DNA of 64,000 nt from Phycisphaerales bacterium. GTDB taxonomy: Bacteria > Planctomycetota > UBA1135 > UBA2386. The notes under the pieces are model-generated. The model saw only the letters and a program-made list of their open reading frames with translations. It was not told the origin of the DNA and searched no databases. The DNA lies in NCBI GenBank assembly GCA_020247305.1, contig JADCJE010000008.1:1-64000 (forward strand), in the 5' to 3' direction. Shown here in pieces: positions 1-64,000 of the stretch. Both the position numbers and the translations under genes were made by a program. The stretch's first letter is position 1. The number at the start of each line of letters is the position of its first letter.

Positions 1-1930
1 CGGTGACGGGCGCCACCGACATGCCGGCGGCGAACAGGTCGGGGCAGCGGAACAGCAGGTTCAGCGTCATCGCGCCGCCGCCGGACCACCCCCACACCGC
101 CTGCCGCTCGCCGTCCATCCACGCGTGCTGCACCCGCAGCTTCGTCACCGCCGCCTGCCAGTCCGCCGTGCTGACCACGCCGATCTTCTGGTGCAGCGCC
201 TTGCGCCAATCGCGGCCCTTCGGCGCTGGCGTGCCGCGCGCGTCGAGCGACATCACCACGTACCCGAGCTGCGTCAGCCAGCGGTGGAACAGGTGATGGC
301 CGAGCGACCACGCGTCCTTGACCGTCTGCGACCAGGGCTCGCCGTAGACGTGGAACAGCACCGGCCAGCGCTGCGCCGGATCGAAGCCCGGCGGGTACAT
401 CGCCCAGCCGTCGAGCGCGACGCCGCCGCCGAGGTCGACCGTGAAGAACTCGTTGCGCCCCGTCTGCACGGCGCCGTAGCGGGCGCGCAACGCGGCGTTG
501 TCGACCAGCGTGCGCGCGACCTCGCCCGACGGCAGCCGCACGACCTCGACCGTCGGCGGCACGTCGAACGACGACCGCGTGCGGATGGCCAGCGAACCGT
601 CCGGGCTGACCTGGTGCTCGTGCCAACCGTCCGCCGGGCCGACGAAGCCCTCGGTGGCGCCGACGCCGACGCCGCGCAGGCCCTTCCTGGCGCCTTGGTC
701 GCTGGCCGCGACGTAGAGCTGCTCCCTGGCGAGGTCGACGTGCGCCACCTCGATCACGTCGAAGCCGGCGGTCAGCGGCAGGTGCGTGACCAGCACCTGC
801 TTGCCGCGCGTGTCCCAGACGATGGTGCCCGCCTGCCGCCAGCGCTTCTGGCCGGGCTGCGCGAACGCCGTGTCGCTGGTCCAGAAGAAGCGTTCGCCGC
901 CGTCGCACCAGCGGAAGTCCTCGCGCACGTCGATGTACGCCGCGTCCTTCTCCTCGTGCACGACGCGCGTTGCGCCGGTCGCCACGTCGCAACCGAGCAC
1001 GCGCAGTTCGTTCTGCTCGCGCGGCAGCAACTGCACCATCAGTTCCTTGCCCTGCGGGTGCCACGCCATGCGCGGCAGGTAGGTCTCGCGCGGATCGCCG
1101 GGCGTCTGCATCCAGGTGACCGCGCCGCCGGTCGCCGGCACGACGCCGATGCGGCAGGCGGAGTTGGTCGTGCCGGCCTTGGGGTACTGCACCGGCACGG
1201 TGCGCGCGTAACGATCGGACAGGTTGTCGATCATCAGGAACTCGCCGACGCCGCTGCAGTCGAGTTGCCAGAAGGCGATCGCGCTGCCGTCGGGGCTCCA
1301 CTGGAAGCCGTCGCGGCAGTCGAACTCCTCCTCGTAGACCCAGTCGAACGTGCCGTGGATCAGGGTCCGCGAACCGCGGTCGGTCAGCCGCGTGCGCGCG
1401 CCGCTGCCCGCGTCCTCGACCCAGAGGTCGTTGCCGCTGACGTAGGCGACGCGACGGCCGTCGGGCGACCACTTGGCGAACTGCAGCGAGCCCTTCGGCA
1501 GGTCGCCGCCGAGGCGCTGCGGCGGCCGCGCGCCGGCGAGGTCGAGCACGTAGAACTCGCCGCGCGTGTTCTGCCGCCATACCCGCTCGCTCTCGGTGAA
1601 CACCAGCAGCAGCGCGCCACCCGGGGCGAAGACGTAGTCCTCGACGACGATCGCCGGCCGGTCCTTGCGCGCCAGGCGGTCGGCGCCGACCAGCACCGAG
1701 CGCGCGCCGGTGACCGCCTCGTAGCGCACGAGTTCGAGCGTCGCGCCGTCGGCCGCCGGCTCCAGCGTGGCGTAGTGCGCGCCGTCGAGCCAGCGCGCCG
1801 GACCAAAGCGCGCCGCGGCGAACTCGTCGCCGGCGACGCGCCCGGCATCGAGCCGCGACGGGTCGGCCTGGGCCGGCAGCAGCGCGACGAGGACGACAAC
1901 GAGAGCGCTGCGCAACAGGGCCTGCATCAT
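1..1930 (-). CDS. Prolyl oligopeptidase family / DPP IV-like serine peptidase, C-terminus cut by window edge
   Basis: Secreted serine peptidase of family S9 (DPP IV type), expected to release dipeptides from peptide N-termini. The first 20 residues form a signal peptide (MQALLRSALVVVLVALLPAQ). A long beta-propeller-like region follows, and an alpha/beta-hydrolase domain lies near the window edge. The nucleophile motif GWSGGG is visible, with Ser616 (codon at 83-85). The Asp and His of the triad lie beyond the edge, so about 100 residues are missing. Two ATGs abut (1930 and 1927). The upstream one is chosen because a TAGCAT hexamer ends 6 nt before it, as at other genes here. Family assignment is strong; exact substrate is not known. 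Confidence 0.9.
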   Translation of the reverse strand, partial: MMQALLRSALVVVLVALLPAQADPSRLDAGRVAGDEFAAARFGPARWLDGAHYATLEPAADGATLELVRYEAVTGARSVLVGADRLARKDRPAIVVEDYVFAPGGALLLVFTESERVWRQNTRGEFYVLDLAGARPPQRLGGDLPKGSLQFAKWSPDGRRVAYVSGNDLWVEDAGSGARTRLTDRGSRTLIHGTFDWVYEEEFDCRDGFQWSPDGSAIAFWQLDCSGVGEFLMIDNLSDRYARTVPVQYPKAGTTNSACRIGVVPATGGAVTWMQTPGDPRETYLPRMAWHPQGKELMVQLLPREQNELRVLGCDVATGATRVVHEEKDAAYIDVREDFRWCDGGERFFWTSDTAFAQPGQKRWRQAGTIVWDTRGKQVLVTHLPLTAGFDVIEVAHVDLAREQLYVAASDQGARKGLRGVGVGATEGFVGPADGWHEHQVSPDGSLAIRTRSSFDVPPTVEVVRLPSGEVARTLVDNAALRARYGAVQTGRNEFFTVDLGGGVALDGWAMYPPGFDPAQRWPVLFHVYGEPWSQTVKDAWSLGHHLFHRWLTQLGYVVMSLDARGTPAPKGRDWRKALHQKIGVVSTADWQAAVTKLRVQHAWMDGERQAVWGWSGGGAMTLNLLFRCPDLFAAGMSVAPVT

Positions 1931-1936
1931 GTGGCC

Positions 1937-1942
1937 ATGCTA
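1937..1942 (-). promoter_or_regulatory. -10 element TAGCAT, leaderless-type
   Basis: TAGCAT on the minus strand, with 6 nt (1931-1936) to the ATG at 1930. Transcription would begin at or next to the start codon. No Shine-Dalgarno sequence is present. Confidence 0.55.
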
Positions 1943-1984
1943 CGGGTCCGCCGCCGCTCGGGCGAAGCGCGGCGGCGACCGCAC

Positions 1985-2656
1985 TCAGGCCGTCGTTGCC
2001 GTATCCATCGCCGCGGCATCGGCGTCCGCGAGCGACGACGGCGTGACCGCGACCATGCGCTCGACGAGCGCCACCACCGCCGACCACGCAGCGGCGTCGC
2101 CCTGCTGCCGCGCCATTTGCGCCGCCGCGGCGACGAAGCGGGCAGGGGCCGCGTCATCGCCGGCGCGCTGCAGCACCCACAAGGCGGCGCGCTGGTCGCC
2201 GGCGAACGCTTCGACGAGGCGCGAGGCCGCCCGCGCATCGGCGGCGGCGCGCAGCGGCGGCAGTTGCGCCAGCAGGCCGGCTTCGGCGTGCCGCCGTTCG
2301 CGGCGCAAGCGCATCGGCAGCAGCACGCGCGCCACCGCGTCGACGACCAGCATGCCGCGCGCGCGCTCGACGGCCGCGGTCGCCCGCGTGCCGACCAGCG
2401 TCGGCACGAGCGGGCGCAGGAAACGCTGGCGATTGGCGTCGGTCATGGCGTCGTTGCTGGCGCGCACGAGCGCGCCGAGCACGGGGCAAGCGCAGCGCGG
2501 CTCATCGGAGTGCGCCTCGCCGGCGAGCCACGCCACCATCTCCATGGCGCAGACACCGTCGTCTCGGGTCGGATGCGCGCCGGCGCGCAACGGCAGGTCG
2601 GGAATCACGGGGAGCATCGAGCGACGACGCCGCGGGGACGGCGCCAGGGGGTTCAC
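1985..2656 (-). CDS. Conserved hypothetical protein, 223 aa
   Basis: No function known to me. After a basic N-terminus it carries the stretch LPVIPDLPLRAGAH, then MEMVAWLAGEAHSD and CACPVLGALVRASND. From memory this resembles short proteins of unknown function common in actinobacteria, but I cannot name a family. The rest is Ala/Arg-rich helix. There is no signal peptide or membrane segment, so it is probably cytoplasmic. Translation can start at GTG 2656 or at an internal ATG at 2617. The GTG lies 10 nt after a TATCGT hexamer. The conserved part begins after the ATG, so the ATG remains possible. Confidence 0.6.
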   Translation of the reverse strand: MNPLAPSPRRRRSMLPVIPDLPLRAGAHPTRDDGVCAMEMVAWLAGEAHSDEPRCACPVLGALVRASNDAMTDANRQRFLRPLVPTLVGTRATAAVERARGMLVVDAVARVLLPMRLRRERRHAEAGLLAQLPPLRAAADARAASRLVEAFAGDQRAALWVLQRAGDDAAPARFVAAAAQMARQQGDAAAWSAVVALVERMVAVTPSSLADADAAAMDTATTA

Positions 2657-2666
2657 GGGGACCGGA

Positions 2667-2672
2667 ACGATA
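2667..2672 (-). promoter_or_regulatory. -10 element TATCGT
   Basis: TATCGT on the minus strand, 10 nt upstream of the GTG at 2656. It implies a 5' leader of only a few bases. Confidence 0.45.
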
Positions 2673-2755
2673 GCCCGCGCCGATGCGCGCGGTGGGCCGT
2701 GGCAAGCGCGCGGCCGCAGCGCGCAGCCAACCCGCCGATGCCAACGAGGTTTGGC

Positions 2756-4444
2756 TCAGCGTGCGAGCGCGAAGTCCGGCGGCACGACGTCGACCGCCTG
2801 CGCCGGCCGCGGCAGGCCGAGCCGGGCGGCGAACCACACGGCGCCGAAGCCCGGCGTGATCGGCTGGGTGACGACGACGCCGCGCGGCACGCTGCGGCCG
2901 ACGGCGAAGCCGACGACCGCGCGGTCGTACGGGTGCGGCGAGCCGTGCGTCGCCGGCGTCGTGCCATCGAGCCAGTGCGGCTTCACCACCAACTGCACTT
3001 CGCCGGCGCGGCCGTCGTGCAGCGCCTCGACCAGCGCCTGCGCGATCGCGTCGTCGCCCGGACCATTCGCCAGCAGATCCTCGGTGACGTACGCGGCGGC
3101 GATGCCGGGCACCTTCGGCGCAATCGCGGCGAGCGCGCGCGCCGCCGCCGTGCGCAACTCGGCGAGCGGACGCGCGCCGCGCATGGCGTCGAGCGTCGCG
3201 TCGTCGAGGAACATCGACCACTCGCCGACGTGCGCCAGGAACTTGCGGCCGGCGGGCGGCGCACCGAGCGCATTGGCGATCGCCTTCTCGCCGGCGGCGC
3301 CGACGAAGGTCTGGATCGCGCGGCGGCCGGCGTCGACGCCTTGCGCCCGCACCCACTCCGGCGTCGGCGACACGCCGTGGTCGGCGGTCAGGAACAACTC
3401 GTAGCGACCGACGCCCACCTCGCGGTCGAGGCAGGCGAGCAGCAGCGCCAGATCGCGGTCGAGGCGCAGCATGCCGTCGCGGGCCTCGACGGAATCGGGC
3501 CCGAAGGCGTGGCCCATCACGTCGGTCGACGAGAAGCCGACGCACAGCAGGTCGGTGACGTCGTCCTTGCCCAATTGCGCGCCGCGCAGGGCCGCTTCCG
3601 CGGCCAGCCGGACCGCCGTGTTGCCGAAGGGCGAGGCGTAGATCTGCGCGTAGTACGCCGGTCCCGGCTGTTCGAGTCCGCCGGTCAGCGGCTGCGGCAG
3701 CGCGCGCTCCTTGCGGCCGTTGCCGTGCGGGGTCTCGTACGGCCGGTCGTCGACCAGCAGCGCATAGGCGGCGGGCGGACCGCTGCGTTCCCAGGCCGTG
3801 CCGAACCACTGGTCGACCGGCTTGCCGCCGTTGAAGGCGACGAGCCACGCCGGCGGCTTCGGCGTCCACGCCGTGTTGGTCACGAAGCGACCGGTCGCCG
3901 CCTCGCACCACACCGCGAGGTCCGCCTTGCCACCCGCCATCAGGATCGCGGCGCGGTCCTTCCACGCGACGCTGACGGTGACGCTGCGCGGATCGCGGGC
4001 CTCCAGCGCGGCGGCCAGCGTCGGCGCGCGCTGCAGGCCGGCGCCGCGGTCCTTGCCTTCCGGCCACGCGGCGAGCGCCGGCGTCGGCTCGTCGACGCAG
4101 TAGGTCTTGGCCGCCTTCTCGCGCACCCACCACTGGTTGCGCACGATGCCGTGCACGCGCGCCGACACGCCGGCGCCGATCGTGGCGTGGCCCGGGCCCG
4201 TCTCGGTGCAGGCGTGCGCGTAGCGGCAGTCGGCGAACTCGACGCCATCGGCGAGCAGGCGCGCGAAGCCGCCGTCGCGCGGCAGGTGGGGTCGCGCGGC
4301 GTCGAACACCCACTGCGCCAGCTGGTCGACGGACACCAGCACGCACAACCGCGGCGCGGCCGCGGCGTCGGCGACGTCCGGATCCTGGGCGACGGCGAGG
4401 GCCGCCAGCAGCGCACCGGCCGAAGGAGCAGCGAGCAGGTTCAT
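2756..4444 (-). CDS. Alkaline phosphatase superfamily phosphatase/phosphodiesterase (PafA/NPP-like), exported
   Basis: 562-residue exported enzyme of the alkaline phosphatase superfamily, predicted to hydrolyse phosphate mono- or diesters outside the cytoplasm. The first 19 residues look like a signal peptide ending in AVAQ. Metal and nucleophile motifs of the family are seen in order: VLVSVDQ (first metal Asp), TETGPGHATIGAG (Thr nucleophile), STDVMGHAFGPDS (Asp/His ligands), and LFLTADHGV (Asp-His ligands). The ATG at 4444 overlaps the stop of the upstream gene by 4 nt (ATGA), so the two are translated together. An open frame continues through the upstream gene to 5716 but is fortuitous. 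PafA-like and NPP-like enzymes cannot be separated from this sequence alone. Confidence 0.88.
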   Translation of the reverse strand: MNLLAAPSAGALLAALAVAQDPDVADAAAAPRLCVLVSVDQLAQWVFDAARPHLPRDGGFARLLADGVEFADCRYAHACTETGPGHATIGAGVSARVHGIVRNQWWVREKAAKTYCVDEPTPALAAWPEGKDRGAGLQRAPTLAAALEARDPRSVTVSVAWKDRAAILMAGGKADLAVWCEAATGRFVTNTAWTPKPPAWLVAFNGGKPVDQWFGTAWERSGPPAAYALLVDDRPYETPHGNGRKERALPQPLTGGLEQPGPAYYAQIYASPFGNTAVRLAAEAALRGAQLGKDDVTDLLCVGFSSTDVMGHAFGPDSVEARDGMLRLDRDLALLLACLDREVGVGRYELFLTADHGVSPTPEWVRAQGVDAGRRAIQTFVGAAGEKAIANALGAPPAGRKFLAHVGEWSMFLDDATLDAMRGARPLAELRTAAARALAAIAPKVPGIAAAYVTEDLLANGPGDDAIAQALVEALHDGRAGEVQLVVKPHWLDGTTPATHGSPHPYDRAVVGFAVGRSVPRGVVVTQPITPGFGAVWFAARLGLPRPAQAVDVVPPDFALAR

Positions 4445-5631
4445 GCGCGCAGCATCTTGGCGACGCGCTCGATCGTGCGCCACGGCAGCAAGCCGAGGTG
4501 GTAGACGGCGATCGCGCCGACGCCGCTGCGGCGGCACGCGTCGCGCAACTTCACGAGGTCTTCGTCGCCCGTGAACTGCGGGGCCTTGGGCCAGAAGCAC
4601 ACGCGCAGCGGCGAACCGGCGTGGCGTGCGGCCTGGATCGGCGCTGCCGCCAGCATGCGGTCGATCGCGTCCGGTCCTTCGCCATAGGCGGTCACCACGC
4701 GCTCGACTGCAGCGGGGAACGCCGCCGCGGCGTCGGCGGCGAGTTGGCTGCCGGTGAACCACGGCTGCGGATGCACCTGCGCCGCCAGCGCGCAGCGCGG
4801 CGCCGCCGCCGCCACCGCCGCCGCGAGCGCGCGCACCGTCGCCGCGCGGCCGGCGAGCACGGCGTCGAGCCAGCCGACGTCGACGCCGGCAGCGGCGGCG
4901 TCCGCCGCGTTCGCCGGTTGCCTGGCCGGAGCCAGGGCGTCGCCGTCGGTGAGCGCGCGGGCGATGCAGGCGCGCGCAGCGGCGGCCGCCGCCGCCGGAT
5001 CGCGACCGAGCGCCGCGAGTTGCCGCACGCACGCCGGGCAGAAGCACGCCGACAGCGCGGCGTCGAGCAGGCCCGCCGGCGCAAAGCTCGCCTTGTCGTG
5101 GTGGCTGCTGTGCTTCCAACCCATCTGCCCGAGCGCTTCGAGTTCGATCGTCTGCACGCCATCGTGCGCGCCGACGTCGCGCGCCAGGGCCGCGACGTAG
5201 CGCTGCACCGCGGGCTGCGCCGGACAGAGCGCGTACGGATAGACGTCGCCCATGGCGTTCTGCACGCACAGGTCGGGACGCAGCGCGCCGAGCCGCGAGT
5301 TGTGCGTGAACACGGTCCAGGCGCGCGCTCGCAACCCGGCCGCTCCGGCCTCGGCCGCGAGCCGTGCGAGCGGCGACGGGCCGTCGGCCGGGACCTCCGC
5401 CGACGTCAGGGGCGGCAGCTCGCCGTAGTCGGTGAGCGGACGGAAGTGCACCGTGCCGTCGTCGAGGAAGCGCACGCGGCCCTCGGGGTGCCACGGCATC
5501 AGCCAGCGGCCGTCGTGGTAGCTCGCGGCGATCGCGACCTCGTCGAAGCCGAGGTCGCGCACGCGCGCGAGGCCGCCGTGGCCGGCGAGCGCGCGCAGGT
5601 CGAACGGATGCAGGTACAGACAGAGGCGCAT
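4441..5631 (-). CDS. Hypothetical protein, probable TIM-barrel (glycosidase-like), 396 aa
   Basis: Function unknown. It lacks a signal peptide. Segments such as FDEVAIAASYHDGRWLMPWH, ARAWTVFTHNSRLG, QTIELEALGQMGWKHSSHHD and AIAVYHLGLLPWRTIE alternate beta-strand-like and helical character. They resemble an uncharacterised alpha-amylase/glycosidase-like barrel. A CPAC pair (FCPACVRQL) near residue 185 could bind a metal or form a disulphide. The gene is the promoter-proximal partner of the downstream phosphatase (4-nt overlap), so they may act on one substrate; that is inference. The ATG at 5631 sits 6 nt after TACGCT. Confidence 0.7.
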   Translation of the reverse strand: MRLCLYLHPFDLRALAGHGGLARVRDLGFDEVAIAASYHDGRWLMPWHPEGRVRFLDDGTVHFRPLTDYGELPPLTSAEVPADGPSPLARLAAEAGAAGLRARAWTVFTHNSRLGALRPDLCVQNAMGDVYPYALCPAQPAVQRYVAALARDVGAHDGVQTIELEALGQMGWKHSSHHDKASFAPAGLLDAALSACFCPACVRQLAALGRDPAAAAAAARACIARALTDGDALAPARQPANAADAAAAGVDVGWLDAVLAGRAATVRALAAAVAAAAPRCALAAQVHPQPWFTGSQLAADAAAAFPAAVERVVTAYGEGPDAIDRMLAAAPIQAARHAGSPLRVCFWPKAPQFTGDEDLVKLRDACRRSGVGAIAVYHLGLLPWRTIERVAKMLRA

Positions 5632-5637
5632 CCGGGC

Positions 5638-5643
5638 AGCGTA
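5638..5643 (-). promoter_or_regulatory. -10 element TACGCT, leaderless-type
   Basis: TACGCT on the minus strand ends 6 nt before the ATG at 5631. It is one arm of a divergent promoter region with 5739-5744. Confidence 0.55.
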
Positions 5644-5738
5644 CGGCGACCGCCACGGGGCGCCATCGCGCGCGCCGTGGCGCGCAGCGCAACGACGCGG
5701 CGAGCGGCGAGCGCACGTTGCGCGCCGCGAGGCCGCGT

Positions 5739-5744
5739 TAGACT
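5739..5744 (+). promoter_or_regulatory. -10 element TAGACT, leaderless-type
   Basis: TAGACT ends 6 nt before the GTG at 5751. It supports both leaderless transcription and that GTG as start. Confidence 0.6.
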
Positions 5745-5750
5745 GGCCGC

Positions 5751-6626
5751 GTGCGCCACTTCGCCCCGGTCGTCACCACCTTCGCCGTCGTCGCCGCGTG
5801 CGCCACCGCGCCGACGCCGCCCCCGACGGACGACCTGCGCCTGCCGTCCGGCGCGACGATCGCAACCCTCGTGCAACCGGTCTACGACCACGCCGACGCC
5901 GCGGCGACGTGCAAGCCGTTCCATCGCGTCTTCACCGCCGATGGCCGGCAACTGACCAAGGACCTCGGCGGCGAGCATCCCCACCACCGCGGCGTGTTCG
6001 TCGGCTGGAACGCCGTCGCCTGCGGCGACACGACGCTCGACTTCTGGCACTGCCGCAACGGCGAGGCGCAGCGCACGCTCGCCGTCACCGGCGGCGGCGA
6101 TGGGCCGCAGACGGCGACGATCGCGTGGACCGACGCAACCGGCAGCGAAGTTCTGCGCGAAGTCCGCACCGTCGCGGTGCGCGCCCTCGCCGACGGCGCC
6201 TTCGCGCTCGACGTGGCGTCGGACCTGACGACGAAGCAGCCGCGCGTTCGGCTCGGCGGCGACCCGCAACACGCCGGCAACCAGTTCCGCGCCCTGCAAC
6301 GGTTCGCCGAGAAGGATCAGCCGAAGGCCCGCTACGTGCGACCGGCGGACGCCGGCGCGCACGGCAACGACGTCTGGACCGGCTGCCGCTGGATCGCCGC
6401 CGTGCTGCCGATGGACGGCGGCGACGTCACCGTGCTGCGGGTCGAAGGCGCCGACAACCCGCCTGCCGACTGGTCGACGCGCGCGTACGGGCGGTTTGGC
6501 GCGATGTGGCGCGCGGACTTGACCCCGGCGACCCCGGCGACGTTCCAAGTCACCTACGTGATCGCGGACGGCGCGCGCGATGCGGCGTGGTGCACCGCGA
6601 CGGCGGCGGCGCAACCGCCGCGCTGA
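5751..6626 (+). CDS. PmoA family (DUF6807) lipoprotein, 291 aa
   Basis: Member of the family annotated 'methane oxygenase PmoA' (DUF6807), which is widespread in planctomycetes and unrelated to methane oxidation in any demonstrated way. The hallmark GEHPHHRGVFVGW is present near residue 78, followed by a galactose-mutarotase-like beta-sandwich pattern (DFWHCRNGE, GCRWIAAVLP, WSTRAYGRFG). The N-terminus has a lipobox-like AVVAAC at residue 17, so it is probably a lipoprotein sorted by the Lol system encoded further along. The start codon is GTG, fixed by the TAGACT hexamer 6 nt upstream. Biochemical role unknown; association with carbohydrate breakdown is only an inference from the fold. Confidence 0.85.
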   Translation: MRHFAPVVTTFAVVAACATAPTPPPTDDLRLPSGATIATLVQPVYDHADAAATCKPFHRVFTADGRQLTKDLGGEHPHHRGVFVGWNAVACGDTTLDFWHCRNGEAQRTLAVTGGGDGPQTATIAWTDATGSEVLREVRTVAVRALADGAFALDVASDLTTKQPRVRLGGDPQHAGNQFRALQRFAEKDQPKARYVRPADAGAHGNDVWTGCRWIAAVLPMDGGDVTVLRVEGADNPPADWSTRAYGRFGAMWRADLTPATPATFQVTYVIADGARDAAWCTATAAAQPPR

Positions 6627-6677
6627 GGCGACCGCGGCCGGCAATGCCCGGAGCGCGTCGCAGCGCTGGCCGTCAGG

Positions 6678-7331
6678 TCAGCGCGCGCGCAACTGCTCGA
6701 CCGCCTCCTGCAGTGCGCGCACCTGGCGTTCGAGTTCGGCGACGCGCGTTGCGAGGTCGCCTGCGCCAGCATGCAGCGGCGCCGGCGCGACGATGGCCGC
6801 AGCGGCTTCGGCCACCGGCACGGCGACCGCGCCGGCATCGCCGAGCAGATGCCGCCACCGCCGATCGCGCTCGCGCGGACCGAGCGGCAGTTGCTCGACC
6901 AACGGCGTCGAACGCACCGCCATGCCCTGCAGCAGCGCCTCGATCGCCGCCGGTTCGGCCTCGTACCCCATGCGCGCGACGCGCGGCTTCAGCGCGCCGG
7001 GCGCCTGCGGACCGCGCAGCAGCAGTTCTGCGAGCACGCACAACTCGGGCACGCCGAGCGCCAGCGCTTCGTCGAGCTTGTGGCGGAACTTGGCGACGCG
7101 GCCGGCGCCGTCGACGCGCGCCACCACGCCCTTGTGCTGCATCGCCATCAGCGCGCCGGCGACCTGGAACGCCTCGTAGGCGGTCACCGGATCGCGGTTG
7201 CTCGACTGGTTGCAGCCGGCGACCAGCGCGTTCTCGCTGAGCGGATAGGTGTCCGGCACCGTGAACTGCTTCTCGATCAGCGTGCCGACGATGCGCTGCT
7301 CGGTCGGTTCGAGCCGCAGGGCCTGCTTCAC
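6678..7331 (-). CDS. yceH: YceH family protein (DUF480), 217 aa
   Basis: Conserved bacterial protein of unknown molecular function built of two winged-helix domains. The family signature is clear at residues 8-43: RIVGTLIEKQF, then YPLSENALVAGCNQSSNRDPV. A C-terminal heptad-like segment (LATRVAELERQVRALQEAVEQL) should form a coiled coil. Length matches the family (about 210-220). The GTG start at 7331 overlaps the stop of the preceding membrane-protein gene by 4 nt (GTGA), so translation is probably coupled. Identification is firm; role is not established. Confidence 0.9.
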   Translation of the reverse strand: MKQALRLEPTEQRIVGTLIEKQFTVPDTYPLSENALVAGCNQSSNRDPVTAYEAFQVAGALMAMQHKGVVARVDGAGRVAKFRHKLDEALALGVPELCVLAELLLRGPQAPGALKPRVARMGYEAEPAAIEALLQGMAVRSTPLVEQLPLGPRERDRRWRHLLGDAGAVAVPVAEAAAAIVAPAPLHAGAGDLATRVAELERQVRALQEAVEQLRAR

Positions 7332-9628
7332 GACGCTGCCCCCTTCTTCTCGCCGCCGCCGGCGGGCGGCAGACCGGGGATGCCGCCGGGCAGCCTCTTC
7401 TTCAGCTCGTCGGCCGCCTTCTTTTTGGCCGCGTCCTCCTCGGCCTTCTTCTTCGCCGCCTCCTCGGGCGTCGCCGCCGGCTTGTCGCCGCCGCCGCCCG
7501 GCAGGCCCGGGATGCCGCCCGGCAGGCGCTTCTTCAGTTCGTCGGCGGCCTTCTTCTTGGCTTCGTCCTCCAGGCGCTTCTTCTCGGCCTCGGCCTTGGC
7601 CTTGGCTTCGTCGATCGCCTTCTGCGCCTCGGCCTCCAGGCGCTTCTTCTCGGCGTCGAGCTTCGCCTGTGCTTCGTCGGCGATCCGCTTGGCCTCGGCT
7701 TCCGCCTTCGCCTTCGCCTCGTCGGCGAGCCGCGTGGCTTCCGCTGCAGCGGCGGCCTTGGCGGCGTCGAGGTTCTCGCCGACCGACTTGTTCGGATCGA
7801 GGTACTTGCTGGCGTCGATGCCGTACTTGCCGAGCAGCTTGCCGGCCTGACCGGCGACGAAGTTGGCGAGTTCCTGCTTGCCCGCCTTGACCAACGCGTC
7901 CTGCAGCGCCTGGTCCGACAACGCGAACGACGGCCGCGTCAGCGGCCCCTTCACGCCAATCGGCAGAGCGAGCGTCTCGACCGCGGTCTCCTTGCTGCCG
8001 GCGAGCGCGAACGTCGTGTCCTTGAGCGTGACGTCGAGCGGCAGGTCGAGCGACAGCGGCTGGCCGACCCCGCGCTGCAGGCCGCCCTTGGCGGCGAGTT
8101 CGATCGTGCCGCCGCGCAGCGGCGCGGCGCCGTCGAGCTTGAGTTGGCCGAACACGCTGTCGACCGGCACGCCCTTCTGCGCGTAGTGGAAGCCGAGCGC
8201 GGGCGCGCCCGGCGCCGCAGCGCGGCCGGCGCGCTGCAGGCCGAGCGCGAGCACCCCGCTCTGCGCGGCGAGGTCGAAGGTCAGGTCGCCGTCGACGAGC
8301 GCGGGCCGGTCGGACAGGTTCTTCGCCTTGAGGTCGAGCTTGTCGGCCTTGCCGCCGAGCGAGTAGCCGATGCCGTCGATGACGACGTTGCGCACCAGCA
8401 CGCGCGGCGCGCGGTCGAACAGGTGCGTCGCGACGACGCGCGCGAGACCAGCCGCCTCGGCGCGCGCGCGCTCGTCCGCCTGCCGCTGCTGCTCGGCCTC
8501 GATCTCGGCGGGCGTCGGCTCCGCCTTCGGCGCCTCCGGTCCGGCGATCTTCTCGATCCAGTCGCGCGCCTGCGCCAGGCGCTCCTTCCAGACCGCGTAG
8601 TCCTTCAGCACGTCGTCGAGCGACGGCAGGCCGCCCGCCTCCTTCGGCGGTTCCGGCGGCGGCTCGGCCCCGGGGATGCGCACGCCGGGCAGCGCGCGCG
8701 GCGCGCCGCTGCGGGCGTTCTGCGCGGTGATCGTGTCGACGACGAAGCGTTTGCGCAGCAGCTCGCCGGTGTCGAGCGTCGCGACCAGCGCATCGGCGGC
8801 GAACAGGTCGGCGCCGAGTTCCTTGCAGTCGGCGATGGCGAGGCCCTGCACGCGCAGCTCGCCGCTGCCGAGGCCGAGCTGCGCCGACTTCAGGTCGACC
8901 GTCGCGCCGTTCATCGTCTGCAGGCCCGACTGCAGCGCCTGCGTCAGCACCGGCTCCGAGAACCACGTCTGCAGCACCCACACACTGGCGATGAACACCG
9001 CGGCGACGGCGAGGCCGCCGAGACGCACCGGCAGGCCCGTCTTCTTCTGCGCCGCGAGTTCCTGCCACGTCAGCTTCTTCTGGCCCTTGCCGAGGAACAG
9101 CCACGTCAGCAGCTTCACCCACCCCTTGCTCGCGTACTTCTGGAACGTGGCGCTGCCGGCTTCGAGGCCGGCCATCTTGCCGCGGACGGCGCGGATGCCG
9201 CGGTTCATCAGCATGCCGGCGACCACGCCGTAGACGAGGCCGAAGACGACGCCGCCGACGGTGGCGTAGTACTCGAAGCCGAACCATGCGGTGACCTTGC
9301 CGTTGACGAGGCCGCGGCACAGACCCTGCAGCGGGCCATCGACGAGCCAGCGGCCGAGCGCGTAGCTCGCCGGCAGCAGCACGAAGCTCAGCAGCTTGCC
9401 GACCAAGGTGACGAGGCCGAACACGCCGAGGTTGGCGTTCAGCACCAGCACCAGCGACAGCAGCAAGAGGATGAGGCCGGGCGCCTGCAGCAGGCCGCCG
9501 CCGAGATCGCCCGGCAGGAAGAAGCCGGGGACGAAGCCCAACACGCCGCCGAGCACGGTGGCGAGGAGCACTTGCAGGGGTGTGGCGTTGCCACGGAACA
9601 CCGAGCCGATCTTCCGCAGGAGGAACAT
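7328..9628 (-). CDS. Fused TIGR03546/TIGR03545-type membrane protein with AsmA-like region, 766 aa
   Basis: Residues 1-190 are a polytopic membrane domain (FLPGDLGGGLLQAPGLILLLL and further segments) resembling TIGR03546. Residues 240 onward, after another membrane segment, resemble TIGR03545, an AsmA-like lipid-transfer-related family. These are usually two adjacent genes and appear fused here. From about residue 610 the protein becomes a long Ala/Lys/Glu helix, very likely coiled coil. It ends in two copies of ADELKKRLPGGIPGLP, about 50 residues apart. The ATG at 9628 is preferred over an upstream in-frame ATG because TACCGT ends 7 nt before it. Role in envelope lipid handling is inference from the family. 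Confidence 0.75.
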   Translation of the reverse strand: MFLLRKIGSVFRGNATPLQVLLATVLGGVLGFVPGFFLPGDLGGGLLQAPGLILLLLSLVLVLNANLGVFGLVTLVGKLLSFVLLPASYALGRWLVDGPLQGLCRGLVNGKVTAWFGFEYYATVGGVVFGLVYGVVAGMLMNRGIRAVRGKMAGLEAGSATFQKYASKGWVKLLTWLFLGKGQKKLTWQELAAQKKTGLPVRLGGLAVAAVFIASVWVLQTWFSEPVLTQALQSGLQTMNGATVDLKSAQLGLGSGELRVQGLAIADCKELGADLFAADALVATLDTGELLRKRFVVDTITAQNARSGAPRALPGVRIPGAEPPPEPPKEAGGLPSLDDVLKDYAVWKERLAQARDWIEKIAGPEAPKAEPTPAEIEAEQQRQADERARAEAAGLARVVATHLFDRAPRVLVRNVVIDGIGYSLGGKADKLDLKAKNLSDRPALVDGDLTFDLAAQSGVLALGLQRAGRAAAPGAPALGFHYAQKGVPVDSVFGQLKLDGAAPLRGGTIELAAKGGLQRGVGQPLSLDLPLDVTLKDTTFALAGSKETAVETLALPIGVKGPLTRPSFALSDQALQDALVKAGKQELANFVAGQAGKLLGKYGIDASKYLDPNKSVGENLDAAKAAAAAEATRLADEAKAKAEAEAKRIADEAQAKLDAEKKRLEAEAQKAIDEAKAKAEAEKKRLEDEAKKKAADELKKRLPGGIPGLPGGGGDKPAATPEEAAKKKAEEDAAKKKAADELKKRLPGGIPGLPPAGGGEKKGAAS
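7361..7558 (-). repeat. Two in-frame copies of a KKAADELKKRLPGGIPGLP-encoding unit
   Basis: The 3' end of the membrane-protein gene encodes KKAADELKKRLPGGIPGLP twice, separated by a Gly-rich linker and a Lys/Ala/Glu stretch. The copies suggest an internal duplication of a helix plus Pro/Gly hinge. Boundaries are approximate. Confidence 0.7.
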
Positions 9629-9635
9629 GGCCGGA

Positions 9636-9641
9636 ACGGTA
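9636..9641 (-). promoter_or_regulatory. -10 element TACCGT, leaderless-type
   Basis: TACCGT on the minus strand, 7 nt before the ATG at 9628. A TTGGCG sequence lies about 18 nt further upstream and could be the -35. Confidence 0.55.
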
Positions 9642-9691
9642 GGCAACCGCGCGGCGCGGCGCCAATCCGCGCGGCGCGGCACGGCGCGCCG

Positions 9692-11179
9692 TCAGCCGGC
9701 GCTCGGGTGCAGCCGCAGCAGTTCACCGCGGAAGCGTTCGCGCAGCGCGGCGGTCGCCGCAGCTCGCGCCGGCTCCGGCGCCACCGCCGCCGCGAAGCGC
9801 ACGAACGGCGCGGCGACCGCGTCGCAGGGCAGGTCCGCCTCGCCAGCCATCCGCCGCGCCGCCCACAACGCCTGGATGGCGCCGCCCAACGCCGCCGACT
9901 CCGTCTCGGCGAGCACGCGGATCGGGCAGGCGAACACGTCGGCGAGGATCTGCCGCCACAGCGCGTTGTGCGCGCCGCCGCCGGTCAGCCGCACTTCGCC
10001 GACCTGCAATCCGAGCGCGCGCAGGCGGTCGAGGCCGAGTCCGAGGTTGCACGCCGTGCCTTCGAGCGCGGCGCGGTAGAGGTGGCCGGGGCGGAGCAGG
10101 CCCGGGCGCAGGCCGAGCAGCGTGCCGGTCGCGTGCGGCAGGTCCGGCACGCGCTCGCCCAGCAGGAACGGCAGCCAGACGAGGCCGTCGCTGCCGGGCG
10201 CGACCGCCGCAGCCGCGGCCGTGAGCGCGCCGTGGTCGAGCCCGGTCAGCGCGCGAACCTCCTCGGTCACGCCGGTCAGGTTCATGACGCACAAGAGCGG
10301 CAGCCACGCGCCGTCGCTGCTGCAGAACGGCGCGACGAGCCCGCCCGGATCGACGACCGGCGCGTCCGTGCGCGCGAAGACCGTGCCCGAGGTGCCAAGG
10401 CTGGCGACGACGACGCCCTGCCGCGTGGCGCCGCTGCCGATCGCCGACATCATGTTGTCGCCGCCGCCGGCGCTCACCGGCACGCCGGCAGGCAGGCCGA
10501 GTTCGGCCGCGGCGGCAGCCGCAAGACGGCCGGCGAACGCCCCCGCCGGCCGCAGCGGCGGCAGCATCGCCGGCAAGCGGTCGTCGATCGCCGCCATCGC
10601 GCGGGCGTCGAACGCGCGCGTCCGCGGATCGAAGAAGCCGGTGCCCGAGGCGTCGCCGGCCTCCATGCTGCGTTCGCCGGTCAGCCACGCGTTGACGAAG
10701 TCGTGCGGCAGCAGGACGTGGCGGACCTTCGCCCAGTTGGCGGGTTCGCGGCGCTTGAGCCACAGCAGCTTGCTCGCGGTGAAGCCGGTCGGCACCGCGC
10801 GGCCGAGCGCCGCCGACAACTCTGCGGCTTCGGCGGCGGTCGCCGTGTCGCACCACAGCTTCGCCGGCCGCACGACGTCGCCGTGCGCATCGAGCACGAC
10901 GCAGCCGTGCTGCTGCCCCGAGACGCCGAGGCCCTGCACGCGGGCGGCATCGAGGCCGGCGAGCGCCTGCCGGCCGGCGACGACGCACGCGGCGAGCCAG
11001 TCGGCGGGCCGCTGTTCCATGTGGCCCGGCGGCAGGCCGTCGACCAGCGCGTGCGGCGCGCTGCCGCGGCCGACGACCGCGTGCGTCGCGGCGTCGACGA
11101 CGACGGCCTTCGTGCTCTGCGTGCCGACGTCGAAACCGAGGAACAGGCCGCGCGCGGCGGCGTCGGGGCGGGCGCTCAT
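9692..11179 (-). CDS. xylB: FGGY-family carbohydrate kinase, xylulokinase-like
   Basis: 495-residue cytoplasmic sugar kinase that should phosphorylate D-xylulose or a related ketose with ATP, feeding the pentose phosphate pathway. FGGY motifs are present: FDVGTQSTKAVVVD at the N-terminus (phosphate-1 loop), GVSGQQHGCVVLD, GGGDNMMSAIGSG, ASLGTSGTVFA (phosphate-2), and LTGGGAHNALWRQILADVF (adenosine motif). The GQQHG stretch matches xylulokinases better than glycerol kinases. No xylose isomerase or transporter is nearby, so substrate remains inferred. The ATG at 11179 is taken instead of the in-frame ATG at 11218, because a TACGTT hexamer lies 9 nt upstream of the former and would be inside the longer reading frame. 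Confidence 0.9.
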   Translation of the reverse strand: MSARPDAAARGLFLGFDVGTQSTKAVVVDAATHAVVGRGSAPHALVDGLPPGHMEQRPADWLAACVVAGRQALAGLDAARVQGLGVSGQQHGCVVLDAHGDVVRPAKLWCDTATAAEAAELSAALGRAVPTGFTASKLLWLKRREPANWAKVRHVLLPHDFVNAWLTGERSMEAGDASGTGFFDPRTRAFDARAMAAIDDRLPAMLPPLRPAGAFAGRLAAAAAAELGLPAGVPVSAGGGDNMMSAIGSGATRQGVVVASLGTSGTVFARTDAPVVDPGGLVAPFCSSDGAWLPLLCVMNLTGVTEEVRALTGLDHGALTAAAAAVAPGSDGLVWLPFLLGERVPDLPHATGTLLGLRPGLLRPGHLYRAALEGTACNLGLGLDRLRALGLQVGEVRLTGGGAHNALWRQILADVFACPIRVLAETESAALGGAIQALWAARRMAGEADLPCDAVAAPFVRFAAAVAPEPARAAATAALRERFRGELLRLHPSAG

Positions 11180-11188
11180 GGGCTGCGC

Positions 11189-11194
11189 AACGTA
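11189..11194 (-). promoter_or_regulatory. -10 element TACGTT
   Basis: TACGTT on the minus strand, 9 nt upstream of the ATG at 11179. It argues against the longer start at 11218. Confidence 0.45.
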
Positions 11195-11242
11195 GGAAGC
11201 GGCGCCGCGCAGGGCCACATCGCCGCGCCGGCGGCGACGACG

Positions 11243-13801
11243 TCAGCGGCCGTCGGCAGGCGTGCCGAGCAGTTCCTCGGCGGTCCACGGTTCGTCGCGG
11301 TCCTTGTGGCGCGCGCGGATCGCGGCGACGGCGGCGGCGTCGGGCACGCTCTGCCGGTGGCCGAACGCGCGGCGCACATAGCCGACGATCGCGGCGACGT
11401 CGGCGTCGGACAGCTGCCGCTGTGCCGGCATCTCCATGGTCCATCGCGTCCCGTTGACGTCGATCGGGCCGCGGACGCCGTGCGCGACGATGCGCACGAT
11501 GCGGTCGATCGGGCCGACCGCCCACTCCGAGTCGCGCAGCGGCGGCGCGAGGCCCTGCATGCCGGCGCCATCCAGCTGGTGGCACGCGGCGCAGGCGCGC
11601 GCGAACAGCGCCTCGCCGGCGCGCACGCGCTGCGCTTCCGCCTCGGTCAACGCGGCGACCTCGCCGGCGGCGGCCGCGCCGGCGACGGCGACGGCGGCCA
11701 GCAGTTCGCGCGCGGCGGCGGCGGTCGCGGCATCGGCGTCGACGGCACGGGCGACGAGCGCTGGCGGCGCCGCCGGCAGGACGAGCCAGCCGGTGCGGGC
11801 CTCGCCCTTGGGCAGCGCGTCGACGGCGCCCTGCAGCAGCGCCCGGCGGAGCGCCGGGTCGGGGACTTCGTGCGCGAGCGCGAACAGCTGCTGCTGCGCG
11901 GCCGGCAGGCGCGCCTTCATGCCTCGGGCGGCGAGGTCGCGCAGCCACGCCGCGCGCAGCGGCGGGTCGCTGCTCTCCAGGGCGACCGCGGCGCGCAGCA
12001 CGGCGGCGACATCGCCGGCGGCGGCCACGGCGGCGCGCAGGCCGGCGTCGTCGCCGTGAAAGCGCAGCATGCGCGCGAGCAGCGCCGTCCGCCGGTACGC
12101 CGTCTTCGCGGCGAGCGCGTCCTGCGCGACGTCGGCCATGGCCAGCGCGACGTGCCAGCGCACGCTGGCGACGTCGCCGAGGCCATGCTGCTCGGCGGCG
12201 AGCCAGACCATGCGGTCCTCGGCGGCCAGCGCGGCCGCCGCCCGCCCGAAGGCGAACGCGAGCACGCCGGCGTCGGCGTCGCGCAGGGCCGCGCGGACGT
12301 CGGCGACCTGCAGGCCGCCGAGCCCGTCGACCGCCGACCACGACGCCAGCCGGACCGCGGGCTGCGCATGCTGCTGCGCCTGCGCCCGCAGCCCCGGCAG
12401 CGCGCCGCGTTCGTCGCGCTGCACGAGTTCGCGCAGCGCCGCGTCGCGCACCGCGCCGTTGTCGTGCGCAAGGGCGGCGACGAGCTGGTCCGCGCGGAGA
12501 TCGTGCAGCGAACGGATGCGCGCTGGCGCCGCTGGCGCCGCGGCCGCCGGCGCGATGCGCCAGATGCGCCCGAGCCCGACCGGGGCCGCGAGCTTGCGCT
12601 GCTCGATCTGCGCGCGCAGCCAGCTGGTGACGAAGTTCTTGTGCTGGATGACGCCGCGGTACATGTCGACGACGTACAGCGCGCCGTCGAAGCCCGTGGT
12701 CAGGTGCACGGGCCGGAAGCGTTCGTCCGTCGACGTCAGGAACTCGCCGCGCTCGGCCTCGTAGAGGTTGGCGCCGGCCAGCAGGTCGTCGTGGTCGCGC
12801 AGGCGCACCCGCCGCACGACGTTGCCGGCGGGCTCGCACACGAACACGTCGCCGTCGCAGTCGGGCAGCAGGCCGCCGCGGTAGACGTGCGGCGAGCAGA
12901 CGGCCGTGTGGATCGCCAGCTTGTGGTCGACGAGGCGTCCGGGTTGGTAGCCGCGATTGACGCCCGGCGTGATGCGGGCCGGCCAGACAGAGCGGTCGGC
13001 GACGACGCGATGGTTGTGCTGCGGCAGGCCGCCGGTGGCGCGCGCCGGCGGCCCGTAGCGGCCGGGCACGAGGTCGCAGCGCAGCCAGTCTTCGTTGTAG
13101 TTGAAGTACAGCCGACCGCGGTCGTCGTGGGCGATGCCCCACTGGCCGCCGCCCGCGCCCGGCTCGACGACGAAACCGGCCTTGGTCCAGCGCACGAGCC
13201 GCGCGTCGTTGGCGAGGTGGATGCGGTGGTCGAAGCTCCACAGCAGGCCGTTGCCCGAGTGCTCGGGGTTGTCGAGGCCGGCCTCGAAGCCGCCCATCAC
13301 GACGCTGCGCCCGTCGGCCACCCCGTCGCCGTCGGCGTCCGGCATCCAGACCAGTTCGGGCGGCGTCACGACGAGTGCGCCGCCACGCAGCGGCAGCACC
13401 GCGCGCGGCAGCACGAGGCCGTCGGCGAACACCGTCGACCGGTCGGCGGCGCCGTCGCCGTCGTCGTCGTGCAGCACGACCACGCGGCCGTTCGGCGCGG
13501 TCTCGCCGGTCGCGTCGACGTCGTTCATGTAGCCGCGCATCTCCACCACCCAGAGGCGGCCGCCGGCGTCGACCTGCACGGCGACCGGATCGCGGACCAG
13601 CGGCTCGGCGGCGAACAAGCTGGCGGTGAAGCCCGGCGGCAGCCGGAACGTCGCCAGTTCGCCGGCGGGCGACTTCGGCGCGGCATCCGGCACGGCGAGG
13701 TCGGCCGGCAGCGGGGTTTGCGTCTCGCCAGCCCGGTCGCCGCGCTGGGCCGCGAGCGGCGCACAGACCAACAGGGCAGCCAGCAGGCGCGCGCGTTGCA
13801 T
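11243..13801 (-). CDS. PVC-type membrane-bound dehydrogenase (TIGR02604) with HEAT-like region and C-terminal cytochrome c
   Basis: 852-residue exported redox protein of a type abundant in planctomycetes and verrucomicrobia. A signal peptide covers about residues 1-18. Residues 45-400 match the TIGR02604 beta-propeller dehydrogenase domain (FRLPPGFTASLFAAEPLV, DDDGDGAADRSTVFADGL, HSGNGLLWSFDHRIHLAND, FDGALYVVDMYRGVIQH). An Ala-rich HEAT-like helical region follows. A class I cytochrome c domain ends the protein: CAACH at 737-741 binds haem c, and the MEMPAQRQLSD stretch supplies the likely axial Met. The substrate is unknown; sugars are often proposed. The promoter is the best in the window (TTGGCA, 17 nt, TAGGCA, then 6 nt to ATG). 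Confidence 0.92.
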   Translation of the reverse strand: MQRARLLAALLVCAPLAAQRGDRAGETQTPLPADLAVPDAAPKSPAGELATFRLPPGFTASLFAAEPLVRDPVAVQVDAGGRLWVVEMRGYMNDVDATGETAPNGRVVVLHDDDGDGAADRSTVFADGLVLPRAVLPLRGGALVVTPPELVWMPDADGDGVADGRSVVMGGFEAGLDNPEHSGNGLLWSFDHRIHLANDARLVRWTKAGFVVEPGAGGGQWGIAHDDRGRLYFNYNEDWLRCDLVPGRYGPPARATGGLPQHNHRVVADRSVWPARITPGVNRGYQPGRLVDHKLAIHTAVCSPHVYRGGLLPDCDGDVFVCEPAGNVVRRVRLRDHDDLLAGANLYEAERGEFLTSTDERFRPVHLTTGFDGALYVVDMYRGVIQHKNFVTSWLRAQIEQRKLAAPVGLGRIWRIAPAAAAPAAPARIRSLHDLRADQLVAALAHDNGAVRDAALRELVQRDERGALPGLRAQAQQHAQPAVRLASWSAVDGLGGLQVADVRAALRDADAGVLAFAFGRAAAALAAEDRMVWLAAEQHGLGDVASVRWHVALAMADVAQDALAAKTAYRRTALLARMLRFHGDDAGLRAAVAAAGDVAAVLRAAVALESSDPPLRAAWLRDLAARGMKARLPAAQQQLFALAHEVPDPALRRALLQGAVDALPKGEARTGWLVLPAAPPALVARAVDADAATAAAARELLAAVAVAGAAAAGEVAALTEAEAQRVRAGEALFARACAACHQLDGAGMQGLAPPLRDSEWAVGPIDRIVRIVAHGVRGPIDVNGTRWTMEMPAQRQLSDADVAAIVGYVRRAFGHRQSVPDAAAVAAIRARHKDRDEPWTAEELLGTPADGR

Positions 13802-13807
13802 GCAACC

Positions 13808-13836
13808 TGCCTAATGCAACCGCCAACGCATGCCAA
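13808..13836 (-). promoter_or_regulatory. Promoter: TTGGCA - 17 nt - TAGGCA, leaderless-type
   Basis: On the minus strand, TTGGCA (13831-13836) and TAGGCA (13808-13813) are 17 nt apart. The -10 ends 6 nt before the ATG at 13801. Both hexamers and the spacing agree with a housekeeping sigma factor. Confidence 0.65.
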
Positions 13837-13973
13837 GAGGGCGCGACCGGAGCACTTGCGCCACGTCGGGCAAAAAACCCTACCGCTCAAGGGCGCAGAC
13901 GATCGTGCCGATCCCATGGGGGCTTCGGCATCGCCCAGCGGCCGAGCGCGACCAGGACCCCCCGACGACCCCC

Positions 13974-14552
13974 ATGGCCAAGATCCCCGACAAGCAAGGC
14001 GTCTTCTTCGAACTCGACGGCGTCCTCGTCGAGCGTGCGCAGCTCGCCGCCGATGGTTCGATCCCGTTCCTGCCCGGCGCGCTGGCCGCGCTGGGCCGCG
14101 TCGACCCCGACCACTTCAAGCTGTTCGTCGCCACGAGCCGCCAGGACATCGCCTTCGGCGACGTGAAGGAGAAGGACTTCACGCGCTTCTGCGAAGCCTT
14201 CCTCGGCCGCATGCACGACGAGCGCATCGCGATCACCAAGATGTACTCGTGTCCCTACCATCCCAAGGGCCGTGGGCGCTTCCGCCGCGAGAGCGTGTTC
14301 CGCAAGCCGGGACCTGGCATCTTCAAGATGGCGCAGCAGGAGTTCGACCTGAACCTGCAGCGCAGCTGGATGATCGGCCACACGACGGCGGACGTCCTCG
14401 CCGCGCAGCGCGCCGAGCTCGGCACGATCCTCGTGCGCACGGGCCAGGCCGGCCAGGACGGCGAGTTCACCGTCGACGCGCACTTCGTCGAAGCGGACTT
14501 CGCCGACGCGATCGCGCGCGTGAACCAGTTCGAGTTCGCGCAGCGCTGCTGA
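13974..14552 (+). CDS. HAD-superfamily GmhB-like protein with altered catalytic residues (probable pseudoenzyme)
   Basis: 192-residue protein that aligns along its length with D-glycero-D-manno-heptose-1,7-bisphosphate 7-phosphatase (GmhB). The matching landmarks are VFFELDGVLVE (residues 10-20), ATSRQDIAFG (53-62), SCPYHPKG (92-99), FRKPGPGIF (109-117) and SWMIGHTTADVLAA (131-144). Key positions differ from active GmhB: the nucleophile Asp of DRDG is Glu13 (only Asp15 remains), TNQ is TSR, and the metal Asp of GDxxxD is His136. Only the first Cys of the zinc loop (Cys93) is kept. The protein probably binds a ligand or partner rather than hydrolysing heptose phosphate. ATG 13974 is the only start that keeps the complete first motif. 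Confidence 0.8.
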   Translation: MAKIPDKQGVFFELDGVLVERAQLAADGSIPFLPGALAALGRVDPDHFKLFVATSRQDIAFGDVKEKDFTRFCEAFLGRMHDERIAITKMYSCPYHPKGRGRFRRESVFRKPGPGIFKMAQQEFDLNLQRSWMIGHTTADVLAAQRAELGTILVRTGQAGQDGEFTVDAHFVEADFADAIARVNQFEFAQRC

Positions 14553-14579
14553 GCGCCGCGATCGCCGTCGCCGCCGGCC

Positions 14580-15821
14580 TCAGCTCGACAGCGCGGCGAC
14601 GCCGGGCAGCGTCTTGCCTTCGAGCAGTTCGAGCGACGCGCCGCCGCCCGTCGACACGTGCGACAGCCGGCTCGTGACGCCGGTCTTCTCGGCCGCGGCG
14701 ACCGAGTCGCCGCCGCCCACGACGGTGAACGCGCCGCAGCCGGCGACAGCGTGGGCGACCGCCTCGGTGCCCTTGCAGAACGCGTCCATCTCGAACACGC
14801 CCATCGGGCCGTTCCACACCACCGTCTTGGCGCCGCGCAGCGCCGCCACGTAGTCGGCGACGGTCCGCGGACCGATGTCGAGGCCCATCAGGCCGTCCGG
14901 GATGCGGTCGTGCACGCTCGCCGGGCTGTCGGCCTTGAACTCGGCGGCGCAGACGTGGTCGACCGGCAGCAGGATGCGCTTGCCGGCGGCCTTGGCCTGG
15001 GCGAGCACCTTGCCGGCGGCCTCGACGAGGTCGCGCTCGACGAGCGACGTGCCGACCGGCAGGCCCTGCTGCGCCAGGAACGTGTAGGCCATCGCGCCGC
15101 CGACGATCAGCGTGTCGACCTTGGGCAGCAGGTTCTCGATGACGGGCAGCTTGTCGCTGACCTTGGCGCCGCCGAGGATCGCGACGAACGGGCGAACGGG
15201 GCTGTGCAGAACCTTGGCGAACGCGTCGAGTTCCTGCTGCATCAGGAAGCCGGCCGCGCACGGCATGCCGACGAGGCCGCTGACCGAGCTGTGCGCGCGG
15301 TGCGCCGTGCCGAAGGCGTCGTTGACGTAGACGTCGCCGAGCTTGCGCAGGCTCGCGCGGAAGGCGTCGATCGCCGCCGGCTCGGCCTTGCGGCTGGTCG
15401 TCGTGCCGTCCTTCTCCTTGACCTTGACCTTGCCTTCCTCCTCCAGGTGGAAGCGAACGTTCTCCAGCAGCACGAGGCTGCCCGGCGCCAGCGCGCCCGG
15501 CGCGCAGGCGGCCTCGACGGCGGGCCCGACGCAGTCGTCGAGGAAGGCCACCGGCCGGCCGAGCAGACGCTGCAGCTCGGCGGCGACCGGGCGCAGCGAG
15601 AACTTGGCGACGCGCTGGCCGTCCGGCCGGCCGAGGTGCGACATCAGCACGACCGCCGCGCCCTGGTCGAGCGCGAAGCGGATCGTCGGCAGCGCCGCGG
15701 CGATGCGCTGGTTGTTGGTGATCGCGAGCGTCGCCTTGTCCTGGGGGACGTTGAAGTCGACGCGCATCAGCACGCGCTTGCCGCGCAGCGGCAGGTCGCG
15801 CAGCGTCTTGAAGCCGGCCAT
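14580..15821 (-). CDS. pgk: Phosphoglycerate kinase
   Basis: 413-residue glycolytic enzyme that transfers phosphate from 1,3-bisphosphoglycerate to ADP. The N-terminal domain begins LPLRGKRVLMRVDFNVPQ and holds the substrate-binding SHLGRPDGQR. The nucleotide domain has GGAKVSDKLPVIENLLPKVD, MAYTFLAQQG, WNGPMGVFE and a late GGGDSVAAAEKTG. There is an insert around residues 130-150 (Lys/Glu-rich, KVKVKEKDGTTTSRK). The gene starts 10 nt after the gap stop codon, with a Shine-Dalgarno GAGGAG 6 nt before ATG, so gap-pgk is an operon. It converges on the HAD gene with a 27-nt gap. Confidence 0.97.
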   Translation of the reverse strand: MAGFKTLRDLPLRGKRVLMRVDFNVPQDKATLAITNNQRIAAALPTIRFALDQGAAVVLMSHLGRPDGQRVAKFSLRPVAAELQRLLGRPVAFLDDCVGPAVEAACAPGALAPGSLVLLENVRFHLEEEGKVKVKEKDGTTTSRKAEPAAIDAFRASLRKLGDVYVNDAFGTAHRAHSSVSGLVGMPCAAGFLMQQELDAFAKVLHSPVRPFVAILGGAKVSDKLPVIENLLPKVDTLIVGGAMAYTFLAQQGLPVGTSLVERDLVEAAGKVLAQAKAAGKRILLPVDHVCAAEFKADSPASVHDRIPDGLMGLDIGPRTVADYVAALRGAKTVVWNGPMGVFEMDAFCKGTEAVAHAVAGCGAFTVVGGGDSVAAAEKTGVTSRLSHVSTGGGASLELLEGKTLPGVAALSS

Positions 15822-15831
15822 GGCGAACTCC

Positions 15832-15834
<3 letters not shown>
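15822..15834 (-). promoter_or_regulatory. Shine-Dalgarno site of pgk in the gap-pgk junction
   Basis: GAGGAG lies just after the gap stop codon and ends 6 nt before the pgk ATG. It is one of the few clear Shine-Dalgarno sequences in the window. Confidence 0.6.
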
Positions 15835-16884
<1,050 letters not shown>

Positions 16885-16888
16885 CTAT

Positions 16889-16932
16889 TCTCCTGTGTGT
16901 AGGGCTGCGCGGACTTTGGGCCGAGCAGTCTA
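16889..16932 (-). promoter_or_regulatory. gap-pgk promoter and leader: TAGACT -10 and AGGAGA Shine-Dalgarno
   Basis: On the minus strand TAGACT (16927-16932) is a likely -10. AGGAGA (16889-16894) is the ribosome binding site, 10 nt before the gap ATG. Unlike most genes here this one has a real leader. Confidence 0.5.
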
Positions 16933-16953
16933 GCGACGGCTCCCCCCCGGCCA

Positions 16954-18384
16954 ATGGACAGTTTCCCTCGCCTGCTCGACGCGGTCGCCCGGTGTCTGTG
17001 CCGATTCGAGAGCGTCGTCGCCGAACGTCCGGTGCTGGCGGCGGTTTCGGGCGGCGTCGACAGCACGGCGCTGCTGCTGACGTTGGCGCGGTTGCGCCGC
17101 GACGGCCGCCTCGCCGGGCCGCTGCACGCAGCCCACGTCGACCACGGCGTGCGCGCCGACAGCGAGGCGAACGCCCGCCACGTCGCGGCGCTGTGCGCCC
17201 GGCTCGACGTGCCGTTGACGGTGCACCGGCTGCCGGCGCGCGCCGGCCATGCCAGCGAGGAATCGCTGCGCAACGGCCGCTACGCCGCCCTGCACGACGC
17301 CGCGCGCGCGCTGGACGCCGGACTGGTGCTCACTGCGCACCACGCCGACGACAACCTGGAGACCGTGCTGTTCCGCATGCTGCGGGGCACCGGCCCGCGC
17401 GGCCTCGCCGGCATCCCCGAGTCGCGCTGGCTCGGCGCCGGGCCACGCCGCGTGCTGGTCGTGCGGCCGCTGCTGCGCTGCCGCCGCGGCACGCTCGAAC
17501 GCGCGCTCGCCGACCTCGGCGAGACGGCGTACGACGACACGACGAACCGCGACGTCCGCTACGCGCGCAACGAGCTGCGCCTGCAGACCATCCCGGCGCT
17601 GCGCGCCTCGCTCGGACTCGGCCTCGACGTCGCGCTGATGACCGTGGCCAGCACGGCGCGGTCGGCGACCGAACTGCTCGAAGCCCACGGTCGGCGCATC
17701 CTGAGCCAACGCGGCCAGCGCAAGACCGGCTGGAGCGTCGAACTCGACCTGCGCGGGCTCGCACCGGACGCCGCGCCGTTCGTGCGCGAAGCGCTGCGCC
17801 AGGCACACGAAGGCCTGCATCCCGCCGGCCGCGCGCCGACGACCGCGTGGCTCGACCGCGCCGAGGCGCTGCTGCGCGCACGCGACGGCACGCGCCTCGC
17901 CGGCCGCGGCGGCCTGCTGGCGGAACGCACGCGCGACGGCGTGCTCGTCGTCGATCCGGCGCGCGCCCCGGCGCCGCCGCACGCGCACGGGCAGCCGTTC
18001 CATTGGGATCGCGGCCCCCAGCGCTTTGGCGACACCGAATGGACGCTGGTCGGCGCCGAGCATCCGCTGCCGCCGTTGACGCCATCGCCCGCCGAGGCAG
18101 GCCGCCTGCGCGCGCTGCTCGATCCGCGTGGCGCGCCGCTGCCGTGGACGATGCGCACGCGCCGGCCCGGCGACCGCTTCCGTCCGCTCGGCTGCGACCG
18201 CGACCTCGAACTGCGGCGCTTCCTGCAGGGCCGGCACGTGCCGCGCTTCGACCGCGACCGCGTGCCGCTGCTGGTCGACGGCGACGGCCGCGTGCTGTGG
18301 ATCCCCGGCGTCGAGGTGTCGGAGCACGCACGGCTGCAACTCAACACGCGGCGCTGCATCGAAGTGATCGCGCATCGCGGGTGA
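16954..18384 (+). CDS. tilS: tRNA(Ile)-lysidine synthetase
   Basis: 476-residue enzyme that attaches lysine to cytidine-34 of the CAU-anticodon tRNA(Ile), so that it reads AUA. The ATP-pyrophosphatase P-loop SGGVDST is at 32-38, followed by AAHVDHGVRADSEANARHV, LTAHHADDNLETVLFRMLRGTGPRGLAGI, and VVRPLL. The C-terminal TilS domain ends with MRTRRPGDRFRPLGC, then LRRFLQGRHVPRFDRDRVPLLVDGDGRVLWIPGVE. Length and domain order are those of the long (E. coli-like) form. It is transcribed divergently from gap. Confidence 0.95.
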   Translation: MDSFPRLLDAVARCLCRFESVVAERPVLAAVSGGVDSTALLLTLARLRRDGRLAGPLHAAHVDHGVRADSEANARHVAALCARLDVPLTVHRLPARAGHASEESLRNGRYAALHDAARALDAGLVLTAHHADDNLETVLFRMLRGTGPRGLAGIPESRWLGAGPRRVLVVRPLLRCRRGTLERALADLGETAYDDTTNRDVRYARNELRLQTIPALRASLGLGLDVALMTVASTARSATELLEAHGRRILSQRGQRKTGWSVELDLRGLAPDAAPFVREALRQAHEGLHPAGRAPTTAWLDRAEALLRARDGTRLAGRGGLLAERTRDGVLVVDPARAPAPPHAHGQPFHWDRGPQRFGDTEWTLVGAEHPLPPLTPSPAEAGRLRALLDPRGAPLPWTMRTRRPGDRFRPLGCDRDLELRRFLQGRHVPRFDRDRVPLLVDGDGRVLWIPGVEVSEHARLQLNTRRCIEVIAHRG

Positions 18385-18396
18385 AACGGTGGCGGC

Positions 18397-18402
18397 TACC
18401 TT
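18397..18402 (+). promoter_or_regulatory. -10 element TACCTT, leaderless-type
   Basis: TACCTT ends 6 nt before the ATG at 18409, inside the 24-nt gap after tilS. The esterase can therefore be transcribed on its own. Confidence 0.5.
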
Positions 18403-18408
18403 GCCGCC

Positions 18409-19431
18409 ATGCCGATCTTCCGCCACGTCCTCGTCGCGCTCGCCGCCGCGCTGCCGACCACCGTCGCCACCGCCCAGGACAAGCGGCCGCTGCGCGTGTT
18501 CCTGCTGGCCGGCCAGTCCAACATGGAGGGCCACGGCGTCGTCGACCTCGACGATCCGCGCGACTACAACGGCGGCAAGGGCACGCTGGCGCGCTTCCTC
18601 GCCGATCCGGCGGTCGCAGCGCAGTGGCCGGAACTGCGCCGGCCCGACGGCGGCTGGCACGTGCGCGACGACGTGTTCGTGCGCTACGCCGCCGAGCACG
18701 GCACGGTGAAGGCCGGACCGCTGTCGGTCGGCTTCGCCGTCTACGACGATGCCCACCACTTCGGGCCGGAGCTCGGCATCGGCCGCCAACTCGGCCGCCG
18801 CTGGCTGGACCCGGTGCTGCTGGTGAAGACCGCATGGGGCGGCAAGAGCCTCGCCGTCGACTTCCGGCCGCCGGGCGCTGGCGGCGCGATCGGGCCGTAC
18901 TTCACGCGCATGCTGGCCGACTACCGCGCCGCGCTGGCGGCGCTGCCGCGCGAGTTCCCGCAGTTCGCGGCCGACTACGAAACGGCGCTGCAGGGCATCG
19001 TCTGGTTCCAGGGCTGGAACGACGGCTGCGACGCGGCGGCGGCGGCGGCGTACCGCGAGAACCTCGCGCAGTGGATCCTCGACGTGCGCGCGGAGCTTGG
19101 CGACGACACGCTGCCGATCGTCGTCGGCGAAACCGGCAACATGGACAACGCGACGCTGCGCCAGGGCCAGCGCGACGGCTGCGCCGACCCGCGCGTCGGC
19201 CCGTACGTGCGCTTCGTGCCGACCCGCGAATTCCTGCGCCGGCCCGAGGACTCGCCGAACACCGGCCACGGCCACCATTGGTTCGGCAACGGCGAGAGCT
19301 ACCTGCGGATCGGCGACGCGCTCGGCGCGGCGCTGGGCGAAGTCGTCGACCAGCGCGACGCGTGGCAGCGGGCGCATGCGCACGCCGCGCGCAGCGCGCG
19401 CGAACGCGCCGCCGCGCCGCAGGACCGCTGA
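18409..19431 (+). CDS. SGNH-hydrolase, sialate O-acetylesterase (SASA) family, exported
   Basis: 340-residue secreted esterase expected to remove acetyl groups from glycans. The signal peptide is about residues 1-23 (ending TVATAQ). Block I of the SASA/SGNH fold, VFLLAGQSNMEG, gives the Ser nucleophile. GIVWFQGWNDGCD is the oxyanion block, and a His near the end (TGHGHHWFGNGESY) is the likely catalytic base. Such enzymes are very numerous in planctomycetes that degrade sulfated or acetylated polysaccharides. No glycoside hydrolase is adjacent, so the natural substrate is unknown. Confidence 0.88.
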   Translation: MPIFRHVLVALAAALPTTVATAQDKRPLRVFLLAGQSNMEGHGVVDLDDPRDYNGGKGTLARFLADPAVAAQWPELRRPDGGWHVRDDVFVRYAAEHGTVKAGPLSVGFAVYDDAHHFGPELGIGRQLGRRWLDPVLLVKTAWGGKSLAVDFRPPGAGGAIGPYFTRMLADYRAALAALPREFPQFAADYETALQGIVWFQGWNDGCDAAAAAAYRENLAQWILDVRAELGDDTLPIVVGETGNMDNATLRQGQRDGCADPRVGPYVRFVPTREFLRRPEDSPNTGHGHHWFGNGESYLRIGDALGAALGEVVDQRDAWQRAHAHAARSARERAAAPQDR

Positions 19432-19464
19432 CTCCGAGCCCTCGCAGCCGCGCCGCCGCCGCGC

Positions 19465-19470
19465 CATACT
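19465..19470 (+). promoter_or_regulatory. Possible -10 element CATACT
   Basis: CATACT lies 45 nt upstream of the kinase GTG start at 19516. The same hexamer precedes the gene starting at 48156, there at 6 nt. Weak evidence here. Confidence 0.3.
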
Positions 19471-19515
19471 GCGCCGGTCCGAACCACGAACCCGAACCAG
19501 CCCCGGACCCACCCA

Positions 19516-22125
19516 GTGCGCCTCACCGTCGAGAACGGCCCGCTCGCGGGCACTACCGTCGCGCTCGACCGCGACCAGTCCACCACGATCGGCAGCGCAC
19601 CCGAATGCGGCCTCAACGTCCGCGAGCCGGGCGTCGCGCCGCAGCAGGCGGTGGTCAAGGCGCTCAAGGACCAGGGCTTCGGCGTCAAGGCGCTCGCGCC
19701 CGGCGTGCGCCTCAACGGCCGCGAGGTCGAAGTGGCCGCGCTCGCCGAGGGCGACGTGCTGGAGGTCGGCACGACGCGCATCGTGTTCGGCGCCCCGCAG
19801 GCGGCGGCGGCGACCGGGCTGCCCGAGATCCCCGGCTACCGCATCCTCGGCCAGCTCGGCCGCGGCGGCATGGGCATGGTCTACCGCGCCGAGCAGACGA
19901 GCCTGCACCGGCAGGTCGCGCTCAAGGTGCTCAACCGCGAACTGACCAAGGACCCGGCCTTCGTCGGCAAGTTCGTCGCCGAGGCGCGCGCCGCCGCCAA
20001 GCTGCAGCACCCCAACGTCGTGCAGGTCTTCGACGTCGCCAACGCCGGCGAGACCTATTTCTACGCGATGGAGCTGATGCACGACGGCTCGCTGGAAGGC
20101 TGGCTGAAGAAGAACGGCGCCATGCCGGAGGAACGCGCGCTGCAGGTCGTCGCCGACGCCGCGGCCGGCCTCGCGTACGCCGAGTCGCTGCGCCTCGTGC
20201 ACCGCGACATCAAGCCCGACAACCTGATGCTCGACCAGCACGGCACGGTCAAGATCGTCGACCTCGGCCTCGCCGGGGCGACGTCGGAGGCCGAGGAGAA
20301 GGCCGTCGGCACACCGCACTTCATGGCGCCCGAGCAGGTGCTCAAGCAGGCCGTCGACCACCGCACCGACCTCTACGCGCTCGGCTGCACGTTCTATCGG
20401 CTCGTCACCGGCAAGACGCCGTTCCGCGGCCAGTCGGTCAAGGACATCCTGCGCGCGCAGGTCAAGGACGAGGCCGAGCCGGCCAGCAAGGCCAACCCGC
20501 AGGTCAGCGCCGAGACGACGGCCATCATCCAGAAGCTGATGGCGAAGGAGCCGTCCGCGCGCTTCCAGTCGGCGAACGAACTGCTGGAGGCGGTGCAGAC
20601 GCTGCTGCAACCGCCGGCCAAGAAGGGCCTGTGGATCGGCCTCGCCGCCGCCGCCGCGCTCGTCGCGGGCGGCGCCATCTGGTGGGCCGTCACCAAGCCC
20701 GCGGAAACGCAGATCATCGAGAAGAAGGTCAAGGTCTACGACGACCCGGAGAAGCAGCAGTTCGCCGACGAGATCAAGGCGCTGAAGGCCTCCCAGCGCG
20801 GCGACAAGGCGACGATCGCGCTGCTGACCGCCCGCCTCGGCGGCGCCGCCGGCGAAGACCTCGCCAAGGCGCTCGACGAGGTCGCGGCCGCCCACGCCGG
20901 CACGCCGGCCGCCGACGAAGCCAAGGAACGCAGCGCCAAGCTGCGCGCCGACCTCGCCGCCGCGGCGCAGCGCAGCGAGCAGGAGCAGCGGCGGGTCGGC
21001 GAGCAGGCAGCAGCGCTGCGCGCCGCGACTGCGGCGGCGCGGCAGGCCGGCGACTTCGCCGGCGCGCTGCGCGCGATCGACGCGCCCTCGCCGGCGGACC
21101 TCGCCAGCGTGGACGCCTGGAAGCGGAGCCAGCAGGAACTGCGCGACGAAGTGCTCGCCGAGGCGCGCCAGCGCCTGCGCGGCCTCGTCGAAGCGACCGA
21201 AGCAGCGGCCAAGGGCGCCGACGAGGCCGCCGTGGCGGCCGCCGCCGACGCGCTCGGCAAGGCGCTGGCCGCCGGTGAGGCGTGGCCGAAGGCGATGGCC
21301 GGCGAACTCGACGACGCGCGCACGCGCCTCGCCAACGCCGGCAAGGCGGTCGCGACGCTAGTGACCGCGCGCACCGGCGCCGTCTGGCAGCAGTACCGCA
21401 GCGCCCTGGCGGCGCCGCAGGGGCTGCGCACTGCGCTCGGGCGGCGCGACTTCGCCGCCGCGGCCAAGGTGGCGCAGGACTTCGTCGCCGGCGCGCCGTC
21501 GACGCCGGCCGCGCAGCGCGCCGGCGGCCTCGCCGACGCGCTCGCCCGCGCCGACCAGTTCGCGCAGGCGCTCGACAAGGCGATCGCCGCCGGCAGCGTG
21601 ACGATGGCAGCCCCAGCGCCGGGCAACAGCGGGCCGGCGACGCTGCTCGCGACGCGCTGGGACCGCGCCGGCAACCAGTTGTTCGCGGTCGACCCGGCGC
21701 GGCGGTCGGGCAAGGAGCAGGCGATCGCGCTGACGGCGCCGGAACCGTGGCTCGCCGCCGCCGATCAGGTGTCCGGCGCCGAAGCCGGCGCGCGCGAGTG
21801 CTTCCTCGGCTTCGTGCTGCTGTCGCTGCACGCCGACGCGGCGCAGGCCTTCCTCGGCCGGCTGCAGGCCGGCGACGACGCTTCGGGCACGGGCAGCAAC
21901 GGCTACCCGCTCGGCGCGAACGCGTTCGAGAGCCTGCTGCGCCGCGTGCCGGAGGCGCAGGCGGCGCCGTGGGCGCTGGAACTGCGCCACGAACTGCAGG
22001 CGGGCATGCGGCTCGCCGCCGGCCTGCGCGCGCTGTCCGAGCGCCGCAACGTCGCCGCGGCCGGCCACCTCGACAAGCTGCTCGCGGAGCACCCGCACAG
22101 CCTCGTCGTCGCCGTGTTGCCGTGA
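19516..22125 (+). CDS. Membrane Ser/Thr protein kinase with N-terminal FHA-like domain
   Basis: 869-residue PknB-type kinase. Residues 1-95 look like an FHA domain but lack the conserved Gly-Arg and Ser-x-x-His of phosphothreonine binding. The kinase domain runs from about 112 to 365: GRGGMGMVYRAE (P-loop), VALKVL (ATP Lys), HRDIKPDN (catalytic Asp231), DLGLAG in place of DFG, and MAPEQ. A single membrane segment (LWIGLAAAAALVAGGAIWWAV) follows near 373-393. The outer part is about 470 residues of Ala-rich helix, probably coiled coil, without a recognisable sensor fold. GTG start. The stop overlaps the GTG of yggU by 3 nt, so yggU was once co-translated. Confidence 0.9.
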   Translation: MRLTVENGPLAGTTVALDRDQSTTIGSAPECGLNVREPGVAPQQAVVKALKDQGFGVKALAPGVRLNGREVEVAALAEGDVLEVGTTRIVFGAPQAAAATGLPEIPGYRILGQLGRGGMGMVYRAEQTSLHRQVALKVLNRELTKDPAFVGKFVAEARAAAKLQHPNVVQVFDVANAGETYFYAMELMHDGSLEGWLKKNGAMPEERALQVVADAAAGLAYAESLRLVHRDIKPDNLMLDQHGTVKIVDLGLAGATSEAEEKAVGTPHFMAPEQVLKQAVDHRTDLYALGCTFYRLVTGKTPFRGQSVKDILRAQVKDEAEPASKANPQVSAETTAIIQKLMAKEPSARFQSANELLEAVQTLLQPPAKKGLWIGLAAAAALVAGGAIWWAVTKPAETQIIEKKVKVYDDPEKQQFADEIKALKASQRGDKATIALLTARLGGAAGEDLAKALDEVAAAHAGTPAADEAKERSAKLRADLAAAAQRSEQEQRRVGEQAAALRAATAAARQAGDFAGALRAIDAPSPADLASVDAWKRSQQELRDEVLAEARQRLRGLVEATEAAAKGADEAAVAAAADALGKALAAGEAWPKAMAGELDDARTRLANAGKAVATLVTARTGAVWQQYRSALAAPQGLRTALGRRDFAAAAKVAQDFVAGAPSTPAAQRAGGLADALARADQFAQALDKAIAAGSVTMAAPAPGNSGPATLLATRWDRAGNQLFAVDPARRSGKEQAIALTAPEPWLAAADQVSGAEAGARECFLGFVLLSLHADAAQAFLGRLQAGDDASGTGSNGYPLGANAFESLLRRVPEAQAAPWALELRHELQAGMRLAAGLRALSERRNVAAAGHLDKLLAEHPHSLVVAVLP

Positions 22126-22588
22126 CGGTCGTGGCAGTGGCGACGGCGGGCGGTGTGCGCCTAGGAGTCTGCGTCACGAAAGGCCACGCCGCCCGGCACG
22201 CGTCTTCGCGCCCGGGGACTCGCGGCCGATCCTCGGCGAATCCACCGATTCGCCTGCGGTCGTCCGCTTCGCCCCGGACACAAATCCACGCGCCGGATCG
22301 GGGCGCGTTTCGTGACGCAGACTCCTCGCGGTCAAGGCCGTGCCCGGCGCGTCCCGGAGCCGCATCGTCGACGCGCTCGGCGAGGCGTTGAAGGTGCAGG
22401 TCGCCGCGCCGCCGGAGGACGGCAAGGCCAACGCCGCGCTCTGCGCGCTGCTGGCGACCGCGTTCGGCGTGCCGCTGCACGCGGTGCAGGTGGTCGGCGG
22501 GGCGAGCCGCGCGCGCAAGCTGGTGGCGATCGCGGGCGTCGACGTCGCCGGCGCGACGGCCGTGCTGGCGGCGTTGGGCGCTGGCTGA
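22122..22588 (+). pseudogene. yggU: yggU / DUF167 gene interrupted by a 164-bp palindromic insertion
   Basis: The 5' piece (22122-22162) begins with GTG overlapping the kinase stop and encodes VTVVAVATAGGVR plus two bases of the next codon. The 3' piece (22327-22588) encodes the rest: AVKAVPGASRSRI, LKVQVAAPPEDGKANAAL and VVGGASRARK, the DUF167 signature. Joining 22162 directly to 22327 gives 303 nt, exactly 101 codons with no stop. In the present sequence the insert shifts the frame by 2 and brings in TGA at 22313 in the 3' frame. Read from 22122, translation runs through the insert and ends out of frame at 22391. An 82-residue fragment could restart at GTG 22340 but would lack the first beta-strand. 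Confidence 0.88.
22163..22326. mobile_element. 164-bp palindromic MITE-like element inserted in yggU
   Basis: The ends are a perfect 19-bp inverted repeat, AGGAGTCTGCGTCACGAAA (22163-22181) and its complement (22308-22326). The centre is a perfect hairpin, GGCGAATC (22235-22242), CACC, GATTCGCC (22247-22254). Both share one symmetry axis at 22244.5. Most positions between them also pair, including runs at 22093-22097 equivalents such as 22193-22197 with 22292-22296, 22212-22217 with 22272-22277, and 22222-22225 with 22264-22267. There is no reading frame for a transposase. Removing exactly 164 bp repairs yggU, so no target duplication is needed. A mobile non-autonomous element is the best reading; a processed RNA insert is a remote alternative. 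Confidence 0.85.
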
Positions 22589-22625
22589 TCGCCGCAGCGG
22601 GATCGGCCGCCACCGCGCGCGGCGT

Positions 22626-23885
22626 TCACTTGGTCAGCGACGGCGTGCGCAGGCGGAAGCCGTGCGGCCCGGCGGGCAGCACGCCGAGCAGGCCGGTCGC
22701 CTCGCCGACGACCAGCGCGCCGAAGCCGTGGCGCGCGCGCACCGCGTCGACCGCCGCGAACAGCCGCCGCCGCGCCGTTTCGCCGCCGTCGCCGAACAGC
22801 GCGCCCTGCGCCGGTCGCGGCGGCGCCAGTCCCGTCAGCGTGACGCCGACGAGCCGCGCGAGCACGCGGCGCAGCGCCAGGTCGTCGAGCAGGTCGCGCG
22901 CCACCGCCGTCAGCGCATCGGTGCGATCGGTCGGCTCCGGCAGCGTGCGCGCGCGCTCGCCGGTGACGCCGTCGACGTGGCGCAGGCGCACCTGCACGAC
23001 GCGGGCGAGCAGCCGCTGGCGGCGCAGTTCGCTCGCCGCGCGATCGAGCAGGTAGGCCAGCATCGCGCGCAGGAACGGCAGCTGCTGGCCCGCCGCGTGC
23101 GCCGCCGGCGCGAACGACGTCTCGCGCGCGATGCTGCGCAGGGTCGGCGTCGCCTGCACCGGCGCGTCGTCGAGGCCGCGGCAGCGTCGCCACAGTTCGT
23201 CGCCCGCCGCGCCGAAGCTCGCGCGCAGCAGTTCGCGGTCGACCGCGCACAGTTCGCGCACGGTGCGCACACCGACCTGCTGCAGCAGCGCGGCGCGCGC
23301 CGGACCGACGCCGGGCAAGGCCTCGACCGGGAAGCCGGCGAGGAACTCGACCTCGCCGCCGGCGGGCACTTCGCAGATGCCGCCCGGCTTGGCGCGCGTC
23401 GTCGCCATGCGCGCGACGGTGCGCGTGCTGCCGACGCCCTGCGCGACCGACAGCCCGGTCGCCGCGCGCACGGCGGCACGGACCTCGCGGCAGAGCGGCG
23501 CGAGCGATCGCTCGGCGTCGACGGTGGCGTCGGCGGCGAGCGCCTGCTCGACGCGCAACGAAACGCCCGTGAGGTCGACGTAGAAGTCGTCGAGCGAACA
23601 GACCTCCACCACCGGCGAGAACTGGCGCAGCACTTCGGCGACGCGCTGGCGGTAACGCTCGACCAACCGCGCGTCGCCGTCGCGCACAACGAGCTCGGGG
23701 CAGCGGCGCAGCGCCTCGTGCAGCGGCATCGCCGTGGCGACGCCGCGCGCCTTCGCCTCGTAGGACCGGGAGGCGACGACGCCGGTGCCGACCGCGACCG
23801 GACGGCCGAGCAGGCTGGGGTCGCGCAGTTGCTCGACGGAGGCGAGGAAGGCGTCGACGTCGACGTGCAGGATGCGGCGGTCCAT
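22626..23885 (-). CDS. dinB: Y-family DNA polymerase (DinB / Pol IV-like)
   Basis: 419-residue translesion polymerase. The catalytic palm begins RILHVDVDAFLASVEQL (Asp9), with GVVASRSYEAKARGVATAMP, and the second carboxylate motif CSLDDFYVDLTG at 96-107. The usual Asp-Glu pair of this motif is Asp99-Asp100, so the Glu metal ligand is replaced by Asp. The thumb helix-hairpin-helix is ALPGVGPARAALLQQVGVRTV. A C-terminal QGALFG fits the beta-clamp-binding consensus QxxLF. The little-finger domain is present. Stand-alone gene with no ImuA or LexA beside it. It converges on yggU. Confidence 0.88.
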   Translation of the reverse strand: MDRRILHVDVDAFLASVEQLRDPSLLGRPVAVGTGVVASRSYEAKARGVATAMPLHEALRRCPELVVRDGDARLVERYRQRVAEVLRQFSPVVEVCSLDDFYVDLTGVSLRVEQALAADATVDAERSLAPLCREVRAAVRAATGLSVAQGVGSTRTVARMATTRAKPGGICEVPAGGEVEFLAGFPVEALPGVGPARAALLQQVGVRTVRELCAVDRELLRASFGAAGDELWRRCRGLDDAPVQATPTLRSIARETSFAPAAHAAGQQLPFLRAMLAYLLDRAASELRRQRLLARVVQVRLRHVDGVTGERARTLPEPTDRTDALTAVARDLLDDLALRRVLARLVGVTLTGLAPPRPAQGALFGDGGETARRRLFAAVDAVRARHGFGALVVGEATGLLGVLPAGPHGFRLRTPSLTK

Positions 23886-23892
23886 ACCCTAA

Positions 23893-23898
23893 CGAATA
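23893..23898 (-). promoter_or_regulatory. Possible -10 element TATTCG of dinB
   Basis: TATTCG on the minus strand ends 7 nt before the ATG at 23885. A second candidate, TAGGGT, touches the ATG. No clear LexA operator was seen. Confidence 0.35.
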
Positions 23899-24137
23899 CC
23901 GAACCTTGACGCCGATGCCGAGCCTCGGTCCGAGGTCGCCGGGCGGCGGCGCGATCGACTCGCAGCGAGCGGCGCCCATGGCCCGCTGCGCCCATCGCGC
24001 CGGCGCAGCCCCGCGCCAGCGCGCCCTCGCCGCCGCTCCCGAGCACCCCAGGCGACGAACCATCGCGGCATGCGTCCCGTACGGCACGCCGCAGACACCA
24101 AGGCGTTCAGCCATGCCCTCGGGCATCCCTTACCACC

Positions 24138-24191
24138 GTTCTTTGCACGAAGTTTTGCACATTTCTGTCCACAGACCGAAGTTCTTTGCAC
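24138..24191 (+). repeat. GTTCTTTGCAC direct repeats (operator-like)
   Basis: Two identical 11-mers, 24138-24148 and 24181-24191, lie 43 nt apart start to start, with a shortened copy GTTTTGCAC at 24152-24160. The second and third copies share an extended 5' GAAG or CCGAAG. Such phased repeats in a high-GC genome suggest binding sites for a regulator. Confidence 0.55.
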
Positions 24192-24302
24192 AGGTTCTCC
24201 CCAACGGAACGCCCGTTGTGATCGGTAGATCGGTGCACTGGCGACGACCTTTCCCCCGCGCTTGCGCGGCCCACGTCCGCCGCGAACAGTGCTGCGCTGC
24301 CC

Positions 24303-25721
24303 ATGGACGCCCCGCCCATCCACGCGAGCCAGACCGCGAGCCGTTCGTTCGGCGACGAACTGCGGCAGTTGCTGCGGCTGGGCGTGCCGATCGCGTTCGT
24401 GCAATTGGGACTCACCGGCCTCAACTTCGTCGACCTCGCGATGCTTGGGCACTACGACGCGGCGTCGCTGCCGGCCGTCGCGCTGGGCAATACGCTCGTG
24501 TGGATCGTCTCGATGTTCTGCATGGGCGCGCTGGCGGCGGCGGACCCGCTGCTGTCGCAGGCGGTCGGTGCCCACGACCGCGAGGCCATCCCGCGCATCT
24601 TCGGCCGGGCCCTGCTGCTCGCCGTGGCGCTGGCGGTGCCGGCCTCGCTGCTGCTGCTGCCGGCCGGCCAGATGCTGGCGCTCGCCGGGCAACCGGCGCA
24701 CCTGATCCCGTCGGCCGCCAACTACGCGCGCTGGCAGATGCTTGCGATCCTGCCGTTCCTGTGGTTCACGACCTGCCGCAGCGTGCTCTCGGCGCACGCG
24801 CGCACGTGGCCGCAGGTCGCGACCATCGTCGGCGGCAACCTGGCCAACGCCCTGCTCGACTGGGCGCTGATCTTCGGCAAGTTCGGCGCACCGGAGATGG
24901 GCGCGCACGGCGCCGCGCTCGCGACCGTGCTCTGCCGCTGGCTGATGCTCGCCGGCCTGATTGCGTGCGGCTGGCGCGAACTCGGCCCGTGCCTGCGCGC
25001 GCTGCGCGACCGCAGCGTGCGCGCCGCCGCGTTCGCGCTCGCGCCGGTCCTCCGGCTGCTGCGGCTCGGCGCGCCCATCGGCGCGCAGTTCCTGCTGGAG
25101 ATGGGCGTCTTCGCCGCCGTCGCGCTGCTGATCGGTCGGCTCGACGAAGCCAACGGCGACGGCGGCGACGGCCCGCGCATCGCCGGCCACCAGATCGCCC
25201 TGCAACTTGCGTCGCTGAGCTTCATGGTGCCGCTCGGGCTGGCGATGGCGGCCTCGGTCCGCGTCGGCTGGGCGATCGGACGCGGCGACGCGGCCTCGGC
25301 GGCGCGATCCGTGCGCGTGGCGCTGGTCGCCGGGGCGACGGTGATGACGGGCTTCATGGCGCTGTTCCTGCTGCTGCCGGAGCCGCTGGCGCGCGTGCTC
25401 ACCGACCAGCCGCGCCACCTCGCCTGGGCGGTCGCGCTCGTGCCGATCGCCGGCGTCTTCCAGATCGGCGACGGCGTGCAGGTCGTCGCAATCGGCTGCT
25501 TGCGCGGCCTGGGCGACGTGCGCTCGCCGATGCTGGCGAACTTCGTCGGCTTCTGGCTGATCGGCCTGCCGCTCGGCTGCGTGCTGGGCCTCGCCGGCGA
25601 CGGCGGCCCGGCCGGCCTCTGGTGGGGCCTCGTCGTCGGCCTGTTCCTCGTCGCCGCGAGCCTGCTCCTGGTGCTGCGCACGCGGCTCGCCGAGGGCCGC
25701 AAGCGGCTGCGCGCCGACTGA
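24303..25721 (+). CDS. MATE family multidrug/Na+ or H+ antiporter
   Basis: 472-residue polytopic inner-membrane transporter with about 12 hydrophobic segments in two six-helix halves (first from LLRLGVPIAFVQLGLTGLNFVDLAMLG, second from LLRLGAPIGAQFLLEMGVFAAVALLIG). Motifs of the NorM branch are present: FVDLAMLGHY, SAHARTWPQVATIVGGNLANALLDWALIFG, AGHQIALQLASLSFMVPLGLAMAASVRVGWAIG, and AIGCLRGLGDVRSPM. It should export cationic drugs or metabolites in exchange for Na+ or H+. It is preceded by the repeat-bearing region, which suggests regulated expression. Substrate unknown. Confidence 0.92.
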   Translation: MDAPPIHASQTASRSFGDELRQLLRLGVPIAFVQLGLTGLNFVDLAMLGHYDAASLPAVALGNTLVWIVSMFCMGALAAADPLLSQAVGAHDREAIPRIFGRALLLAVALAVPASLLLLPAGQMLALAGQPAHLIPSAANYARWQMLAILPFLWFTTCRSVLSAHARTWPQVATIVGGNLANALLDWALIFGKFGAPEMGAHGAALATVLCRWLMLAGLIACGWRELGPCLRALRDRSVRAAAFALAPVLRLLRLGAPIGAQFLLEMGVFAAVALLIGRLDEANGDGGDGPRIAGHQIALQLASLSFMVPLGLAMAASVRVGWAIGRGDAASAARSVRVALVAGATVMTGFMALFLLLPEPLARVLTDQPRHLAWAVALVPIAGVFQIGDGVQVVAIGCLRGLGDVRSPMLANFVGFWLIGLPLGCVLGLAGDGGPAGLWWGLVVGLFLVAASLLLVLRTRLAEGRKRLRAD

Positions 25722-25859
25722 AGCACGGCGACGGCGGTCCGACGCAACCGTGCCGCGCGCCTCGTGGGACCGCCATTCGGCCACGCCGCGCCCGCCGCGC
25801 CGGACGCTGCGGGGCTGCTCTCGCGTCGCTGTGCAGTCGACCGCGCCCGGCTCGCGCAC

Positions 25860-25865
25860 TACCGT
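25860..25865 (+). promoter_or_regulatory. -10 element TACCGT, leaderless-type
   Basis: TACCGT ends 6 nt before the ATG at 25872. It fixes that ATG against the longer open frame that begins at 25764. Confidence 0.55.
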
Positions 25866-25871
25866 GCTGGC

Positions 25872-26543
25872 ATGAGGAGCCTGTGCGTTCTGGTCCTGAC
25901 GCCGCTGCTGAGCGGCTGCAGCACGTGGTTCTTCTCCGGCGTCGATCGCGTCGACCGCAGTCGACCGGTGGCGCTGGTCGAGACCACGGGCGGCGTCGAG
26001 TACGGCGCTGCGACCGAGTTCGGCGTGCTGACGCTCGGGCGGACGGCAACGACCGGGCCGTGCCGTGTGCACTACTTTCTCGGCCCGACGCCGGTGATCG
26101 AGAGCGGCGCGCTCGGACCGGCGGGCGGCGTGTTCACCCGCGCGACGATCGACCTGAAGACGCAAGCCGCGCGCGCCAACGACCGGCCGCTGCGCCCGGA
26201 CGACGAACTCATGGTCATGTGGACGCCCGACGGCCAGCGCGAGCGCTCGGTGCGGGTCGCCCTGGCGAGCAGCGACGGCGTGCGCGGCGACGTGCTGCAG
26301 GCGCCGGACGAGGCGCTGCCCACCGGCGCGACGGTGCTGCGCCGCGCCGAGGACGGGCAACTGCACTTCGCCGGCCTCGTCGCAGCGCGCGCAACCGTGG
26401 CCGGCGGCGGCCGCGACGGTTCCTACTACGTCTTCGCCGGCCTCGACCGCATCCGCGAACTGCTGGCGACACCCGAGCGCCACCCGGTCGACGTGACGCC
26501 GAAGTTCCGCGCCGACGACATCCGCGTCGACCGCCGCAACTGA
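25872..26543 (+). CDS. Hypothetical lipoprotein, 223 aa
   Basis: Lipoprotein of unknown function. The signal peptide MRSLCVLVLTPLLSGCSTW has a good lipobox (LLSGC) with the lipidated Cys at 16. The mature part is beta-rich, for example VALVETTGGVEYGAATEFGVLTLG, CRVHYFLGPTPVIESG and RPDDELMVMWTPDG, with no motif I recognise. The residue after Cys is Ser, so by the E. coli rule it would go to the outer membrane through LolCDE. The open frame extends upstream, but the lipobox and the -10 element set the start at 25872. Confidence 0.75.
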   Translation: MRSLCVLVLTPLLSGCSTWFFSGVDRVDRSRPVALVETTGGVEYGAATEFGVLTLGRTATTGPCRVHYFLGPTPVIESGALGPAGGVFTRATIDLKTQAARANDRPLRPDDELMVMWTPDGQRERSVRVALASSDGVRGDVLQAPDEALPTGATVLRRAEDGQLHFAGLVAARATVAGGGRDGSYYVFAGLDRIRELLATPERHPVDVTPKFRADDIRVDRRN

Positions 26544-26583
26544 TCGCCGACGCCGGCGCGCCCCGCCGCCTGCCAGCCGCAGC

Positions 26584-27639
26584 TCAGTTGTTGAGCGTGA
26601 GCCGGTAGCCGTTGGTCAGCGAGAAGACGAGGCAGTTGCCGGCGGTGCCGTAGTCGAGGCCCTGCACGCCGAGCGAGAAGCCGCAGAGGCTCGCGTCCAT
26701 CGGGATGGCGAGGACGCTCGACGTGCCGACGACGGTGACGTCCCAGCTGTGCGCGATCGTGCAGGTGCACAGGGAGACCGGCTGGCTGATGAAGCCGTAG
26801 CCGATGACGCCGGCGCCGAGCACGTTCGACAGGTTCGTGCGCAGGTAGCCACCGACGTTGGGCGAACCCTCGACGGTGATGCCGGTCAAGCCGCACGCCG
26901 TCGCCGTCTGCGTGATCGCGCCGGGCGTGCCGGCCGCGCCGAGGAGACGGAACGGCATGCCCTGGGCGAACGGGCTCGCCGCTGCGCCGCTGACGACGGG
27001 CAGCCAGGCTGCCGTCGCGCCGGCCTTCTGCTCGGCGTTGCCGGTGGCGCCCTGACCGAGGGTCGCGAGCGGCGGGCACCACGGCCCCGAAGCAAGCGAA
27101 CCGGTCAGCGACCACTGCAGCCAGTACACGCCGGCCGTCAGCGTGACCGGCGTCGGCAGCGCGACCTTCACGGACATGATCGGCCGGCTCGTCGCGGCCT
27201 GGACCGTGTCCTGGACGCGGAACACGCCGGAGAAGGCGTGGCTGACGAGATTGGACGCGAACAGGTTGTTGGCGAAGCCGGGGCTGCCGGCGACCGGCGC
27301 GCCGCTCGCGCTCGGCGCCGCGTTGAGGATCTCCAGGAACACGCCCGTGGCCGTCGGCACGGCCGACGAGGCGCCGGTCTGGTAATAGAAGAGTTCTACC
27401 TGCTCGATGACCGTCGCCGCACCGACGGCGAAGTCGTCGGCGACCACGACGCTGGCGGCGTTGTTCATGCCGAAGCCGAACACGCTGTGGAAGCCGGCGG
27501 CAGGCGCCGGCGGCGACGCCGTGACGCTGGTTTGCAGGAGGGAGAGGTTGCCGGAGTTGGCGAACGGACCGTTGTCGTAGACGACGGCCTGCGCCGCGGT
27601 CGACGCGGCGAGGAGCAGCATGGGGAAGATCTTCTTCAT
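26584..27639 (-). CDS. Secreted beta-rich protein of unknown function, 351 aa
   Basis: The signal peptide MKKIFPMLLLAASTAAQA is followed by a Ser/Thr/Ala-rich, beta-strand-rich chain (VVVADDFAVGAATVIEQVELFYYQTG, VTLTAGVYWLQWSLTG). It resembles secreted 'appendage' or surface proteins of planctomycetes. The last 90 residues hold four Cys, among them the pair in SLCTCTIAHSWDV, and end FSLTNGYRLTLNN. That ending resembles a repeated C-terminal domain of exported planctomycete proteins; this is from memory. Base composition is less GC-biased than neighbouring enzymes. Stand-alone gene, preceded by two inverted repeats. Function unknown. Confidence 0.75.
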   Translation of the reverse strand: MKKIFPMLLLAASTAAQAVVYDNGPFANSGNLSLLQTSVTASPPAPAAGFHSVFGFGMNNAASVVVADDFAVGAATVIEQVELFYYQTGASSAVPTATGVFLEILNAAPSASGAPVAGSPGFANNLFASNLVSHAFSGVFRVQDTVQAATSRPIMSVKVALPTPVTLTAGVYWLQWSLTGSLASGPWCPPLATLGQGATGNAEQKAGATAAWLPVVSGAAASPFAQGMPFRLLGAAGTPGAITQTATACGLTGITVEGSPNVGGYLRTNLSNVLGAGVIGYGFISQPVSLCTCTIAHSWDVTVVGTSSVLAIPMDASLCGFSLGVQGLDYGTAGNCLVFSLTNGYRLTLNN

Positions 27640-27954
27640 GGTCAGGGTCGCAGGGTGCGGATCAGGCGTTGCAAAACGTGATTGCGGCGGCGAACTGGAT
27701 TTCGTTCGCCTTCGCATTTTTTACCGCAACGCGGTAAGTTCGCCCACTCCCTCCCTCGCGACGCGTCGCTCCGGCGCGACGCCGAACGGGCCGCCGGCAA
27801 CTCCTACAGACCTTCGGCGCATCGCCGGCGCCGTCGTCGCGGCGCCAAGACGCCGGCCGCATGGCGGATTCCCAGCCTGTCGGCAACCGTGCGGCGGCGC
27901 GTCCCGGGCAGCAGGGTCATCACGTCAGCCGTCAGGCGCAGCTTCACCGGACGC
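27640..27954. other. 315-nt intergenic region upstream of the secreted-protein gene
   Basis: No gene seen. The right-hand 210 nt are ordinary GC-rich sequence. The left-hand part, nearest the secreted-protein gene, is AT-richer and holds the two inverted repeats listed separately (27689-27737). They lie 50-98 nt before its start codon, the right place for operators. Confidence 0.55.
27689..27737. promoter_or_regulatory. Two perfect inverted repeats, operator-like
   Basis: GGCGAAC (27689-27695) and GTTCGCC (27704-27710) form a 7-bp inverted repeat with an 8-nt spacer. TTACCGC (27721-27727) and GCGGTAA (27731-27737) form another with a 3-nt loop. In the direction of the downstream gene no T-run follows the second, so it is not a simple terminator. 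Regulator binding sites are more likely. Confidence 0.5.
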
Positions 27955-29307
27955 TCAGTCGTCCCGCTCGATGCCGGCGAGCGCCAGCACCTTGTCCACC
28001 ATCGCGCCGAGCACGAAGACGACCATCTGGTCGTGCGCGTGCAGTTCGTCTTCGCCGCGCGGGATCAGCACCGTGCCGTCTTCGCGCGTGATCGCGGCGA
28101 CGACGCAACCGCGCGGGAAGCCGGCGTCCTTGAGCGACTTGCCGACGAGGTCGCTGCCCGAGGGCAACTCCAACTCCAGCACCTCGGCCTTGCCCTCCTC
28201 GATCGTCGCGACGGTCGAGATGCTGCGGCTGCGCACGAACGCCAGGATGCGGTTGGCGCAGAGCAGGCGCGGCGACACGGCGACGTCGATGCCCAGGCGC
28301 TGGTACAGCGAGACGTAGTCGGGCTTGTGCACCAGAGCCACCGCGCGGGCGACGCCGAGCGACTTCGCCAGCTGGCACGACATCAGGTTGCGCTCGTCCT
28401 CGTCGGCGACGCCGAGGAACGCGTCGGCCGCGCCGACGTGCTCTTCCTGCAGGAAGTTCAGGTCGGTCGCGTCGGCGTGCAGCACGGTGACGCCCTTCAG
28501 CGCGTCGCTCAGGCGCTCGGCCTCGGCGCGGTCCTCGACGACGACGCGCACGTCGACGTGGTCGCGCTGCAGCGCCTGGGCGACCTGCATGGCGATGCCC
28601 GTGCCGCCGTAGACGACGACGCTGCGCGTCGCCGCGGGCGCATGGCCCATACGGGCCTCGAAAGACGCGAGCGCTCGCGGCTCGCCGAGCACGATCATCT
28701 CGTCGTCGGCGCGCAGTACGTCGGCGCCGCCGGGCACGATGACTTCGTGGTCGCGGTCGATGGCGGCGACGATCGTGCCCTGCGGCATGCGCAGGTCCTT
28801 GATCGCCTGCCCCGTCGGCGCCGCGCCGGCGGCGACGCGGAAGCGCCGCAGCTGCACGCGGCCCTCGGCGAAGTTGTCGACGCCCAGCCCCTTGGTCTGG
28901 CGCACCGTCTTGACCAGCTCCTCGGCGGCGAGGTCGTCGAGCGACAGCAGCAGGTCGTACTGCAGGTTGCGGCGGAAGAACGTGCGCGAGCGGCGGACTG
29001 CGGAGGTGTCGCGCAGCCGAAGCACGGTCTTCTTCGCCCCCATGCGCTTGCCGAACAGCGCGGTCAGCATGTTGACCTTGTCGTCGTTCGACACCGCCAG
29101 GATCAGGTCGGCGGCGTGCGCGTCGGCCTTGTCGAGCACGTCAGGTCGCGAGCCGTCGCCGTGCACCGCCTGCACGTCGAGCAGGTCGGCGACCCGGCGG
29201 ATGCGGTGCAGGTCCGGATCGACGACGGTGATCGCATGGCCCTCCGTCGACAGCACCTTCGCCAGGTAGGAACCGACCTCGCCGAGACCGACGATCAGGA
29301 TGTTCAT
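27955..29307 (-). CDS. trkA: Trk K+ uptake regulator TrkA
   Basis: 450-residue cytoplasmic gating subunit of Trk/Ktr potassium channels. It has two RCK halves, each a Rossmann NAD-binding domain (MNILIVGLGEVGSYLAKVL at the start, SVVVYGGTGIAMQVAQAL near 230) followed by a TrkA-C domain (QAIKDLRMPQGTIVAAIDRD and KSLKDAGFPRGCVVAAITRED). The second half has GGTGIA in place of the classical GxGxxG. No TrkH or TrkG pore subunit is visible nearby. ATG 29307 matches the canonical N-terminus. It is divergent from the trpG-like gene, and their -10 elements overlap. Confidence 0.94.
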   Translation of the reverse strand: MNILIVGLGEVGSYLAKVLSTEGHAITVVDPDLHRIRRVADLLDVQAVHGDGSRPDVLDKADAHAADLILAVSNDDKVNMLTALFGKRMGAKKTVLRLRDTSAVRRSRTFFRRNLQYDLLLSLDDLAAEELVKTVRQTKGLGVDNFAEGRVQLRRFRVAAGAAPTGQAIKDLRMPQGTIVAAIDRDHEVIVPGGADVLRADDEMIVLGEPRALASFEARMGHAPAATRSVVVYGGTGIAMQVAQALQRDHVDVRVVVEDRAEAERLSDALKGVTVLHADATDLNFLQEEHVGAADAFLGVADEDERNLMSCQLAKSLGVARAVALVHKPDYVSLYQRLGIDVAVSPRLLCANRILAFVRSRSISTVATIEEGKAEVLELELPSGSDLVGKSLKDAGFPRGCVVAAITREDGTVLIPRGEDELHAHDQMVVFVLGAMVDKVLALAGIERDD

Positions 29308-29320
29308 CAGGAAAGGCGGG

Positions 29321-29330
29321 ACGATACTCT
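29321..29330. promoter_or_regulatory. Overlapping divergent -10 elements of trkA and the trpG-like operon
   Basis: TATCGT on the minus strand (29321-29326) and TACTCT on the plus strand (29325-29330) share two bases. Each ends 13-14 nt before its start codon. RNA polymerase could not occupy both at once. Confidence 0.45.
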
Positions 29331-29343
29331 CCGGCCAGCCGGT

Positions 29344-29901
29344 TTGATCCTCCTGCTCGACAACAAGGACTCGTTCGTGTGGAACCTCGCGCAGGCGTTC
29401 GGCGCGCTCGGGGCCGCCGTGGACGTCGTGCGCAGCGACCAGATCGCCGTCGAGGCGCTGGCCGCGGCGCGCGCGATCGTGGTGTCGCCGGGCCCCGGCC
29501 GGCCCGAGGACGCCGGCGTGTCGGTCGCGGCGATCCGGCGCTGGTCGGGCCAACGCCCCATCCTCGGCGTGTGCCTCGGCCATCAGGCGATCGGCGCCGC
29601 GTTCGGCGGCCGCATCGTGCGCGGCGCGCCGATGCACGGCCGCACCTGCCGGATCGACCACGCGGCGGACGGCCTGTTCGCCGGCCTGCCGCAGCCGCTG
29701 GAGGTCTGCCGCTACCACTCGCTGTACGTCGCCGACCCGCTGCCCGCCGACCTGGTCGCGACGGCGCGCACCGGCGACGGCGCGGTGATGGCGCTGCGCC
29801 ACCGCGCGCACCCCACCTTCGGCGTGCAGTTCCACCCCGAGTCGTTCCGGACGCCCGCGGGCCCGGCGCTGCTCGCCAACTTCCTGCGCGAGGTCGCATG
29901 A
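29344..29901 (+). CDS. pabA: Class I glutamine amidotransferase, anthranilate/aminodeoxychorismate synthase component II
   Basis: 185-residue glutaminase subunit that supplies ammonia for anthranilate (TrpG) or 4-amino-4-deoxychorismate (PabA) synthesis. The start ILLLDNKDSFVWNLAQAF is the family N-terminus, so TTG 29344 is the start codon. GVCLGHQAIG carries the catalytic Cys and FGVQFHPES the His-Glu. PGPGRPEDAGVS is typical. The chorismate-binding partner is not in this window, so TrpG and PabA cannot be told apart. It is the first gene of a tightly overlapped operon with an ABC transporter, lpxB and ubiD, which is an unusual setting. Confidence 0.88.
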   Translation: MILLLDNKDSFVWNLAQAFGALGAAVDVVRSDQIAVEALAAARAIVVSPGPGRPEDAGVSVAAIRRWSGQRPILGVCLGHQAIGAAFGGRIVRGAPMHGRTCRIDHAADGLFAGLPQPLEVCRYHSLYVADPLPADLVATARTGDGAVMALRHRAHPTFGVQFHPESFRTPAGPALLANFLREVA

Positions 29902-30794
29902 ACGTGCCCGCGATCGTCTGCCGCGGCGTCGGCAAGTCGTTCGGCGGCACGCCGGTGCTGCGCGAACTGTCGCTCGTCGTGCCCACCGGCGAACTGCTCG
30001 GTCTCGTCGGTCCCAACGGCGCGGGCAAGTCGACCCTGCTGCGCACCCTGGTCGGCCTCGTCGGCCGCGATTCCGGCGCGGTCGCCGTGCTCGGACTCGA
30101 CCCCGGCCGCGATCCGGTCGCCGTGACCCGGCGTGCCTGCTACCTGCCCGGCGAGACCGGCGTGTACCTGCAGATGACCGGCGCCGAGTTCCTCGCCTTC
30201 GCCAGCGGCTTCCATCCGCGGCGCGACGCTGCGCGCGAACGGCGTCTCGCCGACGCCTTCGAACTGCCGCTGCGCCGCAAGGTCCGCGGCTACAGCGCCG
30301 GCATGAAGCAGAAGCTGGCGTTGCTGGCGACGCTCGCGCCCGACGTCGACCTCTACCTGCTCGACGAACCCGACCGCGCCCTCGACGCCAGCGTGCGCCT
30401 GCTGCTGCGCGACGAGCTGCGCGCCATGAAGGCGCTCGGCAAGACGATCGTGCTCAGCAGCCACCACCTCAGCGAGGTCGAGACGCTCGCCGACCGGCTG
30501 GTGTTCTTCTGGCAGGGCGCACTGCTCGCCGACGACGAGATCGCGGCGGCGCGGGCGCAGTTGCGGCGGCGGCCGCGCGTGCGGCTGCGTCCCGGCGCGG
30601 CGCTGCCCGCCGGCGCCCGCGAACTGCGCCGCGAGCCCGACGGCACGCTGGTCGTCGAGACCGACGCCGACCCGATGACGTGGCTGCGCGGCGTGCCCGA
30701 CGGCGCCGTCGAGTGCGCGGAGATCGGCGTGCCGCGGCTCGACGACCTCTACGACGCGCTGTTCGCCGCGAAGGCGCGCGGAGGCAGGACATGA
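29898..30794 (+). CDS. ABC transporter ATP-binding protein (ABC-2 type)
   Basis: 298-residue ATPase. Walker A GPNGAGKSTLLR is at about 40, the Q-loop region reads ACYLPGETG, the signature is YSAGMKQKLALL, and Walker B with D-loop is LYLLDEPDRALDAS. The residue after EP is Asp, where most subfamily members have Thr. The H-loop lies in VLSSHHLSEVE. A C-terminal 70-residue extension is typical of the DrrA/CcmA-like ABC-2 exporters. It overlaps the previous gene (ATGA) and the next (ATGA), so all are translated in series. With the permease it probably forms a homodimeric exporter. Cargo unknown. Confidence 0.92.
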   Translation: MNVPAIVCRGVGKSFGGTPVLRELSLVVPTGELLGLVGPNGAGKSTLLRTLVGLVGRDSGAVAVLGLDPGRDPVAVTRRACYLPGETGVYLQMTGAEFLAFASGFHPRRDAARERRLADAFELPLRRKVRGYSAGMKQKLALLATLAPDVDLYLLDEPDRALDASVRLLLRDELRAMKALGKTIVLSSHHLSEVETLADRLVFFWQGALLADDEIAAARAQLRRRPRVRLRPGAALPAGARELRREPDGTLVVETDADPMTWLRGVPDGAVECAEIGVPRLDDLYDALFAAKARGGRT

Positions 30795-31603
30795 TCGCCG
30801 GCAAGACGTGGCGCGAAGTGCGCTGGATGGCGCTCGCCTACCTCGTGATCCTCGAGGCGCTGTGCGTGCCGGTGCTGCTGCTGTGGCCCGACATCTACGA
30901 GGACCTGCAGCGTTCGACGCTGTTCAAGAACCTCGGCATCGACTTCGCCAAACGCATCCTGCAGGGCGTCACCGACAAGGACGAGCAGATCGCCTACACC
31001 AACTGGGCCGCGGTGATGCTGTTCTTCCGCAGCACCAACCTCGTCTGCGTCGCCGCCGCCGTGCTGTTCGGCACCGGCCTGTTCGCGCGGGAACGCGAGA
31101 ACCAGACGTTCGAGTTCCTGCTCAGCCGTCCGGTCGGCCGCGGCGCGATCCTCTGGCAGAAGACGTGGCCGACGGCGCTGTGCCTCGTGCTGCCGATCTT
31201 CCTGGTCAACCTGTCGGCGATCTTCTGGAGCCGCCGCATCGAGCTGGACCTGCCGCTGGCCGAGTTGCTGCTCGGCTCGGCGCACGCCGGCGCGTTCGTG
31301 CTGTTCTTCCTTGCCGCCACCACGTTGCTCTCGGTGCTGCTGCGCACGCAGGCGCACGTCGCCGCCGCCATCGGCGCGTTCGCCGTGCTGCAGATCGGCG
31401 TCTACCTGACGCAAAGGCTGCGGCCGTACAGTCTGTTCAAGCTCGCCGACTTCGAGTGGTACGGACCGCTGCTCAACGGCAACGTCTCGGCCCGGCAGAT
31501 GTTCGATCCGCTGCACGGGCCCGGCTACACGACGTGGCTGCTGCTGGCGGCGGCGGCGTGCTACGCGCTCTGCCTGCGCGCGCTGCGCAAGGCGACGCCG
31601 TGA
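30791..31603 (+). CDS. ABC-2 type transporter permease
   Basis: 270-residue membrane protein with six hydrophobic segments. The first (WMALAYLVILEALCVPVLLLW) is followed by a 75-residue extracytoplasmic stretch, as in ABC-2 permeases. The remainder include VCVAAAVLFGTGLFARERENQTFEFLLSRPVGRG, a conserved ABC-2 feature that precedes a helix pair. Paired with the upstream ATPase by a 4-nt overlap. The downstream lpxB start overlaps the stop by 1 nt (TGATG). Confidence 0.88.
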   Translation: MIAGKTWREVRWMALAYLVILEALCVPVLLLWPDIYEDLQRSTLFKNLGIDFAKRILQGVTDKDEQIAYTNWAAVMLFFRSTNLVCVAAAVLFGTGLFARERENQTFEFLLSRPVGRGAILWQKTWPTALCLVLPIFLVNLSAIFWSRRIELDLPLAELLLGSAHAGAFVLFFLAATTLLSVLLRTQAHVAAAIGAFAVLQIGVYLTQRLRPYSLFKLADFEWYGPLLNGNVSARQMFDPLHGPGYTTWLLLAAAACYALCLRALRKATP

Positions 31604-32952
31604 TGCCGATCGCGGTCGAGGTCGGGCTGACGCTGGTGCGCGAGGTCCTGCGGGCGCTGCTGACGCCGGTGCGCCTGCTGCTGTACCTGCCGGCCCGCCG
31701 GCGCTGGCGCCAGCTCGCCCGCGCGGCGCTGGCGAGCGCCGCGGCGGCGCCGCCGCAGGCGCCGACCACGCGCTTGCAGGCCTTCCTCGCCGCCCGCCGG
31801 CCACCGCGCGGCGCGACGCCGCACGTGTTCCTGTCCGCGGGCGAGGCCAGCGGCGAAGCGCACGCCGCGCGGTTGCTGCGCGAACTTCCGGGCGTGCGCG
31901 CCACCGCCTTCGGCGGCGCGCTGCTGCTGGCGGCCGGAGCCGACGTGAAGGTCCAGCTCAGCGAACACGCGGTGATGGGCGTGCGCGGCGTGCTGGCGCA
32001 GCTGCCGCTGATCCTGCGCGCCTTCGCCGCCTACCTGCGCGTGCTGCGCGACGATCCGCCCGACCTCGTCGTGCTGGTCGACTACCCGGGCCTGCACGTC
32101 GTGATGGCGAAGGCGGCGAGGCGCCGCGGCATCCCGGTGCTGCACTACGTCGCGCCGCAGTACTGGGCCTGGGGCCCGTGGCGCATGCGCCGCTACCGTC
32201 GCGCCGTCGACGGCACGCTGACGATCCTGCCGTTCGAGGCGGCGTTCTTCGACCGCTTTGCCGTGCCCGCCGCCTACATCGGCCACCCGCTGCTCGACGA
32301 ACTCGCCGACCACCCGCCGGACGCCGCCGCGGTGGCGGCCGTGCGCGCGCGCCGCACGCTCGTGCTGCTGCCCGGCAGCCGCCGCGCCGAGATCGACGCC
32401 AACCTGCCCGGCATGCTCGGCGTCGCCAAGGCCCTGCTCGCCGACGATCCGACCGCGCGCGTCGTGCTGCCGCACAAGAATCCGCGCCGCACCGCGCGCA
32501 TCCGCGAACTGCTGGCCGCGCACGCCGCCGGCTTCGTCGAACACCACGAAGGCCCGCTCGCGCCGTGGCTCGCCGGCGCGCGACTCGTGCTGGCGAAGAG
32601 CGGCACCGGCTCGCTGGAGGCCTGCCTGCACGGCAACCCGACGATCGTCGTCTACCAGCTGCGTGGCCCGATCGCGACGCTGGGCTACCGCAACATCCTC
32701 AGCGTGCCGTTCATCGCCGCCGCCAACCTGATCGCCGGCCGCGAGGTCGTGCCCGAATTCTGCTTCCACCGCCCCGCGGGCTGGCACGAAGTGCTCGCCA
32801 CGGCGCGGCGGCTGTGGACCGACGACGCGGCGCGTGCATCCTGCCGCCAGGGCCTCGACGAAGTGCGGGCGCGCCTCGGCGCGCCGGGCGCCACCGCCCG
32901 CGTCGCCGACGTCGTGCGCGCCTTCCTCGCCGCCCCGCCAACCCGCCGATGA
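31603..32952 (+). CDS. lpxB: Lipid-A-disaccharide synthase
   Basis: 449-residue GT-B glycosyltransferase that joins UDP-2,3-diacylglucosamine to lipid X to form the lipid A disaccharide. The family region begins at about 73 with HVFLSAGEASGEAHAARLLREL and contains SEHAVMGVRGVLAQLP, VDYPGLHVVMAKAARRRGIPVLHYVAPQYWAWG, and LLPGSRRAEIDANLPGML. It ends with KSGTGSLEACLHGNPTIVVYQ and ISVPFIAAANLIAGREVVPEF-like sequence. The first 72 residues are an extra hydrophobic and basic N-terminus absent from E. coli LpxB, possibly a membrane anchor. An in-frame open stretch upstream is spurious. The gene sits between an ABC exporter and ubiD. Confidence 0.93.
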   Translation: MPIAVEVGLTLVREVLRALLTPVRLLLYLPARRRWRQLARAALASAAAAPPQAPTTRLQAFLAARRPPRGATPHVFLSAGEASGEAHAARLLRELPGVRATAFGGALLLAAGADVKVQLSEHAVMGVRGVLAQLPLILRAFAAYLRVLRDDPPDLVVLVDYPGLHVVMAKAARRRGIPVLHYVAPQYWAWGPWRMRRYRRAVDGTLTILPFEAAFFDRFAVPAAYIGHPLLDELADHPPDAAAVAAVRARRTLVLLPGSRRAEIDANLPGMLGVAKALLADDPTARVVLPHKNPRRTARIRELLAAHAAGFVEHHEGPLAPWLAGARLVLAKSGTGSLEACLHGNPTIVVYQLRGPIATLGYRNILSVPFIAAANLIAGREVVPEFCFHRPAGWHEVLATARRLWTDDAARASCRQGLDEVRARLGAPGATARVADVVRAFLAAPPTRR

Positions 32953-34754
32953 CCTCCCCGCTGCTCGATCTGCGCGCGTTCCTCGACCTGCTGCGGCGCG
33001 AAGGCGACCTCGTCACCATCGACGCCGAGGTCGACCCCGACCTCGAAGCCGCCGAGGTCCACCGCCGCGTGATCGCCGCCGGCGGCCCGGCGCTGTTGTT
33101 CCGCCGCGTCAAGGGCTCGCCGTGGCCGGTGGTCACCAACCTGTTCGGCACTGCGCGCCGCGTCGAACTGGCGTTCGGCCGGCGGCCGTTGGAGCTGGTG
33201 CAGCGCCTCGCCGACGCGCCGCACACCATGCTGCCGCCGAGCCTCGCCAAGCTGTGGGCGCAGCGCGACCTGATCGGCTCGCTGCTCAAGGTCGGCCGCA
33301 AGCGCGTGCGTTCGGCGCCGCTGCTCGACGTGCAGGACCGGCCGCCGGCGCTGGGCCGCCTGCCGCTGCTGCGCACCTGGAGCGAGGACGGCGGGCCGTT
33401 CGTCACGCTGCCGCTGGTCTACACCGAGCACCCGCGCGGGCTCGGCAGCAACCTCGGCATGTACCGCATCCAGCGGCACGGCGACGACCGCGTCGGCCTG
33501 CACGTGCAGATCGGCAAGGGCGGCGGCTTCCACCTCGCCGAGCACGAGCGCCTCGGCACGCCGATGCCGGTCGCCGTGCACATCGGCGGCCCGCCGGCGC
33601 TGATCCTGTCGGCGATCGCGCCGCTGCCCGAGAACGTGCCCGAGGTGCTGCTGTGCTCGCTGCTGCTCGGCCAGCGCCTGCGCAGCGCCAGGTCGACGCA
33701 CACGCCGCTGGCGCTGCAGGCCGACGCCGAGTTCTGCATCCTCGGCGACGTGCATCCGGGCGAGCGCCATCCCGAAGGCCCGTTCGGCGACCACTACGGC
33801 TACTACTCGCTGCGCCACGACTACCCGCTGGTGCGCGTGCACACGCTGGCGCGCCGGCGCGAGCCGATCCTGGCCGCGACCGTCGTCGGCAAGCCGCGCC
33901 AGGAGGACTTCTTCCTCGGCGACTACCTGCAGGAGCTGCTGCTGCCGCTGGCCAAGGTGGCGATGCCGCAGGTCAAGGACCTGTGGTCGTACGGCGAGAC
34001 CGGCTACCACGCGCTCGCCGCCGCGGTCGTGCAGGAGCGCTACGGCCGCGAAGCGATGCAGAGCGCCTTCCGCATCCTCGGCGAAGGCCAGCTCAGCCTG
34101 ACCAAGTTCCTGCTGCTGACCGACAAGCCGGTCGACCTGCGCGACTTCAAGACGACGCTGGCGCACGTCCTCGCGCGCACGCGCTTCCAGACCGACCTCT
34201 ACGTGTTCGGCAGCCTGTCGATGGACACGCTCGACTACGCCGGGCCGGCGGTCAACAAGGGCAGCAAGGGCGTGCTGCTGGGACTCGGCGAGCCGGTGCG
34301 CACGCTGCCCACCGAGTTCACCGGCGCGCTGCCGCCGCAGTTCCCGAAGGCGCGCGTCTTCTGCCCTGGCTGCCTCGTCGTGCAGGGGCCGGGCTTCGCC
34401 GGCTGGCGCACGGCCGCGCGCGACCTCGCGCAGGTTCCAGCGCTTGCCAACTGGCCGCTCGTCGTGCTGGTCGACGACGCCGACAAGGCGGCGAAGTCGG
34501 CGGTCAACTTCCTGTGGACGACGTTCACGCGCTTCGAGCCGGCCGCCGACCTGCACGGCAAGGACCTGCGCCTCGCCGGCACGCAGCCGTGCTGGACGCC
34601 GCCGGTCGTGATCGACGCGCGCATGAAGCCGACATACCCGAAGGAACTCTTCTGCGACCCGGACACGGCCAAGAAGGTCTCGGCGCGCTGGCGCGAGTAC
34701 TTCCCGACGCGCGACGTCGCCATGGGCGACAGCGACCGCGGCCACCTCGACTGA
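32949..34754 (+). CDS. ubiD: UbiD family prenylated-FMN-dependent decarboxylase
   Basis: 601-residue reversible (de)carboxylase with prenyl-FMN cofactor. Family signatures: LRREGDLVTIDAEVDPDLEAAEV, NLFGTARRVELAFG, YRIQRHGDDRVGLHVQIGKGGGFHLAE and HPEGPFGDHYGYYS, the last being the Glu-containing catalytic region. The C-terminal half holds SLTKFLLLTDKPVDLRDF. It is longer than E. coli UbiD (497) but close to the 600-residue forms assigned to menaquinone synthesis by the futalosine route (MqnL-like). No UbiX or other mqn gene is in the window, so substrate is inferred. ATG overlaps lpxB stop (ATGA). Confidence 0.92.
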   Translation: MTSPLLDLRAFLDLLRREGDLVTIDAEVDPDLEAAEVHRRVIAAGGPALLFRRVKGSPWPVVTNLFGTARRVELAFGRRPLELVQRLADAPHTMLPPSLAKLWAQRDLIGSLLKVGRKRVRSAPLLDVQDRPPALGRLPLLRTWSEDGGPFVTLPLVYTEHPRGLGSNLGMYRIQRHGDDRVGLHVQIGKGGGFHLAEHERLGTPMPVAVHIGGPPALILSAIAPLPENVPEVLLCSLLLGQRLRSARSTHTPLALQADAEFCILGDVHPGERHPEGPFGDHYGYYSLRHDYPLVRVHTLARRREPILAATVVGKPRQEDFFLGDYLQELLLPLAKVAMPQVKDLWSYGETGYHALAAAVVQERYGREAMQSAFRILGEGQLSLTKFLLLTDKPVDLRDFKTTLAHVLARTRFQTDLYVFGSLSMDTLDYAGPAVNKGSKGVLLGLGEPVRTLPTEFTGALPPQFPKARVFCPGCLVVQGPGFAGWRTAARDLAQVPALANWPLVVLVDDADKAAKSAVNFLWTTFTRFEPAADLHGKDLRLAGTQPCWTPPVVIDARMKPTYPKELFCDPDTAKKVSARWREYFPTRDVAMGDSDRGHLD

Positions 34755-34836
34755 CGGCCCGCGGCGCCGTCCGGACGCGGGCGTGCAGCGCCGCGACGGC
34801 GGCCAAGCGCGCGGTCGCACCCGCACGCCGACCGCG

Positions 34837-35259
34837 TCAGCGCGGCGGTTCCGGCGCGAGTTCGACCAGCGCCGGCGCGAGCGGGCCGCGGCCCGCGACC
34901 ATGCGGCGGCCGTCGCGCAGCACGTAGACGACGCCGTGCTCCTCGTCGCGCTCGATCGCCACCACGAACGGGGCGAGCGCGGGGTCGGGGCACTCCGGCG
35001 CGACGACGGCGCCGCCGTGGACGGCAAGCGCCACCGCCGCCGGACGCACGCGCGCCGGCGCGCCCTCGCGCCACGCCGCCGGTTGCACGACGGGCGTACG
35101 CCCGGACGCGGCGGCCGGTTCGGCCGCAGGCGTCGCAACGCCAGTTGCCGGGAGCGCCGGCGCAGGACGGCTCGCGGGGCGCGCCAACAGCGGGTTGCCG
35201 AGGGCGAGAGCGCCGACCAGGAGCGCAGCAGCGGACCACAAGCAGAGCGTGCGGTGCAT
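34837..35259 (-). CDS. Small exported protein, 140 aa, unknown function
   Basis: An N-terminal hydrophobic segment (LWSAAALLVGALALGNPLLA) acts as signal peptide or anchor. A low-complexity Ala/Pro stretch follows. A short ordered tail contains FVVAIERDEEHGVVYVLRDGRRMVAG, which looks like a beta-hairpin. No family recognised. The ATG at 35259 is preferred because TATCCT lies 13 nt upstream. The frame stays open to 36756, antisense to lysS, and that part is not coding. Confidence 0.55.
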   Translation of the reverse strand: MHRTLCLWSAAALLVGALALGNPLLARPASRPAPALPATGVATPAAEPAAASGRTPVVQPAAWREGAPARVRPAAVALAVHGGAVVAPECPDPALAPFVVAIERDEEHGVVYVLRDGRRMVAGRGPLAPALVELAPEPPR

Positions 35260-35272
35260 CAGGGGGTGCAAG

Positions 35273-35278
35273 AGGATA
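35273..35278 (-). promoter_or_regulatory. -10 element TATCCT
   Basis: TATCCT on the minus strand, 13 nt before the ATG at 35259. The leader would be about 6-7 nt. Confidence 0.4.
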
Positions 35279-35442
35279 GCAGCCGCAGCGGCGGGTGCAC
35301 GCCACCGCCGCACCGGCCATGCCATGGGCGCTGCCTCGGCCGCCAACCCCGCGGCCTGCCCTGCTGCCCAGGGGCGCCGACGGCCGACCGTTGGCCCGCC
35401 CGGAGCGGCACTGCCGCAGGAGCATTGCTCGCTGGGAAGGGC

Positions 35443-35448
35443 TAGGAT
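35443..35448 (+). promoter_or_regulatory. -10 element TAGGAT of the lysS-lolCDE operon
   Basis: TAGGAT lies 42 nt upstream of the lysS GTG. No good -35 at 16-18 nt; a TTGCTC at 35425 is only 12 nt away. Moderate to weak support. Confidence 0.4.
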
Positions 35449-35490
35449 GCGCCGCCTTTTCGACCCGACCACCCACCGCTCCGGAACCTC

Positions 35491-36987
35491 GTGACCGACG
35501 GGATCGCCAACGACCGCCTCCAGAAGCTCCAGGCCATGCGCGCCGCCGGACGGGACCCGTTCCCGGCGCGGGTGACCCGCGGCCAGCCCATCGGCGACCT
35601 GCTCGCCGACTTCGCCGCCCGCACCGGCCAGACCGTGACCATCGCCGGCCGGCTCGGGGTCGTCCGCGACTTCGGCAAGCTGCGCTTCGCCCACGTCGCC
35701 GACCGCACCGGCAGCCTGCAGGTCGGCTTCGAACGCGACCGCCTGCCGGCCTTCTGGCCCGACCGCAAGCAGGTCGAGGGCAACGACCTCGTCAGCGTCA
35801 CCGGCACGCTCGGCACGACGCAGAAGGGCGAGCCGACCCTTTGGGCGACGCAGGTGGAACTGGCTGCGAAGGCCCTGCGCGCCGCGCCCGAGAAGTGGCA
35901 CGGCCTCGTCGACACCGAACAGCGCTACCGCATGCGCTACGTCGACCTGTACGCCAATCCCGAGGTGCGGCAGGCGTTCGCGACGCGCAGCAAGATCGTG
36001 CGCGAGACGCGGCGGTACTTCGACTCGCTCGGGTACCTGGAGGTCGAGACGCCGATCCTGCAGCCGATCTTCGGCGGCGCCGCCGCGCGGCCGTTCGTCA
36101 CCCACCACAACGCGCTCGACATGCAGCTCTACCTGCGCATCGCGCCGGAGCTGTACCTCAAGCGCCTCGTCGTCGGCGGCATGGAGCGCGTCTACGAGAT
36201 CGGCCGCGTGTTCCGCAACGAAGGCGTCAGCACCCGCCACAACCCCGAGTTCACCATGCTGGAGAGCTACGAGGCGTGGGCGGACTACCGCGACATCATG
36301 GCGCGCGTCGAGGGCCTGTTCGGCCACCTCGTCGAGGCCGTGCTCGGCGGCAAGGGTGTGGTGACCTTCCGCGACAAGCCGTACGACCTGAAGCCGCCGT
36401 TCCAGAAGGCGCGCTACCTCGACCTGTTCGCGCAGCAGAACCCCGGCGTCGACTGGTTCGACCACGCGGCCTGCGTCGCGCGCGCGCGCGAACTCGGCCT
36501 GCCGACCGACGGCCTCCCGCCGGCGAAGCTCGCCAACGACGTCTTCGAAGCGACGGTCGAGGACACGCTGCAGGGGCCGATCTTCGTGCACGACTACCCG
36601 GTCGCGATCAGTCCGCTGGCCAAGCGCATGGCCGACGACCCGCGCGTCACCGAGCGCTTCGAGCTGTTCGTCGCCGGCATGGAACTCGGCAACGCCTTCA
36701 GCGAGCTCAACGACCCGATCGACCAGGAGCAGCGCTTCACCGAGCAGGTCGCGCACAAGGACGACGAGACGCCCGGCGAGGTCGACGTCGACTACGTCAC
36801 GGCGCTGGAGTTCGGCATGCCGCCCGCCGGCGGACTCGGCATCGGCATCGACCGGCTGTGCATGCTGCTCACCGGCTCGACCTCGATCCGCGACGTCGTG
36901 CTGTTCCCGCTGCTCCGCCGCGTCGAACCGGGCGCAGCCGCCGCGGGCGAAGGCGCTGCGCCGGCGCCGGACGCGCCGCAGCCGTGA
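35491..36987 (+). CDS. lysS: Lysyl-tRNA synthetase, class II
   Basis: 498-residue enzyme that charges tRNA(Lys). An N-terminal OB-fold anticodon-binding domain (VTIAGRLGVVRDFGKLRFAHVADRTGSLQV) precedes the class II core. Motif 1 is near RSKIVRETRRYFDSLGYLEVETPILQP, motif 2 is YEIGRVFRNEGVSTRHNPEFTMLESYEA, and motif 3 is GLGIGIDRLCMLLTG. A Pro/Ala tail of about 20 residues follows. The GTG start has no obvious Shine-Dalgarno. The stop overlaps the GTG of lolC, and the lysS-lol linkage is also found in other bacteria. Confidence 0.96.
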   Translation: MTDGIANDRLQKLQAMRAAGRDPFPARVTRGQPIGDLLADFAARTGQTVTIAGRLGVVRDFGKLRFAHVADRTGSLQVGFERDRLPAFWPDRKQVEGNDLVSVTGTLGTTQKGEPTLWATQVELAAKALRAAPEKWHGLVDTEQRYRMRYVDLYANPEVRQAFATRSKIVRETRRYFDSLGYLEVETPILQPIFGGAAARPFVTHHNALDMQLYLRIAPELYLKRLVVGGMERVYEIGRVFRNEGVSTRHNPEFTMLESYEAWADYRDIMARVEGLFGHLVEAVLGGKGVVTFRDKPYDLKPPFQKARYLDLFAQQNPGVDWFDHAACVARARELGLPTDGLPPAKLANDVFEATVEDTLQGPIFVHDYPVAISPLAKRMADDPRVTERFELFVAGMELGNAFSELNDPIDQEQRFTEQVAHKDDETPGEVDVDYVTALEFGMPPAGGLGIGIDRLCMLLTGSTSIRDVVLFPLLRRVEPGAAAAGEGAAPAPDAPQP

Positions 36988-38471
36988 TCGACGCCTTCAG
37001 TCCGTTCGTGGCGTGGCGCTACCTGCTGACGCGCCGCATCAACCTGCTCGCCGTCTTCGGCGTGACCTTCGCCGTCTGGGCGATCCTGCTGGTCGACAGC
37101 GTGTTCACCGGCTTCGTCAGCCAGATCCGCCAGGACGTGCGCAGCAGCGCGTGCGACCTGATGGTCACCGACCTGCCGCACGACGCCGGCTACGAACGCC
37201 TCGCCGCCGCCATCGCCGGCGTCGAGGGCGTCGCCGCCACCGCGCCGCGCCTGCGCCACCACGGCCTCTTGCTGCCGGCGCGCCAGCGCCGCACCGGCAT
37301 CGCCGACCAGGGCAGTTCGCAGGTCGACTTCGACCACACGCAGAACGGCTTCGCGCTGCTGGTCGGCATCGATCCGGAGCGCGAAGCCGCGGTCAGCGGC
37401 CTGCGCCGCTGGCTCGACCGCGGCCCCGACGAACTGGCGCAGCGTTACCCCGGCGATTTCTGGCGCTCGCCCGTGCTCGACGGCGCCGACGCTGGCCGCC
37501 GCGCGCGCATGGGCATGCCCGACGAGGACGAGTGGCGCGCCCGCCGCCGCGCCGGCCTGCCGCACGAAGCGCGCAGCGAGGACCAGCGCGGCGCGTGGCC
37601 GGGCGTGCTGTTCGGCTGGCAGCGCGTCCGGCAGCTCGGCTGGTTCCCGCGCAGCGAGCCGTTCGACGTCGTCTGCGCGTCGTTCACCGGCGGCGACGGC
37701 AGCGCGGCGCTGCACACCCACTCGCTGCGCGTCGGCTTCGCCGGCTGCTTCGCCACCGGCAGCCGCGCCGTCGACGAAGGCATGGTGCTGCTGCCGATCG
37801 AGACGCTGCGCACGATGCTCGGCCAGGACGCTGCCGACCCGGCGAGCGTCGACGTCGTCACCGACGTCGCCGTGCGCCTGCGCGACGGCCTGTCGTCGGC
37901 CGCCGTGGCGACGACGGCGGCGGCGATCCGCGCGCGCGTGCAGGCGGCGCTGCCGGCGGGCGCGGGCCCGTGCCTCGTCGCCGACTGGCAGCAGCAGAAC
38001 GAAACGTTCCTGTCCGCCGTCGCGCACGAGCAGGGCATGATGCAGTTCGTGCTGTTCGTCGTGATGCTCGTCGCCGCCTTCGTCATCTACGCGACGCTGC
38101 ACATGATGGTCGTGCAGAAGGTGAAGGACATCGGCATCCTCGCCGCAATCGGCGGCTCGCCGCGCAGCGTCGGCGGCGTGTTCCTGGTGAGCGGCCTCGC
38201 CGTCGCGCTGGTCGGCACCGCGCTCGGCCTGCTCGCCGGCGTGCTGTCGGCGTGGAACCTCAACGCCGCCAACGAGTGGATGTTCGCCAACTTCCAGCTG
38301 GAGCTGTTCCCGCGCCGCCTGTTCGACCTGCGCGAGGTCCCCTGCCGCCTGGAACCGTCCTGGATCGCGACCGTCGCCGCCGGCGCCATCGCGCTCGCCG
38401 TGATCGTCGCCGCCGTGCCCTCGCGGCAGGCCGCCCGCATGCACCCCGTCCTCTGCCTGAGCCGCGAATGA
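36984..38471 (+). CDS. lolC: LolC/LolE-type lipoprotein-releasing ABC permease
   Basis: 495-residue MacB/FtsX-fold permease that helps release lipoproteins from the inner membrane. N-terminal signature: SPFVAWRYLLTRRINLLAVFGVTFAVWAILLVDSVFTGF. A large periplasmic domain of about 320 residues follows, larger than E. coli LolC. Three C-terminal helices come next, with the FtsX motif VVQKVKDIGILAAIGGSPRSVGGVFLVSG between the first two. GTG start overlaps lysS by 4 nt. It forms LolCDE with the next two genes. Confidence 0.9.
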   Translation: MIDAFSPFVAWRYLLTRRINLLAVFGVTFAVWAILLVDSVFTGFVSQIRQDVRSSACDLMVTDLPHDAGYERLAAAIAGVEGVAATAPRLRHHGLLLPARQRRTGIADQGSSQVDFDHTQNGFALLVGIDPEREAAVSGLRRWLDRGPDELAQRYPGDFWRSPVLDGADAGRRARMGMPDEDEWRARRRAGLPHEARSEDQRGAWPGVLFGWQRVRQLGWFPRSEPFDVVCASFTGGDGSAALHTHSLRVGFAGCFATGSRAVDEGMVLLPIETLRTMLGQDAADPASVDVVTDVAVRLRDGLSSAAVATTAAAIRARVQAALPAGAGPCLVADWQQQNETFLSAVAHEQGMMQFVLFVVMLVAAFVIYATLHMMVVQKVKDIGILAAIGGSPRSVGGVFLVSGLAVALVGTALGLLAGVLSAWNLNAANEWMFANFQLELFPRRLFDLREVPCRLEPSWIATVAAGAIALAVIVAAVPSRQAARMHPVLCLSRE

Positions 38472-39163
38472 CCCCAGCCGCGCTGGAAGCCGTCGCCGTC
38501 ACCAAGCACTACCGCCTCGGGCGGCAGGAGATCCCCGTGCTGCGCGGCATCGACCTCGCGGTCGCCGCCGGCGAATCCGTGGCGCTGCTCGGCGCTTCGG
38601 GCGCGGGCAAGTCGACGCTGCTGCACGTGCTCGGCCTGCTCGACGCGCCGAGCGGCGGTGAGGTGCGCTACGACGGCCGCCGCGTCGACGACCTGCCGGT
38701 GCGCGAGCGCGCGGCGCTGCGCCATCGCCACGTCGGCTTCGTGTTCCAGTTCTACCACCTCATCCCCGAGCTGACGGCGCTGCAGAACGTGCAGCTGGCC
38801 CGGATGATGGCGATCTCGCCGCTGGCGTACTGGCGCGGGCGCAAGCAGGCGCGCGCCGAGGCCGAGGCGATGCTCGCGCGCGTCGGCCTGCAGGAGCGCA
38901 TGCGGCACCGCCCCGCCGAGTTGTCCGGCGGCGAACGCCAGCGCGTCGCCATCGCCCGCGCGCTGCTGGCGCGGCCGCGCGCGCTGCTCGCCGACGAACC
39001 GACCGGCAACCTCGACTCGCACACCGCCTCCGGCGTCGTCGAACTGATGTTCGAGGTCGCGCGGCAGGACGGCCTCGCGTTGCTGCTGGTCACCCACGAC
39101 GAGGAACTGGCGCGGCGCTGCAAGCGGACCGTGCGCATGAAGGACGGCCGGGTGGTGGGCTGA
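38468..39163 (+). CDS. lolD: LolD lipoprotein-releasing ATPase
   Basis: 231-residue cytoplasmic ATPase of the LolCDE complex. Walker A GASGAGKSTLLHVLG, Q-loop VFQFYHLIPELTALQNV (LolD-type), signature LSGGERQRVAIARALL, Walker B LLADEPTGNLDS, H-loop LVTHDEELARR. The insert MMAISPLAYWRGRKQAR is slightly longer than in E. coli. Overlaps lolC (ATGA) and abuts lolE (TGATG), so the three subunits are made in strict order. Confidence 0.96.
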   Translation: MTPAALEAVAVTKHYRLGRQEIPVLRGIDLAVAAGESVALLGASGAGKSTLLHVLGLLDAPSGGEVRYDGRRVDDLPVRERAALRHRHVGFVFQFYHLIPELTALQNVQLARMMAISPLAYWRGRKQARAEAEAMLARVGLQERMRHRPAELSGGERQRVAIARALLARPRALLADEPTGNLDSHTASGVVELMFEVARQDGLALLLVTHDEELARRCKRTVRMKDGRVVG

Positions 39164-40512
39164 TGTACCGGCTGTTCCTGGCGCTGCGCTACCTGCTGAC
39201 CCGGCCGATCAACCTGCTCGGCATGGCCGGCATCACCATCAGCGTGTGGGCGCTGGTGGTCGTGGTGTCGCTGTTCTCCGGCTTCTTGCAGGTGGTCGAA
39301 GGCCATGTGCACGCTGCGAGCGCCGACGTCGCGGTCACCAACCTGCCGCCCGACCTGCCGTGGCCGAAGTTGCGCGCCGCGCTGCGCGACGACCCGCAGG
39401 TCGTCGACGCCGCGCCGCGACTGCTGCACTTCGGCATGCTGGCGCGACCGGGCCACCGCCCGCCGCCAGCGCCGCTGCCCGGCCGCTCGGCGCTGCACGG
39501 CGGCGACCAGCCGTTCCTGTTCGTCCAGGGCGTCGATCCGCAGCGCGAGGCCGCGGTCACCGGCTTCGCCGCGTGGCTCGCCGACCCGGCGATCCCGGCC
39601 GAACTGCGCAGCCCGGCGCCGCCGCTGGCCCCCGCCGCGGACGGCACGCCGACCGTGCTCGTCGGCCTCGAACGCATGCGGCGCGAAGGCCTGCGCCCGG
39701 GCGATCGCGTCGTGCTGACGACGGCGCAAGTGGTGCGCGACGCGCGCGGCGGCCGCACGCCGACCAAGGTGCAGATCGACCTCGTCGTCGGCGGCGCCTT
39801 CAAGACCGCGCACGGCGGCTTCGAGGGCAACACCATGTTCGTCGCCGACGCGACGCTGCGCGCCCGCCTGCACCCCGACCAGCCCGACCTCGTGCAGGAG
39901 GTCGCCGTCGCCGTGCGCGATCCGGCGCAACTCGCGGACACGGCCGCGCGCCTGCAGCGCACCGTGCGCGCGACGCTCGAACGCCACAACGGCGACGACA
40001 TCACGGCCTACGGCGTCGTGCAGACGTGGCGCGAGAAGAACGGCCGCTTCCTCGAGTCCATCGAGCACCAGCGCGGCCTGATGCAGTTGGTGCTGTTCGT
40101 CATCATGGTCGTGGCCGCGTTCCTGATGCTCGCCACGCTGTCGATGATGGTGACCGAGAAGGTCGCCGACATCGGCATCCTGACGGCGATGGGCGGCACG
40201 CCGCGCGGCGTCGCGTCGGTGTTCCTCGCCTGCGGCATCGTCATCACCCTGGCCGGCGTCGCCGCCGGCCTCGTGCTCGGGGCCGTCACCGGCGTGTACC
40301 TGGAGGAAGTCCGGCAGGCGGTGCGCTGGGCGACGGGCATCGACCTGTTCCCGATCGAGGTCTACAACCTCGACCGCGTGCCGTGCGCGATCGAGCCGGC
40401 GTGGCTGCTGCAGGTCGCGGCGATGGCCTTGGCCGTGGGCGTCGTGGTGTCCTTCCTGCCCGCGTGGCGGGCCGCGCGCCACGACCCGCTGGTGTCGCTG
40501 CGCGGCATCTGA
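39163..40512 (+). CDS. lolE: LolE/LolC-type lipoprotein-releasing ABC permease
   Basis: 449-residue paralogue of the upstream permease. The start, MYRLFLALRYLLTRPINLLGMAGITISVWALVVVVSLFSGF, aligns with it. The periplasmic part is shorter (about 260 residues). The C-terminal helices include VTEKVADIGILTAMGGTPRGVASVFLACG and end SFLPAWRAARHDPLVSLRGI, the usual closing motif of the FtsX fold. Two different permeases plus LolD match the asymmetric LolC-D2-E complex. Which of the two is the functional LolC or LolE cannot be told from order alone. Confidence 0.9.
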   Translation: MYRLFLALRYLLTRPINLLGMAGITISVWALVVVVSLFSGFLQVVEGHVHAASADVAVTNLPPDLPWPKLRAALRDDPQVVDAAPRLLHFGMLARPGHRPPPAPLPGRSALHGGDQPFLFVQGVDPQREAAVTGFAAWLADPAIPAELRSPAPPLAPAADGTPTVLVGLERMRREGLRPGDRVVLTTAQVVRDARGGRTPTKVQIDLVVGGAFKTAHGGFEGNTMFVADATLRARLHPDQPDLVQEVAVAVRDPAQLADTAARLQRTVRATLERHNGDDITAYGVVQTWREKNGRFLESIEHQRGLMQLVLFVIMVVAAFLMLATLSMMVTEKVADIGILTAMGGTPRGVASVFLACGIVITLAGVAAGLVLGAVTGVYLEEVRQAVRWATGIDLFPIEVYNLDRVPCAIEPAWLLQVAAMALAVGVVVSFLPAWRAARHDPLVSLRGI

Positions 40513-40598
40513 TCCCGCCCGCGCCGACGCGCGTCCCCGCCTCGCGCGCACGGTCGAAGTGGCGTAAAACCTCGCTGACCCAACTCACGACCTCCCCG

Positions 40599-42299
40599 AT
40601 GCCGCGACCCGACCCGCTCGCCTCCCTCTTCCCCGCCCGCCCTGCCGCCCTCGCTGTCGCGCTGTTCGTCGCCGCCGGCGGACTGCTCGCCCAGGCTCCC
40701 GCCCAGGCTCCCGGACTGAACGGCGACCGCGCCGCCGGCGCAGCCACGGTCGACGTCAAGCAGTGCAAGGAGTGGCTGCACACGCTCGCCGGTCCCGAGT
40801 TCGAAGGCCGCGGCACGGGCCAGCCCGGCTTCGAGAAGGCCGCCAACTACGTCGCCGCGCACTTCAAGGCGCTCGGCCTCGAGGCGCGCGGCCAGGACGG
40901 CACGTACTTCCAGCACGTGCCGTGGTCGACGACGAAGGTCGTCGCCGACAAGACCTTCCTCAAGTTCCGCAAGGGCGACGCCGACGTGCTGACGATCCCG
41001 GCGGCGCGGCTCGGCGGCAACGCCGCCGCCACCGACGCGGCCGGCGACGTCGTGCTGCTGTGCGTCGACGTGCCGGCCATGCCGCCGCCCGGCGAAGGCG
41101 GCCGTCGCATGCAGATGCCGACGATCGAAGGCCTCGACGGACTCGACCTGAAGGACAAGGTCGTGCTCGTGCACATCCGGCAACAGGACGACGCCGCCAC
41201 GCGCAGCCCCGTCGCCACCTTCGCCGTGCGGCAGGCGCTGCAGGGCAAGGAAGCCGCGGCGATCGTGCTGACGCAGGCGACGACGCCGTCCGGCGGCATG
41301 GTCGGCCGCGCCGGCGCCGGCCGCGGCGGCCGCGCCAATCCGGCGGCCGGCGGCGCGCGCCGGCAACCGGCCCAGCCGACCATCGGCGGCGACGACCTCG
41401 CCGCGATCCTCGCCGCCGCCGGCATGACCGTCGACGGCCTCGCCAAGGCCCCCACGGCCACGCCGCTGCCGCTGCGCGCGCAGTTGTCGCTCGCGACCGA
41501 GGAGGCCAACGCCCCGGCGATGAACGTGTTCGCGGTGCTGCCGGGCAGCGATCCGGTGAAGAAGGACGAGTACGTGGTCATCGGCAGCCACCTCGACCAC
41601 CTCGGCCGCCGCGGCGACGCGATCAGCCCCGGCGCCGACGACGACGGGTCGGGCACGACCGGCGTGCTGGCGGTGGCGCAGATGTTCGCCAAGAACAAGG
41701 TCCGGCCGGCGCGCAGCGTGCTCTTCGTGTGCTTCTCCGGCGAGGAGAACGGGCTGATCGGCTCGCGCTTCTTCGCCGACAACTGCCCGATCCCGTTGTC
41801 GTCGATCGTCGCCGAGCTGCAGATGGACATGATCGGCCGCGACGAGGAGGAGAACATGGAAGGCGACAAGGGCGAACTCGCCGAGAACAACCGCAACACG
41901 GTGCACCTCGTCGGCACCAAGAAGCTGGCCCCCGCCCTGCACGACCTCTGCCTCGCCGCCAACAAGACGGCCGGCTTCGAGATCGAGTACGACCAGGAAG
42001 GCATGTTCAGCCGCAGCGACCACGCCAACTTCGCCCAGAAGGGCGTGCCGGTGGCGTTCTTCTTCACCGGGCTGCACCGCGACTACCACCAGACGACCGA
42101 CACGCCGGACAAGATCCACTACGAGAAGCTGCTGCGCATCGCGACCTGGGTCTACGACATCGGCTTCGAGCTGGCGATGCAGCCGGGACGCCCGGAGATC
42201 GAGCCGGAGCTGTGGGGCAAGTTCCGCGGCGGTGGCCGCAACCGCGCGCCGGAAGCGCCGGCCGCGCCGCTGAAGCAGGCAGCCGCCGGCGGCAAGTGA
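40599..42299 (+). CDS. M28 family zinc aminopeptidase with PA domain, exported
   Basis: 566-residue secreted metallopeptidase. The signal peptide is about residues 1-32, ending GGLLAQA. A protease-associated domain (about 130-270) interrupts the catalytic M28 domain. Zinc ligands are visible in order: IGSHLDHLG (His), GADDDGSGT (bridging Asp), FSGEENGLIGS (general base Glu and ligand Glu), QMDMIGRD (Asp), and DYHQTTDTPDKIHYEKL (His). It should trim N-terminal residues from peptides outside the cytoplasm. A Gly/Ala/Arg-rich insert near 225-260 is unusual. Start follows a weak TAAAAC 28 nt upstream. Confidence 0.93.
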   Translation: MPRPDPLASLFPARPAALAVALFVAAGGLLAQAPAQAPGLNGDRAAGAATVDVKQCKEWLHTLAGPEFEGRGTGQPGFEKAANYVAAHFKALGLEARGQDGTYFQHVPWSTTKVVADKTFLKFRKGDADVLTIPAARLGGNAAATDAAGDVVLLCVDVPAMPPPGEGGRRMQMPTIEGLDGLDLKDKVVLVHIRQQDDAATRSPVATFAVRQALQGKEAAAIVLTQATTPSGGMVGRAGAGRGGRANPAAGGARRQPAQPTIGGDDLAAILAAAGMTVDGLAKAPTATPLPLRAQLSLATEEANAPAMNVFAVLPGSDPVKKDEYVVIGSHLDHLGRRGDAISPGADDDGSGTTGVLAVAQMFAKNKVRPARSVLFVCFSGEENGLIGSRFFADNCPIPLSSIVAELQMDMIGRDEEENMEGDKGELAENNRNTVHLVGTKKLAPALHDLCLAANKTAGFEIEYDQEGMFSRSDHANFAQKGVPVAFFFTGLHRDYHQTTDTPDKIHYEKLLRIATWVYDIGFELAMQPGRPEIEPELWGKFRGGGRNRAPEAPAAPLKQAAAGGK

Positions 42300-42323
42300 C
42301 CGCGCGACCGGCTGCCGCCTGCG

Positions 42324-43091
42324 TCAGGCGTCGCGCCGCTCGGGCCGCGACGCCAAGGGCGGGCCGAGGATCTCGCTGAGCACGAACGCGCGCTTGAGGT
42401 CGTCGAGTTCGTAGCGCGCGCCGCGGACTGCGCGCGCCTCTGGTGTTTGCGCCCGGCCGCCGAGTTCGCCGAGCGCGTGGTCGCCGACCCTGCCGGAGCC
42501 GACACGGGCGCGCTTGCCGATCGACTCGCCGACGTGCGGGTCGACGTGGATGTCGAGCCGGCGCCGGTTCGTCGACGGCTGCACGGGGGTCGGCGCGCGT
42601 TCCGGCGTCGCCGCGTCGCGGCGGGCGCGCAACGGCAGCGGCTCGGCGCGCTCGACGGGCTGCCGCGGGACGGCGACGGGGCGGCGCGGCGGCGCAGCCG
42701 GCGCCGGCGGCTTGGCCAGCACCGGAGGCGGCGACGCGTCCTGCCGCTCAGCGCGGTCGCCGGCGATCGGCTCGGAGCGGCCCTCGGCGGGTTCCTTCGC
42801 GCGCCGGCCCTCTTCGGTTTCGAGGCCGAGGATCCGGCGCATCTCGCGCGCCACCGCTTCGGCGTCGCGCTGCCCCATCGGCCGGGCGTCACCGACCGGC
42901 GACCGCGCCTGAGCCGGCTCGCTGCGCATCGGCTGCGGCGACGGCATCGACGTCGGCTCGGGCCGCCGCGCCGCCGCCTCGCGCGACCGCTTGGTCGCCT
43001 TGGCCACGTTGCCGACGATGCCGGCGAGCCACACGACCACGACCAGCAGCAGGACGGGGTTGCGGGCGAAGAACTCGATCAGCCGGTCCAC
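42324..43091 (-). CDS. Hypothetical protein downstream of floA, 255 aa
   Basis: One N-terminal membrane helix (NPVLLLVVVVWLAGIVGNVA) is followed by a long disordered Pro/Arg/Ala region. Short conserved-looking islands occur: DAEAVAREMRRILGLE near 75, and the C-terminal LDDLKRAFVLSEILGPPLASR. The last resembles a C-terminal tail seen in planctomycete proteins next to flotillin genes; this is recalled, not checked. GTG start 3 nt after the floA stop, so it belongs to the nfeD-floA operon and may tether to flotillin patches. No family name known. Confidence 0.65.
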   Translation of the reverse strand: MDRLIEFFARNPVLLLVVVVWLAGIVGNVAKATKRSREAAARRPEPTSMPSPQPMRSEPAQARSPVGDARPMGQRDAEAVAREMRRILGLETEEGRRAKEPAEGRSEPIAGDRAERQDASPPPVLAKPPAPAAPPRRPVAVPRQPVERAEPLPLRARRDAATPERAPTPVQPSTNRRRLDIHVDPHVGESIGKRARVGSGRVGDHALGELGGRAQTPEARAVRGARYELDDLKRAFVLSEILGPPLASRPERRDA

Positions 43092-43094
43092 GGC

Positions 43095-44153
43095 TCACTC
43101 CTGGCCCGGCATCTTCTTGCGCTGGCTCTCGGCCGAGAGGTGCGACTCCTCGCCGAGCGCGATCTGCGAGCGCATGCGGGTGTCGGCCTCGAGGTTCTTG
43201 ATGCGCTGGTAGTCGAGGATGCCCAGATGCCCGCTGCGGAACGCGTGCGCCATGGCCTGCGGCACCTCGGCCTCGGCGAGCACCAGCTTGGCGCGGTTGG
43301 CGGCGATCTCGGCGACGTTCTCCTGCTCGGCGGCGACGGCCATCGCGCGGCGGCTCTCGGCGGCGGCCTGCGCGACGCGCTTGTCCGCCTCGGCTTGGTC
43401 CGCCTGCAGGCGCGCGCCGATGTTGTCGCCGATGTCGACGTCGGCGATGTCGATCGACAGGATCTCGAACGCCGTGCCGGCGTCGAGGCCCTTGCTCAGC
43501 ACGCCCTTGCTGATGCGATCGGGGTTCTCCAGCACGTCCTTGTGCGAGTCGGCCGAACCGATCGTCGAGACGATGCCCTCGCCGACGCGAGCGATGATCG
43601 TCTCCTCGGTGGCGCCGCCGACGAGGCGCTTGATGTTGGTGCGCACCGTGACGCGCGCCTTGGCCAGGACCTGGATGCCGTTCTTCGCCATTGCCGCGAC
43701 CTTGCCCTCGGGCGGACAGTCGATGACCTTAGGCGTCACCGACGTCTGCACGGCGTCGAGCACATCGCGCCCGGCGAGGTCGATCGCCGCCGCCTGGCGG
43801 AAGTCGAGGCCGAGGTTGGCGCGGTCGGCGGCGATGAGCGCCTGCACGACGTTGAGCACGCGGCCGCCGGCGAGGTAGTGCGCCTCGAGTTCGCGCACGT
43901 TGAGCGGCAGGCCCGCCTGCGTCGCCGAGATCGCCGCGCGCACGATCACCGTCGGATTGACCTTGCGCAGCGACATGCCGACGAGCTGGAACAGCCCGAT
44001 CGGCGTGCCCGACATGTACGCCTGGATCCAGAGGTTGAGGAACTTCAGCAGGACCAGCAGGACGACGACGATGAACAGGATCAGGATGGCGAGCGCCCAT
44101 CCAAAGTCCGAGAAGGCGAACGGCGGCATCGGCAGGCTGGCGGTCATGGTCAT
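43095..44153 (-). CDS. floA: Flotillin-like protein FloA
   Basis: 352-residue SPFH-domain scaffold of membrane microdomains. A short N-terminal hydrophobic hairpin ([30 protein letters not shown]) embeds it in the inner membrane. The SPFH region has [25 protein letters not shown], then [58 protein letters not shown], highly typical of YqfA/FloA. The Ala/Glu-rich coiled coil lies near 250-330. It follows nfeD in the same operon, the usual FloA-NfeD arrangement. Confidence 0.95.
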
Positions 44154-44190
44154 GTTCAGGGTCTCGATCTGGGGGTTGTTCGTTGCGGGC

Positions 44191-46227
44191 TCAGGGCTTG
44201 CGGGCGACGACGACGCGGTTGCCCGTGACGTCGAGCACGACGACCGGGCAACCGACGTCGAGCATCTCGCCGCGGGTGACCACGTCGACGCGCACGCCGT
44301 CGAAGCGGGCGAAGCCGGCGGGGCGCAGCGGCGACACCGTGTCGCCCGCCTTCCCGACCAGCGCGCGCAGGGCCGGGTCCTCCGCCGTCGCGGCGGCCTG
44401 CGGGCCGCTGAGGATCATCGCCTTGCCAAATCGCGTCTTCGGCAGCAGCTTGAAGGCGAACGACAACACGGCCGGCGACGCCACGGCCTCGACGGCGACG
44501 ATGGTGACGCCGAAGGCAACGGACTGCTGGAAGGCGACGAAGATCGCCGACAGCAGCGCGATCGCGGCGGCCGTGGCGATGACGCCGAAGGACACGAAGA
44601 CGACCTCGGCGACGAGCAGCAGCAGGCCGGTGACGCAGAGCAGCAGCACGAGGCCGACGCTGCCGCGTTCGCCGGCACGGTCGGCCGGCGGCGCATGGGC
44701 TTCGGCGGCGACGACGATCCGCGCGCCCTGCACGTAGAGCACGCGCACCGGCGTGCCCGCCTCGACGAAGGCGCCTTCGGTGACGACGTCGAGGCGCTCG
44801 CCGTCGATCGCCATGGCGCCGGTCGGACGCAGCACGGTGGCGGCGACGCCGACGCGTCCGACGTACGCCGTCAGACCGCCGTCGCCGACGCCGAGGCCGC
44901 TGCCCGCGCTCGCCAGCGCCGATGCCGGCGCCGGCGGCGCCAGGAACACGCGGTTGAACCACGGCACCTTCGGCAGCACGCGCCACAGCACCGCGCCCAA
45001 CGCCATGGTGGCCGCGAGCAACAGCGTCAGGCCGCCGAGGTTGGCGAGCAGGAGCGCTTCCTCGGCCTCGGTGCGCGGCAGCACGAACGACTGGCGGCTG
45101 AGCACGAGCGCCAGCGCGAGGCACAGGAAGCCGACCGCACCGAACACCACCGTGCCGGGCAGCAGGAACACCTCGACGGCGATCGCGACGATGCCGAGGA
45201 AGAAGACGACGATCTCGGCGACGTCGGCGAGGCCGACGAGGTAGCCGTGGAACATCGCGAGCAGCAGGAACGCCGCGCCGAGCAGCCCGGGCAGGCCGAC
45301 GCCGGGCGTCTTGACCTCGACGATCAACAGCAGGAAGCCGGCGACCAGCAGGAACGGCTGCAGCAGTTCGAGCCAGCCGACCATGTCCTCGACCCACGAG
45401 CCGGCGAGCTCGGCCAGCGCAGCGCGATCGAACGCGAGCACCTCGGCGAGCTGGTCGAAGGACTGCAGCGTGCCCTGTGACAGGCCGAACTCCTCGGCCT
45501 CGGCGGCGCTGAGCACGAGCGGCCGCGTCAGCGCGCGTTCGCCCAGCAGCTTGCCGCCCGCCGCCTGCAGCGGCGCGATCTCGCTGCGTTCGAGCACCTG
45601 CTGGCGCTCGACGCCGCCCAGGCGCACGGTCGCGGCGACGAGCTGCATGCGCGGGTCGGCCATCGCCAGCGCCAGCTTCTCGGCGTCGGGGCGCAGCTTC
45701 GGATCGCGCGCCTGCAGCCGCATCGCCATCGCCGCGCGCGCCGCGGCGAAGCGGGCCTCGGTGGCGGCGTCCGGCGCGCCGCTCAGCAGTTCGCCGAGGT
45801 CCTGCTCGGGCTTCTCGACCTCGCCCCAGTCGGCGCGCGGCAGGCAGTAGATGCGGTCGCAGCACAGCGCGAGCGCGGCCGCGCCATGCACGACGCGGCC
45901 CGACAGCACCGCCACCGTGGGCACGGTGGTCTTCTGCACGTGGTCGAGCAGGCTCTGCACGTCGCTCACCGACTCGCCTTGGCTGCCGGCGTCGTCGAGT
46001 CGGAAGACGACGAACGAACTGTCGGCGGCATCGGCGGCGCGCAACAGCCGGTGGCACCGCGCCAGCTCGGTCGTGCCGAGCTTGCCGCGGATGGTGATCG
46101 ACAGCACGCGCGGCCCTGCGGCCTGCTGGCTGCCCGGCCCAGCCGCGCCCTGGGCAGGCAGTGCGGCACAGAGGGCGACCAGCGCGAGCGCGAACCACGA
46201 CGCCAGGCGGCGGAACGGCGAGATCAC
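44191..46227 (-). CDS. nfeD: NfeD family protein with two C-terminal OB-like domains
   Basis: 678-residue long-form NfeD. A signal peptide (about 1-25) is followed by a ClpP-like domain with [24 protein letters not shown] and [26 protein letters not shown], then an eight-helix membrane region in two blocks. Two short NfeD OB-like domains occur, one after each helix block: [36 protein letters not shown] and [36 protein letters not shown]. The repeat suggests internal duplication of helices plus OB domain. The usual catalytic Ser-Lys pair of long NfeDs is not obvious. GTG 46227 is chosen because TACACC ends 7 nt before it. Confidence 0.88.
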
Positions 46228-46234
46228 GGGCAAA

Positions 46235-46240
46235 GGTGTA
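46235..46240 (-). promoter_or_regulatory. -10 element TACACC, leaderless-type
   Basis: TACACC on the minus strand, 7 nt before the GTG at 46227. It would lie inside the longer frame that begins at 46263, so it favours the shorter start. Confidence 0.45.
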
Positions 46241-46311
46241 GCAAAGTGTCCCGGGCGGCGCACGACCTGTCGGCCGCCTCCCGCCGCTTGCGCGCCCCGC
46301 CGCGCCCGCCG

Positions 46312-48156
46312 TCAGCGCGCCGCCGCCAGCGCGTCGAGGGCCAGCAGCGCCATCGCGGTGCCGTAGCAGCGGCCGAGTTCGTGGCTGTCGACGAAGGCGC
46401 CGTCGAACTCCGGCAGGTCGAGCACCAGCGCGCGCATCTGCCGCTGCAGCGGCAAGCGTGCCGCCGCGTCGTCCACACGGGCCGCGGCCTCGGCGCGCGC
46501 CAGCAGGTCGAACCAGAAGAAGAAGCCGCCGTAGCCGTGGCGGTCGGCGTGGTCGTCGTACTTGCGCACCGCGGCGAGCAGGCCGTGGTGGCGCTGACCG
46601 GCCTCCACCGCGGCGCGCAGCTTGTCCTGGTCGCTGGCGCCGAACAGGTACAGCCCGAGTTCGCACAGCGGCATGCGCCCCGCCGCCGACTCGATCGAGG
46701 CCCGCGGCTTGCCCTTCGCGGTGTGCCCGTACGTGAAGGCGCCGGCGTCGGTGCGGTTCATCGCCAGCGCGCGCAGTCCCCTGTCGACGTTGTCCTGCGG
46801 CACCTCGATGCCCGCCTGCCTGGCGAAGTGCAGCGCCTGCAGCGCGGTCGCGATCGCGAACGGATTGCCGTACTCGTGGAACCACACGCCGGTCTCCGGC
46901 TGCAGCGCCACCAGCGCGGCGACCCCGCGCTGCAGCGCCGGCCGCACGGCCTCGGCGTCGCCGCCGCGCGCGCGCGTCCACGCGGCGAGGAAGCGCAGCG
47001 CGTAGGCGCGCGCCCACAGGATCTCGTCGCGGTCGGAGACCGCCGCCATGCGGTCGGCCTCGACGTTGGCGCGCATGCGCTGCAACGTCGCCTCGGCGCG
47101 CGCCGCCAGCGCCGCCGGCAGCGGGAACGGCGCCTCCTTGCGCGTCGCCAGCAGCAGCGCCTCGCCGGCGAGGCAGGTCACCGCCGCGTGCACGTTGGGC
47201 AGGCCGTCCGTGCCGCCGAAGTCGTAGATGCTGTCGCGCAGCACGCCGTCGCCGCCGTCCATGGCGACGAGGAAGGCGACGCCGCGGCGCCACAGCTCCG
47301 CCTCGTCGTAGACGCCGGGCAGCCGCGTGCCGTCGACCGGGTCAGCGGCGAGCGCGTTCGGCGGCAGCGGCAGGTAGTCCTCGAAGCCGCGGCGGAACGG
47401 GCCATGGCCCTCGACCTCCAGCGCCGCCTTCCACGCCAGCGGTTGGTCGGGCAGCGCCTTGCCGAGGTCCGTCCAGCGCTGCAGTGCGAGCGTGCGCTGG
47501 CCGCTGCGCAGCAGGGCCGCGCCGACCAGCCAGTGCGCCTCGGCAGCGACCGCGGGCGCCGGATCGGCGGCGAGCACGGCCTCGGCGCGCGCCTGCGCGG
47601 CGGGGCGGTCGCCGTCGCGATAGGCCGCCCACGCCTCGCGCAGCGCCGGGTGGCACGGGAAGCCGTCGGCGGGCGCTTTCGCCACGCGGCGCAGCGGCGC
47701 TTCGAACCACTCCGGGTGCAGCGTGGTCAACTGATCGACCCGCAGCAGCGTGTTGCCGTCGCCGTCGAGCACGAGGTAGCCCGGTTCGAGGAACTGGTTG
47801 CGCACGAGGCCGCGCTGCTTGGCGGCGTCGCCCTTCGCGGGCTCGGCGACGGGCACGAAGTGCGCCGTCAACAGGTCGATCGTGCTCGGCCACGAGAACG
47901 GCCCGCCGCGCAGGTAGCGGTCGATCTCCGGCTTGCGATCCATCGGCGACGGCTGCACCGCGGGCACGTACCAGAACACCGGCTTGCCGGACTGCTTGGC
48001 CTCGGCGAGCGCGGCGGCGAGATCCTTGCGCCACGGCACCGCGTCGCCGGCGCGAGCGGCGAGGTCGCCGGGGGCGGGGCGCACCTTCTTGGTCGAGTTC
48101 TGGGCCGGGAGGAACGGGAGCAGCCCGAGGACGCAGAGCCACGTGGCGAAGCGCAT
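46312..48156 (-). CDS. Exported protein with thioredoxin-like N-terminus and alpha/alpha-toroid, 614 aa
   Basis: Signal peptide 1-18. Residues 40-130 resemble a thioredoxin-like (DUF255/thioredoxin_7) domain (KDLAAALAEAKQSGKPVFWYVP, GYLVLDGDGNTLLRVD). The CxxC position is taken by VQPSP, so no redox role is expected. Residues 160-230 look like TPR helices (AALLRSGQRTLALQRWTDLGKALPD). The remaining 350 residues repeat a helix-turn-helix pattern with Trp/Tyr/Gly motifs (LWARAYALRFLAAWTRARG, GYGGFFFWFDLLARAEAAAR), like a terpenoid-cyclase or squalene-hopene-like toroid. No catalytic motif recognised. ATG 48156 follows CATACT by 6 nt. Confidence 0.7.
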   Translation of the reverse strand: MRFATWLCVLGLLPFLPAQNSTKKVRPAPGDLAARAGDAVPWRKDLAAALAEAKQSGKPVFWYVPAVQPSPMDRKPEIDRYLRGGPFSWPSTIDLLTAHFVPVAEPAKGDAAKQRGLVRNQFLEPGYLVLDGDGNTLLRVDQLTTLHPEWFEAPLRRVAKAPADGFPCHPALREAWAAYRDGDRPAAQARAEAVLAADPAPAVAAEAHWLVGAALLRSGQRTLALQRWTDLGKALPDQPLAWKAALEVEGHGPFRRGFEDYLPLPPNALAADPVDGTRLPGVYDEAELWRRGVAFLVAMDGGDGVLRDSIYDFGGTDGLPNVHAAVTCLAGEALLLATRKEAPFPLPAALAARAEATLQRMRANVEADRMAAVSDRDEILWARAYALRFLAAWTRARGGDAEAVRPALQRGVAALVALQPETGVWFHEYGNPFAIATALQALHFARQAGIEVPQDNVDRGLRALAMNRTDAGAFTYGHTAKGKPRASIESAAGRMPLCELGLYLFGASDQDKLRAAVEAGQRHHGLLAAVRKYDDHADRHGYGGFFFWFDLLARAEAAARVDDAAARLPLQRQMRALVLDLPEFDGAFVDSHELGRCYGTAMALLALDALAAAR

Positions 48157-48162
48157 CGGCGG

Positions 48163-48168
48163 AGTATG
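48163..48168 (-). promoter_or_regulatory. -10 element CATACT, leaderless-type
   Basis: CATACT on the minus strand, 6 nt before the ATG at 48156. Divergent from the S46 peptidase promoter. Confidence 0.4.
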
Positions 48169-48271
48169 CCCAATCGCGGACGGGCACGGAGGCCGACACC
48201 GCGGATTCGCGCGCGTTGGCGGGCGCACGGCGACCTGCGAGCGGCGGCGCCGCGGCGCAGCCATGCCCTGT

Positions 48272-48300
48272 TTGGATGTTGCGCGGGCCGTGCGTAGCCT
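48272..48300 (+). promoter_or_regulatory. Promoter: TTGGAT - 17 nt - TAGCCT, leaderless-type
   Basis: TTGGAT (48272-48277) and TAGCCT (48295-48300) are 17 nt apart. The -10 ends 7 nt before the ATG at 48308. It is one of two promoters here with both hexamers well placed. Confidence 0.65.
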
Positions 48301-48307
48301 GCCGCCC

Positions 48308-50413
48308 ATGCTCTTCCGTCCCGTCCTGCTCCTCCTCGCCGCCGTCACGTTGCTGCCCGACGAGGGCCAGTGGCTGCCGACCCAGGTCCGCGCCATGGAT
48401 TGGGCTGCGCTGCAGAAGCGCGGCATGGTCCTGACCAAGGACCAGTTCTGGCACCCAGAGAACGGCGGCACGCTGTCGGCGACCGTGCAGATCAACGGCT
48501 GCACGGCCTCGTTCGTCAGCAAGGACGGCCTGCTGCTCACCAACCACCACTGCGGCTTCGGCGCGGTCAGCGAACTCAGCACGCCCGAGGACAACCTGCT
48601 GCGCGACGGCTTCGCGGCCAAGGACCGCGGCAGTGAACGGCCGGCGCCGGGCATGGTCGCAGCGGTGCTCAAGCGCATCGAGGACGTGACCGCCGTGGTG
48701 CACGCCGAGCAGCAGAAGGCGAAGAGCGACCTCGAGCGCTTCGAGGTCACGCAGCGCACGCTGCAGAAGCTGGTCGCCGAGGGCGAGAAGCGCGAGGCGA
48801 ACACCAAGTGCTCGGTGGCCTCGTTCCTCGAGGGCAAGGAGTACCACCTCTACTACCGCACGCAGATCCGCGACGTGCGGCTCGTCTACGCGCCGCCGCG
48901 CGCCATCGGCGAGTTCGGCGGCGAGGTCGACAACTGGGAGTGGCCGCGCCACACCGGCGACTTCATGTTCTTCCGCGCCTACGTGGCGCCGGACGGCGCG
49001 GTGCGCGACCACCACCCGGAGAACGTCCCCTACCAGGCCCAGCACTTCCTGCCGGTGTCGACCGACGGCGTGCAGCAGGGCGACCTCGCGATCATCATGG
49101 GCTATCCGGGCCGCACGCAGCGCTACAAGACGAGCCGCGGCGTGATGACGCAGCAGGGCTACGTCTACCCGCGCCGGCTCGACGTGCTGACGCGCGCGAT
49201 CGCCGTGCTGGAAGCCGCCGGCCGCACCGACGAACGGCTCGGCCTCGCCGTCGCCGACCGCGTCAAGTCGCTGGCGAACGTGCAGAAGAACGCCTCCGGC
49301 ATGATCTTCGGCTTGCGCAACAACGGCACCGCCGCGCGCAAGCTGCGCGAAGAGGAGGAGTTCACCGCCTTCGTGAAGGCCGCGGGCAAGGCCGAGTGGA
49401 ACGGCGTGCTCGCCGAGATGCTGGCGATCGACGAGGCCGAAGCCGCGGTGATCGAGAAGGAGACGACGATGGCGTTCCTCGGCCTGCTCGGCGAGGACGT
49501 GCCGCTGCTCGGCGCCATGATCGAGGCCTGCGGCAGCGCGCTGGCGAGCCCGATCGGCAAGGCGCCGAGCCGCGTCGTGCAGGTCCTCGGCAGCGACGAA
49601 CTGACCGCGCATTGGGAGACGATCCAGCAGCCGCTGCTGCGCATCCTCGCCGGCGAGGTCGGCGGCCTGTCCGCCGCGCAGCGCATCGCCGGCACGGACT
49701 TCCTGGCCGACGGCGAGAAGGCCGTCGAGGCGATGCTCGCCGCCACGACGATGCGCGACGCCGCCGCCCGCAAGGCGCTGTTCGCCGCCGGCAAGGATGC
49801 GATCACCGCGAGCGCGGACCCGATGGTGCAACTCGCGCGCGCGCTCGCCGGCGAGCGCGTGGCCACCGTCCAGCGGCAGCGCGAGCGCTTCGGCAAGCTG
49901 CTCGACGTCGGCCGCCGCTGGATCCAGGCGCAGGAGTCGTTCCGCGGCCAGTCGTTCTATCCCGACGCCAACAGCACGCTGCGCGTGTCGATCGCCGAGG
50001 TCGCGGGCTACTCGCCGCGCGAGGCGGTGACGTACGCGCCCCACACCACGGTCGCCGGCCTGCTGCAGAAGGAGACCGGCAAGGAGCCGTTCGCCAACCC
50101 CAAGGCGCTGCTGGCGGCGGCGGCGACGCGGCAGCAGTCGCGCTGGTTCGACAAGCGGCTCGGCGACGTGCCGGTCTGCTTCCTGACCAACGGCGACACC
50201 ACCGGCGGCAACTCCGGTTCGCCGGTCGTCGACGGCAAGGGCCGTCTCATCGGCCTCAACTTCGACCGGGTCTTCGAGAACGTCGCCGGCGACTTCGGCT
50301 GGAGCAGGGAGCGCTCGCGCAACGTCGTCTGCGACGTGCGCTACGTGCTCTGGGTCGTCGAGTCGGTCATGCCGAGCCCGGCGCTGCTCGGCGAGTTGCT
50401 GACGACGAAGTGA
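48308..50413 (+). CDS. S46 family dipeptidyl-peptidase (DPP11-like)
   Basis: 701-residue exported serine peptidase of family S46, which removes dipeptides from N-termini. Signal peptide about 1-18. The chymotrypsin-fold triad is visible: His81 in LLLTNHHCGFG, Asp in GGEVDNWEWPRHTGDF, and Ser636 in TTGGNSGSPVV. Arg654 (GLNFDRVFEN) lies 18 residues after the Ser. In P. gingivalis DPP11 the specificity Arg673 is likewise 18 after Ser655, whereas DPP7 has Gly. This suggests preference for Asp or Glu at P1 (inference). The usual two-domain length is conserved. It is stand-alone, next to but not in an operon with other exported peptidases in the window. Confidence 0.93.
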   Translation: MLFRPVLLLLAAVTLLPDEGQWLPTQVRAMDWAALQKRGMVLTKDQFWHPENGGTLSATVQINGCTASFVSKDGLLLTNHHCGFGAVSELSTPEDNLLRDGFAAKDRGSERPAPGMVAAVLKRIEDVTAVVHAEQQKAKSDLERFEVTQRTLQKLVAEGEKREANTKCSVASFLEGKEYHLYYRTQIRDVRLVYAPPRAIGEFGGEVDNWEWPRHTGDFMFFRAYVAPDGAVRDHHPENVPYQAQHFLPVSTDGVQQGDLAIIMGYPGRTQRYKTSRGVMTQQGYVYPRRLDVLTRAIAVLEAAGRTDERLGLAVADRVKSLANVQKNASGMIFGLRNNGTAARKLREEEEFTAFVKAAGKAEWNGVLAEMLAIDEAEAAVIEKETTMAFLGLLGEDVPLLGAMIEACGSALASPIGKAPSRVVQVLGSDELTAHWETIQQPLLRILAGEVGGLSAAQRIAGTDFLADGEKAVEAMLAATTMRDAAARKALFAAGKDAITASADPMVQLARALAGERVATVQRQRERFGKLLDVGRRWIQAQESFRGQSFYPDANSTLRVSIAEVAGYSPREAVTYAPHTTVAGLLQKETGKEPFANPKALLAAAATRQQSRWFDKRLGDVPVCFLTNGDTTGGNSGSPVVDGKGRLIGLNFDRVFENVAGDFGWSRERSRNVVCDVRYVLWVVESVMPSPALLGELLTTK

Positions 50414-50429
50414 ACGCCGCCGACCGGCG

Positions 50430-50999
50430 TCAGCGCGCGGACGCCGCGGCGGCGTGCGCGCGCTCGACCGCCGGGTCGTAGACGACGACGTCGCGCAGTT
50501 CGCGGAAACGGCCGTCAAGGTCCATGCCGAAGCCGATGACGAACTCGTCGGGGATCTCGAAGCCGAGGAAGTCGACGTCGACCGGCACCACGCGCCGCGA
50601 CGGCTTGCTGAGCAGCGAGGCGACGCGGCAGCTGCGCGCGCCGCCGGCCAGGAAATGGCGCTTGAGCGCGTCGATCGTGCGGCCGGTGTCGACGATGTCC
50701 TCCAGCAGCAGCACGTCGCGGCCGCGCACCGGCAGGTCGGCGCCGAGCAGGATCTTCACCGCGCCGGTGCTGGCCGTGCCGGCGTACGACGAGGCGCGCA
50801 CCTCGTGCACGGGCAGCGGCGTCGGCAGGTGCTGCTGCAGCAGGCGCGCGAACGGCCGCGCGCCCTCGATGACGGCGACCAGCAGCGGCGGCTCGCTGCC
50901 CATCGCCTCGGCGACGGCGCGGGCGAGTTCGCGGGCACGGCGCACGATCAGGTCGTGCGGGAAGAGGACGCGGAAGGGCGGCGAGTCGGGCTGGGTCAC
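50430..50999 (-). CDS. hpt: Hypoxanthine (guanine) phosphoribosyltransferase
   Basis: 189-residue type I phosphoribosyltransferase that salvages hypoxanthine and perhaps guanine with PRPP. The PRPP loop VLLLEDIVDTGRTIDAL is near residue 110. The flexible-loop region is HEVRASSYAGTASTGAVKI (the SSYxxxTxSTG pattern), and the purine-contact end is FLGFEIPDEFVIGFGMDLDGRFREL. GTG 50999 overlaps the stop of the upstream metallo-hydrolase gene by 4 nt, so it appears to be translated from that mRNA. Length and motifs are standard. Confidence 0.94.
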   Translation of the reverse strand: MTQPDSPPFRVLFPHDLIVRRARELARAVAEAMGSEPPLLVAVIEGARPFARLLQQHLPTPLPVHEVRASSYAGTASTGAVKILLGADLPVRGRDVLLLEDIVDTGRTIDALKRHFLAGGARSCRVASLLSKPSRRVVPVDVDFLGFEIPDEFVIGFGMDLDGRFRELRDVVVYDPAVERAHAAAASAR

Positions 51000-52786
51000 G
51001 GGAGCACGAATGGCACGGCGGCGGAGACGCCGGGAACGGCGAGGTTGAGGTCGAGGACGATGTGCGCGGCGTACAGCGGCACGCCGGCGACCGGATTGGG
51101 CTGCGGGATGGCGACGTCGATGCTGCGGTAGCCGAGCGTCGGCACGAAGGCGAAGAAGCCGGGCGCGCCGAGCGCCGCCTGGAACAGCGGATCGAAGGCG
51201 AGCGGGATCACCGCGCCGCCGAACGGCGTCGCCGGCGTCGTCGCGTACGCAAGCCCGAGCACGCTGAACAGGCCAGGGAACTCGAACGCCGTGCCGTGCA
51301 CGGTGAAGCGGCCGTTGTCGATCGAGACGCCGCAGCGGACCGGATGGGTCGTCGCGTCGCTCGGGTTGCCGCGACCGGGCGAACCGCGGTCGCCGGGGCC
51401 GTAGACCTGCGGCGCCGCCGCCCAGTTCGCGCTCGTGTTCGCCCCCAGCAGATCGCGGCGCTCGGCGGCGACGCCGCTGCCGCCGGGGAAGGCCGTCGTG
51501 TAGGCGATCGAGTCGACGACGGCGCCGGCCTGGTCGAGCGCCACCGTGTCGCTGGTGTCGCCGAGCGCGATCGTGCCGAACGGCAGCGCCATGCCGAGCG
51601 GCTGGCCGCCGTTGCGCGACGGCGCGCCGTCGACCTGGAACAGCATCGGCCGCCCGGGCACGAGCAGGAAGTTGCTGGCCAGCGTCACGGCGGCGCTGTT
51701 GTCGACCAGCCGCAGGCCGCGCAGGCCGACCGGCTTGCTGCCGACGTTGACCACTTCGACGTACTCGCCGTTGGTGTCCGGCACGATCGCCGGGTTGCGC
51801 TGCAGCTCGCTCAGGCGCACGTCGCCGGGCTGCAGCGCCGGCGTCGCCACTTCGTCGCAGTAGAAGTCGAGGAAGTCGCCGGCCGTCGAGGCGGCGCGGT
51901 ACCGCCGGCCGTCGGTGTCGATGCGGATCGTGCCGGCCACGCCGAAGCCGATCGTGCTGGCGCTGCCGGTGGTCGTCGACAGCAGCGCGCGCGCCGCCGC
52001 CGCCTGGTTGAGGCGGTTGACGACGGTCGCGGTCGGATGGCCGAACGAGTTGCCGAGGCCGCACGACACCACGGCCAGTTCCGGCCGCAGGTTGGCGACG
52101 AGGTTGAGGCTCGTCGACGTGCTGCTGCCGTGGTGGTTCAGCTTGTAGACGTCGACGTCGCCGCAGGCGAGCGACGCCGGCGTTTCGACGTCGGCCGTGC
52201 TGCTGCCGCCGCCGGTAAGGTCGCCGCCGAGCCACATCGAGAAGCTGCCGTACTCCAGGCGCAGCGTCAGCGAGCGCGAGTTCTCCTCCTGCGCCGAGGC
52301 GGTCGGGTCGACGAACGCGCCGCCGAGCACGTTGCCGTTGAGCGCGATGACGCGGATCTGCGCCCCGCCGCCGAGCGGGTAGACGGCGCCGAGCGGCGCG
52401 AACTGGCGGCGGCTGCCGGCGGCGGCGACGTACTGCGTGACGTTCTGCGTCGTCGGCCGGTTGACGTCGCCGCGGTCGATCGCGGCGGTGAACGGCAGCG
52501 CGTTGAGCACCTCGTCGAGGCCGCCGGCGTGGTCCTCGTGGAAGTGCGACAGGAACGTGTAGCCGTAGCCCGTCGGCTGCAGCGCCGCGATCGCCGGCAG
52601 CATCGCCGCCGAGCCTTGGCCGGTCGGTCCGGCGTCGACCACGTGCACGGTGCCGTCCGGCGCCTTGATGACGACGCCGTCGCCCTGGCCGACGTTGACG
52701 AGGAGCACCGCGAGCCCGGCCGGCGCATCGCCTTGGCTACCCTGCGGCAGCGCGACGGCGAACAGGGCGAGGACGGCGGCGAGCAT
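50996..52786 (-). CDS. Exported ComEC-like metallo-beta-lactamase with lamin-tail domain
   Basis: 596-residue secreted protein. The signal peptide is 1-14. Residues 25-290 form a metallo-beta-lactamase fold of the ComEC/Rec2 C-terminal type: LLVNVGQGDGVVIK, then the zinc motif SHFHEDHAGG, GGDLTGGG and LNHHGSSTST. Residues 320-450 are a lamin-tail domain (VRLSELQRNPAIVPDTNGEYVEVVNVG), an Ig-like fold common on secreted bacterial nucleases. The last 130 residues are a beta-rich domain of unknown type ending FVLP. Likely an extracellular nuclease or phosphodiesterase; no membrane segments for DNA uptake are present. TATCCT ends 6 nt before the ATG. Confidence 0.85.
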   Translation of the reverse strand: MLAAVLALFAVALPQGSQGDAPAGLAVLLVNVGQGDGVVIKAPDGTVHVVDAGPTGQGSAAMLPAIAALQPTGYGYTFLSHFHEDHAGGLDEVLNALPFTAAIDRGDVNRPTTQNVTQYVAAAGSRRQFAPLGAVYPLGGGAQIRVIALNGNVLGGAFVDPTASAQEENSRSLTLRLEYGSFSMWLGGDLTGGGSSTADVETPASLACGDVDVYKLNHHGSSTSTSLNLVANLRPELAVVSCGLGNSFGHPTATVVNRLNQAAAARALLSTTTGSASTIGFGVAGTIRIDTDGRRYRAASTAGDFLDFYCDEVATPALQPGDVRLSELQRNPAIVPDTNGEYVEVVNVGSKPVGLRGLRLVDNSAAVTLASNFLLVPGRPMLFQVDGAPSRNGGQPLGMALPFGTIALGDTSDTVALDQAGAVVDSIAYTTAFPGGSGVAAERRDLLGANTSANWAAAPQVYGPGDRGSPGRGNPSDATTHPVRCGVSIDNGRFTVHGTAFEFPGLFSVLGLAYATTPATPFGGAVIPLAFDPLFQAALGAPGFFAFVPTLGYRSIDVAIPQPNPVAGVPLYAAHIVLDLNLAVPGVSAAVPFVLP

Positions 52787-52792
52787 CGGCGG

Positions 52793-52798
52793 AGGATA
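52793..52798 (-). promoter_or_regulatory. -10 element TATCCT, leaderless-type
   Basis: TATCCT on the minus strand ends 6 nt before the ATG at 52786. It probably drives the metallo-hydrolase and hpt together. Confidence 0.6.
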
Positions 52799-52849
52799 GC
52801 GGCCGCGACCGCGCCGGCCAGGAGGCGGCGCCGCAGGACGCGCGCCGCG

Positions 52850-52877
52850 TTGGCCGCGGCGGCGCCGACGCTATGGT
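52850..52877 (+). promoter_or_regulatory. Promoter: TTGGCC - 16 nt - TATGGT
   Basis: TTGGCC (52850-52855) and TATGGT (52872-52877) are 16 nt apart. The ATG at 52873 lies inside the -10, so the start at 52888, 10 nt downstream, is the usable one. Confidence 0.5.
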
Positions 52878-52887
52878 GCGCGACGCC

Positions 52888-55015
<2,128 letters not shown>

Positions 55016-55093
55016 GCCCGGCGCCGCGCGGCCCCGCCCGCGGCGGCCTGCCGGCGGTCGCGGCTCGGGCTGTCCCCGGCCGCCGCAAAGGGT

Positions 55094-55099
55094 TAGGCT
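55094..55099 (+). promoter_or_regulatory. -10 element TAGGCT
   Basis: TAGGCT ends 17 nt before the ATG at 55117. The implied leader is about 10 nt. Confidence 0.35.
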
Positions 55100-55116
55100 T
55101 CGGCGTCTTCCGCGCC

Positions 55117-55494
55117 ATGAAACGCCCCACCGAGGCCGCGTCGAACTTCCCCTACTGGGTGACCCTCGGCAGCCTCGCGCTCGCGCTGTGGCTGTTCTTC
55201 CGCCACACCGTCCCGGCGGTGCACGACCGCGCCGACCTGCGCGCCAACGCCGACCAGCTGCGGCAACTGCGCCGGGACTACGACGGCGCGATCCAACAGG
55301 CGCGACTGGGCGTCGGGCCGAACGCCCACTACGACCTGCAGGCCCTGCTGGTCGCGATCGACCAGCGCGGCTTCACGCCCTACGAACTTTGCGCAACCTA
55401 CCCCGAACGCGCGTCGAAGGTAACCCCGCCGGAGCCCGGCGAGGACAGCCAGCCGACCCCGGGCGCCCAGCCGCCGTCGGACGCCGGAAGATGA
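55117..55494 (+). CDS. Small membrane protein with coiled coil, 125 aa
   Basis: One membrane helix (FPYWVTLGSLALALWLFFRHTVPAV) is followed by a charged helix with heptad character (DRADLRANADQLRQLRRDYDGAIQQAR) and a Pro-rich tail. The layout, short cytoplasmic start, single helix then coiled coil, resembles FtsB/DivIC-type septum proteins, and the position right after eno matches the eno-ftsB linkage in many bacteria. Sequence similarity is too weak to assert the name. The open frame extends far upstream through eno in another frame, but only this part is supported. Confidence 0.6.
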   Translation: MKRPTEAASNFPYWVTLGSLALALWLFFRHTVPAVHDRADLRANADQLRQLRRDYDGAIQQARLGVGPNAHYDLQALLVAIDQRGFTPYELCATYPERASKVTPPEPGEDSQPTPGAQPPSDAGR

Positions 55495-55590
55495 AGCCGA
55501 AGCAATCGTCGGACGTGCGCGTCCTGACGACCGCCGCACGACCCCGCCACCGCCCTTCGCCGTCCGCGACCACGATCACCAGCAACCGCC

Positions 55591-56646
<1,056 letters not shown>

Positions 56647-56819
56647 GCGCCCGCGAAGAACCCATGACACGGGCCCTCAACTCGCCCCCGGGGGCAACTG
56701 GCACGGCCACGCCGAGCCGGAGAACCCGATCTGCCCTCAGGCTCTGAGCGCCCGTGCGGCAGGCGACCGGCCGCGCACGACCCGCCGCGACCCAGCCGCC
56801 TGCACTGCGAAACGACGCC
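56647..56819. other. 173-nt gap between moxR and the DUF58 gene
   Basis: It holds the 12-bp palindrome GCCCCCGGGGGC (56688-56699) and a 27-codon frame (56664-56747) without coding character. No TANNNT hexamer is placed near the next start. The gap is much wider than others in this cluster, which are 3-34 nt. Confidence 0.4.
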
Positions 56820-57734
56820 ATGACCGACACCCCGACCGACTACCTCGACCCGCGCGTCCTCAACAAGGTCGGCCGCCTCGAACTGCGCGCGCGCCTCGTC
56901 GTCGAAGGCTTCGTGACGGGCATGCACAAGTCGCCCTACCGCGGCTTCTCGGTCGAGTTCGCGCAGCACCGCGAGTACGTCGCCGGCGACGACCTGCGCC
57001 ACCTCGACTGGAAGATCCTCGGCAAGTCCGACCGGCTGGTGATCAAGCAGTACGAGGAGGAGACCAACCTGCGGGCCCACCTGTTCCTCGACCAGAGCGA
57101 GTCGATGAACTACGGCCACGACGGCGGCATGGCGAAGTTCGACTACGCCGCGACCGCCTGCGCCTCGCTCGCCTACATGATCCAGCAGCAGGCCGACGCC
57201 GTCGGCCTGACGCTGTTCGACGAGGACGTCGCCAAGCAGTTGCCGCCGTCGAACACGCGCGCCGGCCTCGGCAACCTGTTCCACGCCCTGGAGCAGGCGC
57301 GCGCGCGCAACAAGAAGACCAAGGTCGGCGCGGTGCTGCACCAGCTGGCGACGCAACTGCGCCAGCGCGGCATGGTGATGATCTTCAGCGACCTGTTCGA
57401 CGAGCCGGACGCGGTCGTGCGCGGCCTGCGCGAGCTCGCCAGCCGCGGCCACGACGTCGTCGTGTTCCACGTGCTCGATCGCGACGAGGTCGAGTTCCCG
57501 TTCGAACGCATGACGCTGTTCGAGGGCCTCGAGCAGATGCCCGAACTGCTGTGCGACCCGAAGTCGCTGCGCGACGCCTACCTCGCCGAGATCGAGGGCT
57601 TCGCCGAGGCGATCCGCAAGGGCTGCCTGCAGCAGCGCATCGACTACGTCCGCGTCGTCGACAGCATGCCGCTCGACGTCGTGCTGACCTCCTACCTGAG
57701 CGCGCGCGCGGCGCGCGCCAAGCGCCGCAAGTAG
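56820..57734 (+). CDS. DUF58 domain protein (VWA-like, BatA-cluster type)
   Basis: 304-residue DUF58 protein. The signature GFSVEFAQHREYVAGDDLRHLDWKILGKSDRLVIKQYEEETNLRAHLFLDQSESM is present. The last part, DQSES, retains the DxSxS metal-site motif of VWA domains. There is no N-terminal membrane pair, so it is the short soluble form often found between moxR and VWA genes. The start is ATG 56820; an upstream in-frame GTG at 56754 would add a low-complexity tail. It belongs with moxR. Confidence 0.9.
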   Translation: MTDTPTDYLDPRVLNKVGRLELRARLVVEGFVTGMHKSPYRGFSVEFAQHREYVAGDDLRHLDWKILGKSDRLVIKQYEEETNLRAHLFLDQSESMNYGHDGGMAKFDYAATACASLAYMIQQQADAVGLTLFDEDVAKQLPPSNTRAGLGNLFHALEQARARNKKTKVGAVLHQLATQLRQRGMVMIFSDLFDEPDAVVRGLRELASRGHDVVVFHVLDRDEVEFPFERMTLFEGLEQMPELLCDPKSLRDAYLAEIEGFAEAIRKGCLQQRIDYVRVVDSMPLDVVLTSYLSARAARAKRRK

Positions 57735-57745
57735 CGAGACCGGAC

Positions 57746-60010
57746 GTGACCTTCCTCAACCCGGCCCTGGCCCTCGGCGCGCTGCTGTTCGCGGTGCCGC
57801 TCGTCATCCACCTGCTCAACCGGCAGCGCCACAAGCGGCGGCCGTGGGCGGCGATGGAGTTCCTGCTCAAGGCCTACCAGAAGCAGCGCAACCGGCTGCG
57901 CAACGAGAACCTGCTGCTGCTGCTGCTGCGCTGCCTCGTGCCGATCGTGCTGGCGCTGGCGGTGGCGCGGCCGGTGCTCGAACAGGCGGCCGCGCTGCTC
58001 GGCAGCGGCGGCGGCGTGCACCACGTCGTCGTCGTCGACGGCAGCTACAGCATGGGCGCGGCGCAGGACGGGGGCGGCAGCGCGTTCGACCGCGCCCGCA
58101 ACCTCGTCGGGCGCCTGCTCGACCGCTGCGAGGCCGACGCCGGCCGCGGCGCGAAGGTGACGCTGGTGTTCGCGGGCGTGCGCCCGCGCTTTCTGTGCCG
58201 CGGCGACCTCGACCTCGCCACCGTGCGCGTGCAGTGGCAGCAGATGCAGAAGCCAGAGGACGCCGCCGGCGACCTCGGCGAGGCGCTGGCGCAGACGGCC
58301 GCTTGGCTCGACGAGGCGAAGGACCCGCAGACGCGGGTCTACGTGCTGACCGACATGCAGGCGCGCGCGCTCGGCGCCGCCCTGCCCGATCCGGCGCGCG
58401 CCGCCGGACCCGAGCTGACCGACACCGCCCGCGACGTCGTCGAGGCGCTGCAGAAGCGCCCGGGCACCAAGCTGAGCTGGATCGACGTCGGGCCGTTCGC
58501 CGGCGCGCGGCAGGGCGGCACGCTCGACAACGTCCAGATCGCCGAACTGCGGATCGCCCAGCCGGCGGCGGTGCTGCGCACGCCGATCGACTTCGTCGCC
58601 GTGGTCCGCAACCGCGGCCAGTCGACCGCCAACTGCGAGGTCACGCTGGACGTCGACGGCGGCGAGCCGCTGCGCAAGGTCGTGACCGTGCCCGCCGGCG
58701 GCGAGGGCGAGGCCGACTTCCAGGTCGTGTTCCGCGAAGGCGGCCGCCGCCGCGTGCGCGCCAGCCTCGTCAACGACGCGCTCGCCGCCGACGACGAGCG
58801 CTTCCTGACCGTCGAGGTGCGCGACCGCCTGCGCGTGCTGCTGGTCGACGGCGAGGCCGGCGGCGACCCGCTGCTCGCCCACCGCTTCGTCTGGCAGATG
58901 CTCGATCCGGATCCCGACGCGCTGCCGACGTTCGCCGTCACCGCCGTGGACCTGCTGGCGCTGCTCGGCGGCCAGTGCACGCCGAAGGACCACGACGTGA
59001 TCGTGCTCGCCGACGTCGAGCGGCTGAACGAACGCGCCGCCGCCGCCCTCAGCGAGGCGCTGCAGGCCGGCCGCGGCCTGCTGGCGACCTTCGGCGAACG
59101 CACCGACGCCACCAGCTGGAACCTGCTGCTGCACGCCGGCGGCGACGGCCCGCTGCCGTTCCGCCTCGGCGCCAAGGTCGGCGGCACCGCGGGCTCGGCG
59201 CCGGCGCGCACGGCGACGCTGCTGGCGCCTGAGCACCCGGTGTTCCGCGAGTTCCCCGAGGACGTCTACCGCGAGGTGCTGCAGAACGTGCCGTTCTGGC
59301 GCTGGCACGAGGTCGCCAAGGACTCGCTGCACGCCGACGCCAAGGTGCTGGCGCAGCTCTCCGACGCGGACCGCACGCCGCTGCTGGTCGCGCGCTCGTT
59401 CGGCGACGGCCGCGCCGTGTTCCTGACCTCCACCATCGCCTCCGAATTCCAGCCGGCGCGCTGGAACCAGCTCAACGACGGCATGGTGGCGCTGCCGCTG
59501 CTGTTCGGCCTCGTGCAGTGGCTCGCGCTCCCGGCCGCCGATCCGTTCCTCGCCGAGGTCGGCGCCGAACTGTCCTGCTCGCTGGCGCGCAAGCCCGAGG
59601 CGATCCAGGTGCTGCGCCCCGAGCGCGACGGTCGCGCCAAGGCGCCGCTCGCCGAGGAGCCCGCGGCCCTGCCGGGCAAGCGCTTCCGCCTCGGCCCGCT
59701 CGCCGACACGACCCACGCCGGCTTCTACGTGTTCGACTACATGGTCGAGAGCGAAGCCGGGCGCGAAACGGCGAGCACGCCGTTCGCGGTCAACGTCGTC
59801 GCCGACGAGGGCGACCTGCGCTACGTCGGCCACGACGAGGCGCGCACAGCGCTCGGGCTCGAAGCCGTCGCCACCGGCCTGCCGGCCGACGCCGAGTCCA
59901 CCGGCGACGGCGACCGCAGCGACTTTGGCCCGAGCCTGCTGCTGGCGACGCTGGCGCTGGTGCTCGCCGAGGCGGCGCTGGCCCGCTGGATCGCGGGACG
60001 GAGAAACTGA
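57746..60010 (+). CDS. BatA-like membrane protein with VWA domain, 754 aa
   Basis: Starts with a BatA N-terminal pair of membrane helices (FLNPALALGALLFAVPLVIHLLNRQRHKRRPWAAMEFLLKA, a conserved planctomycete signature). A second helix (LRCLVPIVLALAVARPVLEQAAALL) leads to a VWA domain with VVVVDGSYSMG, in which the MIDAS DxSxS reads DGSYS. A long beta-rich extracytoplasmic region follows. A CARDB-like segment, NVQIAELRIAQPAAVLRTPIDFVAVVRNRGQS, lies near 255-290, and a C-terminal helix (SLLLATLALVLAEAALARWIAG) anchors it. GTG start, 11 nt after DUF58. Function within the MoxR cluster is unknown. Confidence 0.88.
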   Translation: MTFLNPALALGALLFAVPLVIHLLNRQRHKRRPWAAMEFLLKAYQKQRNRLRNENLLLLLLRCLVPIVLALAVARPVLEQAAALLGSGGGVHHVVVVDGSYSMGAAQDGGGSAFDRARNLVGRLLDRCEADAGRGAKVTLVFAGVRPRFLCRGDLDLATVRVQWQQMQKPEDAAGDLGEALAQTAAWLDEAKDPQTRVYVLTDMQARALGAALPDPARAAGPELTDTARDVVEALQKRPGTKLSWIDVGPFAGARQGGTLDNVQIAELRIAQPAAVLRTPIDFVAVVRNRGQSTANCEVTLDVDGGEPLRKVVTVPAGGEGEADFQVVFREGGRRRVRASLVNDALAADDERFLTVEVRDRLRVLLVDGEAGGDPLLAHRFVWQMLDPDPDALPTFAVTAVDLLALLGGQCTPKDHDVIVLADVERLNERAAAALSEALQAGRGLLATFGERTDATSWNLLLHAGGDGPLPFRLGAKVGGTAGSAPARTATLLAPEHPVFREFPEDVYREVLQNVPFWRWHEVAKDSLHADAKVLAQLSDADRTPLLVARSFGDGRAVFLTSTIASEFQPARWNQLNDGMVALPLLFGLVQWLALPAADPFLAEVGAELSCSLARKPEAIQVLRPERDGRAKAPLAEEPAALPGKRFRLGPLADTTHAGFYVFDYMVESEAGRETASTPFAVNVVADEGDLRYVGHDEARTALGLEAVATGLPADAESTGDGDRSDFGPSLLLATLALVLAEAALARWIAGRRN

Positions 60011-60013
60011 GCC

Positions 60014-62440
60014 ATGGCGATGCTGCCACTGCCACCCACGCTGCCACTGCCGCAGGATCCCGCCGCCGGGGACGCGGCGACGTTCGTCGAGCAGTCGTTC
60101 CGCTTCCTGGCCGCGCCGCCGCTCTGGGTCGTGGCGCTGATCCTCGTGCCCGGCACGCTCGCCTTCGCCTGGTGGTCGTACGGGGGCCTCGCGCGGCTCG
60201 AAACGCGCAGCCGCGTCGTGCTCGCCGGGCTGCGCTGGCTGGCGATCGCCGGCTGCGTCGCGCTGGCCTGCCAGCCGGCCTTCGAGATCACCACCTACCG
60301 CCGCACCCGCAACCAGGCGCACGTGCTGGTCGACGACAGCGCCAGCATGCAGCGCAAGGACCGCTACCCCGAGGCGCAGCAGCTCGAAGCGCTGCAGGTG
60401 CTGCTGCCGGGCGTCGACGTCGCTGCGACCTCGCGCCTCGACCTCGTGCGCGCGGCGCTGGCGCGGCCGCAGGGCCTGCTCGCGACGCTGGCGCAGAGCC
60501 ACGACGTGCGGCTGTTCCGCATGCAGCGCAAGCCGGCGCCGATCCGCTCGCTCGACGAGGTCACCGGCCAGGGCGCGCGCACCGAGCTGGGCGACGCGCT
60601 CGACCTGCACCTCGCGGCGAACGCCGCCGCCAACGTCGACGCCGTCGTCGTGGTCAGCGACGGCCGCAACAACGCCGGCCTCGACCCGGTCGACGTCGCC
60701 GGCGGCTACGCGCTGCGCGGCATCCCGATCCACACGGTCGGCGTCGGCGACCCCGAGGCGCCGCGGAACGCGTGGCTCGTCGGCCCCGCCGGGCCGCGCG
60801 AGGCGCTGCGCCTGGAGCAGGTGGCCTTCGACGTGTCGGTGCGCGCCCAGGGCCTGCGCGGCCGGCGAGCCCGCGTCGAACTGCAGGGCGCGCGCGACGG
60901 CGGCCCCTACCGGCCGCTGGCGACGGCCGACGCCGAACTGCCGGGCGACGGCGAGTTCGCCTCGGCGCGCGTCTACTGCGCGTTCGAGGACGCCGGCGAC
61001 TGGACGCTGCGCTTCCGCCTGGAGCCGTTGCCCGAGGAGAGCCAGACCGACGACAACGAGGACGTGCGCTTCCTGCGCGTCAACGACGAGAAGATCCGCG
61101 TCCTCTACATCGACGACCGCCCACGCTGGGAGTACCGCTATGTCAAGAACGGCCTGAAGCGCGTCGACCCGAGCATCGTCATGCAGGCGGTGATGTTCGA
61201 CGCCAGCCCGTACTTCGAGCAGGAGCACAGCAAGGAGCTGCCGCCGCTGCGCGACCTGCCGCGCACGGAGAAGGAGCTCTTCGCCTACCACGTCGTGGTC
61301 TTCGGCGACGTGCCGCCCGAACGCATCGCGCCGACCGAGGAGCGCCGACGACAGTGGCTGGAGATGCTCGTCCGCTACGTCGAGTTCGGCGGCGGCGTCG
61401 CGTTCCTGTTCGGCGACCAGGCGATGCCCGAGCGCTACCGGAACACGCCGGTGCAGGACCTGCTGCCGGTCGTGCTGGAGGAACGCAGCTGGCTGCAGGC
61501 GAACCAGCCGCGGCGCGACGTGTCGTTCCATCCGCTGCTCGACAATCCGACCCAACCGCACGACATCGTGCTGCTGCAGCGCGACCCGGCGTTCAACCGC
61601 CGGCTGTGGGAGGAGGGCTTGCCGGGCTTCTACGTCTACCACCCCGTGCAGCGCGCCAAGCCCGGCGCGACGGTCCTGCTGCGTCACCCGAGCGACGGCA
61701 ACGCCTACGGCAAGCGCCCGATCGCCGTCACCGGCCCGGTGCCGCGCGGCAACACGTTCTTCCTGGCGACGGACGAGACGTGGCGCTGGCGCGACCCGTA
61801 CGCCGAGACCTACATGGACACCTTCTGGCGCAACGTCGTGCGCTGGCTCGCGCGCGGCCGCCTGCAGCGGCGCAACGACCTGTTCGAGCTGACGGTCGAC
61901 AAGATCCAGGTCGAGACGGGCGACAAGGTGCGCGTGCAACTGCGCGTCCAGGACGACGAATTGCAGCCGTCGGCGGCGCAGGAACAGACGGTGTTCCTGC
62001 GGCAACAGGACGGCGCGCCGGAGAAGCGCGTGCTGCGCGCGGCGCAGGGCGAGCCCGGCGTCTACCAGGCGTCGTTCACGATGGCGACGCCAGGCGCGTT
62101 CTCGTTCCTCGCTCACGCCAACGCCAATCCGGTCGACGACGTGCTGGCCCGCCAGGACGTCATCGTCCGCCGCCCCGACCGCGAGATGGCCGACTCCAGT
62201 CAGGACGCCGAGACCCTGCGCCGCATCGCCGCCGCCAGCCGCAGCGCCGACGTCGGCGGCCGCTACGTGTTCCTCGCCGAAGTCGACAGCCTCGCCGCCG
62301 ACCTGCAGGCGCGCCGGCCCGCCGAGAGCCGCCAGGAGACCCGCACGCGACCGGCATGGGACACCGGCTGGTCCCTCGTCGGCATCCTGACGGTGCTCGC
62401 GATCGAATGGCTCCTGCGCAAGCGGGCGCGGCTGGTGTGA
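60014..62440 (+). CDS. Membrane protein with VWA-like domain and glutamine-amidotransferase-like fold, 808 aa
   Basis: N-terminal membrane helices (LWVVALILVPGTLAFAWWSYGG; LRWLAIAGCVALACQPAFEI) precede a VWA-like domain with VLVDDSASMQRKDRYPE, the MIDAS motif DDSAS. A middle region (IRVLYIDDRPRWEYRYVKNGLKR ... AYHVVVFGDVPPERI ... YVEFGGGVAFLFGD) has the class I glutamine amidotransferase-like fold reported in these clusters, without a catalytic Cys. A C-terminal helix (LVGILTVLAIEWLLRK) ends it. It follows the preceding gene by 3 nt. Together with it, this is the usual pair of large planctomycete VWA proteins. Confidence 0.86.
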   Translation: MAMLPLPPTLPLPQDPAAGDAATFVEQSFRFLAAPPLWVVALILVPGTLAFAWWSYGGLARLETRSRVVLAGLRWLAIAGCVALACQPAFEITTYRRTRNQAHVLVDDSASMQRKDRYPEAQQLEALQVLLPGVDVAATSRLDLVRAALARPQGLLATLAQSHDVRLFRMQRKPAPIRSLDEVTGQGARTELGDALDLHLAANAAANVDAVVVVSDGRNNAGLDPVDVAGGYALRGIPIHTVGVGDPEAPRNAWLVGPAGPREALRLEQVAFDVSVRAQGLRGRRARVELQGARDGGPYRPLATADAELPGDGEFASARVYCAFEDAGDWTLRFRLEPLPEESQTDDNEDVRFLRVNDEKIRVLYIDDRPRWEYRYVKNGLKRVDPSIVMQAVMFDASPYFEQEHSKELPPLRDLPRTEKELFAYHVVVFGDVPPERIAPTEERRRQWLEMLVRYVEFGGGVAFLFGDQAMPERYRNTPVQDLLPVVLEERSWLQANQPRRDVSFHPLLDNPTQPHDIVLLQRDPAFNRRLWEEGLPGFYVYHPVQRAKPGATVLLRHPSDGNAYGKRPIAVTGPVPRGNTFFLATDETWRWRDPYAETYMDTFWRNVVRWLARGRLQRRNDLFELTVDKIQVETGDKVRVQLRVQDDELQPSAAQEQTVFLRQQDGAPEKRVLRAAQGEPGVYQASFTMATPGAFSFLAHANANPVDDVLARQDVIVRRPDREMADSSQDAETLRRIAAASRSADVGGRYVFLAEVDSLAADLQARRPAESRQETRTRPAWDTGWSLVGILTVLAIEWLLRKRARLV

Positions 62441-62474
62441 ACCCCGTCCCCGTCCCACCACCAGCCAGCCAACG

Positions 62475-64000
62475 ATGAACGCACGCGCCACCGCCGCTCG
62501 CCGCCAGCGCCCCCGCGGGTTCCTCGCCGCCGTCGCCGCCACCGTGTTCGCCTGCGCCGCCGCCGCCCAGCGGCCGCCGCAGCGCGTCGTCGAGTCGCCG
62601 ATCGACTTCACGACCGGCCAGGACGACAACCTCTACTCCGTGCTGCGCGCGCAGGAGCAGATCCACGCGCTGGAGCAAGGTCTCGCCGAGATCGCGAGCG
62701 GCGAGGTGCGCACGGGCGTCGAGCGGCTGCATCGCATCCTCGCCGGCGACGCGCCCGGCGTGGTGCCGGTGGCGCCGGGCCGGTTCCTCGGCCTGCGGCT
62801 CGCCACGACGATGGCCCTGGCCAACCTGCCGCCCGCGGCGAAGGCCGCCTACGAGGAGTTCGTCGCCCGCGAGGCCGGCGCCATGCCCGAACTGGCGGGG
62901 CTCGACGCCGCGGCCCTGCGCCGGCTCGCCGACCGGTTCCCCACCGCCGACGCCGGCCTGCGCGCGCGCGTGCGCCTGGGCGATCTCGCCTTCGCCGACG
63001 GCGACGCGCGCACGGCGATCGGTCACTTCCGGCGCGCGCTCGACGCCGCCGCGATCGGCAGCGACGACGAGCGCCGCGTCGCCGAACGCCTGTTCTGCGC
63101 CCAGACGATGGTCGAGCCGGCCGTCGCCGCCGGCGAACGGCGGCCCGGGCGGCTCGGCGCGATCGGCGAGGACGTGCTGAGCGCGCTGCCGCCCGAGCGC
63201 CTGCTGCGCCGCGAGTGGCCGGCGGTCGGCGGCCCCGGCAGCGGCCGCGCCGCGATGGCCGAACCGCCGCGCCGCGTCGACACGCGCTGGTCGGCCGAAG
63301 TCGCCGCGCCGTGCTTCGACGAACGCGAGGTCAGCCAGTTCGCGATGCACGCCGTCGGCGACCTCGACGCCGTGTTCGTCAACACCGGCCGGCAGGTGCT
63401 CGCGTTCGATCCGCTGCGCAAGGACAAGCTCTGGGAGACGGTGTCGCCGATGCGCGACGTCGACGAGCCGACGCCGGCCGAGTCGCCGTTCGGTCGCCGC
63501 CGCCGCGCCAGCGACGATGGCGTCAACGAGGACACCACGCTGGCCGCGGCGATCGGCGACGACGTCGTGGTTGCGGCGCTGCAGGTGCCCGAGAAGTCGA
63601 TGAACGTCGACTTCCAGGGCGGCTTCCGCGTGATGAGCAAGATCCCGATGCGGCGGCTGCACGCGTTCCAACGCGCCTCGGGCAAGATGGCTTGGACGCA
63701 CTACGACGACCTCGACGGGCCGCGCACGCGCCGCTTCCGCGGCCACGACGCCTGCGGCGCGCCGCTGGTCGTCGACGACGTCGTCTACGCGCCGGTGCAC
63801 GACCGTTCCGGCGCGATCGCGTTCTCGATCGCCGCCTACGACCTGCGGACGGGCGAGGTTCGCTGGCGGCGGCTCGTCTGCAGTGGCCAGCAGGACGTCA
63901 ACATGTTCGGCAACGCCCGCAGCGAGTTCGCCGCCTCGCCGCTCGCTCTGCACGACGGCGTGCTCTACGGCGCGTCCAACCTCGGCGTGGCGTTCGCGAT
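62475..64000 (+). CDS. PQQ-type beta-propeller protein with helical N-terminus, C-terminus beyond window
   Basis: Exported protein, 508 residues visible. A basic signal peptide ends near 31 (FACAAAAQ). Residues 40-240 are helical, TPR-like (IHALEQGLAEIASGEVRTGVERLHRIL, RVRLGDLAFADGDARTAIGHFRRALDAA). From about 270 the chain shows PQQ-enzyme propeller repeats: VFVNTGRQVLAFDPLRKDKLWE, LHAFQRASGKMAWTH, and IAAYDLRTGEVRWRRL. It follows the VWA cluster by 34 nt and may be its last member. A scaffold role is as likely as an enzyme; no quinone-binding residues were identified. The frame is open to the window edge. Confidence 0.82.
   Translation, partial: MNARATAARRQRPRGFLAAVAATVFACAAAAQRPPQRVVESPIDFTTGQDDNLYSVLRAQEQIHALEQGLAEIASGEVRTGVERLHRILAGDAPGVVPVAPGRFLGLRLATTMALANLPPAAKAAYEEFVAREAGAMPELAGLDAAALRRLADRFPTADAGLRARVRLGDLAFADGDARTAIGHFRRALDAAAIGSDDERRVAERLFCAQTMVEPAVAAGERRPGRLGAIGEDVLSALPPERLLRREWPAVGGPGSGRAAMAEPPRRVDTRWSAEVAAPCFDEREVSQFAMHAVGDLDAVFVNTGRQVLAFDPLRKDKLWETVSPMRDVDEPTPAESPFGRRRRASDDGVNEDTTLAAAIGDDVVVAALQVPEKSMNVDFQGGFRVMSKIPMRRLHAFQRASGKMAWTHYDDLDGPRTRRFRGHDACGAPLVVDDVVYAPVHDRSGAIAFSIAAYDLRTGEVRWRRLVCSGQQDVNMFGNARSEFAASPLALHDGVLYGASNLGVAFA

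Follow-up and report, generated by a model that had tools for sequence, protein, structure and literature searches.

A 164-bp inverted repeat splitting a DUF167 gene in a Phycisphaerales bacterium is very probably a MITE of an IS1182-family insertion sequence

Introduction

The window analysed here, a stretch of 64,000 nucleotides from the contig JADCJE010000008.1 of a Phycisphaerales bacterium, carries a 164-bp inverted repeat close behind a serine/threonine protein kinase gene. What is this repeat, and how did it come to lie there? The original prediction offered two answers, a new family of non-autonomous transposons moved in trans, or a REP-like element moved by a RAYT transposase. Our analysis favours the first. 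With a probability of about 0.93, we regard the repeat as a MITE of an IS1182-family insertion sequence (IS), moved by the transposase of that IS to a CTAG target, and here splitting a DUF167 gene.

Results

The inverted repeat and its boundaries

The repeat occupies positions 22163–22326 and has one single axis, at the coordinates originally given. Its ends, AGGAGTCTGCGTCACGAAA and the reverse complement, pair perfectly over 19 bp, and an 8-bp hairpin lies at the axis, as had been described; an ungapped alignment of the window copy to its own reverse complement gives 69% matching positions. With up to three mismatches allowed, the expected number of matches to the 19-mer in the 64-kb window is 0.01; two were found, at the two ends of the repeat. 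The predicted long imperfect RNA hairpin was also confirmed. The 164 bp fold with −101.5 kcal/mol, compared to −69.6 ± 4.3 kcal/mol for 200 shuffled sequences (z = −7.45). In the Rfam search no family exceeded its gathering score, the best match reaching 22.5 bits of the 168 required.

The element proper is slightly shorter than the repeat. It runs from GAGTC to GACTC (positions 22165–22324), is 160 bp in length and contains no transposase gene; the AG and CT at the outer edges of the 164 bp are part of the 4-bp flanks. The left terminal inverted repeat, GAGTCTGCGTCACGAA, is located on the plus strand at 22165–22180 and pairs with the right terminal inverted repeat on the minus strand at 22309–22324. 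The left target-site duplication (22161–22164) reads CTAG, the usual flank of the family, and the right one (22325–22328) reads CTCG, which is one mutation apart from CTAG. Both 4-mers keep the codons Leu-Ala at this site.

Dispersed copies in the genome

The genome assembly of the organism (G000) is 4.93 Mb in size, consists of 219 contigs and is incomplete. The 164-bp sequence has homologs at no fewer than 40 dispersed places in it; they are 79–96% identical and lie in unrelated flanks. With up to three mismatches, the 19-bp end occurs 128 times (60 + 68), compared to zero for the reversed control. Thus the varied copies called for by the original prediction exist, and the 19-mer is not confined to this locus. 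Alignment of 22 full-length copies gave a 160-bp consensus, GAGTCTGCGTCACGGAAGGCC...GCGTCCCGTGACGCAGACTC, to which the window copy is 94% identical; the closest pair among the aligned copies is 98.75% identical. Elements with the same ends fall into size classes of 160, 176 and 55 bp. Behind one full copy, tandem partial end copies of 16–17 bp (CGTGGCGCAGGCTCCC, CGTGGCGCAGAGTCCT) were observed (L024:1664-1729, contig C214).

Truncation at one end is common among the copies. As such copies keep one intact CTAG end, we considered one-ended (retro- or rolling-circle) insertion; because the intact end may be the left or the right one, and a DDE insertion sequence has the same ends, later deletion is the simpler explanation.

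The CTAG target

For 32 copies of this genome, we compared the 64 flanking 4-mers with the 4-mers adjoining them on the outside. CTAG is exact in 33 of the 64 flanks, and 56 are within one mismatch of it; among the outward neighbours it occurs in 2 of 64. In Poly30, another planctomycete bearing similar elements, CTAG is present on both sides of 13 of 15 copies. The motif itself is scarce: trinucleotide composition predicts 44 occurrences in the window, and five are present, a depletion of about nine-fold. The statement that the element leaves no target duplication is therefore wrong for the family; it arose because AG and CT of the flanks had been counted as element and because one base has mutated.

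The two flanks of one copy are frequently unlike each other, in about half or more of the full-length copies, and the duplication must therefore be read through mutation. Decay of the flanks at a divergence of ∼9% fits this pattern. Any single copy may have used another target, for example CTCG or CAAG. The differing flanks also raised the idea of Tn916-like coupling sequences, one flank coming from the donor and one from the target. This idea was rejected, as most of the deviating flanks differ from CTAG by a single step and the window copy and the copies L005 and L058 fit a CTAG target.

At L011, L008, L005, L050, L053, L236 and other loci of this genome, the TAG within the CTAG target is apparently also the stop codon of an adjacent gene. 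By raw count in a crude composition test, 9 of the 32 copies lie just behind stop codons. In Poly30 (G062, CP036434), another dispersed repeat with the end CCTGCATTATTCACGAGTTTGC repeatedly adjoins the CTAG of the MITEs, sometimes on both sides (e.g. L101, L095, L104 and L105); by appearance, this is a further insertion sequence using the same CTAG sites.

Empty sites and the split DUF167 gene

Upstream of the element, outside it, lies the protein kinase gene (19516–22125, plus strand; 869 residues; Pfam PF00069, 185 bits). Downstream, positions 22340–22585 match Pfam PF02594 (DUF167) with 73 bits over profile positions 10–75 of 76. The profile match and the alignment with congeners together define a DUF167 (YggU/COG1872) gene on the plus strand at 22125–22588, split by the insertion; its start presumably lies between 22125 and 22160. 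As the downstream piece matches the domain from profile position 10, the insertion has separated the first part of the domain from the reading frame.

In six of seven congener genomes, the kinase and DUF167 genes are directly joined without the element. When the flanks of the window copy are joined, GTGCGC-CT(A/C)G-CGGTC, they align directly to GTGCGC-TTCG-CGGTC in the congener G006, and the others are similar; at the place of the right flank, the empty sites read TTCG or a related 4-mer. The DUF167 reading frame is unbroken in the congeners. Here it is broken near its start by a net insertion of 164 bp, i.e. 160 bp of element plus 4 bp of duplication, which shifts the frame. Loss of the DUF167 protein is the probable consequence.

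Two further sites were informative. For the copy L005, the empty site in G006 already reads CTAG. The copy L058 is flanked by CAAG and CTCG; assuming a CTAG target would restore the Pro-Ser codons of G006, which is consistent with such a target. Judged by sequence, the flanks of both the window copy and L058 would give the reading frame of the congeners if the target was CTAG.

An IS1182 insertion sequence with the same ends

The variant end GAGTCTGCGTCACGGATCCCC recurs at contig edges, and tracing its occurrences led to an intact insertion sequence of 1564 bp (G000:C48:4970-6533, corresponding to L225:1971-3534) with CTAG on both sides, the autonomous partner that the original prediction had proposed to look for. 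It starts with GAGTCTGCGTCACGGA and ends with the reverse complement of GAGTCTGCGCCACGGA. Its transposase is 437 residues in length and matches the NCBIfam model NF033551 (IS1182) with 373 bits, above the cut-off of 270, as well as PF01609 (DDE_Tnp_1).

The ends of the MITEs are identical to those of this IS over typically 14–18 bp. The first 14 bp of the left repeat of the window copy equal the left end of the IS, and the 16-bp ends common to both kinds of element read GAGTCTGCG(T/C)CACG(G/A)A, with the T/C variation at position 10 in IS ends and MITE ends alike. Beyond the ends, the two share only short, weak stretches (best 29 bp at 83%, E = 0.006); thus simple internal deletion of this IS does not explain the MITE.

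Further left ends of the IS were found on C26, C61 and C146, and right ends on C59, C112 and C129, all exactly at contig edges and 99–100% identical. Three left and three right ends in such positions indicate about three further recent IS copies that were collapsed by assembly. Two IS copies lie directly beside a MITE, which fits the idea that the flanks of MITEs are a main supply of CTAG in this genome.

Related elements in other Planctomycetota

An IS1182 element with such ends and CTAG flanks is also present in G011, with a transposase 77% identical, and in G061, with a transposase 45–53% identical in pieces. G061 and G063 contain matching short elements or further ends; G063 is apparently the same assembly as G011, since its transposase match has identical coordinates. 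In G021, Poly30 and G006, MITEs with similar ends are present and no IS1182 element with these ends was found; two of these assemblies, G006 and G021, are incomplete, and loss of the IS is possible. A long candidate between two ends in Poly30 (L093) was rejected, its large reading frame being, as judged by eye, not transposase-like. The IMG/VR contig IMGVR_UViG_3300049043_000052, classed as viral, also carries a full-length copy between two CTAG flanks (L092:2922-3087). This copy is followed by phage-like genes (RecE-like exonuclease, repressor), and the contig is possibly host DNA adjoining a prophage.

Discussion

Taken together, the dispersed copies, the empty sites and the autonomous IS with the same ends and the same target uphold the view of the repeat as a non-autonomous transposon (MITE), and we infer that the transposase of the IS moves it in trans. 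In the proposed mechanism, the IS1182 DDE transposase would be supplied from elsewhere in the cell, recognise the 16-bp ends common to IS and MITE and insert the MITE into CTAG, the stagger being 4 bp; CTAG would then be duplicated by repair. The window copy would have landed in this way near the start of the DUF167 gene and shifted its frame. The long palindrome presumably has no further role.

The other answer of the original prediction, a REP- or REPIN-type element transposed in single-stranded form by a RAYT (a Y1 HUH transposase), found no support and is very improbable. The element is indeed palindromic, numerous and often intergenic, half-units also occur alone in Poly30, and the genome holds five weak Y1 matches, one of them ∼1 kb from a copy. 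However, Y1 matches are not distributed like the element: there is none in the element-bearing G006, with dozens of element matches, or in G007 (56% complete), whereas the congeners G001, G002, G004 and G005, in which the element was not found, have 4–14. The element carries neither a GTAG nor a CGTC tag, its ends match a DDE insertion sequence, and its flanks behave as a 4-bp CTAG duplication. The GTAG- and CGTC-tagged REP repeats (PMC3733652) are likewise palindromic and dispersed, and have been reported from Planctomycetes too; different from the 160-bp unit described here, they are far shorter (20–40 bp), carry other tags and are tied to RAYTs.

Still less credit is due to a non-mobile palindrome that serves the host, for instance as a transcription terminator, an RNA-processing site or a regulatory RNA. 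The strong RNA fold and the copies just behind stop codons (the 9 of 32 in the crude test) would suit such a role. However, TAG stops can supply the CTAG target in a CTAG-poor genome, which would account for those positions; moreover, the window copy breaks up a conserved gene whose counterparts in congeners are intact, the examined sites are empty in congeners, and no Rfam family matches at threshold. Equally improbable is insertion of an IS1182-family element by stem-loop replacement without target duplication, as in the family member IS1272, which replaces target inverted repeats (PMC5678879): although the two IS copies directly beside a MITE could recall such a process, the empty sites show plain addition with no stem-loop lost, the congeners aligning directly across the window site, and CTAG stands on both sides of the intact IS and of the 13 Poly30 copies.

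Several known systems are comparable. IS1272 shares the transposase family and the 16-bp inverted repeats with the IS described here, and differs in that the present element adds sequence at CTAG. ISPse1, an autonomous IS1182-family element of another host, is 1653 bp in size with 16-bp inverted repeats and a 4-bp duplication (PMC3281130), comparable to the 1564 bp, the 16-bp ends and the 4-bp CTAG of the present IS. MITEs derived from IS1182 elements have been described before. MITEPye1 of Paracoccus yeei, whose partner is the IS1182-family ISPye18 (PMC11578231), is likewise short, gene-free, mostly intergenic and flanked by direct repeats, has 18-bp ends matching IS1182-family ends and is predicted to form a long stem-loop; it belongs to another phylum and has 1–3 copies per chromosome, compared to at least 40 here. 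In Methanosarcina acetivorans, the MITEs of the IS1182-family element ISMac2 are 160 bp in size, number 14 copies and have a direct repeat of 4 and long inverted repeats (table of PMC3852290), and so are of nearly the same size and layout; their host is archaeal, and the likeness concerns their published description. Thus the claim of a new family holds at the level of sequence, whereas the kind of element is already known. We found no description of this MITE family in Planctomycetota in the open-access literature, and a text search with the end sequence likewise returned nothing relevant.

A wider reading is tentative, and we think it rather doubtful. The MITEs of this genus, G021, Poly30 and G061 might form one superfamily over distant Planctomycetota, with conserved CTAG-GAGTCTGCG-type ends, largely unrelated interiors and TAG stop codons as safe landing sites. 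TAG stops would serve in this way because these GC-rich genomes have hardly any CTAG in other places and, if the reading is true, insertion would usually leave the upstream protein intact.

For the organism, the DUF167 gene of this genome presumably represents a natural knock-out, and the CTAG target rule explains where the copies sit. For the Planctomycetota, the results name a repeat family that annotation might otherwise take for structured RNA, terminators or broken genes, and tie it to a likely transposase. To the few IS1182-derived MITEs in the literature they add a high-copy case in which IS, MITE, target and empty sites are all at hand.
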